The position numbers and the translations under genes are program-made. A stretch of 64,000 nucleotides of DNA. Origin: Morinoia aosen. Lineage: Eukaryota; Arthropoda; Malacostraca; Amphipoda; Talitridae. The stretch is from positions 72,476,201 through 72,540,200 of the forward strand of contig CM059562.1 in assembly GCA_030386875.1 (NCBI GenBank). The letters are read 5' to 3'. Positions 1-64,000 of this stretch are shown piece after piece. The notes beneath the pieces were generated by a model. It had not been told where the DNA came from and made no database searches. It saw only the letters and a program-made list of their open reading frames with translations. The stretch's first letter is position 1; every line of letters begins with the position of its first letter.

Positions 1-612
1 ATGCGCCAGATCAAGTATGTGGCTCCACGAATGCCTCAGACTGAGGACAGACTAGGTTCTGCCCTGCAAGACTGCACACATGTGTATGTCCGCAATGATG
101 CTATTAAGCCTACACTCACGCGCCCTTATGATGGCCCATTCAAAGTACTTAAACGCAAGCAAAAATATTTCATCCTCGACAGATTCGGCTCGAGCGACCC
201 TGTGAGCATAGACAGATTAAAAGTCGCATACACTTCTGATCATAGTGTAACTTATAACTCATCATCTTCTTCGCAGATTTCTCCTTCCACTGAGACTCGA
301 TCATATCTACCATCTCAGCTTCCTCAGTTGACTGCATTGTTGCCTAGTCAGCTTGAGTGTAACCCTTTCTATGTGCCTGTACACTCAAACTCTATCCCTA
401 CGCCTATCGTAGACTCTAATCCTAGTCCTCTTACTGACACAGCGACAAGTCTGGAGAGACCAGACGAGCCCGCTGCAGTAACTCCTGTTCCTAGGACTCT
501 TGCCGATCTGAACTTGCAGACCCGTTTGGTGAAACTTCCCCGCTCAGTATCATTTGCCAATTGCCGAACTCGGCAGGGTCGTGTAGTTCGCCCTCCTTCC
601 CGCTACAGATGA
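1..612 (+). CDS. Ty3/gypsy-type Pol polyprotein, C-terminal end (partial)
   Basis: This is an open frame of 203 codons running in from the window edge, so its start lies outside. Residues about 28-78 carry the integrase C-terminal barrel pattern of Ty3/gypsy retrotransposons (VYVRND.IKP.L.RPYDGPF, then a KYFILD strand and VSIDRLK). The tail ends in the usual basic TRQGRVVRPPSRYR, which in this family closes Pol just before the polypurine tract. The role would be to bind the cDNA ends and target during integration. There is no break in the visible part. A G-rich tract and LTR start follow within 45 bases, which confirms the element type. Protease, RT, RNase H and the integrase core are not in the window, so activity cannot be judged. 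Confidence 0.85.
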   Translation: MRQIKYVAPRMPQTEDRLGSALQDCTHVYVRNDAIKPTLTRPYDGPFKVLKRKQKYFILDRFGSSDPVSIDRLKVAYTSDHSVTYNSSSSSQISPSTETRSYLPSQLPQLTALLPSQLECNPFYVPVHSNSIPTPIVDSNPSPLTDTATSLERPDEPAAVTPVPRTLADLNLQTRLVKLPRSVSFANCRTRQGRVVRPPSRYR

Positions 613-638
613 TTGCAGCGGGTGGACCTTTCGGTCTG

Positions 639-653
639 CGCCTTGGGGGGTAA
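639..653 (+). promoter_or_regulatory. Polypurine tract before the 3' LTR
   Basis: A G-run (CTTGGGGGG followed by TAA) lies directly before TGTAGC. In Ty3/gypsy elements such a tract primes plus-strand DNA synthesis at the U3 border. Its position after the Pol stop fits that role. Confidence 0.6.
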
Positions 654-2628
654 TGTAGCATACCGCTACATAAGCGTAAAAATTAGAAATTCGCTATTCA
701 TACTTAAATAAATTAATTAGTAGCATTAAAAATATTACTCTAATTTATTATTAATTATTTTCTACTTCTAATTCGTAATCATTAAAATTTTTGTGTAAAT
801 ACATGAGAGATCAAATAATCAATCGACATTTCGAGTTCTTAAGCAGCCCGTCTGGCAACATACAAGCGCGTCGCCTAGTCCACTCACTTTTGCTTGTGGC
901 TCGGTTGCGCGAACATCTCGTAAGTGCAGTGATATTTAGGGTTAAAATAAGAGTAAAACCGGGTAAGAATATTTGCCATGTGTTTTTCGGTGTATTGTGT
1001 GTTTTAATCTAAAGATCTGCTCAGTGTCGTGAATTAGGGATAAAAAAATTAGTGTTAAGATTCTGAGATTAGCATGTGTTTTATAGAGTGAATATTGCGT
1101 GTCATTTCCCAAACTCCCGCGTGAATTCATACTAGATATTCAGTTAACGTACTGGTTTTTCTCCTTACTGCAAACATATATTGCGGGTTTGCCAGTATCA
1201 TATCACGAATCTTTCATAAACTACTTGTGGACGAACGCGGCCGAATTGCCGGCGTTCATTGCCGATAGCGTCTTGTGTAATGGCGGAAGACTCTGCCGTC
1301 TTCTGTCACTACTACGTGATTTTTATTTGCATTTTAAGCATGTGTTCTAATAGTATTTTCTCTTATCTTTTTTTTACAAATCACTTCTAGCAGTTTTTTT
1401 CTTAAACTTGTTTAAACGCAAAATAATCATTAAAGATGTCTTTTTTAATAGCTTTTAATAAATTACGAAGTTATTCATGTCTACTTGCTAAAGTTTGGAA
1501 CTTCATTCTAATTCCATATATTTACGTAACCTCACTTAATTCGATATCAATCATCTCAATAAAATTAATTTACTTCATCGCATTCGTGTGACAAACACCC
1601 ACTACTATCTGCCTATCATTGAGTGTGTGCAAGACGCCGGCGGCTTTGGCTTATGCCGACGCGTAAAAGCCGCTGGGTCCACCGCTGCACGAAATATTCA
1701 TGCTTTCGTTTTCTTTGCGTATTTTCCTTCTGTGAGATCCAAACGCAGTTTTCCTTTTTTTTATCAGAGGAAAAATTATTCCTTTTATTCCTCCATTCTT
1801 GCCAACGATATTTTACTTAATTGATGTAATTCTCCTTTTTGCTCCCTAAGCCATGCCTTGTTAAATCATGTGCCTTCCATGATTCCAGGGGAATTTTCCC
1901 CGGTTGCTTTTTGAAAAAAATTCAAAATAGTCTACTAAAAATTCTTAAATCTCATGCCTTGCATTTGAAGCAATAGCGGTTGTATCAGACTTTCTTGATT
2001 AAATTCTTCCTCTCTCTTCTCGAGTTTAGCTGGAGTTTGAACTTGTAGGAGTTTCTCGGATTTTCTCCGTGTGGGAAGAGTTGTCATTATTGTGTGGATA
2101 TTCAGTAGTGCCATGTCTTGATGTCTCTCCTGAATCGCGTAATCCAGCATCCTGGAATCCTGTGCAGGACCTCTACAGCCTCGCCCTACACAAAACCTTC
2201 AAAATCAAATCTCCCTGGGCTTCTGGTTTTCCTGAGCGCCATGATGATTGCTTAATGCCATTCTCACATAATCAGTGACTAAAACTTGCTATTACTACTC
2301 TGAACAAGTAATTCAACTTGAGTGTGCCCCTGCTAATGTGCCACTTGATTCTGCTCACATGAGCCTGATTTTGCTTGCTCATTCACACTCCCATCTTATT
2401 TTTGGAGTCATTAGTTATTCTTGAACTACGTCATTGACTCTCGCTCAATCATCTCAAGTTACTTAATTCCACTTCCCCAAATTCAACTCACTCACCACGC
2501 TTAACTCCATCGTGTGCCGGCCTTCGTCGACTCCAGCCTGGTCCTCCGGCACGGATCGCCACTTTCACAAGTTCTCCGGGATCAAGAACCAAGACAGTTC
2601 CTGGTGTTCGCTACCCAAATAAACTACA
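654..2628 (+). repeat. Candidate 3' LTR of the Ty3/gypsy element (right end uncertain)
   Basis: The left end is supported: TGTAGCATACCGCTACA starts right after the polypurine tract with the expected TG. The right end is a guess. CTACA at 2624-2628 is the inverted partner of the terminal TGTAG, but it lies only just after an AATAAA at 2617, which is unusually late. Without the 5' LTR for comparison the length (about 1.98 kb) cannot be confirmed. Short ORFs inside look accidental. Confidence 0.35.
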
Positions 2629-3771
2629 TCACGGAAAACTAAGCTGAGTTATCCAAACGTGTTTCATTGTCATCTCATTGTTTTCCCATGCGCTTCGAGA
2701 GAAAATCGAGTTTTTGTCTTAGCCGTTCAAATAGAAATTTCCACTGAACCACTCACGGCAATTTCAAAACCCGACATACATATGTGACACTTAAATTGAT
2801 CAACAACCTAATAAGTAGAACAGGTAACATTTTTGCATCTACTTTTTCTTCCAAAATATAAGGAATCAAATTTACAATTTTTTTGTTCGATTGATTATAG
2901 TTTTCATTATGTATATATGCAATATTCGTTTCTTGAAATAAATTAACTGCGAGAGGTGGATAAATTTTATTTGAAAACATTTTTCCGGTGTTATGGACCA
3001 ACCATTCGGAATTGGATTTGGTGTGGGGCGAGAAAACAATAACAAAAGAAAAATGTATTGTTTTACTTCTTCCATGAAATGCCTCTACATATCTTTCACC
3101 TAGTATTTTTATGAAAACTAACATTCACAGCTCTAGTGTTTTTTTGTGAAATCATATCGAATTTTCAAAACACATAGACTAGACATATGTCAGTAGAGGT
3201 GGATTAGTTTAGGGAGCCTACTCGGAGAGATAGAGTAATTTGAGACCGATTTTTCATGCTCAGTGTTCTAGGCTATGTTATAAATGCTAGTTTGCATACT
3301 ATGCTTAAAAGAAAATTGTAGTTTATATATGTTAATATATCTATATATTTACCTGAATATTTTAATTTGAAGGTAGGCCTATGCCATGAAGGTTTGTCTA
3401 CCTGGACAGAAGCTATGCCTTTGCAAAGTGTGTTTTGTGCTACAAGCTTGTTATAAGTAAACTTATCACAGACTAGCTGTAATTTTCTGTGTCAAATTTA
3501 ATTGTTCTAGTACTATGGGATGTAGGAATTTTGCCTCTTCCCACCAATAAAAGGTGGTTGCCTGCAGTGCAGTTTATCAATGCTGTATATGGTTATGTTG
3601 AGTTTAGAATCAGTTATCATTAACTTCAAAATATTAATCTTGGCTGTTAAGATTACATCAATTATACCGTTTCCTTAATTAAATACAGGTTGTCATATTC
3701 AAACTTATTTGTTAAGGTATAAGTTGGAAGTGGGTGTCTTGTAACTAGCATTGCAGTTATTTTTGGTCAAT
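2629..3771. other. AT-rich stretch, no recognised gene
   Basis: Nothing recognisable. A 123-codon minus-strand frame (2753-3124) has AT-driven composition (Ile, Asn and Lys rich) and no family motif, so I do not call it a gene. Confidence 0.4.
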
Positions 3772-3905
3772 GTAGATTTTAGGAGATTCACGGAAATTTA
3801 AAATTCCGTTCTTAAGAATCACTAAAGGAACGCACTGAAAAATGTTTTACATAAATGACATTCTGCTCGCAGATGCGTTAATTTCAAATTATTCATCTTA
3901 GAAGA
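3772..3905 (+). repeat. Dispersed repeat C, copy 1
   Basis: About 130 bp that recur in opposite orientation at 6040-6182. Shared blocks include GATTCACGGAAATTT, AATTCCGTTC and AATGACATTCTGCT, with perhaps 80-85% similarity by eye. The two copies face each other across the LINE remnant. The class is not recognised. Confidence 0.6.
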
Positions 3906-4365
3906 TATAGGAACGGCGCTAATAAAATGTCTTTTGCTCGCAAAAAGTAAGGATGTTCCAACAACAATGTTGAATATGGGAAAAAGTTATTGTTTATGCA
4001 ATATATGGTGTAATTTATTATTTGCCAACTCTGCAAAGCCTGCAAAGCCTCAGCCCACTTCTAGAATGATTTAGTTAATAACACAATAAAAATTATCACC
4101 CAGAAATATTTGCAAAACTGGAAAAGTGAAGACTTGAATCGATATGCCGTTGACATTACTTTCAAGATGGCAGCCACCAAAGAACGTTAGCAAAACCATA
4201 GAAGTGAATATCATAGATTTAATATCATATTAATTTTTAAACAAAATATTTTTTGGTAATAACCTTTATTGCATTATCAACTAAAACATCATAGATATGG
4301 GTTCAGGCTCCGCAGGATTGGCAAATAATACATTACAAAGTACCCAAGCGTATAGGTAAGGAAAT

Positions 4366-5757
4366 TTGGAAACAGGGCAAGTGAGGAGTGTTAGAGGAGT
4401 GAGACAGGGCTGTACTCTGTCTCCCCCATTGTTTGGATTGTACATAGGAGAATTAGCAGTTCGACTGAGAAAGAGTGGCTTAGGACTGAAAGTTGGTAAT
4501 GAGAGACTGAGCTGTTTGTTGTATGCTGATGATGTGATTGTGGTTAGTGAATGTGAACATGAACTGCAAAGGATGCTTGACAGTGTGAATGGATGTAGTA
4601 CAGATTTCAAGATGAACTTTGGTGCCGACAAAAGTAAGGTTATGGTTATAAATAGTGATGAGACTGATAGAGACAGACTGTGGAATATTGGAGAAATCAG
4701 AATAGGTAGAACAAAAGAATACAAATATCTAGGTTGTATGATAAATAAAGATGGATGCACTAGAACTAGGGGTGAAAAATTGGCAAAAGCTATGCAGTGG
4801 AGTGGACGGTTGAGTAGTGTGGCCAGATACAGAGCAAACAAGTATGATTGTGTGAGAGGAATGTGGAAGTATGTTGCTGTACCTAGTGTTATGTATGGTA
4901 TGAGTGCTCTTGCCTGGAATGGAAGTGATCTTGAAAAGCTGGATGTAATACAAAATAAGGTAGGACGGTTAGCATTGGGTGCTCCAAAATGGACAGCTAC
5001 TGAAGCCATTAGAGCTGACCTTGTGTGGAGCCTATTTTCAGAAAGAATGTTGTAAGCAGTGCTGAATCATAAGGTGAGAATTGAAAGAATGCAGAATAGC
5101 AGATGGTGCAAGCAAATTTTTGAATGGAATCTAAATATTAACTATTGAGAGAAAGTGTGCTGGAGGCATGCAAGGAAACTTAGTATGCAAAAGATTATTT
5201 ATGTTAGAATTGGGAGACCTGTAGATGATTGGAGTTTAATAAATGCTGGAGGTATAGGGCCTGAGTGGGACTGAAAGAGGTGGAAGAAAGAGATTGAGAG
5301 GCAAACAAAAGAGTATAGATTGAATAAGTGGAAGCTTAGCATGATGCGGAAGCCTACACTTGACTGGTATATGAAAAAAGAAGCACCTAAGTTTTAGATG
5401 TTCTATGATGGTAGTTTTGGAAGTCAACTCTTGTTTGCTGTGAGATGTAAGTCATTGAGTGTGAACAGACGTACATGGAGGTGGAATAAGAATAATAACA
5501 AATTATGTCGGCAGTGTATTAGTGGAGAGGAGGAAACAATTGAACATTTTCTGCTGGAATGTAGTAAGTATGAGCAGGAGAGAGAAAGTTTCATGAATGT
5601 GGTGCTTGAGCAGTATGGAGAGAATGAGTGGTATTCCAGATGTGCTGAAGATGATTGCGGTATGAGCTGTCTTGCTGGATTGGATCAGGAGTGTAATTTG
5701 AGTATCATTGAAGCTATGAAAATGTTTCTTGTGCGTGCCTGGAGTAAGAGACAGTGA
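4366..5757 (+). pseudogene. LINE reverse transcriptase ORF, broken by stops
   Basis: A single reading frame spans the region but has in-frame stops near 5055, 5148, 5273 and 5396, so the copy is dead. The first part shows the RT signatures GVRQGC.LSP..F and LLYADDV, whose two aspartates bind catalytic metal, then an EYKYLG motif typical of LINE thumbs. The last part (from about 5398) has C-x2-C, then H-x4-C, the Cys/His motif often found at LINE C-termini. Stops without frameshifts suggest slow substitution decay. An antisense 242-codon frame over 4281-5009 is a shadow. Confidence 0.85.
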
Positions 5758-6003
5758 CTGGAATGAGCCAGTCAGGTAGAGTGGTCAGTAATGACCCAAT
5801 ATGCCTGGGGATGGTGTTTTGACATACTGGTTATCCCAGTAATGCCGTCGAATGGCAGCTTGTGACAAGGATTGGTAGATCCTGAGTAGTTTAGTGGACA
5901 AGTCTGCTACCAGGCGCTGAACTCTTTGTGTGAAAATTGTGGAGGGAATTGAAGGCTGTTACAAAGGCCCCGACGCTGTCGGCCCTCAAGTTCAAGTTCA
6001 AGT
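5758..6003 (+). other. LINE 3' untranslated tail
   Basis: The sequence after the last ORF block ends in CAAGTTCAAGTTCAAG, a short repeat like the simple tails that LINEs carry. No gene is present. Confidence 0.45.
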
Positions 6004-6039
6004 ACTCTAATGGCTCAAGCATGCAATGCAACTGCTGTG

Positions 6040-6182
6040 GAAGACGAAAATTTCAAAGTTGAATAACTCAAAAATAACGCATCAGCAAGCAGAATGTCAT
6101 TCATATAAAATGTTTTTAAATGTGTTTCTCTAGTGATTCTTTGGAACGGAATTTCAAATTTCCGTGAATCCCCTAAAATCAA
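6040..6182 (-). repeat. Dispersed repeat C, copy 2 (inverted)
   Basis: This is the reverse complement of the 3772-3905 repeat: GGATTCACGGAAATTTGAAA and AATGACATTCTGCTTGC read on the minus strand. With copy 1 it brackets the LINE remnant. Confidence 0.6.
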
Positions 6183-6689
6183 TATCGACCCAATTTTTTT
6201 TTTGCATTCCAGCAGTAGGTCTCTCGATGATCTGAGATTTTTGTGGCCTTTCAAGAATCTGCTTTATAATTATGATCTTCTTAGCTTCTCAGTATTAAAC
6301 TTTAGGATTGGCGATTAAAAAATGAAAAATTTCAGTAGAATTAATCAAGCTGAAACTTTGCAATACTGTTCATTGTGCTGCTTTTTTCATCACTTTTCCA
6401 TCCAAGGCTTTCAATATTTTATTGAAAAGTTAATTTTCTTCATTTCTAAATATATTATGAATTCTTTTACGTAGAAGGAGAGATTTGACCATCAATAATG
6501 AAATTTATGACCGATAAGTAATAAATCTTTCTCATTTTATAATTTCAAAGTTAATAAATATATTTAAAAATATTTCTTATTGAGATTATCAAGTATCAAG
6601 ATGAATTACTTTAGTATATTACTTATTAAGTACTTTGGTAAATGTTGAGGATGATTTGGGAATCAATTATCCACTTTTCGAATGCTAAA

Positions 6690-7128
6690 CATAGTAAATT
6701 AGCTCGAAATAAACAAGTTTTCTTCTATGCACTTTCCGTCGTTAATTATTATTATACAAATTATAGCGGTAGGTTCAGTTTCGTCTTTGATGACGAATGC
6801 GCTCAAATAAACAGCTACTCTTTGATTTTTGAATTTTTGTTGCTTGAATCATGGTAATAAGATCGAAATAAACTACTTTTCTTTCATACACTTTTTCCGT
6901 CGAATGAATATTTTTCGAGTTAGCGCGGTAGGTTTAGTTTCGTCTTTGATAACGAAAAAACCGGAAGCAAGATGCCATTGCAGCGTTGCCATTTGCCGGG
7001 CCAAATTAATTACTTCCCGCTTCAAACACTTGAGTTGTGGTAACTAATTCACCGCTATAACTCGTAAAATACTTATTTACGACGGAAAGTCCATAGAAGA
7101 AAACTTGCTTATTTTGATCTAATTAACT
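6690..7128. mobile_element. Fold-back element with about 90-bp inverted ends
   Basis: The block 6690-6800 (AAGTTTTCTTCTATG, CTTTCCGTCGT, TATAGCGGT) returns inverted at 7030-7128, and a diverged direct copy lies at about 6855-6960. There is no coding capacity. The structure fits a non-autonomous fold-back or MITE-like element. Target duplications were not resolved because the right end abuts the next element. Confidence 0.55.
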
Positions 7129-7135
7129 ATCTTAA

Positions 7136-7982
7136 GGGAACCGTACTCCCAGAAAATCGAATTTTCTTGAGATATTGGGTTTTAGCTGCCATAGGAAGGG
7201 TAAGATGTCAGGTACATCCTGTGAAAAAATGAAGTTCGTACGTTCATTGTCTCGCCCGCTACGGGGGTTTGAAGTATGGGGGGGGAGGGGAGGGGGAAAT
7301 GATATTTTATCATGTTACACCTTCCCCTTGGCACTTTCTTCACGGCTTGACGTTGCTATGCCTTCTTCTATGTCTCATCTTTACTGTATAATGATTTCAA
7401 GGGTCCTAGCTGACCCAAAAAAAAAATAATAGAGAAAAAATGGAAATTGTTTATATATCTTTGTTTACCTGTTTTGCCTTATTTTGGAGGACCGGAATGT
7501 GGGGTTTCAAAATATAGCGTCTTCTACAGTTTTTGAGCTACAGTGATGAGTTTAGTATCAAAAGAACCAGAATTTAATCCTCTACAAGATGACGTGAGCT
7601 TTTATTCATTTTCGGAATAGAAAATTAGCTACATTTTCTTTTGTCGGGAAAAGTGTGAAAATGGGTCAACTTTTTGTATTTTATCATTTTTATCAAAAAG
7701 TATTTCGAAAATTCAACATAACTCCATGTCACGTTGTAGAGAATACATTTCTGCTTCTTTTGATAGCAATATTATCTCTGTATCTCAAAATCTGATTACG
7801 TCCATAGATTTTCCCCAGACCCCTTAATTTGACGTTTTCTTTGAATAACACGTTTTCTATGTGGAAAATTGGAAAAACACACGAGTCCAATCTTAATCCT
7901 TGTTCAATTTTACATACCTATAGCAAGTTTCATGAAGATCGGTCGAATAGTTTAGGATTTTTTTTTTGGGAGTACGGTTCCC
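7136..7982. mobile_element. Non-autonomous DNA transposon with TTAA target duplication
   Basis: The perfect 16-bp terminal inverted repeats are GGGAACCGTACTCCCA and its complement. Both outer flanks are TTAA (7132-7135 and 7983-7986). TTAA duplications are known for piggyBac and Kolobok superfamilies, and I cannot choose between them. The 847-bp body holds no transposase and includes a G-rich tract near 7278. Confidence 0.75.
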
Positions 7983-8116
7983 TTAAGGCACCTAAAAATC
8001 AAATATCAATTCCCGAATAATCTTCAGCATTAACCAGTACTTCAGCTGGTACCTATTCATATAAATGCTTATTTAAATTGGAAATTAACTGAAAAACCAG
8101 CTGTTAATTTTTTCAG

Positions 8117-8324
8117 GTTTAATGCTTTATTTCTTCTTTTGCAGTTAATCTTGATTAGTTTTTCTAATAGAAGTTTGTAATGCACTAGTTTAGGTTATAC
8201 ATTTGCTGTGACTTTGAAATATCTATGATGAAATCTTGTGCTAACTATTTAGAAGCATTCAAGTTTTTAAAAATGATCCATTTATTAATGAGAAGTTCTT
8301 CAAAATGCTCATGTTCTTTTTATA
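8117..8324 (+). promoter_or_regulatory. 5' leader of the Maf-like gene with leader-intron acceptor and uORF
   Basis: A strong acceptor (TTTCTTCTTTTGCAG) ends at 8144, so the exon probably begins at 8145 with an untranslated leader from an upstream exon I cannot locate. A short uORF (8305-8325) ends in TAA whose last A is the first base of the main ATG (TAATG). This overlap could allow reinitiation. The main ATG has A at -3 and G at +4, a good start context. Confidence 0.45.
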
Positions 8325-9428
8325 ATGGATACTAAGAGGAAAAAGGTCTCCAATTCTGGTGAAAGTGGAGACTTCATGCTTGCAACTGACATAAGTGATG
8401 CTTGTGAAGTGGAAAGTTGCCTGAATGAAAAAGCTATTTCTTCTAACATGGAGCTATCTGAAGCATCATCATCCTTGAACATTCAATCAGAGCAGACTGA
8501 ACAAGATGCTTCCCATGATGGTTCATCTAGTAATCATGCACTAAGTAATACACCTAAGCCTTCTCTATTGCCCTGTTCAAAAGTTGAAGTAGACATTGGT
8601 GATCCTTTCATTTGTGATCCTATGAATGACCCACTGAATTACGATGGTGAAGACCCAGAAACTATAGTTCCAGATGTTAAACAGGAGCTTGTACATGAAA
8701 AAGATGGAGCCAGTTCTCAACTCTTTGATTTGAAAATTCAACGCAAATCAGGAGTCATTATGAAACTTTTAAAAACTGTGAAGTTAAAATTAGGGGATTC
8801 TCAGACATCTGAACCAATGAAATTTGCTTGTGTGTTTGCTGTGGAAAGCATATTGAAAAATTTATTCATGCATTGTGAAGCTATTCATTTTGAGCACCAG
8901 TTTATTGAGTTTTCCATTGGCTTACTTGAAGAGACTGCCAATTTACGAGACATGGTGCCACCATGTTTGATGTCTGTTTTAACAAGGCCCATCAAGAAAG
9001 TGTTGCTACCGGTCTTAGAGCTGTCAGACATGATTAAAGAGGAGCCAGAAAGTCCATTCTCTGTTACAAATTCTGATAGGTTTAAAAAATATAATGCCCA
9101 TCTCAAATCTAGCCAAATTGGAGATATCTTGGTCAGAGAAGAGGACACTGAAAGTTCCGCTGATGAGCAACTTCTCCGAACAGCTGTCACCCCACTCCTT
9201 GACAGCATCAACAGTGTGTTCTCACAGTTTTTTCCAAGCCTTTATGAGATAGACAATAGTGGTGAGCTCTCTGATGATGCAGAACCAAGTGCGCTTTTGA
9301 ATGATGATAACAATTTGGTTGGGCTACAAGTTGTGAATGGAAGTGGAGATAACAGCGCAGCTCAAATGAATGGGGGAGGCAAGAAAATCAGAAGAACCCA
9401 GACAGCAAGAAAGTCATGTGGAAAATTG
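8325..9428 (+). CDS. Maf-like gene, coding exon 1
   Basis: Encodes residues 1-368 and ends in phase 0 at GTAAGC. Ser/Glu/Asp-rich, with sumoylation-type sites VKQE and IKEEPESP, a pattern common in transcription factors. A more ordered helical block (about residues 130-235) contains clusters such as [12 protein letters not shown]. If the donor were not used, translation would stop nine codons into the intron. An antisense 108-codon frame is a shadow. Confidence 0.8.
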
Positions 9429-12400
9429 GTAAGCAGATTTCATGGCCTTATGCTTTAACAAGTTGTTATAAAATAACTAGAAAATAAGTTGGATAATTTC
9501 TTAGCCTTTCTGGCGTTCAGTTTTTGGAATGCCTTTTAACAAACTTGTACTTATGTTTTTTATGCATTTTGAATGTTGTTACTCCTTGTGTAGAATCCAA
9601 TTTTTTTTTTTAAATACAGAGCTAAGGGAAATTTACCTGTTTGTTTAGGAGATAAAGTTCAAGTTCCAGAGATTTGCTAGCTTATGCTTTCTGTTGCTGC
9701 CAATTCTGATGAAAAATAAAAATTTGACATACTTATAATCCTCACCAATTGTACCTGTCTATTAGAAGTTGAAAGTTGAACAAAAATATCCTAGTCTTCT
9801 TAGATGACTAGGTCAAAGTACATCTCATCTTGGGATAAACATAATGCTAAACTCATAGTGGTAGTAAAGTGCTTGGGATTGAAACAGAACGTAAAATTGT
9901 TTTAGCTTTATAATCTGTAACAACACTGAGAAAGATTTTCTTAGTTGGCCTTAGGCACATCAACAGGAACCAAGAGGCCCATCTATAGTGTGGAGGCAAA
10001 GTATGTACCAGGATAATTTCATAACTTGGGGTTTAGTCTCCATGAGTCTCCAAGTTGCATACTCTTGGAGGGGAAAAAAAAAAATGGAATGAACACAAGA
10101 TGGAATTGGATATTAGAGTTTACCAAAATTTTCCAGATCAGGCTGCACCTGCCAGTGAAGTTTACATTATAATTTGCTTGGAGAGCTTTATGCATCAGAG
10201 ATAAATACTAATTCAGTTTTATGTGCACTTCTTGAAATTTCATTCAGCATGAATCAGGAAATTCTTATTGCATATGTTGAAATTAAATTGAGTTGCTATC
10301 AAATTGTGAATATTGATATTCAGATATAAATGGTTCATTGTTATTTGGCTTCTAGGAATAGTTTATCATATTGAATTGTATCAAAATAATCAAAGGATAG
10401 GAATGTAATTTACTCTTTTACATCACCAAATTTGAGAATCGGAAAGATTAGGATTGTTGTTCTGTTTGCTCATTTAATTTTATTGTAATAAAACATCATT
10501 AAAGTAAGAGTAAATGTGAGTGAAGGATTTGCCTTGAACTTGTTCTAACATTTTCTTCTTGTGCAGCATCCAACAGGAAAGCCAGTAAGCCAAGAGCATT
10601 TTTCTACTGAAATTCACACAAGTTTTTGTGATCAACCTAGGTGAGTGAGGTCATTTGGTGTAGTACTGACTCCCCGTACTATAAATATTTTAATACTTGA
10701 AATGAATATAGTTTAGATGAAGATATGCATTCACATTGGTTTTCTAATAGTAATAGTAATTTTATGGGAATTTTTAAAATTTTTTCCATTTGTGATGATT
10801 CTCATGGAGAAATTATCAAATTGTATTTCTTTATGCCTTTATTGTAAAGAAAAATAAACAATCTTCATGTACTGTATGTTTTGTAAAACTACCAGAAATT
10901 ACTCTATGAATTTTTTAGCAGTTTTGAATTAAAATTTAAAAATTCAATATTTTTAGCTAAGTTGGAAGTAAACTTCAAAGTTTTGTTGAGTTAACTCTGC
11001 GTTTTTTCAGGGACAGCAATGAAGAGGTTAGCAGAAGTGACGTACCTCTCACTGACAGCAGAAGCTGCAGTTTTTTGGGCTGCTCGAGTCCAGTCTTGAG
11101 AGAAGATCCACACAACCTCTGCGCTGCCCACGCTCCCTGCACAGAAAACTTCAATTTCACTCCTTGCTTGCACTGCCAAGAGCTTGCTGCTAAAGTGGCA
11201 TCTTCTCAACAGCCTTTGTGGAAAAACATTTTCATTTTTCGTTTTGATCAGTTCAAGTGCTATAGAAAAACCAACGGGTTCAAGTTTGACGTGGCATATG
11301 CAAGTGATGCAGTCAAGTATTTTTTTGAAATTTTTGATTCAGCTCTTCATTTTGATGATTTGCCATTTAAGCTGAGACTTAGTGAGTTAATTTTTAGAAA
11401 TTTGTTCACTAAAGCTGGTGAACTTCAGAATCAGCCATTTTGTCCATCATTGTTTAACCCACACAGCAATGACAGCAACTCGGCTTCCATCACTTCCTCT
11501 TATTATCAAACACAGGTAAGTGCTTTTCTTTGTGCTTGTCTGCTGATAGCCTTTACCCTGAGTAGTAAATTCCTGCTCAATTTGTTGAAATTGGGTTCTA
11601 TGCAGCAGTGTTTGGCAGGGATATTTTTTTTAATATGAAACTTGGAGTTATGATACAACAGCATTGTGTTATGCGCTGGTATTGATCACTGCACTGGTAT
11701 TGATCAAAGTTAGTTGCGCCATTTGAGCTGATGACACAAATGATACAGATTGAATTGCTCTTATGAATTGCTCCTTGTTCAGAAATGAGGAGTATAGCAA
11801 GACACAGTTTAATTTTTGCAGGGGTAGCGTGAGTCTCTCCTGTCGTGTAATGCACTGTTTAACTAAAGGGATTTTTGGAGAACACTTTGTTTGAAGTCAG
11901 ATTGAAGATTTTTAGAAGAGATCTGCCTGGAAATTGCCTTTATTACATCTAGTGAATCACTTGCAAGTCCTTTAAATTTGTAGCATTAGGAATGCACTGT
12001 AATGCTGTATAGCATCTGGCTATTTATGATGGTCATGTGTGCAACATTATTTTGCACCCTACATATCCTTGGTTGTTCTAGTATTGCTGTCTCTTCAACA
12101 GTATTATGTTCTTGTTTTTGCTGGTGTTGCTGTCTCTTCAACAGTATTACGTTTTTGTTAATGCTAGTATTGCTGTGTCTTCAACAGTATTATGTTCTTG
12201 TTTTTGCTGGTGTTGCTGTCTCTTCAACAGTATTACGTTTTTGTTAATGCTAGTATTGCTGTGTCTTCAACAGTATTATGTTCTTGTTTGTGCTAATGTT
12301 GCTGTCTCCTCAAAAGTATTATACTCATGTTGATGCTAGCATTGCTTTCTCATGAACAAGATTTTATTCTTGATTGTGCTCTTATTGCTGTTTTATCAAA

Positions 12401-15400
12401 AGTATAATATTTTTGTTTGTACTAGTATTGACATTTCTACCAGTATTGATTTTTATTGATATGGGACATTGTTTTATAAATAAATTCAATGTGGTTTAAT
12501 GTTTCTTATATGCTAGAGAGAATGTTTCTTTTCTGGTCCAGCCAACTCATATTTTTTCTCTCTTTGATAACTAAATTGAAGGTTTGTTGAGCGCCCATTT
12601 TTTTGAGGTGTATATCAAATCAAAGGTAGATATTTTTTCAATATGATGTATACTTATTTGATGCATCACATATTTTCTTCTCAAGTCCTTAGCTCTGCAA
12701 AGATTCCTGGAATGGAAGTGTGTCATGATGTTGTTATTGAGTGTTGGCTATTTCGTACCCACAGACACCTAATGGAGCTTCAATATATTCTCATCTAAAA
12801 CACAAGACTAATTCCGGGTCTCGAAGAAGAAGAAGGAGTAAATATGACCGGTCGGGGGAAGCCATCCACAATGTAAGATGCTTCAAGTACAGTTGTATGC
12901 TTTTCATGTGCAATGTGCTGTGCTGTGATGTTTGATTTGACATTGGCCTCATTTTTTATTCATGTTGCTTAAACTTTAATTCATTACCTATTTAATCTGA
13001 ATGATATGCTGTAAGTAAACCCAGGGAACCTTGTCAGTTTGTTTCTTTTTTCATTTTGCCTTTTGGGCCTGCAAGGTATTGTGTGATTACTCATATCAGA
13101 TTTCATCAAGTGTGTTGTCAGGGTTAAAATTTTTGCCATCTTCTTATTGTGTCACTTGAATTTAATTTTGCTATGTTTGGTTGTTAAATTGTTAATACAA
13201 TTATACTGATATATTTTCCTTCTAGTATCAGCACAAATGTGAATAACTTTTTTAAATTCTTATCACTTGTGTAATTCTTAAATTTAACAGTGACAATATT
13301 TTCAAGGACCATAAAAATCTACTAATAACCTTCATAAATATTTCAGCTGGCACACAGATGCTTAAATTTTTGGCCCCCCTACCAATCCTTGGGCTACTTC
13401 CATATTTCAATACTTAATGCTTATATAATCTGCCCTACTTCAGATCTCCCAGAGGGAACATGTGAGGTCCTGAAGCTAACAGTTAGGTACGCTTTTTTGT
13501 TGAAATACAGACTTAGAATAGTTTTTTTGTGTTACGGTCATCTAATCTAACTTGACCTTTTTCAGGTTATATCAAACGGCACAGCTGCATCCAGCTCAGG
13601 TGCAGGCAGCCACAGTCACAACAACTCGACCATAGCGACGCCTGACCTCACCGAGATGATGTCCGATTGCCAAGACCCGCCCATAAACCAGTTCCTCCAC
13701 GAGATATTGTCAAGAGATTCTAGCGTAGAGAATGAGACTCCTCCTGGGTTGTCCAGGCTGAGTCGCATGCTGCTGTGCGACCCTCTTACTTGGGACACGA
13801 GTGTCATCATCTCTGCTGTCAAAAACAAAATTGGGATCTTCAAAGACTCCCAGTCCTGCAAGTCTATCATCAGGTCTGTGTTTTGATTGTAGTTTGAGCA
13901 TTAAGTCATGTTGTATTGTGTTTACTTTGGTCTCATGTCGTAAATCCATCATCAGGTGGGTGTTTTGATTGTAGTTTGAGCATCAGGTTATGTTGCATTA
14001 TGTGTTATTTGGGCGAATATTGTGCAAATCCATTACCAGGTTGCTGTTTTGATTGCACATACCTTGTGCTTGTGTCTTGCAAGTCCATTTTCAAATAGGT
14101 TTTTCGATTGCTTATATTTTCCTTCTGTCTTGCTATAATATCATCTTTGCTCGAGGTCCTTGTCATAACTAACAAGCATTCGATGCATGTATGGCTTTAT
14201 CAGGGGTATTTTATTAATTTTTTCCTAGTGAACCCATCAGTAGCTAAATATTTATGTCTCTTCACACTAATAATAATGAAAGTAATGCTTCAAACTGTGG
14301 CATGAGCTATATACTGCGATATACTGTTTTTTTTTTAGAACCTGCATTAGGGCTTGAGGCTCTGGGTTTACCTTGTCATTTGGCATTCGCAATGATAGTC
14401 TGACATTGTGTTATATCTAGCTTTTTGGTCAAGCTCATCAATGATTTAGTCATTGAATCGTTACTTCAGTAATTTGTTCCCTATGCCTAAAATAGTTTGA
14501 ATATTGATGTTTTAAAATATGAAGATAATCACTGATCCTTCTACCAAAATGTTCAATTGTTAAAATTAGTGATTGTTTTTGTATATCAACTCCCTTCCCC
14601 TCAGCTTTGTGCGTGCCAGCCTGAGCCACTCTTTCTCGGAGGCACAGCAAGAAGCTGAGGCATTCGTCACCCTGCATCCACGACTCGAGCTGGTGAGGCA
14701 AAGGATTACTTCTACCTTAGGGTCTCAAATAGCCTTTTTTGGTAGTGCGCTTCTGCCAAGAGTTCTCAAATTGATTCTTTTGATGATGTGTTTATCCTAG
14801 TCAGAATTTCCAAATTAATTTTTTTTCATTACGCGCTTTTCCTGCCCAAAGTTCCCGAATTATTGTGTTTATCATAGTCAGAATTTCCAAAATAATTTTT
14901 TTCAATACGCGCTTTTCCTGCCCAAAGTTTCCAAATTATTTATTTTAATGATGTGCTTTTCTGCTCAGAGTTCCCAAATAAATTATTTTAATGACATGCT
15001 TCTCCTGCTCAGTGTTCCCATATTTTTTTTTTCTGATGCAGTGCTTCTCCTGTCAAGAGTTCCTAAATTATTTATTTTTATGATGTGCTGTTCCTGCTCA
15101 AGATGTCACATTTGGCTCGTTTTCACTGGAAACTTAGCTATGATAGCCACTCAACATCTGCTACCGTTCAAGGTTGCCAGATGCTGACTGAAGTTCATGG
15201 TGCGATTTTAGGTATAAGAAACAAAATTGAGAAATTAAAACTGCCATTGTGTAAACCCTGCTGTGACCTTAATAGTGATCAGCCTGCCTAGCCTCTTTTG
15301 TTGAAGAAACAAATTTGTTGTTCTTAAATTGGCGTTCTCAATTAGCATTCTCAGAATGGAAATGCAAAGTTCCAAGCAGAGGGTTAGGTAGGCTTTTTTT

Positions 15401-18400
15401 GTTGAATCAGTGTAAATTTTTCGTTTTCTTACAAACCTTCTTTTATTTTGGTTCACTGCTGTCCTTTTTTTCATCACCTATTTTTTTCTTCATCAAATGT
15501 TATCTTATTTTATGATTTTCCTTGCAACTTGCGGTTTCTAAGTACAGAAGGTTTGGTGTGGGAACATACCTTACGCATAGATTCCGTGTTCCCATACCTC
15601 CACACGAGACAAAGTCTTTATTTTCTTAGAAACACCTTTGTTGCAGTTAGAGTGGTTTAAACTAACCCATAATCTGATCAAATTTAATCAAAACTGATAA
15701 AAATGTATCAGAACAACTGAGCAGTAGGTTAGGAGGTGAATTGCAATTGGTGCAAGTCTAAAACCACACAAATCTAAAACACCACACATGCAAAACACCA
15801 CAAGTGCACCACACCGCAAGTCCAAAACTCTGCAAGTCTGACCACAACACAAGTGCCAAACCCAAGTCTGACCACAACACAAGTGCACAACACTGCCAGT
15901 CTGACCGCACCACAAGTGCAAACACTGCCAGTCTGACCGCACCACAAGTGCCAAACACCTCAAGTGTGACACCAGCACCCTACCCGGCAGGCGTACGCGA
16001 TGCAAGTGAGCGCACTGCTGCGGCAGGGGCAGGAGGAGCAGGCCATGCGCTGGTGCCAGCGCTGCCTCGCGCTCGTCTCCCATGCCTCCGCCATCAGGGA
16101 CTTCATCCTCAGCCGCGACTGTCGGCCCGTGAGTGCTGTTGTGTGGCTCTGTCTCCCTGCCTCCTACTTGTGTGTGTGGCTCTGTCTGTCTGTCTGTCTG
16201 TCTGCCTGCCTGCCTGTGTGTTGTTGTGTGGCTCTGTCTGTTTGCCTGCTTGTGTGTGTTGTGTGCTTCGGTCTGCCTGGTTCCTTCTTGTGTCTCTGCA
16301 ATGCCTCCTACATCCAGATACAGGAAGCATTAATCTATGCGTCATTATGGTGACTTACCCTCTAACTTGTGTACCTCTGCCTCCTAATTGTGTCTCGACT
16401 CTGCCTTTTAATTGTACCTTTTAGCCTTGTTGTGTGAGTGTTGTGATGAGCTTTTTAGTTCCACCTCCTACTTTCTTGTCTCTCATTTGTCTTTGCCTGC
16501 TTGAAGGGCTTTTGCGGTCGTTGCAGTTCAATGTACTCCACTTGTATCTTGTTTTTAGTATTCTGCATGGTATTCGAATAAAGTTGGTTTTGGTCTGTCG
16601 TTTCTTTTCTTTCATTTCTTATAATATATGTTAGAATGTCTTGTTCTGATCTTCATTGTGTTAATTCAAGTTCTTTTTGTATATAAACCTTCTGCAACTT
16701 ATTTTAATTTCATTTTTTGTATTTTGACTACACACTCCTCATGTCACTAGCTGTTGACAAAGAACATTTTAATGGTGTTTCGACTCAGAGTAGTGTACTG
16801 AACCACCTCAGAATAATCTACTAACTGAGAATAATCTACCAACTCAGAATAGCGTACTCAGAATAGCGTACTCAGAATAGCGTACTCAGAATAGCGTACT
16901 CGGAATAGCGTACTCAGAATAGCGTACTCAGGATGGCGTACTCAGGATGGCGTACTCAGGATAGCGTACTCAGGATAGCGTACTCAGGATAGCGTACTCA
17001 GGATAGCGTACTCAGGATAGCGTACTCAGGATAGCGTACTCAGGATAGCGTACTCAGGGTAGCGTACTTAGGATAGCGTACTCAGGATAGCGTACTCAGG
17101 ATAGCGTACTCAGGATAGCGTACTCAGGATAGCGTACTCAGGATAGCGTACTCAGGATTGCGTACTCAGGATAGCGTACTCAGGATAGCGTACTCAGGAT
17201 AGCGTACTCAGGATAGCGTACTCAGGATAGTGTACTCAGAATAGCGCACTCAGAATAGTATACTAATTTTTTTACATTCAAAATTAGAGCTTCGGCGAAC
17301 TTTTGAATGCTGTCGTGCTTAGCAAAGATTCAGCTCGCTGAGGCAGCTGCCAGTGTCTGCTGACGTGCTTTTGCTGACGGACGGCCTTGTCTCGCAGGGC
17401 ACGAGCTCCTCCTCCTCTGCTGACGCCCCTCCTGACGACTGCCCTGACGGCGCCGTCTCTGCGCCGGACTCGCGCTCGCCTCCGCCCCCTGTGAGTGTCT
17501 TCTTGTGGTAGTCATCGTGGTGTGGTGGTTAAGACTATTGATCACCGTGGTGGAATGGTTAAGAGTGGTGGTCACCGTGGTAGAATGGTTAAGAGTTGTG
17601 GTCACCGTGGTGGAATGGTTAAGAGTGGTGGTCACCGTGGTGGAATGGTTAAGAGTAGTGATCACCGTGGTGGAATGGTTAAGAGTGGTGGTCACCGTGG
17701 TGGAATGGTTAAGAGTTGTGGTCACCGTGGTGGAATGGTTAAGAGTGGTGGTCACCGTGGTGGAATGGTTAAGGCCCCTTTCACACAGAGCGTGAAATCA
17801 CGTTGCGTGTAAAAATCTCGCAGCAGGATTTCACGCTCAATCGTTCACACGAGGCATTTTTTTATGCTTGATTCTATCAGTGTTGCATTGCTGTTCTCCG
17901 AGTGTGCTCACGAGTGTTTGTGGACTGGGTAATAATGGCTGCTCAGAGTAAAGTAAAGAAAGCTCTCCTTTTATACTTGCTGTATAAAAGACAGCAAAGG
18001 AAGAGAAGAAGGCGGTGCTGGGTACATAAGGTAGTCAGTTTAAGGCGCAAGAAGGAGAATTATCCACACTATTTGCAAAATTAAGGGAAGATGAAGCCAA
18101 ATTCTTCAATTACTTCCGTATGTCTGCCGAAAGTTTTGACGAATTGCTGTCATACGTCCAAGGCAAATTAACCCGCAACAACACGCAGATGAGGGATGCT
18201 GTACCTGCTATTGAAAAACTGGCTTTAACCCTCAGGTAAAGTATTTCGATCTTGCTAAGTAAGTAGGTTGTAATAATGACAATATTAATAAAAAATCTTA
18301 CTTAGTATTCCAATCTTACTTAGTATTCATATAAAAGATATGTAAGATCCATATGAAAGATATTTAAGAAATAAACAATAACACAACACATCCACTCTGA

Positions 18401-20016
18401 CCTCATCCACACATCCACTCTGACCCACTCTCTGAACCGCACTGCGAGGCGGAGTGAAAACACGCACAGTGTGCAAGGTAGACTTGAACACCAATGAAAG
18501 CTAAACTTTTGCGTGAAATTTCACGTTGTGTTTTTTCCAGACACACGCTCGGCATAAGGCGTGAACTTTCACGCTGCGTGAAAACCTGTCGCGTGTGAAC
18601 AGAAGTGTACATTATCTATGTCCGCTTAGGTTTGGCGTGAAAGGGGCTTAAGAGTGGTGGTCAAGGTGGTCTAGTGGGTGAAAGTGTTCGCCCTTTGTGG
18701 ATGCAGTGCAAGCTTGGTGTTTCTCTTCATTTTAGAAATGAAGAGAGTTAACTGCTATTTCCGTTCCTATTTTACAATTTGAAAAGGATACCTGCTATAA
18801 TTAAATCTTTACTGATTAGTTTTCAAATATTTAAAATGCAATGTACAAGACGATGCTATGTATCAACTTGATAGGAATTAAAAAATCCTTTTCTTCTCGT
18901 TTGTCCGCACAGACTTGCACCAGTTGTAATTTACTTTAGCATTAAATAGTCACACATGTGTTCTGGTGTCGAGTTATAACCATCCGAGTTTTGTGATACT
19001 TTTCCAAAATATCGGTGATTATTTCATGAGCTTTTCTTGACGAGAAGATTAAGTCCTGTACTTGAACCCTTATGTTAAGACTTCCTTGCTTTTTGACGTA
19101 CGTAATTTTCATAATTTTACGGAAGTCAAATTGCATTTCGACTTACGACTTGTTGAGTCAGTGAAATTTTATTCTGTGCGCTTTCAAACTTTTTGTATCC
19201 GCACAGTTGCCTCCTGCGGGGACGATCATCCCAGACCTGTCATGGCAGCACTTCCAGAAGCTGAGCGACGAGAACCTGCCTACCGCCAACACCGCCGACC
19301 CTCCTGCCTCTCTGCCATGCACCTCAGCTCTGTCAGACCTGGTTTCCACCCCTCCTTTTGTCGTCCCTGCCAACAGTCTCTTCACTACGGGAGTTCAGTC
19401 CTCTTCTACCAACTCCCGCTCCTTGCCTTGCAACTCCAGGAGTTCCTCCACTTCCGGCACCTCAGCTCCTGCTGCGTCGAAGTTGCCCAGCGATGTCATC
19501 GCGTCCATCATCAAGCGGTCGTCTTCCATACGCGAGGTGTCGACGGAGCAGGTCAGGGAAGAGTCCACTCACCTCATCAGTGACGAGCATCTCTTAGCGC
19601 TGGGTGTGCGCCAGCTCAACCAGCTTTTCAGGGGCCTGCCGCCGTTTTTGATTCAAGTGCTCAAGCAGCGGAGACGGACGCTCAAAAATCGTGGCTACGC
19701 TTACAGCTGTCGTCTCAAACGTAAAAGCGAGAGTGAGACCCTCAGTGTCAAGTGCAGGAAGCTGACTAAGGCTTTGAATGAGGTCATCAAAGAGAACCAA
19801 AACCTCCGCAGTGCTCATAAGACTCTCAGGAAAGGTTACCGGCAACTCCTCACGAAAATTAAGTCATACGAGGCTGATTTTCAGCAAGACGTTGAGGTCG
19901 AAAATTTACTTGCTAATCCTGATCCTCCGCCATCGTTGATGCCCGTTGAGGAGTTTCAACCGAAGGATCAGGACGACTACGAAGAGGATGCAGAGAGCGG
20001 AGAGGAGCCTGTATGA
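8325..20016 (+). CDS. Large protein with C-terminal Maf-type bZIP domain (nine coding exons)
   Basis: Join 8325-9428, 10567-10640, 11011-11515, 12765-12872, 13566-13873, 14605-14692, 15991-16128, 17398-17490, 19207-20016. Every junction has GT..AG and phases agree throughout, giving about 1075 codons. Residues about 1-250 are acidic, with VKQE and IKEEP SUMO-type sites. Near 412-448 lies a Cys/His cluster (C-x4-C-x12-C-x2-H-x2-C-x8-C-x2-C). Basic runs follow (KKIRR, SRRRRR). Residues about 640-775 are helical. The Maf extended homology region lies at about 930-954, the basic region [20 protein letters not shown] at 959-978, and a zipper with heptads L-L-V-L-L-L follows. Maf proteins bind DNA as dimers in the nucleus. 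Small Mafs are about 150 residues and large Mafs about 300-400, so this length is unusual. The N-terminal two thirds match no family I know. Confidence 0.8.
9429..10566 (+). other. Intron 1 of the Maf-like gene
   Basis: AT-rich intron between GTAAGC and TTCTTGTGCAG. No repeat family or ORF of note was seen. Confidence 0.6.
10567..10640 (+). CDS. Maf-like gene, coding exon 2
   Basis: 74 nt, residues 369-392 plus two bases of a split Arg codon. Acceptor TTGTGCAG, donor GTGAGT. It is short but keeps frame with both neighbours. Confidence 0.7.
10641..11010 (+). other. Intron 2 of the Maf-like gene
   Basis: 370-bp AT-rich intron with the acceptor GCGTTTTTTCAG. Nothing else was seen. Confidence 0.6.
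11011..11515 (+). CDS. Maf-like gene, coding exon 3
   Basis: 505 nt from acceptor TTTTTTCAG to donor GTAAGT. It encodes the Cys/His cluster (Cys at about 412, 417, 430, 436, 445, 448 and His at 433), a candidate zinc-binding site, then aromatic-rich helical sequence ([20 protein letters not shown]). Family not recognised. Confidence 0.8.
11516..12764 (+). other. Intron 3 of the Maf-like gene
   Basis: Contains the 43/86-bp tandem array at 12060-12350 and AT-rich unique sequence. The ORFs across the array come from the repeat. Confidence 0.6.
12060..12350 (+). repeat. 43-bp minisatellite in 86-bp dimers (intron 3)
   Basis: Two alternating forms of a roughly 43-bp unit share TTGCTGTCTCTTCAACAGTA. 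One continues TTATGTTCTTG and the other TTACGTTTTTGTTAATG. About seven units, the last ones degenerate. This is a small higher-order structure. Each unit carries a TCTTCAACAG string that resembles a splice acceptor. Confidence 0.75.
12765..12872 (+). CDS. Maf-like gene, coding exon 4
   Basis: 108 nt, exactly 36 codons, phase 0 at both ends. Encodes a basic stretch ([11 protein letters not shown]) that could serve as a nuclear localisation signal. Acceptor TACCCACAG, donor GTAAGA. Confidence 0.75.
12873..13565 (+). other. Intron 4 of the Maf-like gene
   Basis: AT-rich, with a partial copy of the SINE-A repeat at about 13446-13550. Confidence 0.55.
13446..13550 (+). repeat. SINE-A family, partial copy 1
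   Basis: Matches the front of the family in the same order as the other copies: CCCAGAGGGAACATGTGAGG, then GTTAGGTACGCTTTTTTGTTGAA, then TGTTACGGTCATCT. The rest is missing. Confidence 0.55.
13566..13873 (+). CDS. Maf-like gene, coding exon 5
   Basis: 308 nt, phase 0 to 2. Encodes a Ser/Asn-rich start, then a helical region ([27 protein letters not shown]). The codon third positions are clearly more GC-rich than in exons 1-4. Its donor CAG|GTCTGTG is weak and is duplicated downstream in the intron. Confidence 0.75.
13863..14110 (+). repeat. About 82-bp tandem duplication of the exon 5 splice-donor region
   Basis: Four decaying units each begin with a form of TCTATCATCAG|GT and continue GTTTTGATTG. 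Unit 1 spans the real exon end. Unit 2 offers CATCATCAG|GTGGGT at 13955, unit 3 CATTACCAG|GTTGCT, and unit 4 has lost the site. Use of the second donor would add 82 nt and shift the frame. Confidence 0.7.
14605..14692 (+). CDS. Maf-like gene, coding exon 6
   Basis: 88 nt that complete the split Ser codon from exon 5 and end in phase 0 at GTGAGG. Encodes an amphipathic helix ([14 protein letters not shown]). Acceptor CCCTTCCCCTCAG is strong. Confidence 0.75.
14750..15110 (+). repeat. Degenerate tandem repeat, units of about 60 bp (intron 6)
   Basis: Recurring blocks GAGTTCCCAAATTATT, TTTTGATGATGTGCTT and TTCCTGCTCA/CCCAAAG, about six diverged units. Confidence 0.55.
15340..15668 (+). repeat. 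SINE-A family, copy 2 (intron 6)
   Basis: Has the ordered family blocks GGGTTAGGTAGGC, TTCACTGCTGTCC, CATAGATTCCGTGTTCCC and TTGCAGTTAGAGTGGTTTAAACTAAC, in sense with the gene. Diverged at the front. Confidence 0.65.
15760..15985 (+). repeat. ACCACAAGTG-rich tandem repeat beside exon 7
   Basis: Units of about 17-25 bp built on CACAAGTGC and AGTCTGACC reach to within a few bases of the exon 7 acceptor (CTACCCGGCAG). The repeat supplies part of the C-rich tract before that acceptor. Confidence 0.65.
15991..16128 (+). CDS. Maf-like gene, coding exon 7
   Basis: 138 nt, 46 codons, phase 0. GC-rich. Encodes two helices ([18 protein letters not shown] and [12 protein letters not shown]) of tetratricopeptide-like appearance, not enough to name a fold. 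Donor GTGAGT. Confidence 0.75.
16140..16300 (+). repeat. TCTG/CCTG simple repeat
   Basis: GTGGCTCTGTCTG units with an inner (TCTG)n and (CCTG)n run at about 16180-16215. Several overlapping ORFs on both strands here are repeat artefacts. Confidence 0.7.
16785..17262 (+). repeat. 14-bp minisatellite (intron 7)
   Basis: Unit TACTCAGGATAGCG, nearly perfect from about 16853 to 17250 (around 28 copies) with ragged older units (CTCAGAATAATC) at the left edge. AGAATA variants sit at both edges and AGGATA in the middle, as expected if the centre was homogenised most recently. Confidence 0.85.
17398..17490 (+). CDS. Maf-like gene, coding exon 8
   Basis: 93 nt, 31 codons, phase 0. Low-complexity Ser, Asp and Pro ([17 protein letters not shown]), probably a flexible linker before the bZIP exon. 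Acceptor CTTGTCTCGCAG, donor GTGAGT. Confidence 0.7.
17508..17772 (+). repeat. 30-bp minisatellite with tRNA A-box-like unit (intron 8)
   Basis: About nine copies of a 30-bp unit (GGTCACCGTGGTGGAATGGT plus TAAGAGTGGT). The segment TGGTGGAATGGTTAAGAG resembles the internal A box of a tRNA or tRNA-derived SINE. The unit length is a multiple of three, so open frames on both strands are artefacts. A PIF/Harbinger element interrupts the array, which resumes in phase at 18649. Confidence 0.85.
17773..18648 (+). mobile_element. PIF/Harbinger-type element remnant inserted in the minisatellite
   Basis: 876 bp with ends GGCCCCTTTCAC and GTGAAAGGGGCT (11 of 12 bases inverted) and a TAA on each side (17770-17772, 18649-18651), matching the 3-bp TWA target duplication known for PIF/Harbinger. 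Subterminal GCGTGAAA motifs occur near both ends. It carries only the N-terminal piece of a transposase. The array resumes in phase on the right, so insertion came after the array formed. Confidence 0.8.
17935..18236 (+). pseudogene. PIF/Harbinger transposase, N-terminal fragment with frameshift
   Basis: Starts at an ATG ([13 protein letters not shown], then a basic run and WVH) and continues after a frameshift near 18045 with [20 protein letters not shown] and IEKLALTLR, the characteristic N-terminal helical region of Harbinger transposases. It ends at CTCAG|GTAAAG, a likely old splice donor. The DDE catalytic part is absent, so it is not functional. Confidence 0.75.
18649..18770 (+). repeat. 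End of 30-bp array and degenerate tRNA-SINE-like segment
   Basis: After the insertion the array gives one last unit (TTAAGAGTGGTGGTCAAGG), followed by TGGTCTAGTGGGTGAAAGTG and GATGCAGTGCAAGCTTGG, spaced like the A and B boxes of a tRNA-derived SINE but decayed in box B. It may be the source of the 30-bp unit. Confidence 0.4.
19207..20016 (+). CDS. Maf-like gene, coding exon 9 with bZIP domain
   Basis: Terminal coding exon, 269 codons, acceptor TTGTATCCGCACAG, stop TGA at 20014. Exon residues 1-120 are Ser/Pro/Thr-rich. 124-148 is the extended homology region ([19 protein letters not shown]), 153-172 the basic region, and leucine heptads lie at 179, 186, 193 (Val), 200, 207 and 214. The tail is acidic ([12 protein letters not shown]). 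Small Mafs have Ala and large Mafs Gln where this protein has Tyr in GYAYSCR, so DNA preference may differ. All DNA-contact Arg and Asn positions I know of in the NRGYA..CR core are kept. Confidence 0.9.
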
Positions 20017-20625
20017 TGCTCAGTTTCATAAGCTTGAAAAATTATTCTAATCTTGTATATGTACTTTGTATGGCTGAGTTATAAGTGTTCACACAGTTTA
20101 TGTCTAATAATATGTTTTGTTGAATGTTACTTAACTTAAACAGCTTTTTAGTAACCTGTGTCTTCATTTTGGAACTCTGTTTTTGGTTTTTATGGGTGAG
20201 GGACGTGAGTTGGACATAAGTAACTTATCACTTGGTAGCATGACCGTCGTGCTGCTGCAGCTTAGCGATTTCTTCTATTCTCGGTATAAATGAAACGTGA
20301 AACAAAAGAAACATGACGCCTCCTGTCCAAAGCAAGGACGATTTCGCGATAGAATGACTGCCTTTTAAAAAATCTTCTAAAAAATGATGCTTTTTAAAAC
20401 GCCTTATTGAATAACTCACCACCTAATTTAATAACTTTAATCCTATTTAATAACTCACTCAGGATTAGCGTTTGGTTTTGATCGGCTATCAAAATTTAAG
20501 AGACTCATTTTGAAGCAATGCTCAGAGTTAATGAATTCGTTATAGTTCAAACACGTCAAAGCGATTAGCACTATGTAGATGGCATTAGTTGGAAAGAGTA
20601 AATAAAATACACTGATTTCAGTGCA
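20017..20625 (+). other. 3' UTR of the Maf-like gene with poly(A) signal
   Basis: No ORF continues past the stop. The first canonical AATAAA is at 20601-20606, a plausible cleavage signal giving a UTR of about 600 nt. Confidence 0.5.
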
Positions 20626-20789
20626 GAGCCCAGTTAGAATTTTGTCTCCCTCAACAAAAAAGGTTTTAATATATTTTAAAACCTCTTGTCCATGCTTTTG
20701 TGCTCATAACCTACTAGACACTGCTCAGTCACTCTCCACGTATGTTCTAACCCATTTAGTACAGTGTGCTGTAAGTCCTAGTACCCCCA

Positions 20790-20920
20790 TTCACTATAAG
20801 TATTGACACCACACCATAATTCCTGACACCCACACTTACCATAACACCTGACACCACACTTACCATAACACCTGACACCACACTTACCATAATACCTGAC
20901 ACCACACCTTAATTCTTATC
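20790..20920 (+). repeat. 25-bp minisatellite
   Basis: About five copies of CACTTACCATAACACCTGAC-type units, with variants at each edge. Confidence 0.75.
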
Positions 20921-20951
20921 TGGCAACGCTCACCATGGCCAACTCGCAATA

Positions 20952-21145
20952 ACCATAATTTCAATGGGAAGACAACCCTGATTTTTTGTAATTATATTTT
21001 ATACGTTCATATAATTTCGATGTTCATCTTGTGTGTTAAATTGGAGAAGTCTGATACTTTTTTTAAATTTTGTGACTTTTGGTGCAATATAGTTTGATTA
21101 ACTGAAGCGCCGGTAAACCCATGTTACTATTTTTACTCACCATAA
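20952..21145 (+). repeat. Dispersed repeat B, copy 1
   Basis: Shares ordered blocks with 32062-32260: TTTCAATGGGAAGACAA, GATGTTCATCT, GTGTTAAATTGG, TTTTGTGACTT, AGTTTGATTAACTGAAGCGC and CATGTTACTA. No coding capacity. Class unknown. Confidence 0.65.
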
Positions 21146-21318
21146 GTCTTTATAAATAGTACAATCCGGGTTAAATAAGTTGAAATGAAGATATTGTTTT
21201 TAATGTTGAACCATGTTTTCTCCCTTGTTGATGGTGCTGTTTCCAACATGATACATAGTTAGGTTCCTCGCTCGTGCACCCTGGCGCACTCGCCACCTCC
21301 TCTACGTCAAGATCTGAG

Positions 21319-21575
21319 CAGAGGTTCTTAACCCCTGGGTCGCGTCCCAAAGTTGGGTCGCTACCCAGGACGTCACTGTTGTTTTAATGTGCTGCGTAAA
21401 TTGATAAACACGACAGCTATCATTTTTGTTTCTGTAGTGTAAGCCTATAAAAGCCTGTTTTCAAAAGAATAGACATTATGAATGAAAATTTTTACTGTAT
21501 TGTTATGAAGGCTTGGGTTGTGGCAGTTATTTTGGGCAGATTTTGGGTTGATGCCAAAAAGGTTAAGAACAGCTG
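21319..21575. mobile_element. hAT-like MITE (257 bp)
   Basis: Ends CAGAGGTTCTTAACC and, inverted, CAGCTGTTCTTAACC (13 of 15 match). The CAG..GTTCTTAACC start is typical of hAT elements. Flanks GATCTGAG and ATCTACAG are only weakly alike, so the expected 8-bp duplication is decayed or the ends are off by a base. No transposase. Confidence 0.6.
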
Positions 21576-22948
21576 ATCTACAGGAACCCACCGTCAGTTT
21601 AGATATGGTTCTTGAAAACTAATCTTCGTAGACTTCAGGACATGTGTTCTGTTGCTCTTTTTTGCATCTTGTTATTCCGTTCATTAATGTTTCCGATTTG
21701 GTTGCTTGTATTCATTTCTGTACAATTGAACTCCTATTATAGTTGCTACATTTCGTTGAGATTGAACTAATGCCTTACGTGCCCATAATTTTTATATGAT
21801 TTATAATTTTGCGCTGAATTTTGCCCTCAAATTTTGTCATGAAATTTTATTCTGAATTTGTCAGGAAATTTTGCTCTGACTTTGCTACGAAATTTTACTC
21901 TGAAGTTTGCTATGATTTTGAAACGCGTAAAACATGTGTAAGGTGATGCACACAGTAACTTTCTGTTGAAAACAATTACTTTTCCATTGATTTGGTTCTA
22001 AACAACATATTTACTTGAACTCCATCTTCTATGCTATGAGTAAAGGAAACTACCTGAATTCGCTGCACCAACGTGCCGCATGAATAGTAACTCATGAATA
22101 TACTCTTGAATTGAGGTTTATACCCACTTTCATTGTTATTCATTGACACAAAAAAGCCGCCAGTGTTCATTCAGCTTTCGAGCTGGAAATATTTTAAACC
22201 CTGTTTCTGTTTGCTTGGTTACAATTACACGCACGAAACCACTTTTTAAGAGAAAAAAAGGGTCCTGTTAATTGTTTTTGGTGAACAGCTGTAAGCCCTT
22301 GAATAGTGAAAAATAATTACTTAGTGCAGATAGGGGCTTCCCTTGGGTTGTACTGCGGTATGTATTCTGACGTTCTTATTGGGAAACAGTTCAGAACTAC
22401 GAGTATAACTCTTATAACAATAGTTATAATAATGCTATAAAGTTTTAACAATAAATAAAAGTCGGATGGACGCCTTTCAAGCATTTTCAAACACGTCTCT
22501 GTTAAAAAATAAATAATTAAAATGTAATTATAATAAAGTAATTCGAATGCTAAGTCGCACTAGGATACCTCCATTCTCATGGAGCATTACGAAATGCAGG
22601 GTCGTGTTTTGTGTATATCCCCACTAGAGTTTGTGCTGCTGAGCAACCGCGATCTCGGTGGAAATATCTCATAAAATTATGATTTTACACAATTCTCAAT
22701 GAAAAGTATGTTCGTCACTAAATTTGTCTTTTTCGTTTTCCAGATTTATAATTTCGAAACTTAAGACTTGAAAGCGAGTCTTGAGTCTTCAGTTTTTGTC
22801 TCTTTTTGCCGTTCTGAACCCTTCACCAGCAGATGCTGCTGTTCCGCCCTTTGGGTTCCCATTAAGGATTTACTTTAGACACCGGCACCGAGCTCTGCTG
22901 AACTGCATTGTACGATGCTGTTGTCTGTAGTAGTACAGGTAGGGTCAT
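21576..22948. other. AT-rich stretch without recognised gene
   Basis: Contains a short run of TTTTGC/TCTGAA(T)TTTG repeats near 21810-21910. No supported ORF or RNA. Confidence 0.4.
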
Positions 22949-22962
22949 CTTTGTTAGTTAGG

Positions 22963-23324
22963 CCCCCTTAGGGGGATACAACTATTGTATCTATGGGAAT
23001 TAGCGCTCCCAGGGGGACAATGTGAGGGCCTGAGCTAAAGGTTAGGTAGGCTTTCTTTTTGTTAAAATAGAACAGGTTTTTGTTGTGTTACGGACCATCT
23101 TTTTTCGGTTTACTGCTGTCCTGTTTTTTACCGCCTACTACTTTCTTCTTCAACTTTTTCTTGTTTCATGAACTTCTTTCCTAGCTTACTGTTTCTGTGC
23201 CTTTTCTGCATAGATTCCACGTTCCCTTAGCTCCATACTAAATGGTGCCTTCTTCCTTCCTCTCTTTACATCTCATTTGTTGAGGATAGGGAGGCTTAAA
23301 CTAACTAATAAACTAACTAATAAA
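22963..23324 (+). mobile_element. SINE-A family, full copy 3 with 14-bp target duplication
   Basis: 362 bp flanked by perfect direct repeats CTTTGTTAGTTAGG (22949-22962 and 23325-23338). The 3' end has a simple (CTAACTAATAAA) tail. A long target duplication plus a simple tail is the hallmark of LINE-mobilised retroposons, so this is SINE-like. It has GGTTAGGTAGGC, TTTACTGCTGTCC, CATAGATTCC and CCATACTAAATGG, all conserved in the other copies. No tRNA head was recognised. Confidence 0.7.
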
Positions 23325-23739
23325 CTTTGTTAGTTAGGTCAAGTTATAAGGTTTCATCATTTGAGTAGAACTTATTCAATGAACCTAAAGTTCTATTGAA
23401 GAACCTTACGTTCTATTCAGTTGAGAAAATTTTAGAGCTTCTGTAGTATGTTTAAGATTCAATAATATATTGCCGCTATGTTCCATTGACTCGACATGTG
23501 TGCGGACATTTTGCCTTCATATAGACTCGTGGGTTTCCATCAGTCTTTATTTCTGTTCGTATTATTTATTCATTCAAGCACATTTTTTCATTATAAAATG
23601 TCTCTGATGTTAGTCGATTTTCTCTCTGTATCAGAATTTTCCTTAACTTGGACTTCAGTATGCACTGTAAAGTTAGACCTAACTGAAAAAGAGCTTTGCT
23701 GATGCCATTATTTCAAACCCAGGCGTGATTGAATCCCAA

Positions 23740-24830
23740 CTGACGCCATCTCCGTATACCAGATACATCTCCATCAATGACTTCTTATAGTCATAGATGA
23801 CAGCAATTGCCTCCCATCTCCGTATACCAGATACATCTTCTTCATCAATGACGTATTGAAGTCATAGATGACAGCAATTGCCTCCCATCTTCGTATACCA
23901 GATACATCTTCTTCATCAATGACGTATTGAAGTCATAGATGACAGCAATTGCCTCCCATCTTCGTATACCAGATACATCTTCTTCATCAATGACGTATTG
24001 AAGTCACAGATGACAGCAATTGCCTCCCATCTCCGTATACCAGATACATCTTCATCAATGACGTATTGAAGTCATTGATGACAGCAATTGCCTCCCATCT
24101 CCGTATACCAGATACATCTTCTTCATCAATGACGTATTGAAGTCATTGATGACAGCAATTGCCTCCCATCTCCGTATACCAGATACATCTTCTTCATCAA
24201 TGACGTATTGAAGTCATAGATGACAGCAATTGCCTCCCATCTCCGTATACCAGATACATCTTCATCAATGACGTATTGAAGTCATTGATGACAGCAATTG
24301 CCTCCCGTCTCCGTATACCAGATACATCTTCATCAATGACGTATTGAAGTCATAGATGACAGCAATTGCCTCCCATCTCCGTATACCAGATACCTCTCCA
24401 CCAATGACTTCTTATTGTCATAGATGGCAGCAATTGCCTCCCATCTCCGTATACCAGATACATCTTCTTCATCAATGACGTATTGAAGTCATAGATGACA
24501 GCAATTGCCTCCCATCTCCGTATACCAGATACCTCTCCACCAATGACTTCTTATTGTCATAGATGACAGCAATTGCCTCCCATCTCCGTATACCAGATAC
24601 ATCTTCTTCATCAATGACGTATTGAAGTCATAGATGACAGCAATTGCCTCCCATCTCCGTATACCAGATACCTCTCCACCAATGACTTCTTATAGTCATA
24701 GATGACAGCAATTGCCTCCCATCTCCGTATACCAGATACATCTTCATCAATGACGTATTGAAGTCATTGATGACAGCAATTGCCTCCCATCGCTGTGTAC
24801 CAGATATATCTTCTTCATCAGTAAGGTTTT
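23740..24830 (+). repeat. 71-bp minisatellite
   Basis: Fifteen copies around CAGCAATTGCCTCCCATCTC. Units of 71 bp (with CTTCTTCATC) alternate with shorter 68-bp units (CTTCATC) and a variant with CCTCTCCACCAATGACTTC, giving a loose higher-order pattern in the second half. Confidence 0.9.
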
Positions 24831-25424
24831 GAAGTGAAAGATGACTTCAGTGGCCTGCTGTGTGGCGGAGGCATTTCTTTAGTACTCCTGTTTGGCTTCA
24901 GGGTTCCTAGACTGCCCTCTATCTTGCCTCAAATACGATTTGTTTTAAAGGAAATTTGATATCGTTGGAAATTGAAAAGAATATTGACTCTGGTCAGGCT
25001 ATTGACGACGAGCTAAGTTTCAAGTGTGACACCCTTGAAAGCGACGGAAATTGCAAATTTCCCTGGTAGTCTGAGCGAACTTCAGGCTTTTCTTCCGCCA
25101 TGCCTGCCTAGCATAATACTGTAGCTATTGAGAATTAAACAGTAGTCTTGACCGTAAGTTATGTTTAGCCATAAGTTAAGCTACTCTTCCGTGTTGGCAA
25201 TTATCACTATATAGAAATAACTTATTTAAGTGGGTGTTCCGAAAACACACCGCGATACTGGTTAATTTCTAATCTTTTACAGTTGAAGATTGTCTATGTG
25301 CCTTCTAGCTCTAAGGTGTTTCTGGTTCCGTGGAGGACCTTTTGTTTGTTTATGTTACTTGCGAACTTATTTATGTTGCATCCACTTGTGGGGCACATGG
25401 ATATCGCGTGGGTAATGCTGGTGA

Positions 25425-26135
25425 TGTGATATCACATGGTATCGCGTGGGTATTGCTGGTGATATCACATGGTATCGCGTGGGTATTGCTGGTGATATCA
25501 CGTGGTATCGCGTGGGTATTGCTGGTGATATCACATGGTATCGCGTGGGTATTGCTGGTGATATCACATGGTATCGCGTGGGTATTGCTGGTGATATCAC
25601 ATGGTATCGCGTGGGTATTGCTGGTGATATCACATGGTATCGCGTGGGTATTGCTGGTGATATCACATGGTATCGCGTGGGTATTGCTGGTGATATCACA
25701 TGGTATCGCGTGGGTATTGCTGGTGATATCACATGGTATCGCGTGGGTATTGCTGGTGATATCACATGGTATCGCGTGGGTATTGCCGGTGATATCATAT
25801 GGTATCGCGTGGGTATTGCTGGTGATATCACATGGTATCGCGTGGGTATTGCTGGTGATATCACATGGTATCGCGTGGGTATTGCTGGTGACAGATATCA
25901 CATGGTATCGCGTGGGTATTGCTGGTGATATCACATGGATATTACGTGGATATTACGTGGGTATTGCTGGTGAAGTCACATGGGTATCGCGTGGGTGTAT
26001 TTTGTATGTTCCATGGATACTGCGTGGGTATTGCTGGCGAAATCACATTGATATCGGGTTGGTATCGCTGGTATGTTCTATGGAAATTATTTGGATATTC
26101 CTGGTGATACAAAGGTATTGCTGGTGATATCACAT
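25425..26135 (+). repeat. 33-bp minisatellite
   Basis: About 15 near-identical units (GGTATCGCGTGGGTATTGCT plus GGTGATATCACAT) to 25935, then degenerate units to about 26135. The unit is divisible by three, so frames up to 265 codons stay open on both strands. I treat all of them as artefacts because four frames are open at once. Confidence 0.9.
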
Positions 26136-26219
26136 GGATATCGCCTGGGTATATTTTGTGTGACGTTTGTTGGGAGTCAAAATGCTACTTTGATATCGTT
26201 TGTGTACAGGATGTTGATG

Positions 26220-26540
26220 CCTTGGGCATCACTGGTACATCACTTGTGCATCAGTGGTGCATTATTTGCAGATCACTGAGTTATTATTGTGGTGCATCAC
26301 TTGCAAATCACTTGTGCGTTCCGTATGCATCACTGGTGGATAACTTATGGATCACTGGTGGATAACTTGTGCATCACTGGTAGATAACTTATGTGTCACT
26401 GGTGGATAACTTATGCATCACTGGGGCATTATTTGTGCATCACTTGCGAGTTACTGCTCCATCACTTGCGCATCAGTGGTAGCAGCACTGGTGCATCAAT
26501 GTGCTCTGCTGGTGCATCAGTGATGTATCGTGTTGGTACT
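26220..26540 (+). repeat. Degenerate CATCACTGGTG repeat
   Basis: Irregular units of about 13-26 bp based on GCATCACTGGTGGATAACTT, older than the 33-bp array next door, with which it shares GCTGGTG. Confidence 0.65.
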
Positions 26541-26779
26541 ACTGGGATGCTGCAGACACAGCTGTAACTGTAAATCTCCAATGCCTTGCTGTATAGAATC
26601 TGTATTTTAGCAAGATATTCTCATCCCTTCAGGCAGCTTAAGTGTAGGTTCCAAATCTCCTCGGCCTTGTACGCTAAGCCTTCCTTCCTTCGTTTTTATA
26701 AGGTGCATGACTGTATCAGTGTACTGTGTTGAATTAATCCTAGCAATGTGGCTTTGTGTTGTGCTTTCTCAAAGTGTAT

Positions 26780-27060
26780 TTCCACGAGGAGTGGTGTCTC
26801 TTACAGGGCATTTCCACCAAAAGTGGTGTCTCGTACAAGTCATTTCCACCACGAGTGGTGTCTCGTACAGGTCATTTCCACCAGGAGTGGTGTTTCGTAC
26901 AGGTCATTTCCACCAGGAGTGGTGTCTCGTACAAGTCATTTCCACCACGAGTGGTGTCTCGTACAAGTCATTTCCACTAAGAGTGGTGTCTCGTACGGAT
27001 CATTTCCACCAAGAATGGTGTCTCGTGTAGATCAATTACACCAGGATGGGGTCTCGTATT
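26780..27060 (+). repeat. 32-bp minisatellite
   Basis: Nine units of GTCATTTCCACCAGGAGTGG plus TGTCTCGTACAA. Each unit carries the short inverted repeat CCACCA(C/G)GAGTGGTG, so every copy can form a small hairpin. Confidence 0.85.
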
Positions 27061-27264
27061 CATCATTAGATACTTGGATACTTAGTCTTTGTTCTTGAGT
27101 CTTCGATTTCTTTGTCTGTTTGTTATGCGGCTATTAAGACAGTATTCCCGCTCCAATGTAGGATTCTTGTAGAATGAAATGCGTACCCAGCTTTCCCATT
27201 GTGTTGTTTTTAGTTTCACCGTTTGGTAGTATTGTTTAACCTCGCATTTTGTTCTCAATTTTAG

Positions 27265-27345
27265 GCTGCGGCATTTTTTGGAGAGGCTTTTGGTACAGTG
27301 CTGATAGCTTTACAACTCCTCACCCCTGCCAAACCTTGCCAGTGA
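27265..27345 (+). other. Exon-like terminal segment (unassigned)
   Basis: The acceptor-like TTCTCAATTTTAG is followed by 26 codons with GC-rich third positions, reading AAAFFGEAFGTVLIALQLL then TPAKPCQ and a stop. It could be the last exon of an unseen gene ending in a hydrophobic segment, or chance. Confidence 0.15.
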
Positions 27346-27582
27346 TGCGTCAGCACCAGGACTTGTTGCTCGTTAACGCTAGATAAAGAGAGCGCTTGTT
27401 TCGGGAAACGACGCTTGTCTCGTGATACGACGCATGTCTCGGGATATGACGCTTTTGGTCCATTTTCTGAATGAAGCTTCTGCGTCTTCAGTTTAGCATT
27501 CTAATCGCACTTCACTTTCCTAATCCCCTCAATAATTAAGGGAGAGCGTGCTTCATACTTCGAGTTTGTAGCATTCATTGAA

Positions 27583-27917
27583 ATGAGTGGTCTCAGGGAG
27601 GATGTGAGGTCTCGAGCTGAAGGTTAGGTAGGCCTTCCCATTGTTAAATTAGCATAGGTTTAATGTTTATTTTACGACCATCGTTATTCTGTTCACTGCC
27701 GTACCTTTTGCCTGGACCTGTTACAAACATCTTCAACTTTTACCTTATTCCATCAAATTCTTTAAACCTTGTTGTTTCTATGGGCAAGGTATAGGGACAC
27801 ACCTTATGCATAGATTCCTTGTTCCTTTAACTCCATACTAAATGGCGTGTTCCTCCTTCTCCTCGTCAGAACATTTTTGTTGTGGTTAGGAGGGCTAAAA
27901 TTAAGTTATAACCTAAT
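27583..27917 (+). repeat. SINE-A family, copy 4
   Basis: Family blocks in order: GGATGTGAGGTC, GAAGGTTAGGTAGGC, TTCACTGCCGT, the hairpin CTATGGGCAAGGT..ACCTTATGCATAG, CTCCATACTAAATGG and TTGTGGTTAGGAGGGCTAAA. Confidence 0.75.
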
Positions 27918-28039
27918 TTTATCTTTGCAGTTCCTTGCTTATTGATTTCTTATGAAAAGAAGTCACGTTTTCATGCTAATAACATTACACGTTGACGCAA
28001 TGTTGATATTCTTGAATACCTACGCTAATCGTCACTTTT

Positions 28040-28390
28040 TGCCGATAAGAAACCCCATTCCCTTTTCATTAATAATCAACCAACCCCCTCCACTTTTTAC
28101 CAATAATAACTCCCCCCTCCCCTTTCTTCCAATAAGAAGCCTCCTCCCCTTTTCACCAATAATTCATAAATTTTCCATCCCCTTTTCACCAATAATTCAT
28201 AAATCCTCAATCCCCTTTTCACCAATAATAACCCCCCCTCCACTTTTCGCCAATCATAAGCTCCTTTCTACTTCTCGCCAATAATAAACCTCAGAGGTTG
28301 TTATTGATTGTTATTCGCCAATAACAACCTCTCTCCACTTTTCGCCAATAACAACCTCTCTCCACTTTTCGCCAATGATAAACTCTCCCC
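28040..28390 (+). repeat. Degenerate CTTTTCACCAATAATAA repeat
   Basis: About twelve units of 25-30 bp alternating CCCCTTTTC(A/G)CCAATAA with short variable spacers. The 110-codon frame across it is an artefact. Confidence 0.7.
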
Positions 28391-28647
28391 TTGGGAGCTG
28401 CTCTAGAGGGAATTGTCCTCAGCACGTCTTGGGACCAGGCGCTAATCGGTGATACGTAGAACTCTTAAGCCACACTTCGGCGATGTGCTGTCAGTGTCGG
28501 TCCTCGCTTGTGTAACTGGCGTTCGTCAAAGATACCCGCTGCAAAAGACTTTTGCCGGATTCATGATATGCTGCACGGTTCAGCAGTGCTGCTGGCTAAC
28601 AATATGGATCATCCCCCCTAAGAATTGTTTTTCTTGTACCCCAACTA

Positions 28648-29015
28648 TTGGGGGCACCGGAAAGTTCTGTCTTTTTTTCTTTAACCAAACTGTAAAACAT
28701 TTGGGTATGTACAAACAACTGTTTACAATGTTTGATCAAATGTCCGATATTCAGTAAAACTTCAAATTTAATTGAATCTACTCCATTTGAAATTTGAAAC
28801 GCATCTATAGCTCATAGAAGAGAAAAAGTTCAAAGTGAATCGTGTGCTTCATTGCATGTTCTACGAATTCTACAACGGTAGCAATTCAACAACAGCAGTG
28901 AAAAACATAAACGCTTTCGATCCGGAAGGTGTGAGTGCTAGAAATTCCTGTAGATGGTTTTTGGAAATTTATAGAAGACATATTCGATTGTTGCTTGCGT
29001 TGCATCTAAGATCGT
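28648..29015 (+). mobile_element. Mariner 5' fragment with transposase HTH remnant
   Basis: After a TA (28646-28647) comes TTGGGGGCACCGGAAAGTTC, resembling mariner terminal repeats. From about 28820 a frame reads VNRVLHCMFYEFYNGSNST, AVKNINAF and EGVSARNSCRWF, the N-terminal helix-turn-helix pattern of mariner transposases, with WF kept and the following FRSGD region lost. The DDD catalytic part and the 3' end are absent. Confidence 0.6.
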
Positions 29016-30186
29016 AGCTGCCCATGCAGTACAGGGGCTATACATGGGCGGCTATTGTCATAATGCGTCAAGGAAAATGTTGGACTGTGTTTTAATAGAA
29101 AGCTCGTTATCATGTGGCTTGCTGATAAAGTGGCCTAATTGCTGAGGTCTGATTCCTTGCAGTGGATTGAGTGATCCAAATTCACTGCAAAATGTTCAGA
29201 TTTTACTCATGACTCGATAATATTGTTAATATTGTTTCAGTTTCGTTCAATTTACGTATATCTCGTTTAAATTTAATTCCAATTTCTCTAAATCAACTCA
29301 ATTAGCTCAGTTCTTTAAATTAAAACAAATCAATTAGTTAAATTGAAATTTTAATTGGTTTCAGATCACAAATTACTGCAATCGTTTGATTTTGTTCGTA
29401 TCTCAAATTACTTAAACAGTCCGTCCAAGTTTGGTAAAAACAACTCCAGTTCAATCAAAGTCATTCGTTTGATTTAGGTATTCTAATTCTACTGTTTTGC
29501 TCTCTGATCTCCCTTCACCACTCGCCTCCCGTAATGAGAAGCGCTCCTCCTTTGTCAGGTCGAAGCTTTCATTAACACTGAATTTAATTGGTAAACGAGA
29601 AGGTCAATATTTAACTCAAATTTAAAGTCAACTTTTGTTAGCAATGTTGAACATGGCAAACATTGAATGGATCTTTCCATCATGTAACTTTATTTATGAA
29701 AATTGAGATTGTGATTGGTCACTATCTGTGCAAAATTGAGATTGGGACTGTGATTGTGGTCAGCAGCACTATGAAAATCCCTTCCGGGGCCACCGGTGGC
29801 GCACTTTGCGGTGAAAGTGTTAAACTGTATAAATTCTGTGGCATTTGTGGTCTTGCGTCTGTTGTTCGACAGTTATTGCTCTAACGAGTGCTTAAAATTC
29901 ATTAATGTTTTCTATTTGTATTGCCATTGTTCATAAATTGTTGAATGTAGGCTATTTTATGTTTTTTGTTACCAGATAATTTTGAGACTTTGTTGTCTGG
30001 TGGACTGCAAGGTCTTGCACCAGTGTAGCTTTAAAGGTTTCTGATAGGAAGGTCAATGTAACGTGTTGGAGCTTTACTGATTCATTTCGTTGAAATTATA
30101 ATATGGGCTTCATTTGTAAATGCTGGGAACAAATTAAACTCGATCATGAATCGTACTCTTGAGTGGCAAGATACGGTAACAATCTT
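29016..30186. other. AT-rich stretch, no recognised gene
   Basis: Contains an AATTTAATT-rich degenerate tract (29220-29460). Short ORFs here (for example 29663-29884) show no domain. Confidence 0.4.
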
Positions 30187-31370
30187 GGGCGTAACCTAGC
30201 TCCCTAATTTGCCTCCGTAACCCAGTTCTTTCACCTAGCCCTCTGAATCACCTCGCTAACCTATGTACCTCCCTAAATCACTTTTCTAACTAAGCTCCTA
30301 AACCTAGGCCCTAAATCGCTTCCCTAACCTAGCCCCTTAAATTGATTCCCTAACCTAGCCCCTTAAATTGATTCCCTAACCTAGCCCCTTAAATCACTTC
30401 CCCTAACCTAGCCCCTTAAATCATTTCCCCTAACCTAGCCCCTTAAATCACTTCCCCTAACCTAGCCCCTCAAATCACTTCCCCTAACCTAGCCCCTTGA
30501 ATCACTTCCCCTAACCTAGCCCCTTAAATCACTTCCCCTAACCTAGCCCCTTAAATCACTTCCCCTAACCTAGCCCCTTGAATCACTTCCCCTAACCTAG
30601 CCCCTTGAATCACTTCCCCTAACCTAGCCCCTTGAATCACTTCCCCTAACCTAACCCCTTAAATCACTTCCCCTAACCTAGCCCCTTGAATCACTTCCCC
30701 TAACTTAGCCCCTTAAATCACTTCCCCTAACCTCTAGCCCCTTGAATCACTTCCCCTAACCTAGCCCCTTAATTCACTTCTCCTAACCTAGCCCCTTAAA
30801 TCACTTCCTCTAACCTAGCCCCTTAAATCACTTCTCCTAACCTAGCCCCTTAAATCACTTCCCCTAACCTAGCCCCTTAAATCACTTCCCCTAACCTAGC
30901 CCCTTAAATCACTTCCCCTAACCTAGCCCCTTAAATCACTTCCCCTAACCTAGCCCCTTAAATCACTTCCCCTAACCTAGCCCCTTAAATCGCTTCCCCT
31001 AACCTAGCCCCTTAAATCGCTTCCTCTAACCTAGCCTCTTAAATCACTTCCCTAACCTAGCCCCTTAAATCACTTCCCCTAACCTAGCCCCTTAAATCAC
31101 TTCCTCTAACCTAGCCCCTTAAATCACTTCCCCTAACCTAGTCCCTTAAATTACTTCCCCTAACCTAGCCCCTTAAATCACTTCCCGTAAACTAGCCCCT
31201 TAAATCACTTCCCTAACCTAGCCCCTTAAATAACTTCCCCTAACCTAGCCCCTTAATCACTTCCCCTAACCTAGCCCCTTAAATAACTTCCCCTAACCTA
31301 GCCCCTTAAATCATTTCCCCTAACCTAGCTCCCAAACATGGCTCCCAAACTTAGTTCCGAGCCAAGCGTC
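30187..31370 (+). repeat. 27-bp minisatellite containing CCTAACCTA
   Basis: About 40 units of CCCCTTAAATCACTTCCCCT plus AACCTAG, degenerate at both edges. Each unit contains CCTAACCTA, almost two copies of the arthropod telomere pentamer (CCTAA on this strand). No true telomeric run is present. Confidence 0.9.
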
Positions 31371-31692
31371 CTAACTAACTTAGAAGCAAACTCAGCAACT
31401 AATCCTCATGGTTAAGTTATCATGCCTGTAATCTGTTTGAGCGTGATCGTCTCTAATATTGCATTGCTGAGTGCCAGCTCCCGAGGCTCGTGTATCAGAA
31501 GATGTGCACAAAGTGCGCTACCTAGGAGCAATTGTTCGGCACTAATGAGGTGTTCATTGTTCTCGTTGTTGCTTGAAGACATTTCAGCTTTTAGCGCCTC
31601 ATCGCCCCAGTTGTTGGTGTATCTCTGAAGTTGCGCTGTGCGGATGGAGAGTCAAGCACGGATGTTGATAGGTGATAAGCAGTGATGTTCGC

Positions 31693-32052
31693 CTAATTGG
31701 GTGTATTTTTTGTAGAGAAGTTCTTGGTTCTAACGCGGAGGTTGGTGACGTTCTCTGCAAGGAGCTGAACTGTATCTACCAGATCGAATGTAGACCTCTC
31801 TCCGTTTGTTTGCTTGGTTTTCGTATCACCACTCAGGTTTATGGTCATTTTACGTCTTGTAAAAGTTTCTGGCTGCTTCACCGTGCAATGATTGTCGTAT
31901 GGTGAGTGTGTGTGTAAGTTTGGCTCTTCTTTACTTGTCGGTTTTGTGACGGAGAAATTTTCTAGTGGACCCAATGGCGAGTAATCTTCCATAGGTTGGC
32001 GACGAGACATCTTCTGTACTTCCGTGCGTACAAATTGTGAAAATTGTATCAC
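31693..32052 (-). CDS. Unrecognised 119-codon ORF
   Basis: The minus-strand frame has a balanced, polar composition (SRRQPMEDYSPLGPLENF, TINLSGDTKTKQTNGERSTF) that looks more like coding sequence than the AT-driven frames around it, with an internal ATG in good context. No domain, no splice support and no neighbour link. It could be a fragment of a mobile-element gene. Confidence 0.15.
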   Translation of the reverse strand: MIQFSQFVRTEVQKMSRRQPMEDYSPLGPLENFSVTKPTSKEEPNLHTHSPYDNHCTVKQPETFTRRKMTINLSGDTKTKQTNGERSTFDLVDTVQLLAENVTNLRVRTKNFSTKNTPN

Positions 32053-32061
32053 ACGTCAACA

Positions 32062-32260
32062 GGATTTCAATGGGGAGACAATTATAATCTTGATTTGTAA
32101 TTATAATCATGTTCTTATAATTTCAATGTCCAAATAATTTTGATGTTCATCTCATGTGTTAAATTGGAAAAGTTTGATACTTATTAAATTTTGTGACCTG
32201 CGCGATATAGTTTGAGACCTGAAGCGCTAGCAAACTCATGTTACTACCACCACTTCACAT
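32062..32260 (+). repeat. Dispersed repeat B, copy 2
   Basis: Matches 20952-21145: TTTCAATGGGGAGACAA, TTTGATGTTCATCTCATGTG, TTAAATTGGAAAAG, GAAGCGCTAGCAAACTCATG. Same orientation, no ORF. Confidence 0.65.
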
Positions 32261-33193
32261 GTTAGCAGTATTTCTAATGCTGTTCATAACGCTAAGAAAA
32301 GACCGAGTAGTCTGCCCTCTTTTTGTATGCTGAGGACTTAGCATTCCATCCTCGTGAACAACTCACACCGGGTTATACAATAATTTGGGATTGGGATGTC
32401 TGTTTTTGTTGTGAGTTTTGTTCAAGCGTTAACATCCCTTGAGTGGTTACTTGCATTTGTCGGGTTTGTATGAAGTGTGATGTGATCTAAGTACAGCAAG
32501 CGAGTGGTATTACTTTACTTGAGCGAGAGTTCTCTATATTCAGGAAACTTTTTGACAAACTAGTATTGAATTTTGTTTACAGATTTATGTACGAAGTGCG
32601 TGCAGTTAGACAGTTATTACACATTGTTGATGGAACGTACGTGAATTTGTTCAGTTGTTTCCAAAAGCAACTACCCTTTTTGTTGAATACTTCTCGTATT
32701 TTCTGTACCATTTGAGACCTTTTTTCACGAATATTCACAAGCTTTTCAATGTGTAGGGAGTTTAAAAACATCGCGTGCGTCCTAGTCTTAACTTCGCCTC
32801 GAATAATAATGTTACGTTAATACATGCAAATTTGCATTGTGAATTTTAGCATTATGTTCTTGTGCCCGTAACCCTGATAGATATCTCGTTTTTTTTTCTC
32901 TGAGTTGAAGTTTCTTATGATGTCACCTCAACGAAGCTCGTGTCGGGAGTTGTCTCGTAGAGCACGGCTGCTTCTCCTGTCATGTCGACTGCTGTCTCTT
33001 CCCGAGTATATTTTGCAAACGTGCTGCTTTTGATTTTCATTCACTCATATTCGCACCGACTTACAACTCCTACGTTTGGGCTCTAAAATAGTGTTACGGA
33101 TTTATTGATTTTTTGATATTTTTATCGGTCGTCAAGTAAAAAGTGTGAGGCAACGAGTTGATAGTGTTTTTTTTATTGTTATGTCGGTAGTTA

Positions 33194-33515
33194 TGGGGAT
33201 AGTTTGAGGTAACGAGTTGAAGTTAGGCAGGCCTTCTTTTTATTGAAATAAAATATGTTTTTAGTTTTGTTAAGGACTATCTTTTTTCGGTTCACTGCTG
33301 TCCTAATTTCCATCACCTAATACTTTCTCCTTCAACTTTTATCTTGTTTCATAAACTTCCTCTCCAAACCGTTTCTATGCGCACGAAATTTTGTAGAAAC
33401 ACACCTTGTGCATAGATTCTGCGTTCCCTTAACTCTATTCTAAATGATACGTTCATTCTTTTTCTCTATGAATCACCTTTATTGTGGTAAGGGAGGATTA
33501 AATTATCTAATCCAA
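33194..33515 (+). repeat. SINE-A family, copy 5
   Basis: Blocks GAAGTTAGGCAGGCC, TTTTTTCGGTTCACTGCTGT, CTTGTTTCATAAACTTCC, ACACCTTGTGCATAGATTC and TTGTGGTAAGGGAGGATTAAA in family order. Confidence 0.75.
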
Positions 33516-34236
33516 TCCATATCGGAAGTGTAATGAATCATTTGAATGGCTAAAGTAATTAACTCCTACGTATTTCTTGAGTTATATCAGGACTGAGCAT
33601 ATCAGAAGAGACCACCGGCCAAAAAGTTTGTAAAATAACATTTTTTGTATTTTGAATATTTGATTCCTTCGCATTAAATTAAATCTTCGTGTTTGCCGAA
33701 AAGAGAAATTTAATAGGATGTGGAATTTGATGATAGACATAAGAAGACCTGTAATTTCTGAGTAGATCTGCTCGCATTATTGAGTTCAAATGACAAAGAA
33801 AACACGGTCCTTCAACTGCTGGAAGTGAGCCGAACTCTGATCTCTCCTAGAGGGGCGTTAAGCAGTGATACAAAATTTGAACAAAATTTTTGGGAATGAA
33901 ACATTCCTTGAAGTTTCCCCAATGCTGAAGCTGTGGTGAACATCTATGGGGCGCACTTGGCAAGAAGTTGCCTAATTAATTAATTGCATTTTTTTTTTGA
34001 AGGAAAAATGCTTTACTCTAGCGCAGAAGCGTGAAAGTAAAGAAACTCACCGTATGACTTGATATTAATCGAAGTTTTTCGCTATTTTATTTTAATTTAA
34101 ATCTTTAGACTGGCCTCTGTTCATTCGTTGTTTCTGACTACATTGCATTGGCTTATAATAAAAAAAATGTTCAATTCCAATCCAGCTGGCACATGCCATA
34201 TCGTGCAGTTTTCTAAATTGCCTTAAATATAGGCTA
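33516..34236. other. Unique AT-rich stretch
   Basis: No ORF, repeat or RNA gene supported. Confidence 0.4.
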
Positions 34237-34432
34237 TTTCAAGACGCAAAGACGGCTACTTTCAGTAGAGCCGGTACCCATTGCATGCGCCTCGGGCAAG
34301 TGAGGAACTATAGCGAAGTTTTTCGTTTCCCTGTCAGAAGGAACACCTGGCTGACAAAGTGGGGTATCGAAGCGATGACCCCTCGCATGAAAAGGTAGCG
34401 CTCTCAACCACCAGCTCAGATACTTCATCACA
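34237..34432 (-). mobile_element. tRNA-derived SINE (type 2)
   Basis: On the minus strand the head reads AGCTGGTGGTTGAGAGCGCT (A-box-like, about 34397-34416) and ATCGCTTCGATACC (B-box-like, about 34364-34377). These are the internal pol III promoter boxes of a tRNA. Downstream lies AATGGGTACCGGCT then TTGCGTCTTG, a core shared with the SINE at 37195-37412 despite a different tRNA head. Confidence 0.7.
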
Positions 34433-34924
34433 GTTTTGTATTGCAGCTTAGTTCTACCCGACGAATCTTTTTTCTACTTCTACCTCACATTTCCGTACGA
34501 CAGTTCTGCACTGCAGTTTTCCTCTAAAACTAATAAGACGTCTTAAAAATCAATGCAATGAAGATACTGAAGAAAAAAAATTAGCTCGAATTTGTCATCG
34601 GAAGGAATCATGTGACTAGATATTTCTTACACTCCTTTACTAATCCATGAATAAATATAACACTTAAAATAACAAAAATATTATTGTTCTATCCATTACT
34701 CTAAAGTTCGAATGAAAAAGTGTATCTAAATATGATGACTTATGAATCTCCTGATCGAACCACAACTAGCGTATGCAATCGGTCCTGGAGCAATTCATCA
34801 TCTTATAGGAACCTCAATTGATATGATGAAAACTAGCCTGTTTTTCAAATAACACGATGCTGCATTCAAGCTATGAATGACTAAGAACAATACGGGATAA
34901 GTTTTAACAATACAAGTTGATGTT

Positions 34925-36180
34925 CGCACTCAATGATTAATATCGTATTGCTCCAGGATTTATTGCTTTACTTTAGGTACTGATACGCACTCAATGATTA
35001 GCATATAGCTCCAGGATCTGCTGCTTTACTTTAGGTACTGATACGCACTCAATGATTAGCATATAGCTCCAGGATCTGCTGCTTTACTTTAGGTACTGAT
35101 ACGCACTCAATGATTAGCATATAGCTCCAGGATCTGCTGCTTTACTTTAGGTACTGATACGCACTCACATAAAGCTCCAGGATCTACTGCTTTACTTTAG
35201 GTACTGATACGCACTCAATGATTAGCATATAGCTCCAGGATCTACTGCTTTACTTTAGGTACTGATACGCACTCAATGATTAGCATAAAGCTCTAGGATC
35301 TACTGCTTTACTTTAGGTACTGATACGCACTCAATGATTAGCATATAGCTCCAGGATCTACTGCTTTACTTTAGGTACTGATACGCACTCAATGATTAGC
35401 ATAAAGCTCCAGGATCTATTGCTTTACTTTGGGCATAGATGCGCTCTCAGTGATTATATCAATGCTTTAGGAGCTACTACATTACTTTAAGTACAGATAC
35501 GCACTCAATGATTATCGTATAGCCCCAGGATCTATTGCATTACTTTAGGTACAGAAATGCACTCAATGATTACCGAATAGGTACAGATACGCACTCAATG
35601 ATTATCGTATAGGTACAGATACGCACTCAATGATTATTGTAAAGGTACAGATACGCACTCAATGATTATCGTATAGGTACAGATACGCACTCAATGATTA
35701 TCGTATAGGTACAGATACGCACTCGATGATTATCGTATAGGTTCAGATATGCACTCGATGATTATCGTATAGGTACAGATACGCACTCGATGATTATCGT
35801 ATAGGTACAGATACGCACTCGATGATTATCGTATAGGTACAGATACGCACTCGATGATTATCGTATAGGCACATATACCCACTCAATGGTTATCGTAAAC
35901 CTCCAAGATCTGCTACATTACTTTAGGTACAGATGCGCACTCAATGATTACCGTATATGTACAGATACGCACTCAATGATTATCGTAAAGCTCCAGGATC
36001 TGCCAACATTACTTTAGGTACTGATGCGCACTCAATGATTACCGTATAGGTACAGATACGCACTCAATGATTATCGTAAAGCTCCAGGATCTGCCACATT
36101 ACTTTAGGTACAGATACGCACTCAATTATCGTAAAGCTCCAGGATCTGCCACATTACTTCAGGTAGAGATACGCACTCTG
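34925..36180 (+). repeat. 58-bp minisatellite with 32-bp derivative sub-array
   Basis: The left part has about nine 58-bp units (CTTTAGGTACTGATACGCAC, TCAATGATTAGCATA, TAGCTCCAGGATCTGCTG). From 35570 to 35880 the unit shrinks to 32 bp (GGTACAGATACGCACTC, GATGATTATCGTATA), lacking the CTCCAGGATCTGCTGCTTTA block. The right part mixes both forms. Confidence 0.9.
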
Positions 36181-36352
36181 CGCTGGAGGTGCGGGACGCT
36201 GTCAGAGTTGTGTCTGAGGGCTTCACGTCCCTTCGCTGCCGCTATCAGCAGGTCTCCTTATCTTATCTGCTGCTACGTGGCTGTGGCTTTGATGGCCATT
36301 GGGACGCACTAACGGAGGAGATGAAAATGCCTGATTTTATGCTTTACGCTCA
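36168..36352 (+). other. Exon-like GC-rich segment at the edge of the array
   Basis: One frame reads GCG CTG GAG GTG CGG.. for about 58 codons (ALEVRDAVRVVSEGFTSLRC, YQQVSLSYLLLRGCGFDG, HWDALTEEM) to a TAA at 36350. Third positions are strongly GC-rich, unlike the surroundings, and a TTACTTCAG acceptor-like site precedes it. It may be a real or captured exon. No family recognised and no donor seen. Confidence 0.3.
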
Positions 36353-36545
36353 ATAACATTTGTCGTAACCTTCCTCAGACGAGCCGTCCCGAATTTGGTT
36401 CTTCTCGGCGTTGCATCGAAAAATCGCATGCTATTGGGTTGTACTAACAGAGGAGAAGAAAATGCCTGATTTTATGCTTTAACGCTCAATGACATTTATC
36501 GTAACCATCTTCAGACAAGTTGTCCTGAATTTGGGTTTTCTTAAC
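36300..36545 (+). repeat. Tandem duplication, about 125 bp, two copies
   Basis: ACTAACGGAGGAGATGAAAA..GCCTGATTTTATGCTTTA occurs at about 36307 and again (ACTAACAGAGGAGAAGAAAA) at about 36444, with matching downstream CATTT(G/A)TCGTAACC blocks. Confidence 0.7.
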
Positions 36546-36977
36546 AGTACAAACTTCATTCGTTCTTTAAGTTGACCGTTTGCGTATAATGGTATTAATT
36601 AAGATTGAGTCTGGTTATAGATACGTGTGGAATAATCAGGAGAACCTATTAGGAAATTAGTTAAGCATCGCATTGAAGTTTGAACCAGTATTACTTTATT
36701 AACCACTTCTTCATTGCGACGTGTTAGCTAGATTTGCTTTGGAATCATGAGTTCTGCAGATTTGTGGTTAATTTGTGCGAAAATTCAGTAAATGAGCCTG
36801 AAATCTCTCTAAAATAATATCACTCGGTCAAATGGTGCAACTGAAATGGTTACTCAGTTTTGAATACATTTCTAACGGCGTCAGGAAAAGCTAGAGTAGA
36901 AATACTGAGGCTTAGCTTACTTATTAGCGCCACAACTCGTTTATATTAGGAATATCTTTCCTGTAAGCAGTTTAATT

Positions 36978-37044
36978 ATGAAGGTAATTGCAAAGAAGAA
37001 CTTTAAAAACTGTTTTTAAAGTTCTTCTGTGTAATTACCTTCAT
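36978..37044. repeat. 67-bp near-perfect palindrome
   Basis: 33-nt arms (ATGAAGGTAATTGCAAAGAA plus GAACTTTAAAAAC) with two mismatches and a 1-nt centre. Transcribed, it would form a tight hairpin, but with no loop it is not a normal microRNA precursor. A tiny fold-back element is the likelier origin. Confidence 0.75.
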
Positions 37045-37194
37045 AACTCGTTTATAGGTTCATGATCAGATGTATGGTACATTAATGGTGCTGTGCTCGT
37101 GCGGGCACGCTCAGAGTTCGAGCACTGTCTCAGGAAACTACCTGAGCAGGGGAAGGCTTAGACTCTTACTTGAACCGGATCTTTGAGTTTTATT

Positions 37195-37412
37195 GTCCCG
37201 CGGCCGAGTGGTTAAGAATGCGCCCTTCACGGGAAGGTGTCGGCAGTTAGAATCCCGACGGCACCGCCCAGTGATTCTCCTCGTTGGGAAAAGGGAGAAC
37301 TCAGCCACAATTCCCCACTCTACCCCGGTGTCGGAAATGGTACCGGCTTGACCTTGGGTGACCATCATTGCGTCCTAGTGTTGGCGATGAGGCATTATGA
37401 AAAACCATTGTT
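37195..37412 (+). mobile_element. tRNA-derived SINE (type 1)
   Basis: The head CGCGGCCGAGTGGTTAAGAA is an excellent A box of the Ser/Leu tRNA type, and CAGTTAGAATCCCG at about 37244 is a decayed B box. The body continues far past a tRNA 3' end, with the core GGAAATGGTACCGGC (37334) and TTGCGTCCTAG shared with the 34237-34432 SINE. It is not a functional tRNA gene. Confidence 0.75.
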
Positions 37413-37612
37413 CAAGATGATATGTATCAGTGATATTTTTAAGCTGATTTGATTGCGCTGCATGCTATAACATGTACTGGATTCAAGTTAACTCAGAAAA
37501 GCTTACGCCGCCGCTTTACCGCTTTGACGATGAAATTTTTTTTCAGTTCTGTCCCCGAGATACGATGAATCCTCGCAGCGAACAGTTCTTTTGACTATTA
37601 TAAAAATTTCAA

Positions 37613-38505
37613 GGTGAATCTCTACTCCTTGTGAGAATATGACACATTTTCACTCCTCCCACAGCAGAGTGACTCGTTAGTTCAAATTTACGCTTTGACA
37701 GCTTAAAACTTGAAAAATTGTTAACAGTATTAGCGCCGTGCGTTGATTGAACGGCTTCTTTATTCAGCGGTAATAGAACAGTGCAGTCAAATAAGAGTTT
37801 TTCTTACCACTACTGAATTAGTTGATTCTATCAGAAAATTAAGGAATTTGATTAAATCGATTGCTTATTGAACGGTAATAGAACAGTGCAGTCGAATTAG
37901 AGCTTTTCATTCGACCACTGACGTGGTTGATTATTTCAGCAAATTAAGAAATTTGATTAAATCGATTGCAGCAAGAATCCAAGAGCTTGATGTAGCGCAC
38001 CTTAAAATCAGGAGCTCAGAGTATACCGCTGTGCAGGAGAGAACGTATGGAAATTTGCACCCCTTAAGTTGACTGAAGAATTTTTACACGGCGTGGAATG
38101 ATCAAGGGAAGACGAGGGCGGTTGAATCCTTGTTCGCGTTGTCTTTTAATAACAATGAATTATTTGTTCATGAATAATGTTCGAGATGTTTGTTTTTGAA
38201 ATCGCTGTAGCTGGAAATCTCTGCTGTGGACGTTTGAAATCTCTGTTCTGAGTTCAAACCTCTGACAATCACGAGCGACTGAATCTTGGAGATCAAATAT
38301 TCGATGACTAGAATAGGGTGTTTGCTTTCTTTCTTTAAGTGAATAATTCCTTAGAACTGCTAATGAGAGTGTCGGAAGAGTCCTTGCCAACACAATAGTC
38401 TTCTGTTTTCCTTTTGAATATGATAGAAAATTTTAATGTGTATCTCTACTCTTTGTGAGAATATGAAACACTTTCACTCCTCCCATAGCATTTAGATTCG
38501 GCCTC
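37613..38505 (+). repeat. Local duplications
   Basis: Two tandem copies at 37735-37975 share GGTAATAGAACAGTGCAGTC and AAATTAAG(G/A)AATTTGATTAA. A separate pair, at 37617-37670 and 38437-38490, shares TCTCTACTC(C/T)TTGTGAGAA and CACTCCTCCCA. No gene. Confidence 0.65.
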
Positions 38506-38509
38506 TCCT

Positions 38510-39377
38510 CCCATCTGTTCGTCATGTTTAAAAATCTTCTAAACAGCCATAAAAGGCGTACAGTGTACACGACATTTTTTGCTAATATGTTAAATAATAA
38601 TTTCAGATTATTTCTATCATAATAAAATGGTCACTACTGGTGTCCAAGTTATCACAATAGTTATACCTGCCGCGTTAATCAGTGCTGTAGTGATAACTGA
38701 TGTCTGAGTTACCATAGCAGTTACAAATGGCGTTATTATCAATGTAGAATAAATGAGTGAATCATTCGTTGATCCTTTTTAGGTCCATATATGTACACTG
38801 TACTTCACGTTTTAGGGTGCATTGCAGACTTGAAGTGTCCCAGGATATGAATTACATAGAAATCACGTGATTTACTTGACGATGGCTGGAAAATGATGCC
38901 GAATTTTTGACTTAAGAGGTTTTCGTTGAAATCCTTGATTGGCTTTTGGATTTCTTAGGTTTGTTGTAATAGCAGAATTTTTAACTCAGCTAATATTCTA
39001 CCACCTTGCTATCATTTACTGCGAACAACTTGCTATCATCAAATGCTAAAAAGAACGGAACCTCTCACGCGTTACTACGGCAGCATCCTGAGCACGGGAA
39101 ATGTATCCGATGCTTGCATTTGCGCAAGTTGGAGGCAGATTTATACATTCCGTTGGCATGCGGAGAGACGCAGAGCTAGGGCCAAGTTAGGCTCAAAGCT
39201 CTTCTGTCTTGTACGACGTCGTGACAACTTCTGATGGCTTCCGAGGAACAAGGAATTGCGCCTCCTGTGTGACTTGTCTGCTTCCCTTTGAAATATTCCC
39301 ATCTCTCTGCGTCCTGCGAGAGGGTGTCTGTCTTCGTTAGCGCGCCCTCAAGCTTTGTGTTGAGGTGTCCTTAGTTA
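38510..39377. other. Unique stretch, no gene supported
   Basis: A 63-codon frame at 39043-39234 is Arg-rich without domain features. Confidence 0.35.
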
Positions 39378-39620
39378 TGTGCAATGAAAACGTGCTGAGG
39401 GTTCGTGACATGCAGCTGATTTGGCATCAATGGTAGTGAAAACGTGTTAAGGGTTCGTGACATGCAGCTGATTTGGCATCAATGGTAGTGAAAACGTGTT
39501 AAGGGTTCGTGACATGCAGCTGATTCGGCATCAATGGTAGTGAAAACGTGTAAAGGGTGCGTGACATGCAGCTGATTCGGCATCAATGGTAGTGAAAACG
39601 TGTTAAGGGTTCGTGAAAGA
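39378..39620 (+). repeat. 52-bp minisatellite
   Basis: About 4.5 units of GTGAAAACGTGTTAAGGGTT, CGTGACATGCAGCTGATT(T/C), GGCATCAATGGTA, almost identical, implying recent expansion. Confidence 0.85.
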
Positions 39621-40027
39621 TTTAGAGTTCTTAGATTTTATCTCCTTGTGTTAACTCATACAGGGCTAGAAGGCGTATCTCACAATTTTTGGTTTATATA
39701 ATTTTCTGTTATCGCTGTTGAATTTCTTTCGCGAAGTCACGGTTGACTTAAACTACATCGTTTCTTAAATATCACATTTCACAATTTTGTTTGCACTCGT
39801 ATTCCTTTTTGCTGTATTCAAGCAATACAAGGTCAACTAGCTGCGAACCTGTTTTTGGCATCAGCGAAAAAACAGTTGATATACTGGAAAACTTCAACTC
39901 TCTCGAACTGGTTCGAATTTATTCATTCTCAGTGTAATAAATACCGTCGAAACCCAGATGGAAGGGTGAAAAATATACCGATTCTGTTAAACAGTTCGTT
40001 TTAGCAACACTGAATTGGCGCAGTTTC

Positions 40028-41750
40028 CGTTATATGCACACAGTCACCCTGGTATTAACGCAGTTACCTTAGTATTGACGCAGTCACTCTGATATTGACG
40101 CAGTCACTCAGATATTGACACAGTCACTCTGATATTGACACAGTCACCTTAGTATTGACGCAGTCACTCTGATATTGACGCAGTCACTCTGATATTGACG
40201 CAGTCACTCTGATATTTACACAGTCACTCTGATATCGACGCAGTCACCTTAGTATTGACGCATTCACCTTAGTATTGAGACAGTCACTCTGATATCGACG
40301 CAGTCACCTTAGTATTGACGCATTCACCTTAGTATTGAGACAGTCACTCTGATATTGACGCAGTCACTCTGATATTGACGCAGTCCCTCTGATATTGACC
40401 CAATCACCTTAGTATTGACGCAGTCACTCTGCTATTGATGCACTCACCTTAGTATTAGCGCAGTCACCCTAGTATTGACGCAGTCACCTTAGTATTGACG
40501 CAGTCACCCTAGTATTGAGGCAGTCACCCTAGTATTGACGCAGTCACCCTAGTATTGACGCAGTCACCCTAGTATTGACGCAGTCTCACTAGTATTGACG
40601 CAGTCTCTCTAGTATTGACGAAGTCACCCTAGTATTTGTAATATCTTGGAATTTCAGCAAGCTATAAGGTTTACTGGACAGCCCTTGTAGATCGGTTAGC
40701 CTAGCCGTAAACCAGGCAAGAGGATAGCAAAACGAACAGCAGGACTACTAGTATTGTACTGATCTCTAGTTCACACAGCTTGCTCTTAAGTCTAGTTCGA
40801 ACAATGAACTTCGGCCCGGCAGTAGGGGCGCTACCGACCTATCCGGCGCTCGTAAATACCAGGCGCTCATCGGCTGTTCCGCCGGAAACTCCGAGCGAGC
40901 GAGACTCATAAATCTCCGCAGCCGGAACCTCCATAAATATCACAAGAGCGTCACTATACAACAGTATTAACGCAGTCACGTTAGTATTGACGCAGTCTCT
41001 CTAGTATTGACGCAGTCACCCAAGTATTGACGCAGTCTCTCTAGTATTGACGCAGTCACCCTAGTATTGACGCAGTCACCCTAGTATTGACGCAGTCACC
41101 CTGGTATTGACGCAGTCACCTTAGTATTGACGCAGTCACCCTGGTATTAACGCAGTCACCCTGGTATTGACGCAGTCACTCTGGTCTTGACGCAGTCACC
41201 CTGGTATTGACGCAGTCACCTTAGTATTGACGCAGTCACCCTGGTATTACGCAGTCACCCTAATATTGACGCAGTCACCCTGGTATTGACGCAGTCACCC
41301 TGGTATTGACGCAGTCACCCTGGTATTGACGCAGTCACCATGGTATTAACGCAGTCACCTTAGTATTGACGCAGTCACCCTGGTATTGATGCAGTCACCC
41401 GGGTATTGACGCAGTCACCCTGGTATTGACGCAGTCACCCTGGTATTGACGCAGTCACCATGGTATTAACGCAGTCACCTTAGTATTGACGCAGTCACCC
41501 TGGTATTGACGCAGTCACCTTAGTATTGACGCAGTCACCCTGGTATTGACGCAGTCACCCTGGTATTGACGCAGTCACCCGGGTATTGACGCAGTCACCC
41601 TGGTATTGACGCAGTCACCCTGGTATTGACGCAGTCACCCTAGTATTGACGCAGTCACCTTAGTATTGACGCAGTCACCATGGTATTAACGCAGTCCCCT
41701 TAGTATTGACGCAGTCACCCTGGTATTGACGCAGTCACCTCAGCATCCAG
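40028..41750 (+). repeat. 20-bp minisatellite, split by a solo LTR
   Basis: About 70 units of TATTGACGCAGTCACCCTAG, 30 left and about 39 right of the inserted element (40637-40963). Variants cluster: CTCTGATATTGACG on the left, CCCTGGTATTGACG on the right, suggesting local homogenisation. Confidence 0.9.
40637..40963. mobile_element. Putative solo LTR (327 bp) inside the minisatellite
   Basis: Begins TGTAATATC and ends TATACAACA (TG..CA), flanked by GTATT on both sides (40632-40636, 40964-40968). The array resumes exactly in phase after the second GTATT, so this is a true 5-bp target duplication, as LTR elements make. GC-rich inside, with ATAAAT near the right end. Family not identified, and orientation unknown. 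Confidence 0.6.
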
Positions 41751-42371
41751 TCAGTTCACAGAAGATCTCGTGACGAGCACAAACAATTCCAGCGTTGATT
41801 TGTGTACATTCGTGATGTTGCGGAGTGCAGCTCTGGTGCTGATCCCCTCGCATCGAGCGCTTCTTGCGTCAGTGCGGTTCTCTTGCCAAAAAACATGTCC
41901 TGCGTATTTACACATCTCCTCCCATGGAGCAATGATTGCTTCTTTGCAGATTGTTAGTTATATTATTATTATTATTATATTTGTTGGCTGTCCTGTTCGG
42001 TGCCAAGTTGTTAGATCATATAGTAGGCTTATCTTCGTCGGGACGCCAAAGGTTGACTATTTTCGTCGTTGGTATTTTCTTCAGGGGATGATAAGATTTG
42101 ATTATTTTTCAAAATTTATTAGTAGAAACAGGTTGGCTGCAGATCATTCAAGATCAAATAATAAAGTTCCAATTTTTAGGGAGCGCACAGTTCGTTTCGT
42201 CGTTCTCGAATTATCAGGGAGCGGACCGTTATTTTCGTCGCTCTGCCGAATTTCAGACAAGCCGGACTCAAGAGGGTTTGTCTCGTATCTAGGTTACTCG
42301 AATTAAGTTCCGGCGGACATTATTTACAGAGCCGGTAGCGTAATACTAGAATACCGTCTGGCATACTGGCG

Positions 42372-42800
42372 ATGGGCCTAACACAGAACTTCCATAAAGC
42401 GCTTATTGCTTATTTGCAGATCTTCCATAAAGTGGTTATTACCTGTTTGCAGATCTTATCCCTTAAAGCGGTTATTGCCTCTTTGCAGATCTTATCCCTT
42501 AAAGCGGTTATTGCCTCTTTGCAGATCTTATCCCTTAAAGCGGTTTTTGCCTCTTTGCAGATCTTATCCCTTAAAGCGGTTATTGCCTCTTTGCAGATCT
42601 TATCCCTTAAAGCGGTTATTGCCTCTTTGCAGATCTCATCCCATAAAGCGGTTATTGCTTCTGTGCTGATTTTCCATAAAGCGGTTATTGCTTCGTTTCA
42701 GTTCAACTCATATGAGGTAATTATTGCATTTAGGAGATTTCTTCTCAAAAAACAGTTGTTGCATCTTAGAAGATCTTCTCCCATAAAGCAGGAATTGTAT
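42372..42800 (+). repeat. 36-bp minisatellite
   Basis: Six near-perfect units (AAAGCGGTTATTGCCTCTTT, GCAGATCTTATCCCTT) within about eleven, degenerate at both ends. Divisible by three, so open frames are artefacts. Confidence 0.85.
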
Positions 42801-44183
42801 TTTGTAGGTTAAAGTTCTCGGGTAGCTAAGGTCGTTGTATCCCATTTTATCTGACGCGTATGAAAAGTGAGCGGTTGAATGTGCATATGATTTTAGTTTA
42901 GGAAAGCTAGATTTTGTTCTTCGCTCTTTAAAAAATAAAAGTGTCCCTAACGTATGATTTCGAAAGGTTCTTTCAATTGTTAGAACTGATATACGAGATG
43001 AATCTAGTTCGCCGGCTTAGACGGTCTACGAATTGTCGAGAAGTTTACGATTGGATGGGTATTGTTTTTTGAGTAGTTACTTAAAGGAAAATTTGAGCAT
43101 ATCTTAACAGATGTTCACTTTGCTTATATCACTCATTCATTAAATATTTGAAAGCGAAGAAAATAGTAACAAAATTAGTCGTTTTACTAACAATTGAAAA
43201 TGTGTCGGAGACAAAATCCATTGTCAGTTCTGTAAAAAAAGTGTAATCGTAATAACAAAACCACGACCGATAATAAATTCCAGACTTTCAACAAATCGAA
43301 ATAAAAAGCTGAAGAAGATAACAAAGACAACTATGCGTTAAATATCTAAAGGGGATAGCAGCTTAAGATGTTATTCAAAATCCTAAGATCACAATCACTT
43401 AACGAACTGTCACTTACCCTAAAATCATCATCAGAGATAAGGACATTGCACTGCTCAGCGTGGCTGCGTGTGCTGAGCTCTTATCCCTTCAGATGGTAAA
43501 TGCATAATTGTCTTTGTTTTTGCTTTTCATCATTGTTTGTTTTTATTCTGATGGTATGTCTAGAATTTATTTTCGATAGAGACCTAATTCTTACGTGTCA
43601 TAGAGCATACGTTCTATTGTACAGTACTGGTGGTTAAGCTAGTCTCCGAATTTCATTCGAAATTTCGTTCTTTGTTGTAAATGACTAATTTTTGAAGCAT
43701 TTGCGTCGCTTCTAAATTTTTGGAGAACTTGAAAAACTTACCGCGAATGTTCATTTCTGTCTAAAGAGCGATTGGAATGGAAGTTTCTCAAACAACTGTA
43801 TAGAATTATGAGCAGATAGCGAAAATGTAAAAAGTCATGTGACTTAACGAATATTGATGTTGCTTTATAAATTGGAAATGAAAAGTAGAACATCATGTCC
43901 AAACAAGTCTTTAGAGCGGGTTAGTCCGTTCATGATCTTTTATTCAATTATTTCACAGACGTGAAATCCCACATTTACCATCGATAGAGAACGATTTATA
44001 ACCAATCTAACAAAAGAAGTACACACACAGCAGGCATGCCATTCTCTGCAGCATTAAAATTCTGCAGCGCGTCTGAGTACGTTAGCTTGACTACAAGAGC
44101 TCTCTCTGTGAGAGGCTTGGAGCAGTCGCCGGTTCTGCTCCGGCTTCCTTTTGCTTCATCTTTGTACTCTTGCGTCCGGCACC
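42801..44183. other. AT-rich stretch, no gene recognised
   Basis: No ORF, repeat array or RNA gene supported. Confidence 0.35.
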
Positions 44184-44351
44184 ATGAGGAGATGCTCTGC
44201 AGTTATTTCACATGAAATGATAATAGTGCTTGCCTCCGTGTCTTGTCTTGTTCTCCTGGGAGTTTATGTTGAGCTTGATTCACATGATTGGAATAGAACT
44301 CTTTCCTTTCTAGCTCTCCCATTTAATAGATTCGAACGCATAATTTTTTAA
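44184..44351 (+). CDS. Possible small membrane protein or signal-anchor exon
   Basis: The ATG has an optimal context (GGCACCATGA). The 55-codon frame starts MRRCSAVISHEM, then a hydrophobic span IIVLASVSCLVLLGVYV, then LDSHDWNRT with an N-glycosylation site. The charge pattern suits a type II signal anchor, as in Golgi enzymes. It could be the first coding exon of a gene whose other exons are not seen. I found no clear donor. Confidence 0.2.
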   Translation: MRRCSAVISHEMIIVLASVSCLVLLGVYVELDSHDWNRTLSFLALPFNRFERIIF

Positions 44352-44396
44352 GAAGGAAATTTTATTGTTGTTTTCTTCCATTGCTTACAATTCTGA

Positions 44397-44858
44397 ATGT
44401 CTGATGTGGTTTTAATTCAGAAATTTTCGTACTATAAATTTCAGCCACCTCTATTTTGGCGGCAGTTTCCCACAAATCAAATAACAAAGTTAGATCACCT
44501 TTCCTTCTGCTGTTACGGAAACGTAATGTCCCAAAGGTCTCAACATTCACGTGAGCTACTCGATATAGGCCTCGCAGATCATGCAAGTCACGTAGGCTGT
44601 TTGTGCTACCTTGATCCTACGGATTCTGCAGGTCAAGTGCAGGTCAACAAGTTGGTACAGATTGTGGCCGATAGTGATCCGTATAATTTCCCTCTCACGA
44701 TGCGTTCAACATGGCAGAGACTTTTTCGCATTGGTTCATCTCATGATCATCAAACTTACCATTATACGGGAAGTGGTGTTCTAGTAAATATAAGCAACTG
44801 TCTTGCTCATTTAAGAAAATGCGTTGTATTGTACGATCTTCTGCCCACAGTATCATAA
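44397..44858 (+). CDS. Unrecognised 153-codon ORF
   Basis: Mixed composition (FCCYGNVMSQRSQHSRELLD, ADHASHVGCLCYLDP), no domain, signal or coiled coil. It starts 45 bases after the small membrane ORF. Could be chance. Kept only because its composition is not AT-driven. Confidence 0.12.
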   Translation: MSDVVLIQKFSYYKFQPPLFWRQFPTNQITKLDHLSFCCYGNVMSQRSQHSRELLDIGLADHASHVGCLCYLDPTDSAGQVQVNKLVQIVADSDPYNFPLTMRSTWQRLFRIGSSHDHQTYHYTGSGVLVNISNCLAHLRKCVVLYDLLPTVS

Positions 44859-45639
44859 GCCTTTGAAGAATTGTAATTTATATTCAGGAGACGGTATCAC
44901 ACGGTAAATCACCATTTTTACCATTCGTGGAATGAAGTCTTAAACTATGGAGAAAGTTTCAGGGCTCCATGCATATGATTTGACCACAATTCCTGTTAAA
45001 GGCTCTACTTCTCGCGCAGCAGATTTTATTCATCACACTTGCCGGCGGTAGCTCGTCACATTTTATTCTCGCACGAACACGAAGTTGTTTACAAGTTTTC
45101 TGCAGAAAAGCCAGAGAGAGAATCTCATTTTTCAACGAAGATTTAAATCAGTACCGAAATGACTCGGTGCATTTCGTTGCGGCAGTAGAACTCAGCGGTT
45201 GGGGCAATTATGGGCTGTGCAAATTAGACTGTCAGTGACGCAATTAGGAAATGCGCCCCTAAGATGTATAGAGGCCTTCTGGAGAAATATCGTCCTGCTC
45301 GCTAGTGCCTAACCTGCGCCGCTGTAAGGCTCGGGAAAACAGGGCATTCTTGGAAAACAAAACCTTCTTACGTTTGGGCTGCATTGAGTTGGGGTGAATT
45401 GTCAAGTGCATTGCTCAATTTGACTTGAATGGAGGCTGCAGAGTGTGTAGAATTTATGAAGCAGATCGCGGTCATATTACTCTAATGGTTTTGAATTTAA
45501 ATGTGCTGCATGAAAGTAAGAATGAATTAGCAAAAAAGGCTTCGAAATTATTTATGAAGTAGACAACATTTTAAGCGAAATTTTAAAATTCATTTTTCTG
45601 TGTAGTTAGTCGGATGTTTTGGATGTCTGCTTATTTGCA

Positions 45640-46140
45640 TACCCTCAGCAAAAGTGTCGTGTTCCAAAAATAGGAAGAAGGAAAGCACCATTTATTATAG
45701 AGATAAGAGAAAGGGGATCTGAGAAGACGCGTTTCCAGCCGAGACCTTATGCGCATAGAAAACAGTGAGTTAAGGAAAAAGTTTATGAGACAAGATAAAT
45801 GTAAATGAGACAAGATAAAGACAAGATAAATGTAAATGAGACAAGATAAAGACAAGATAAATGTAAATGAGACAAGATATGAGACAATATAAATGTAAAA
45901 CAGTGAGTTAAGGAAAAAGTTTATGAGACAAGATAAATGTAAATGAGGTAGGTGAGCTGTACTGAAAACAGATTTGCAGTGAACAGACTACTAAATAATA
46001 GAAAAAAGAAAAACATATTCCATACCAACAAAAGGAATGCCAACCCAATTTTCCGGTCGGGACCTCACGTCCGACCCCTAAGAGCGTTAGTTCCTATTGA
46101 TACAATAGTTGTATCCCATTGAGAGGCATAACTGCATGGC
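45640..46140 (-). repeat. SINE-A family, copy 6 (inverted, interrupted)
   Basis: On the minus strand it reads GGGATACAACTATTGTATC near 46115, GTGAGGTCCCGACC at about 46060, TCTTGTCTCATAAACTTTTT and CTATGCGCATAAGGTC at about 45750. The middle has expanded into a short tandem array (45785-45945). Confidence 0.65.
45785..45945 (+). repeat. Small tandem array inside SINE-A copy 6
   Basis: GAGACAAGATAAATGTAAAT is repeated with GAGACAAGATAAA, and a 40-bp block (AACAGTGAGTTAAGGAAAAA..) is duplicated at about 45760 and 45900. It arose from the SINE's own sequence. Confidence 0.7.
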
Positions 46141-47309
46141 ATAAGCTATCAATATTATACTAAAGGAAAAAAATTCTGTATGAAATGCTCGTCGATTGCG
46201 TTATTTCTTCAATTTTTACTAAAGTTCGCAAATAACATTTTGAAAAGGCCTTAAACATTAATTTTAAATGTCTCACTGGACGTGAACTTTGATAGAAGAG
46301 AAAAAATGTCGTGTCTAGTTTGCATTTTAGATGAGGATTGACTGAGACTAAATCTAATTAATGATAATTCGAATGGGGGAGAGCTTAAGACGCTGGTCGC
46401 GATGTGAGCCGCCGGTGTACACGGAGGGGAATTTTCATAATGCTGCTGACCGACCAGTAATCACATGTTCAATTTTCATAAATGCCTAATCGTACCTAAA
46501 TGAAGGCAAAATCAAGTTAATGTTGAATATTTACAATATTGCTGATGACAATTAATTCTTGAATTTAAGTTGAATATTGAACTCCAAGTTCTTTACATCG
46601 CGGTCAACGTCTTCAACACCAACACGAGACAGTTTACACGACATGTGGATCTGCCGTAAAAAAGTTCTGTCGAAGCATTTTAAATTGAGGGGATTTTATT
46701 TTGACTGCACAAAATACCCAATAAAATGAGCAGTTGCTACTATTTTTGATTATATAGGAAGATGTTTTAAAATTGAAGTCACGAAAATGAAATTTGAATT
46801 TTTTCCAATTTTGACTATAACTTGAGCGCACCCGAACGCACCTGACCCCGTTGCCATAGTACACCTGAAGTGCAGGTTAGTTCCTCGTCTCTTGACCATG
46901 AGTTCCTAGTTGTTAAAAATTGAATTTCACCATATCCCATTGTGCGAAATTCAAACAGACGCATTTCTTGCCTCCGATTCCAATGAATACTTTGTATGTG
47001 TTTTTAACAAACTACTGATGACTTGGATGCTGCCTAAACTCACTGCTATTTTGTTTATTTATTGAGTGAATTGTGCACACCTTTATTCATAAGGCAATGA
47101 TTGTGCGGCTTATATTTTATTTGTTCAATCAACCGTTTGTTTATTTAAATATGAACTATTATAGCTCGGTATTAATGAACTATGTTACGAGCTTTACGGT
47201 CATATATGAAGTAATAGAGGACTTGAACATGTAGCTTTTTCCCAATTCCAACGATCTCGACTACGACTCACAATTTTACCTCTGTGTTGATCGTGCTGTA
47301 AGTAATATT
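46141..47309. other. AT-rich stretch, no gene recognised
   Basis: No ORF, array or RNA gene supported. Confidence 0.35.
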
Positions 47310-47399
47310 CTATGTACAGGGTGCAGCAGTCAATTCTGCATTTTAGGCTTCCACAGCTTTCTCAAAAATGCAGGATTGACTGCTGCACCCTGTACATAG
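47310..47399. mobile_element. Hairpin MITE with CAGGGTG ends and TA flanks
   Basis: Arms of about 35 nt (CTATGTACAGGGTGCAGCAG, TCAAT(T/C)CTGCATTTT) with one mismatch and a 20-nt loop. CAGGGTG ends next to TA on each side suggest a Tc1/mariner-type element. The shape also resembles a microRNA precursor, which would need expression data. Confidence 0.6.
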
Positions 47400-47939
47400 A
47401 TGTTGGGAGCACAGTTAAGACCGCTGGAAGAAAACGCTGGAGTGGAGAGTTGAAGTTTTAAATCTGATCAAAATCAGGACATGGCGTTGAAATTTTGAAG
47501 GCAAAGACATGCGCTAGAATACGGAGTAACAATCATGCAAAGGGCTACGGAATTTAGAGTCTGCAATGCAGGAGTTAAAGTCGGGAACTAGAGTCTGCAA
47601 ATCAATCAACAGTAAATAAGATTCTAGATTCTTGAAGAGAAATTCAAAGAGAAAGGGAGTTATTTCGAGATTAGTGGTATTGGAGCTGATAAGTTAACGC
47701 GACAGGTATAAATCACATTGCTTTCATTCATTGTCAAATCTAATCGCTGAGTATCAAAGCTCATCAACAATCCCAGACGAGTTGGAATAACCTCATAAAC
47801 GTTTTTATAGTTTCAGGATCGTTTGCATCAATATTTATAAACCATATTCTGATTGCTGTGAACTCAGTATCAATATTGTAAAGCCTATCCATGTCATACC
47901 CTGATTTTAGCAACAGTTGCCTGCATCAAAAGCTACAAG

Positions 47940-48227
47940 CTATGTTTTTAAGTCAAATTCTGTTTGTGATCCGGCAGTTATACATAGCGTTGCGATTGGG
48001 CACTGATCAAAGGGTTCCTGAATCGATTCAGCAGAATGTGCTTCAATCATTCCGCACATGTTTTGAATGGAGCGATTTTGCATTCGTGGCGATGGCAGAG
48101 CTCTCAAAATGCCTTCAGTTAGGGCAAAATAGACTGCACGCTGAGCCGTTCTCTGCAAGACCTGATGGAGCTCGTAAAAATGCGTGTGTAATAAAGCTAC
48201 ACTGCGCTTCATGTCAATGGCTTCCAT
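47940..48227 (-). CDS. Unrecognised 95-codon ORF
   Basis: Minus frame with helical, coding-like composition (VALLHTHFYELHQVLQRTAQ, FALTEGILRALPSP). A plus frame (47891-48298) overlaps it. No family recognised. Either could be chance. Confidence 0.12.
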   Translation of the reverse strand: MEAIDMKRSVALLHTHFYELHQVLQRTAQRAVYFALTEGILRALPSPRMQNRSIQNMCGMIEAHSAESIQEPFDQCPIATLCITAGSQTEFDLKT

Positions 48228-48832
48228 TATGCTGTGATTGCAGTTCGGATTCTGCTTATCTTTCTACTTTACTGAAATGGTTCCGTGGATGCTATTGAGA
48301 TCGAGCGAAACTTGATTGAAGGAACCGAGGGCACTGACAAGACGTAATCAATTGCACTCCAGAAAAGTTTTTTCTTGCAATGGTTGCTGGGATCTGCCAG
48401 GATTAATATTGTGGCCCTAAAATAAATACATGATAACATGAACAAAATTACAGGAAAATATTGACGTCGGACGCTAAGTATGCAGGGTTTCCTATTGCGG
48501 ATAGAAGGCAACCGTTGACATTAGGTGAGTTATAGGCTTCGCTACTGAAGAGCTAGTAGCCTCTTTTCTAACACTGCTACTAATACTATAATGGAAGTAG
48601 CCATTTTGAGAATTCATTTTAGTCCCATACAACTTGAGAGCAGATGAAATCGAAGTTTTTGACGGGAGAATGACAATTTGTGGGGTTTCCCCATCCCTTC
48701 TTCTGACTTAGTCACTAATTTCTATCTCTGTTGTTGCTACGGACACATTTATCCATCGCATTAACGCGTAGAATTGAACATGAGTGCTCGTCTGGGCATA
48801 AACACTGTCTGCAGTATCTGGAATGCAAGAAC

Positions 48833-48859
48833 AGCGCCTTTAACTACGTTAAAGGCGCT
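48833..48859. repeat. Perfect 12-bp inverted repeat
   Basis: AGCGCCTTTAAC-TAC-GTTAAAGGCGCT, GC-rich in AT-rich surroundings. A short stem-loop or a dimeric protein site. No partner found in the window. Confidence 0.5.
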
Positions 48860-49139
48860 CGAGCTTCAAGGTCTTTGAAATGAATACTGACGGTCATGAA
48901 GATGGTCAGTGAAGGGTGAACGTGATCAGTGCCTCCTAGATCTCCAAACTCAATCCTCAACTTGGAAAAATAGCAATGACGTCACGCTACTGGTCATATC
49001 AATGGCGCCAGTTTTGAAGGAATGAAATAAAATAATCGAATATCTCCATATATTTGCATCAAAACTTCTGTGATGTTGTTTGTGTTCAAAAATTATGCGT
49101 GCCGTGTGTAATTACATGAAGTATCCTCATATGTAATTA

Positions 49140-49370
49140 TCAGACCTCTTTATAAATGAAATAGTAAGGATAGTCATTTTTAAGATTGACATTATTACTT
49201 AGCGAGTTTAATATGTCAGAACTAAAAATATACGAAAGATGAACGTTTCGACCACATGGGTCATCATCATCGTCTAAGGTATTTTCATAGAGATAAAAAA
49301 TATACATATGTAGGGTTAACATTTTGATTGCTAACAGGAAATTTGCAAGGGAAGGAAGATTGAGCATAAT
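49140..49370 (-). repeat. Possible 3' end of a Penelope-like element
   Basis: On the minus strand GATGATGATGACCCATGTGG continues as TCGAAACGTTC. A (GAT)n-GACC..GGTC-GAAACG string is commonly seen near Penelope-like element ends. The GACC/GGTC pairing followed by GAAAC also recalls part of a hammerhead core, but I could not place the remaining stems. No RT is present. Confidence 0.3.
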
Positions 49371-51064
49371 TTAAAACCGGTTTGTCTTTCATGATAAAAA
49401 AGAGATTCTAAAATTCTAAGATCAGTTTGACTAGAAGAGGTTGCACTTTACTGGAAATCGTCTAAACGAACAGGCAAGTCGCACTTTTCTACATGGGCAG
49501 GCACAGAGGATTGCCGTGCCCATGGAGGATTAAATTGACGTTAGTCAGATCTCTTTATTCTGTACTTTAGATATATATGCGTATTAAAGACAGGAATCGC
49601 AGTTGTTGTCATACAGAGCTTCAGAGATCAAGGCTGTTGCTGCGGGAAATTGTTTTACCCGAAATTACTCTAGAAACGAAACATTTGTGACACACGTGCA
49701 CGCAAATACAGAAAAAGTCTCTAGTGGGAATAAATTATCTCTTTATTGAATGAGAAAACTAAATTTCTACACCTTGAGGATAGCGTAAACAAAGCTTGAA
49801 TTTACAAAGAATTTAAATTTACAAGAATTTAATTTAATTTAATTTAAATTTATAAAGCTTGAATTTACAAAGAATTTAAATTTTAAGCTCCGCTTAGAAT
49901 TCTCACAGGAGTCGTCAGTTCTCATACTCACTTCTGTATGGAATCGGAGCATCAAATCAACCTCGAAATGTTATGTCTAGCTAAAAAATTAGGGCAAGTT
50001 TTCGTTATCATGAATATTTGTTCAGGATTCCCGAGGATTGGGATAGAAATTTTATATCAGACATATGAAAATTAGATTTTAAGGAAAGCTTTCGTACGTA
50101 TTGAATTATAACCAAGGGTGTTTTTAAGCGTTTGATCGCACATACCAGTAATTCCAGCGAATTTGTTTCTATCGTCATTCGTGCAAATTAAATGCGTATG
50201 TTAGAACTGGCTCGACCTGGAATCCTTCAGCTCATAAATCCTGGGTAGCCATTTCTAAACCAGCTCTAAACTACGGACGAATCGCCGACTAAGCGTAGCT
50301 CTTTCGAAGGTGAGTGAATGCATTTCATTTTTGTTGGCACATCAACGCTAAATGATCGTCGACCAAAATTTCTTTGCAATGCCAGCAGTAAATTAACGCC
50401 TGAAGAGCTGAAATCTTGCCGCCCGAGCAGCGCCGGACGTACGGAAGCTGCGAACTGGAGCGCTATAACTGGCGAGAAATTGACGTCGTTAGTCCAGGAA
50501 ACGTTGAGAAGTCCTCCGGTGAAAAATTACAGAATAATACAATATTTGCTCGCTATATTTTCATCTGCTGTATGCTAGTTCATGATGAGGAACTTTGCGT
50601 GCGAGACATTGATGGTGAAATGAGGTGAAATGATGTTAATGTGATGTGAAATGTCGTTAATGATGGTGAAATTAGGTTTCTTTGTAAATAGTTCTTGACA
50701 GTCTTATTCCAGGGCTAAATTCTCTTACAGCATTATATTAAGTTTGTTTATTTCCTAACTTCTAACTTATTTTCAATGAAGTTATCTATTCACTTTACTT
50801 TTCCATCTTAAACTAGAACCGGTGCGCAATTGAAGTAGTACTATGTGGCTTTTGTGACGCATCTTCATTATGACATATATTGTAGAATTTATTCCTGAAT
50901 AACCTCATCCTCATTATACTCAGCCGCATTGAGTGGTGTTGGATGGTGTGATTGTTCGCGTCTCAATCGCTTCTCGGCTTTTCATGACTGCTATTCAGAA
51001 AAAAGATAAGGCTAAGGACTGTAAAGTTCACATTTAGATTGAGCCGAAGGTAAAATATTCAACT
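49371..51064. other. AT-rich stretch with a donor-like site
   Basis: Contains a small GAATTTACAAAG repeat (49790-49880). AAG|GTGAGTG at about 50308 is a good donor sequence on the plus strand, but no matching exon was recognised. ORFs at 50318-50628 have no domain. Confidence 0.3.
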
Positions 51065-51430
51065 GAACACTGAGATATAAACTTTAAATTCAGGCTACAC
51101 CCATGTTGGTGAAATTCATGTCATCAGATTGAATGCAGGTGAATTCGAAAAATAACAAATTCAGGCTTCAACGTGTGCAGCTGAAATTCAGATTAAATTG
51201 CAAGAGGCCTCCATGTACAGATTGAATGTAGGCGAATTGGGAAAATAAAAATATTAAATTTAGGCTTCAACGCGTGTAGCTGAAATTCAGGTCAGATTGA
51301 GACCACACCAAATAGATTGAATGGAGGCGATTTAAAAAAAAAATTAAATTCAGGCTACAACGCGTGAAATTCAGGCCAAATTGAGGCCTCTACACACAGA
51401 TTGAATGCAGGCGAATTGGAAAAAGAAATT
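51065..51430 (+). repeat. Degenerate tandem repeat, units of about 90 bp
   Basis: Four diverged units built on CAGATTGAATGCAGGCGAATTG, AAATTCAGGCT(A/T)CAACGCGTG and GAAATTCAGG(C/T)CA. Confidence 0.7.
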
Positions 51431-54274
51431 TCGTTCAGAGCTCGCACCCGAAGTCGACATGGCGCTGTAATGGCAAGCCTAAGTGAATAATATGCCCTAG
51501 AAAGTCACGCATCTTGTTGCGACTCACGCAGCGAATTAGAGAGAGTGCCACACAAGCATGATTGACACCAGTCACGCTCCAGCTACATCTCTTTGGCTGA
51601 TCCGCAGCTTACACACCTCGAAATGTTCAACAGAATAGAGTTGAGAGGTTCGTTTTGGCTCAAATTAGAGCTCGAAAGCGACATTAAGAGCTCGCAACTG
51701 CATACATGAATCTAAGTATGTACGTCCAAGATGCCTAGGATCTAATGACGCCGTTTGGTTGAGCTTCTTGGTTTTATTTTGCAGTTGCGTTGGATATTCT
51801 GTGAAAGATTGCGCAGGAATTTTTCGTTGTAAAAATGTAGCTTTATGTTTTTTCGGGATGTATTTTATATAGATGGCATTACTTAGGTACTGAGAGCTCC
51901 AAATTGTGAAGTTTATATTCTAGTTCATTAGACGGTTCTGGTACCAGAAATTATTGTTCATTAGGATTAGTTAAAAATCGAAATATGATACTCATAGCTG
52001 CCATTGTCGTTTTTCGTGGCATTTGTTTCTCATTTATCTTGAAAACTTAAACGTCTTAACACGTGTTCTGAACGCCTTGTACGTATCTCACTATGGGTAG
52101 CTTGCGCAGACTGGAAAGAAAATCAGGTCATCCAGACGCAGAACTATGGAGCATGGGGAATGATTTCCCAGATAAACACTGGCGTGGCAAATTATGCAGT
52201 TTTCGATTAAGGTACAACCGATCTAGCAATGGCGAACGAAGTCGGTCAAAAAATGCTGTCGTTAGCCATCCTTAAATAGCGCCGAGAACGTGGTAAATGA
52301 GGCGTTAAGTTGAGAACCGTCTGTTCAAGAATATTTGGACCAATTGACAGATGATGTAAAAAATAAAAGACTAATTTTAAACAAATCGAGGAAAAGGCTT
52401 CTAGTCGTACGCAATGATAAAGTTATACGCAATGTTATAAAGTTTTTTTCTGAAAACTACAGCGTAGCATATATATTGATACTAATTTTACGCACTTGTA
52501 CCTACAGCGTACACCCCTCGTCATTTGTCTTCTATAATTAACATTATGGTTCAAATGTGGTAGGGAAGCTAAGAAAGAGAAGGTTTCAGCATTTTTTTAT
52601 CTCTTCAGGAATTAAAATTTCCTGAACGTCGCCTGGGAGCGAGTCAAACATCTGAAAATTAGGTCACAACTAGTGCGGAAAGATTTTGGCTGTTTGTCAT
52701 TTTCTTAACAAGTTATAGAGTGTGTTATCGTAGAAAGGGTTATAACATTTTAGTTCAGGTTCATAGACGTCGTGCTGAAGTTAGAAAAATTAAACGTGTA
52801 AATAATTTAAAAATTCGTGTACTCATCCTAGTATTCATCTTTTTCTCAGGATTTCTATGATACGGAATACACCAAACGCGATATTTCGTAGCGTTATCAT
52901 CCCTGTTGTAAATTTATCGTCAATGCTATCAGTGTGAGGACGCGCGTAACATTCATGTTACTCACCACCAACAACATAACTAACACATTTTATTTATATG
53001 TCAATTATAATCATGCTCAACATTTTCGTTATATTCCAGATATAATAAATGCAAAACGTTCGTTCAATTCCTCAGTTTTAAGGCATATTCATCCCCAATA
53101 TTGATCAAGAATATTGCAATTCATTTTATAAATATTTTGCAGCAGAGTAACTAACACTGTGTCAGAAAGCGTAATGGATAAGTCGCTGATCTAATAGCCA
53201 CTAAAATTGGAGATTCATGGTAATCTTTCCATGAAAAAGCAGAATTTCAAAATTGTTTCTAGTTCAGTTTCGTAACGGCATGCATTAAAATCACTAACAC
53301 GGTACTTTACGGTTTGAGATACACATTCGAATTAGTTGGAGTTTTTTCATCGAATGATTTAGAAGTTGGAGCGTAATAATTGGTAAAAGACTACTTTTAT
53401 GAAGCATAACCCGATACTAATTGATTCGTAACATACTATGTTGGCACACGCGAATTTGAAATGTTGTTCGTTGCATTAAATATTCGTTGCAAAAGGTGTT
53501 CAACTTATCATGTTGAAGTGCACGCGTAGATTGCGACAAACGATTATTTCTAAGTGTTAAATACGAGCATATCGATCGCAACCCGCGTGTAGATATCCGC
53601 ACTTTGGCCTCGCAGACTTCCTAATTTGTTTTTTAGACTAATCTCTAAGCAGGTCAGTGAGCATACTCACAGAATATACCTCAGCTATATGACTCAACAG
53701 TCAATATGCGTGGGAACTTTGGTGATACAGAAGTATAAGTATTTAGTTTCTCAGGAGCTCGAGTTCTTCCAATTCTCACGTGGCTGTAAAAAAGCATGGA
53801 TGACTTCGGTATATCATATATGTATACGTCTCTAGCTTGAACGCACACGTGTTTCAACATTGAAAAGAAACGCATAAAAAAGTTCCCACATGTGTAAGTG
53901 GTCCTATTTAGATTCGCAGATTCTCATTGAAGATGCTGGGTGTAAAATCATTTTCTAAGGGATGAGTACAAGGAGCTTGACAGAACCTTTGCTCTGAATA
54001 ATTACATTAATAGTAATAATAACATAACTAATTACGTCGAACGCTGTAGTGTGTGCATAGTTTATTTAGAATGTTGCCTGTAAAAAATTTAACTTTAAAG
54101 AAGGTGGCTCAGGTACGACCATTCAGTGGCTGATACAGGCTTTTCTGTCGTGGTGAAGTAGATGATGACGAGGGCGATTTTGACACCGAAGAGTTTCCCT
54201 CGTTAAAAAACTTCTGGTAAAACTCGATTACGCAGATCAAGTTTCTGACATATCCGGAGAGTAGCGCGTGTGCG
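51431..54274. other. Long stretch without supported gene
   Basis: A 60-codon ORF at 52093-52275 (MGSLRRLERKSGHPDAELWS) has moderate composition but no family or splice support. The rest is AT-rich. Confidence 0.3.
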
Positions 54275-54335
54275 GTGTGTGTGTGTGTGTGGGAGTGTGC
54301 ATTTGTGTATATGCGCGCGAGTGTATTCGAGTGTG
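54275..54335 (+). repeat. GT-rich microsatellite
   Basis: (GT)n core with interruptions, followed by GCGCGCGAGTG. Confidence 0.75.
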
Positions 54336-56012
54336 TTCTAATTAACTCATGATGGAACCAGAAACTTCGTTCGACACGTTGTAATTAAGGGGCATGATTC
54401 ATAACAATTGTTCATCGTCCTGCAGTTTCCAGTCACACACATTGAAGATAATTGGCAGACTGAGGAGGCGAGAGCTGATTGTAGTATCGATGATCTATTA
54501 TACTACCTCTGCTGCCTGGCTAACGGATAACATTGAGTTGTCTATTAAAGGCAGTTTGTAATTATCATAGCGTTGACGGTCAAATGTAAAGCATAAATGA
54601 GAAGCAGTTCAATCATTAAAGTATTGACTGCCAACAGTAGGACTTGAGTTAAACGTGATTCATTATCTGGTAAATTGAATTAGTTAGTAGTCAGGAAATA
54701 CTTCGATATGATGTTCTGATATTATAATTATTCAGAATTATGCAACTCTCATTTATTTGTTCTCATGTTGATATTGCTTTAGTGTAATTTGTATCATTAT
54801 TAGCACGATAAAGCAATACTTTGATTTTAAAATTTTCCTTGATGTTATCGTGGAATTTCCTCAAAGATTCATAGCGGAGCTTTTCTACGTTAGTGAACGT
54901 CAGCGCCTTCTGATGAGTAACATTCAGCCTTTTTTATAATGAAAAAATTTACATTATAAACAATCTTTATGAATGCGGTCGTAAGGAAAGGCTTATCACA
55001 TTCAATAAAAGAACAATGATCAAATGATCACATCATATCACACTGAATTTAGTACTCTCTATTCATTTTGTGTACTTTCATTTACTTGTTCAGTGTGCGC
55101 AATATAAAAATGATAAAAAATTATCAAAGGTTTTATTTCAATAACTGCACCCTGGGGACAAAGCGGGGTCATGTTTAGTGTACTTGAATGTTCAATTTTT
55201 TTTCCAGTTCAGTTGTTGTAAATGTTTGTTCAATTCAGTGACTGCAATGGTGTTGGCAGCACACACACTCCTGCTAATGCACTGAGCCCGAGAGCTACTT
55301 GTGATCAGATGCGTGCATGTGAAGGATAAATCGGTAGCCTTTATCATCATATATTACAATTTATTCATATCAGAATTAAATATCAAGTACTAAAGCAAAC
55401 ATATTGAATCGCTTTCATCCACTTAAATTAATTACTGTTCAGACGAGAAAACACTTTATCAAACGAATGTACTCTGTTGAAAAATATCTTTTTTTATGTA
55501 TCAGTTAAAGTATTGTTTGTGAAATTTTAATTGCATGTATCACTCTGAAAGGAGAGTCACACCCTGAGACAGCTCATCATTTTCGAACGTTGGAAATAAT
55601 CTTTTTATCTTACGTACAACCATTCGCTTTTTTACTTGAGTCTTAACATTATTGCCAGGATACTACGGAGAGGAGCTGGGACAGAGTTTAGGTCTCAAGA
55701 AATTTTCTCCGATACTTCTCGAAATTTTCTCGAAGCAAAAGACATATAAAAGAAACACCGAGCAGAAATTGGATCTGTGGAATGATTTTTTTTTGTCAAG
55801 AGGAATTGCTAACTTCTACATAACTTTCTACACGTTCATACAATATGTTAACTACGAAGCTTAGTACTAAGACCTTAGGTACTTTCGCAAGTATCTTATG
55901 AATTACGCTAAAACCTCTGTCTGGAAGGAACGTAAGCTACCTCTTGTTCTTTCTATAATGCAAACGTAAAACAATTTAAATTAATCATAAGTATTTTTTT
56001 AGATTAATTGAT
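54336..56012. other. AT-rich stretch, no recognised gene
   Basis: Nothing supported. Short ORFs (for example 55652-55864) are AT-driven. Confidence 0.35.
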
Positions 56013-56345
56013 TTTATTCAGTGTACTCAATTTGAAACACAATAAACATACTCGTAATTTACTCAAGGTTAGTCTTTGACTTTCATGAAGTATTCAAATC
56101 AAAATGGGTACCGAGTTTTCTTTGTCAAATTATATTGAAATTCTTACGATGCGACTCCTAATGTGATATGGTGAGTTACTTTAGCGTTTTTGAGCTAATT
56201 AATTTAGGTTTCCAGGAACAACAACGATCATACGCGTACATTCATTTAAGTTTCGTAAAAAAAACATACACTTTATCAAACAGTTCTTTTTTGGAAACGG
56301 AACTAACATAAATTGTACGTTTTACAGCACACAAAACTGTACAAG
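56013..56345 (-). other. 3' UTR of the coiled-coil gene
   Basis: Downstream of the stop on the minus strand, the first AATAAA is at 56018-56013, giving a UTR of about 330 nt. Confidence 0.4.
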
Positions 56346-58007
56346 TTACACCAAATCAGCACTCTGGTAACGAGGATCAAAAGGAACTTCGTCCGACACG
56401 AGTCTGTTGTGGGTCGTGTGATGAGTATCGCGTGGAAGTGAGCCGGCATTGTAGGTCGGGGTGTACTTCTCGTATTCGTGAGGGTGGTATTGCTGGTTCC
56501 CAGGGTGGATCTCCTGGTTCAGCCTGTGTTCGATGTATGGGTGGCTCTGCTCATATCCCCTTGACTCGTAAGCTTCCTGATGCCACTGTTGGTCATTTTC
56601 GTAGGGCACAGAACTTGGCGGTTTGTTGTAGTCGTGGCGGCGACTGTGGCTTATGGTTGATGGCCGGTAAGCATCTTGTCCTTTGGGCTGCTGCTGCTGA
56701 GGTTTGTAGCTCCCTCGCACATCGGGTGGAACAGAGGGTCCTTGGTTGTGGGTCCCATTGCGGTATCCTCTTTGAAAGTTCCCGACTGAAACGGGAGGGA
56801 GAGTTGTGAACGTATGAGTCTCGTGCTCAATGTTTTTCTTTTTATTCGGTTTATTTGGGACTGTCGGTCCTGCGTGTCTACGCTCTGACTGGCGTATTGA
56901 ATGTTCAATGACTGCCTGCGTTGTGACGTGGTGCTTGCTGCGTGCGCCCGTTGGGTTGTTCTCCAAGATCATGTGCTTCACACTGACTGCTGGCGTCTGT
57001 AAGACATCATCTGTTTCGCTCCAGCCCTTAGAATTTGGAGCTTGCGCTACTCGAGGTTCTGGCTTGTAACTCGCTCCGTCACGGTGAACGTTTGCGTCCG
57101 AATTCGTAGCTGCTTGTGTGTCTCCCAACCGCAGAGCCTGTACTATTCGCTTAGAGTCAGGGGATAAACTGCCTCCAGATTCTGCTCGGTACCTTTCGTA
57201 TCCCGCGCGTTTTTTCTGCTCCAGCAGGAGCTGTTCTTTGCGCTCTTGCTCCTGTCTCCGCTTCAGTTCCAGGTAAAGTTGTTTATGCTTAATCTTGCGC
57301 TCTTCTTCCCTGCGCTCTGCTTCCCGGCGCTCTGCTTCCTTGTGCTCTTCTTCACGCCTTTTCGAAGATGCGTCCGACTCTGAATCGCTCTTTGACGGTT
57401 GATTGTTTTTGTTTGAACGTTTTTCTTTTTGAAGTCCCAGAGACGAATTTGACTCTGACCTGGATTCTAAGTCGAAGTCATTCGCTGCGTGCAACATGTC
57501 GACGCTTTTGAAGCGTTTACTTAAAGTGTCGATGGGCTCACGTCCGCGAGCATCGTCGTCAGACTGAACATCTTCAACGTGTTTACTTCCCTTCTTCGTC
57601 GAGGAAGATTTGCTTTTGTTTGATCTTGTCGACGTGCGCACATTTTTTGTTTTCTTCTTTCGGTTGGTTCCTCCATAGCTTCTGTTGCTTTTATTTTTCA
57701 CTTGCTGTCGTTTTTCCCTCCACTCTTGACTTTGAATGCTGTCAATGGACAAACGGCGTTGTCCCTTGTCCTTTTGGATGACTGCTTGACCTGTCCGACG
57801 GCTCACCGAGTCATCGGAATCGCTTTCTTTCGGCGCAGGCTGACGTTTTGAAGTGCGGGCGACTGGTGTTGGGATTTCTGGCTTCTCACTTCCCACGCTG
57901 TCCTTCCTTGACTCTTCCTCGGAATCGCTCTCATATCCGTACTTCGACTTCTGTTTTTTACGATTTTTTGCAAGTTTTTTCAAGATGATGTCCACCGTGC
58001 TGATCAT
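56346..58007 (-). CDS. Charged, disordered protein with central coiled coil (553 aa)
   Basis: Uninterrupted frame from ATG at 58007 to TAA at 56346. An in-frame stop lies eight codons upstream and a splice acceptor ends at 58051, so this ATG is the likely start, with the leader spliced. Residues 1-20 are hydrophobic then basic (STVDIILKKLAKNRKKQK). 25-215 is Ser/Asp/Glu/Lys-rich with many phosphosite-like SDSE blocks and basic runs. 216-268 is a highly charged coiled coil (EEEHKEAERREAERREEERK). 400-553 is rich in Tyr, His, Pro and Gln, and the chain ends SADLV, which could act as a PDZ ligand (inference). No catalytic domain. Composition suggests a nuclear or cytoskeletal scaffold, or the cytoplasmic tail of a larger membrane protein. 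Family unknown. Antisense frames are shadows. Confidence 0.75.
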   Translation of the reverse strand: MISTVDIILKKLAKNRKKQKSKYGYESDSEEESRKDSVGSEKPEIPTPVARTSKRQPAPKESDSDDSVSRRTGQAVIQKDKGQRRLSIDSIQSQEWREKRQQVKNKSNRSYGGTNRKKKTKNVRTSTRSNKSKSSSTKKGSKHVEDVQSDDDARGREPIDTLSKRFKSVDMLHAANDFDLESRSESNSSLGLQKEKRSNKNNQPSKSDSESDASSKRREEEHKEAERREAERREEERKIKHKQLYLELKRRQEQERKEQLLLEQKKRAGYERYRAESGGSLSPDSKRIVQALRLGDTQAATNSDANVHRDGASYKPEPRVAQAPNSKGWSETDDVLQTPAVSVKHMILENNPTGARSKHHVTTQAVIEHSIRQSERRHAGPTVPNKPNKKKNIEHETHTFTTLPPVSVGNFQRGYRNGTHNQGPSVPPDVRGSYKPQQQQPKGQDAYRPSTISHSRRHDYNKPPSSVPYENDQQWHQEAYESRGYEQSHPYIEHRLNQEIHPGNQQYHPHEYEKYTPTYNAGSLPRDTHHTTHNRLVSDEVPFDPRYQSADLV

Positions 58008-58052
58008 CTTCAGCGGTGAAGTTGGCCTCTACCTCCCGTCAAGTGCAATCCT
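58008..58052 (-). promoter_or_regulatory. Leader-exon acceptor and 5' UTR of the coiled-coil gene
   Basis: On the minus strand CTTTTCTCTTTGCAG ends at 58051, followed by a 43-nt untranslated stretch with an in-frame TAG before the ATG. This implies at least one upstream non-coding exon, not located. A donor-like GTGAGTGAG near 61308 on the minus strand is a candidate. Confidence 0.45.
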
Positions 58053-58761
58053 GCAAAGAGAAAAGCGATTGTTGAAGTACGATCTAAATATGCTTGCTAA
58101 ATGGAGTGTGAGCGTTTACATTACCAAGTGCTATTTTCAATATAAGTCATGGTTACAGTCTGCCTCTTCAGCATAGAACATACTCGACATTTGATCTATA
58201 GACATGATTTGAACAAAATTTGCTGAATGGAGCACTCTCATCAGTTTATATTTATAGATTTTATGCGAAAAACATTATTTAACTTTGTCACATTGTCGTT
58301 GCCTGTTTATGGTTCCAAAACGATATATTTTAAAAATATTCCTATTCCATAGTAAGTCTTTCTAAAAAGTTTATAATAACACTGCACAGCTAATGACAGT
58401 ATTGCGTATTATGTTTTTTGAAAGCTGTCAATTTTTCTCAGCAATAAAATACTTTTTTTGTTTGTGCACGATGAAAATTCACGTTAAAGGAATTATCAAA
58501 TTCATACACGACATTCCTTCGTGACCGTTCTATTAATCCCTATGTTTATTCATCACCTGAAAAAAACGATCATTCTTATATCCGGTTTGAGAAGTTGTTC
58601 AGAGAGAGGCAATGGCTGATGATGTAATATTTACAACTCAGTAACGATTTTGTTTCTAGGGAAGGCTACGCAGAGAACTCCAAAAGAATAAAACATCACC
58701 TCTCCGAGCACGGCAAGATGTTTCTAAAACATGAGGCTGCCTCAAGCGGAAGAGAGAAGCC

Positions 58762-59267
58762 TTCGAATGTCAGCTCCGTGTCGAATGTCAGCTCCGTTTC
58801 GAATGTCAGCTCTGTTTCGAATGTCAGTTCCGTTTCGAATGTCAGCTCCGTGTCGAATGTCAGCTCCGTGTCGAATGTCAGCTCCGTTTCGAATGTCAGC
58901 TCCGTTTCGAATGTCAGCTCCGTTTCGAATGTCAGCTCCGTTTCGAATGTCAGCTCCGTTTCGAATGTCAGCTCCGTTTCGAATGTCAGCTCCGTTTCGG
59001 ATGTCAGCTCCGTTTCGAATGTCAGCTCCGTGTCGAATGTCAGCTCCGTTTGGGATGTCAGCTCCGTTTCGAATGTCAGCTCCGTTTCGGATGTCAGCTC
59101 CGTTTCGAATGTCAGCTCCGTTTCGAATGTCAGCTCCGTTTCGGATGTCAGTTCCGTTTCGAATGTCAGCTCCGTGTCGAATGTCAGCTCCGTTTCGGAT
59201 GTCAGCTCCGTTTCGAATGTCAGCTCCGTGTCGAATGTCAGCTCTGTTTCGAATGTCAGCTCCGTTT
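58762..59267 (+). repeat. 18-bp minisatellite (28 units), open in frame
   Basis: Unit TCGAATGTCAGCTCCGTT. In the frame starting at ATG 58718 it reads SNVSSV repeatedly, preceded by FLKHEAASSGREKP and followed by 50 unique codons to a stop at 59419. An acceptor-like TTGTTTCTAG lies at 58659. Most unit differences are synonymous in this frame (GTT/GTG, AGC/AGT, TCC/TCT), a weak hint of coding. Another frame is also open. Confidence 0.8.
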
Positions 59268-59419
59268 CAGGAGTGAACTGGTCACGTCATAACGTAGTTC
59301 TAGAGAACCGCAGGGCAAAAATAAGTATTTTCCCGGTTAACCTTATTAGGTGCATGATGGACAACATAATGTATTTTAAAAAGTCTAAATTTAAAGTCAA
59401 GTTGGCGAATATTAGATAG

Positions 59420-61573
59420 TAGGCAAGTGACAGTCATGCAAAAACATATTAATGTAAAACTTAATTGGCAGATATTAAATAATCAGCTTCGCGAATAGTT
59501 CAGCGGCTGAAGCACTGGAAGAAACTAGAAGAAACAGAATGAAACAAACACAAAGAAACTCCGATGTTGTGCCGCAAATAATCAACCAAAATCAGATGTC
59601 AACTCTTGAGGCACTGGAAAAACAACGAAAAAAGTACTCCGAAAACTTTCACCTTATTAACAAAGCGTCAGCTCTTCAACTCACGAAAGAATAAAATTAG
59701 TCACAGGTAATCAGGAGGAACTGCGCTGCAGAACGGTTCACTCGTCGGGAGCGTGTATTTCCCGATGCTGTCGCTGTAGCCCTAACGTTTCATTTCTAAA
59801 GATTACAAAGAGAAATTTTACTGTTAAGTCTGTTGAGGCTACCATTAGCCCAGCATTTGATGCATCCTACACTTGATACCGACTCATTTCATAAACTACG
59901 TGTCGTATAAAACTTCATCAATTTTCAGTAGAAATTTAAATTAATCTCACGCGTGGTACATTATACACAAATTTTAAGAGCTCACTATTAGTGTGGCGAA
60001 AAGTTTCATTTTTTTTTAACTTCATCTCACGTGATATTCTCTGCGGAGTCGAGGCGTTGTGCTGATTTGTGTGTTTCTGTCGCGCGTGAAATGAAAGCGA
60101 GCAACGTTTAATTTAATGCAACATTTAGTGTATGCAAATTTAGGGTCTGGCTGATATGATGGTGAGAAGTGCGGCCACAGCGTCCGTCACTCATTATGCT
60201 CAGTATTTATTGCAAGGTTGAACTATTTCTGTAAATGGAGTTATCTTCGAGGTCATTCGCGAGGTTCTTTATTTTCTGAATGTTGATTGTCAGGTCGATA
60301 TTTTAGTAATATATTGCTAGGAAGCCCTCTCTTTCGTATGGAAATTTAATTAAATGACATTACAAGTTCACTTTTGGGTGCAAGTTCTGAGTATTTAACC
60401 CTAGGGAACGCCATCGCCAGATATGAATTTTATTCAGTGATGCAATATAAGGGAGTAAGGTTTATACCAAACTCAGACAAAAATTGTTAAGTACAACATT
60501 TTCTTATTTGCGAGAGTAAAATGTAAAAAGCTACCAAATATTCAACCATAGTTAAAACAGTGACTGCCATGATGTCATCCCGATTATGAAGGTAATGAGT
60601 CTTCGATAAGTAATCATCGCGCAGGATATACACAGTCATCAATATCCAAATTTGAGGAGAGAACGCCTTTTAATGGAAATTCAAAAGCTGCTAAAATATG
60701 CAGAATATAAGGCACATTCAAAGATGTGGCGAAGAAGGTATTTTGCCGGACAGCGATGATCTTGAAAAAAACTTGTTCATTTCTACTCATAACATGTACT
60801 AGACCCTTTCTAACCATCTCAAGTTATTTGCTCATCATTTATCAAAAAATTTACGTGAGTAGAACACTTAAAAACATAATATATGTAAATGAAACAATCG
60901 TGTTTAGTATAAGTTAGTTCCTTAATTTCGTTAACACATGCGCGATGTTTTCGGTACAAAGTAGGAAGATCGAGCGACACTTACTGTAAAAAAACTTGCG
61001 GAGATCCCAACGAGTAACGAGGTGTGATACGTTTTCAACTAGATAACAAATATAGCTTCTGAAATCTTTGATGATAGCCACTCAGTAAAAATGTTAATCC
61101 TTTACAAATCTTTTCAAGAACTTATTCAAAAAAGTGATAAAATTTCACTCTGTAACGGACACGGTGTGCTTCCAGCAGTCAAAGTTCGATACTAGGTGGA
61201 TGATAGAAGTTCGTTGTTTAAAAACGACGATCTTATCGACCCAGTGTGAAGATAGCGGTTATCTAAGATAACACGGACGATAACACATAGTAAGGGAGAA
61301 CTCACTCACCATGCCTCAAGCCGGATGTATTCCACAAATATTTTACGAGAACACGTTTATGCTGGTTAACACTTCGTGAAGTTTCGGGTGTGACTCAAGA
61401 GGACGCTTGAGTACGACGCTCTCGGCATGCCTCTGATACGGAACAGAACGTCAGTAGAACTTCCTGAGACAGTGACATTTCTGAGAACTCTCCGTGGAAT
61501 GTGATTCCGGGAGTAGTTAGCGACACATCGTCACCTACTTTGCGTCACAGGAAGCGGTCGAATCGCTTCATTT
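59420..61573. other. AT-rich stretch, no recognised gene
   Basis: No repeat or supported ORF to about 61250. On the minus strand, GGCATG|GTGAGTGAG at about 61308 resembles a donor and might belong to a leader exon of the 56-58 kb gene. Confidence 0.3.
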
Positions 61574-61680
61574 CCCAGTCTAACTTTTTCGCCGGAGCAT
61601 GCATGTTTTTCGCCAACCAACCGATTTAGTTACTTGGATGGAAAAAACTTGCATGCAGGCAGCGAAAAAGTCAGACTGGG
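61574..61680. mobile_element. 107-bp fold-back (MITE-like) element
   Basis: Ends CCCAGTCTAACTTTTTCGCC and, inverted, CCCAGTCTGACTTTTTCGCT, continuing into GCATGCA(T/A)GTTTTT, about 37-bp arms with a few mismatches around a 30-bp loop. No ORF. Superfamily not assigned. Confidence 0.6.
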
Positions 61681-62704
61681 TTCAGACGGTCACTTTGACA
61701 GCACTCTGGTAAACCGGCATAGCGGAGTTTGCACTTTTTGTCTCGTAAACGGATTATTCGAAGCCTCCACTCGTATTGGATCACCTGTTCAGGGTGAATA
61801 ACTCATTATTCTTGAGGTATTATTACCGTATTTTGCCACGAAAACGTTGTAGATTCTGGTTGTGAAGGATATAAGTGACAATTAGAAAATTATAAACTAA
61901 TATATTATTTTTAACTCACGACTAGGTTTTTTAGACTTAATTCAAAATTCTGTTAAAATTAGTTCGCATTTTCCTACGTACAATTTACTTTAAATGACCG
62001 AAAAATGTGCAGTTGCCTGGAATAATATGGACGTACTTCTGATTAACATGCTTTAATTATAGTCGTTTAATTCAACTTACGGGGAATGTAATTCAGTCCC
62101 GTGTCACATACAAGACTAACTTTGATCGAACACGCCTTCTCATAACTATTACGCAGGGCTTAAATAAGTTCAACATTTGATAACAAAAAGAATTCATGAC
62201 AATTTTACAGTAAATTATGATGTTATCTTACTTGAAATTCTCTTCAAGTAAAATGTACTCATTTGCAGAATTAAATTAGAAAGTAGATGGCGTTTATGAG
62301 TGGCTCGATATTAATTTGAGTGAGAAAGTTCTAAAAGTTTCGGACAGAATCGTGATCACCTTCCCGCAAGATTAAAATGACAATTATATCGCGACGAGAC
62401 GTCGAAACTTAGATTATGAGTGGTCCCTGACCAGCAATCGCAGCACTAAAGCTTGCCATTCAATTATCACTGGGAATTTTAGAAAAAAAGCTCCTCTATA
62501 CGCTCAGTTTTATAAGGGATTGTGTGATTGTCACCGTACTGCTCGAGGGCCTTAATGAAAGTGGCCTTAAAGTGCCTCTTTTGGCCCGTTACTACGCTCC
62601 GAATGCGGCAAGTTCGACCGAAGGCGTCTATGGAACATGAACGAGTTTGCCTCGACTTGAGATGATGAGAGGGGCGCCTTACGAGCGCTGGACGGCCGTA
62701 GTAC

Positions 62705-63735
62705 AGCAGTCATTCTGCTGCTACGTGGCTCCTGCGCCATCCACTGTAGCTCTGCTGCCGGATCATGCTTTCTAATTTAACGGGAAAATGTGCTTGCTGT
62801 AGTCAGTTATTCTGCTGCTACGCAGCTCCTGCGCCATCCACTGTAGCTCTGCTGCGGGATCATGCTTTCTAATTTAACGGGAAAATGTGCTTGCTGTAGT
62901 CAGTTATTCCGCTGCTACGCAGCTCCTGCGCCATCCACTGTAGCTCTGCTGCCGGATCATGCTTTCTAATTTAACGGGAAAATGTGCTTGCTGTAGTCAG
63001 TTATTCTGCTGCTACGCAGCTCCTGCGCCATCCACTGTAGCTCTGCTGCCGGATCATGCTTTCTAATTTAACGGGAAAATGTGCTTGCTGTAGTCAGTTA
63101 TTCTGCTGCTACGCAGCTCCTGCGCCATCCACTGTAGCTCTGCTGCCGGATCATGCTTTCTAATTTAACGGGAAAATGTGCTTGCTCTAGTCAGTTATTC
63201 TGCTGCTACGCAGCTCCTGCGCCATCCACTGTAGCTCTGCTGCCGGATCATGCTTTCGAATTTAACGGGAAAATGTGCTTGCTCTAGTCAGTTATTCTGC
63301 TGCTACGCAGCTCCTGCGCCATCCACTGTAGCTCTGCTGCCGGATCATGCTTTCTAATTTAACGGGAAAATGTGCTTGCTGTAGTCAGTTATTCTGCTGC
63401 TACGCAGCTCCTGCGCCATCCACTGTAGCTCTGCTGCCGGATCATGCTTTCGAATTTAACGGGAAAATGTGCTTGCTCTAGTCAGTTATTCCGCTGCTAC
63501 GCAGCTCCTGCGCCATCCACTGTAGCTCTGCTGCCGGATCATGCTTTCGAATTTAACGGGAAAATGTGCTTGCTCTAGTCAGTTATTCCGCTGCTACGCA
63601 GCTCCTGCGCCATCTACTGTAGCTCTGCTGCCGGATCATGCTTTCGAATTTAACGGGAAAATGTGCTTGCTCTAGTCAGTTATTCCGCTGCTACGCAGCT
63701 CCTGCGCCATCCACTGTAGCTCTGCTGCTAAATCT
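62705..63735 (+). repeat. 97-bp satellite array
   Basis: About 10.5 units, period exactly 97 bp (for example AGTCAGTTATTC at 62801 and 62898), carrying CTACGCAGCTCCTGCGCC, CTGCCGGATCATGC and AATTTAACGGGAAAATGTGC. Subtypes (GCTGTAG/GCTCTAG; TTTCTAAT/TTTCGAAT; ATTCTGC/ATTCCGC) shift from left to right, with the CTAG/CGAAT form dominating the right half. Confidence 0.9.
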
Positions 63736-64000
63736 TCTAGCTTACGCTTTCTCATTTATTGGGAAAAATGTTCTTGCTGTAGTTCGCTTTTAGCAAGTAT
63801 TCGGTTGCCCAAAAAGCTGAAAATAGCTTCGGTTTTCGTTGTTTTGTTGTTCGAAATAGCGTAAGTTGCGTTCGTCTTTCGGGCAAGTTTCATTACTTTC
63901 TGAGGTACGCACAGACTTATCTTAAAGAATCGAAGAGGCAATAGGAGAAAATGTCTAGCTTTTATTTTTGATCTGTTCTCCTTCTTCAGCATTTACGTTG
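63736..64000. other. Flank of the satellite to window end
   Basis: One decayed satellite remnant (TTATTGGGAAAAATGTTCTTG) then unique AT-rich DNA. The minus ORF here has no recognised features. Confidence 0.35.

Follow-up and report, generated by a model that had tools for sequence, protein, structure and literature searches.

Small Mafs are short proteins without an effector region, and they form a known partnership with the CNC bZIP proteins (Nrf/Cnc), long proteins that, like the product of the gene described here, carry their bZIP at the C-terminus. A survey of bZIP proteins sorts the bilaterian Mafs into a large and a small group (PMC4736632). Among the open-licence papers listed by literature searches, no title or opening of an abstract names a third arthropod Maf of the make-up described below, and arthropod proteomes may well carry the protein already as an uncharacterised entry.

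The window analysed here is a stretch of 64,000 nucleotides from the talitrid amphipod Morinoia aosen (assembly GCA_030386875.1, contig CM059562.1, positions 72,476,201 to 72,540,200 of the forward strand), and positions refer to this window unless a contig of the genome is named. Its plus strand holds a chain of nine exons (8325-20016) whose DNA-binding end, judged from its sequence, is certainly a Maf-type bZIP, a complete unit with a six-heptad zipper. On balance we favour the reading that one gene encodes a protein of roughly 1040-1090 residues that acts in the nucleus as a sequence-specific DNA-binding regulator and that probably joins a small-Maf-type bZIP to an unrelated nuclear protein.

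The nine-exon chain and its probable continuity

When the nine exons are rebuilt, every intron begins with GT and ends with AG, the phases fit, and the product is a protein of 1075 residues followed by a stop codon. Ranked with generic splice-site matrices, the eight donors lie between the 95.9th and 99.9th percentile of all GT, and the eight acceptors between the 92.3rd and 99.9th percentile of all AG, within 8000-20000; the lowest-ranked acceptor is that of exon 9, the Maf exon. The chain was compared with the choices of a purpose-written gene finder, free to start and stop anywhere on the plus strand of 6001-20300, at intron costs of 2, 5, 8 and 11. At a cost of 5 the finder reaches 346.8 bits, against 72.5 bits when that stretch is read on its reverse strand and 9.1-25.6 bits for five other 7-kb stretches of the window. 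Exons 1, 2, 3, 5, 6 and 9 are recovered to the base at costs of 5, 8 and 11; at a cost of 2, exons 2 and 3 come out fragmented and several short exons are added. As a sanity check, the finder's gene model on another contig, C5, was translated, and its protein contains several RRM domains.

Exon 1 (8325-9428) encodes residues 1-368 from a start ATG, an acidic and Ser-rich part followed by a helical region predicted with low confidence. Its stop-to-stop frame of 388 codons is the best of six and scores 66.6 bits with the AT-rich codon model; the finder includes it, and a genome search with this exon gives one match. Exon 2 (10567-10640; splice sites at the 99.5th and 99.6th percentile) and exon 6 (14605-14692; acceptor at the 99.9th percentile, finder-chosen) are both needed for the frame, which runs into TGA when either is removed. 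Exon 3 (11011-11515) ends in the donor CAG/GTAAGT at the 99.9th percentile and is found whole at three of the four intron costs. Exon 5 (13566-13873; 33.8 bits, finder-chosen) has an acceptor at the 99.3rd percentile and, at the 95.9th, the weakest donor of the eight, and exon 9 (19207-20016; 119.8 bits, acceptor at the 92.3rd percentile, finder-chosen) is terminal and contains the stop codon.

The remaining exons are less sharply defined. Exon 4 (12765-12872), which contains a basic RRRRR cluster, is best regarded as optional: its coding score is -0.9, the finder chooses it at none of the four intron costs, placing an 18-base segment instead at 2, 5 and 8 and nothing at 11, and the original nine-exon model scores 330.1 bits with it and 330.9 bits without it. 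A cost of 2 also yields a segment at 12827-12872, with the same end as exon 4. For exon 7 (15991-16128; 37.9 bits) the finder prefers an end at 16215, which runs into a CTGT-rich repeat, and for exon 8 (17398-17490; 29.8 bits), a Ser/Pro-rich linker, a start at 17323. Removal of exon 7 or exon 8 brings no stop into frame and lowers the score of the full model to 290.8 and 297.9 bits, respectively. The original prediction that nine exons join into one protein thus stands for phase, splice-site rank and the six exons that the finder returns, but not for exon 4, the end of exon 7 or the start of exon 8, and from exon 3 to exon 5 the chain appears continuous.

Several of the introns carry repeats. 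An 82-base unit (13859-14055) is present in about 2.4 copies, which take in exon 5 at its 3′ end, donor included, and extend into the intron; intron 7 holds a 14-base repeat of about 30 copies that match at 96% (16842-17258). In intron 8 a transposon-like insert (17772-18651) lies within a 30-base minisatellite and has similar inverted ends, as judged by eye, and inner inverted repeats. Two short frames of this insert presumably resemble PIF/Harbinger transposases; one of the two, searched against Pfam, gave no match. At costs of 2 and 5 the finder adds a segment inside the insert (18630-18665).

The codon scores need to be read with their history. With a single codon model trained on kinase genes (5962 codons), the reading frame is the best of six in only two of the nine exons (1 and 9), exons 1-4 score -3.2, -4.5, -14.8 and -7.0, and in exons 3 and 5-8 reverse frames score higher than the reading frame. 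The positive exon scores come from two codon models split by GC3, adopted after the single-model result had been seen and trained on 24 of 30 kinase loci, the animal's own large Maf and Jun genes, and a 560-codon open frame of the window; three near-duplicate kinase loci (L034, L038, L041) and three with stops (L039, L044, L049) were dropped. Several of the genome's 130 kinase matches form pairs on one contig, whose members are separated by about 0.04 to 4 Mb and score equally or nearly so; these are perhaps unmerged haplotypes or recent duplications.

Exon 9 alone amounts to 269 residues without a start. Its single in-frame ATG (19939) lies after the start of the bZIP match (19576), and the stretch from the upstream in-frame stop to the exon 9 acceptor contains no in-frame ATG, so that translation of the bZIP requires splicing to exons further upstream. 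A separate ATG start inside exon 9 and before the bZIP, an event that would have spoken against the nine-exon protein, is thereby excluded. With exon 9 startless and exons 5-8 upstream in phase, the protein also does not have the short form, devoid of an effector region, of a small Maf, and the gene is therefore not filed as one.

A single gene is likely but unproven. The most serious alternative, though a less likely one, is a pair of neighbours on the same strand: a gene for the Cys/His-module protein, made up of exons 1-3, perhaps exon 4, and an unseen last exon, and a gene for a Maf protein of about 450 residues, made up of an unseen 5′ exon and exons 5-9, with a possible ATG at 13656. The base composition is what suggests it. 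GC3 is 0.33, 0.17, 0.42 and 0.33 in exons 1-4 and 0.64, 0.62, 0.91, 0.74 and 0.65 in exons 5-9; weighted by codons, it steps from 0.35 to 0.68, a difference of 0.33 placed exactly at the junction of exons 4 and 5. Ten myosin control genes, assembled by position from 40 of the 77 myosin matches of the genome (one stretch with a stop), show largest such differences of 0.04-0.26 per gene, exceeded here in all ten comparisons, whereas single exons inside one control gene differ by 0.07-0.44. Since the controls belong to one family and are mostly GC-rich, we take the step as a warning, not as proof. GC3 spans 0.36-0.85 over 27 kinase stretches of the genome, so two genes could differ by such a step.

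The scores lean towards one gene by a small margin. At the four intron costs, in ascending order, one gene reaches 382.6, 346.8, 321.6 and 298.7 bits and the best non-overlapping pair 379.5, 341.4, 312.2 and 289.7 bits; the pair is lower at every cost, by just 3.1, 5.4, 9.4 and 9.0 bits, and the short last and first exons that have to be invented for it shift with the intron cost. Exons 1-3 with a made-up end score 78-88 bits, barely above the 72.5 bits of the reverse strand. It is important to point out that the near-perfect exon 3 donor and the strong exon 5 acceptor are in the same phase with or without exon 4, and that both need a partner. Two such genes within 2 kb of each other would, moreover, be unusual in a 2-Gb genome.

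The front part and its Cys/His module

Residues 1-925 match no Pfam family at its cut-off, whether the whole protein or pieces of it are searched. The original prediction had described some 800 front residues as matching nothing recognisable; this is upheld at the level of Pfam families, but the Cys/His cluster turns out to be common to a multi-RRM protein of the same genome. The module (11066-11176, residues 412-448) has eight ligands spaced C-x4-C-x9-H-x2-C-x2-H-x2-C-x8-C-x2-C, and a genome search finds all eight kept at C5:8310099-8310293 (E 3.9e-5, reciprocal 9.1e-6). The C5 copy has C-x10-C before the last pair and is followed, as is the copy in the Maf gene, by LWKN; it lies inside a gene model (C5 8315632-8293430) that has RRM domains, three of them RRM_1 stretches and one an occluded RRM, in place of a bZIP. 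A third genome match to the module (E 0.284) is at chance level, and a profile of the two sequences has no match in the PDB. The module probably binds zinc. The N-terminal regions of the two proteins resemble each other only at noise level (20-21 bits, E above 6), and one of the C5 stretches concerned lies outside the gene built there by the finder.

The front part holds candidate sites of sumoylation. There are two plain SUMO motifs, among them VKQE at residue 118 (8676-8687); at least two such motifs occur in 13.7% of 5000 shuffles, which makes them weak evidence. The stretch IKEEPESP (residues 237-244; 9033-9056), which we take to be a phosphorylation-dependent sumoylation motif (PDSM), is a rarer find: when residues 1-400 are shuffled 5000 times, a PDSM arises in 0.56% of cases.

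Structure prediction, which the original prediction had named as a check, gave AlphaFold models of residues 125-320 and of exon 3, both at low confidence (pLDDT 44.6 and 35.4). A Foldseek search with the model of residues 125-320 gave no match at E <= 0.001 among 124; within the best 50 of these, the top probability, 0.30, belongs to a CTD-interacting domain at rank 26 and is not evidence. A weak TPR-like hairpin spans exons 6-7, and a TPR or acyl-CoA-oxidase-like reading of these exons stays below the curated cut-offs (TPR_14, 0.0047), while a Codanin-1-like reading has no match in Pfam or the PDB. Viral contigs were scanned with the part from exon 3, with the Maf part and with the alignment of the module, and none of the three scans gave a relative.

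These features also bear on whether the locus works at all. A decayed duplicate, or a non-working sequence derived from a mobile element, would account for the fast divergence of the Maf domain, for introns filled by repeats and a transposon-like insert, and for a Cys/His cluster that, we assume, resembles those of retroelement ORF1 proteins. However, the large exons have kept open frames, the genome shows no second near-identical copy in searches covering exons 1, 3, 5-7 and 9, and the module sits in two convincing places, all of which makes such an origin very unlikely.

The Maf domain among the bZIP genes of the genome

The Maf domain of the gene (19576-19848, residues 930-1020) comprises the extended homology region, the basic region and the leucine zipper. 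Pfam bZIP_Maf (PF03131) matches it at 5e-17 and 62.6 bits (cut-off 22) over positions 1-91 of 92, and a whole-genome search with the profile returns this locus at 2.3e-15. The nearest solved structure in the PDB is MafG (1.1e-15, 66.6 bits), followed by MafA and MafB with shorter matches of about 50 bits. In an alignment to MafG, MafA and MafB the basic region, NRGYAYSCR, fits the NRGYAxSCR type. The bZIP was recognised as Maf-type from the outset, a call that the profile, the structure search and the basic region all confirm; the CNC proteins have AAQNCRKRK at this place, and the basic region is not of their type.

Set in the register of MafG, the zipper has LLVLLL at its d positions and SCLNHY at its a positions. 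Two of the a residues, the N at a4 and the Y at a6, recur in MafG, and the animal's own small Maf has them in each of its two zipper exons. Small Mafs (MafF/G/K, arthropod maf-S) thus agree with the gene in the extended homology region, the basic region and these two zipper positions, but the gene differs from them in its long N-terminal part and its acidic C-terminal tail, with 42/94 residues identical to MafG. The own small Maf, moreover, has its Maf domain interrupted after RGYAA, whereas here the domain is uninterrupted in one exon. Large Mafs (MafA/B, c-Maf, Traffic jam) have the same DNA-binding unit and a different N-terminus. The a positions of the gene are not those of a large Maf, the own large Maf reading KNLLVR, with L at a4 and R at a6; MafB, in an alignment read by eye, has V at a4 where the gene has N. 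Identity is 37/94 to the own large Maf and 31/77 to MafB. In a tree of eight rows the branch of the gene measures 2.47, where the median is 0.24, and the nearby forks stay open.

Across the 2-Gb genome the bZIP_Maf profile marks six places, which we take to be a large Maf (C9:21796014), the gene under study (C7), a small Maf (C13:28911692), Fos (C12), Jun (C15) and a CNC-like gene (C15:35913292). Four matches to crustacean neurohormones are in keeping with an arthropod. As the usual large and small Maf are present elsewhere, the gene is an extra and very divergent Maf, unlike the animal's two ordinary Mafs and with small-Maf-like zipper positions. That it might instead be one of these two with mispredicted upstream exons is scarcely credible: it is true that nothing is missing from the domain and that the zipper positions are those of a small Maf, but clear representatives of both kinds exist in the same genome, identity to them is just 37/94 (large) and 36/95 (small, with either zipper), and the branch is long.

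The small Maf on C13 is followed by two tandem, differing zipper exons (28915939-28916263 and 28917304-28917607) that look like alternatives. The two versions have a common first half and are identical at 75/97 positions, a figure that understates how far the zipper parts have diverged.

Proposed function and origin

For the extra Maf encoded by a single gene, contact with DNA is a well-supported prediction; the dimer partners, the sign of regulation and the role of the module we infer. Its target would be a Maf recognition element, bound by a homodimer or together with a small Maf or a CNC or Fos partner. Net g-e charge counts are +2 for the homodimer, +2/+3 with the small Maf, +2 with Fos, +1 with CNC and 0 with the large Maf and Jun, but as the known pair of small Maf and CNC itself scores 0 among the controls (MafG-MafG +4, Fos-Jun +4, Fos-Fos -2), the count predicts partners poorly. 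The long front part would supply an effector function that small Mafs lack, and the SUMO-type site might tune its activity, repression being the more probable outcome because of that site. The presumed zinc module may contact protein or RNA.

A fusion probably gave rise to such a gene, with a small-Maf-type bZIP as one partner and an unrelated nuclear protein as the other. More tentatively, it could stand for a third class of Maf, in which a small-Maf-type bZIP is combined with an orphan nuclear protein bearing an undescribed eight-ligand module in common with a multi-RRM protein, the step in GC3 marking the old border between the genes. If true, such a third Maf, with its long and regulatory N-terminal part, would be an example of how an effector region can be acquired by a small-Maf-type bZIP. 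It would also introduce an undescribed module, probably one that binds zinc, that accompanies a DNA-binding domain in one protein and an RNA-binding domain in another.

Elsewhere in the window, the 560-codon open frame used in training (56349-58028, minus strand) is charged, has no Pfam match at 0.01 and is perhaps another gene, and a reverse-transcriptase stretch lies at 4360-5052 (RVT_1, 2.9e-15).
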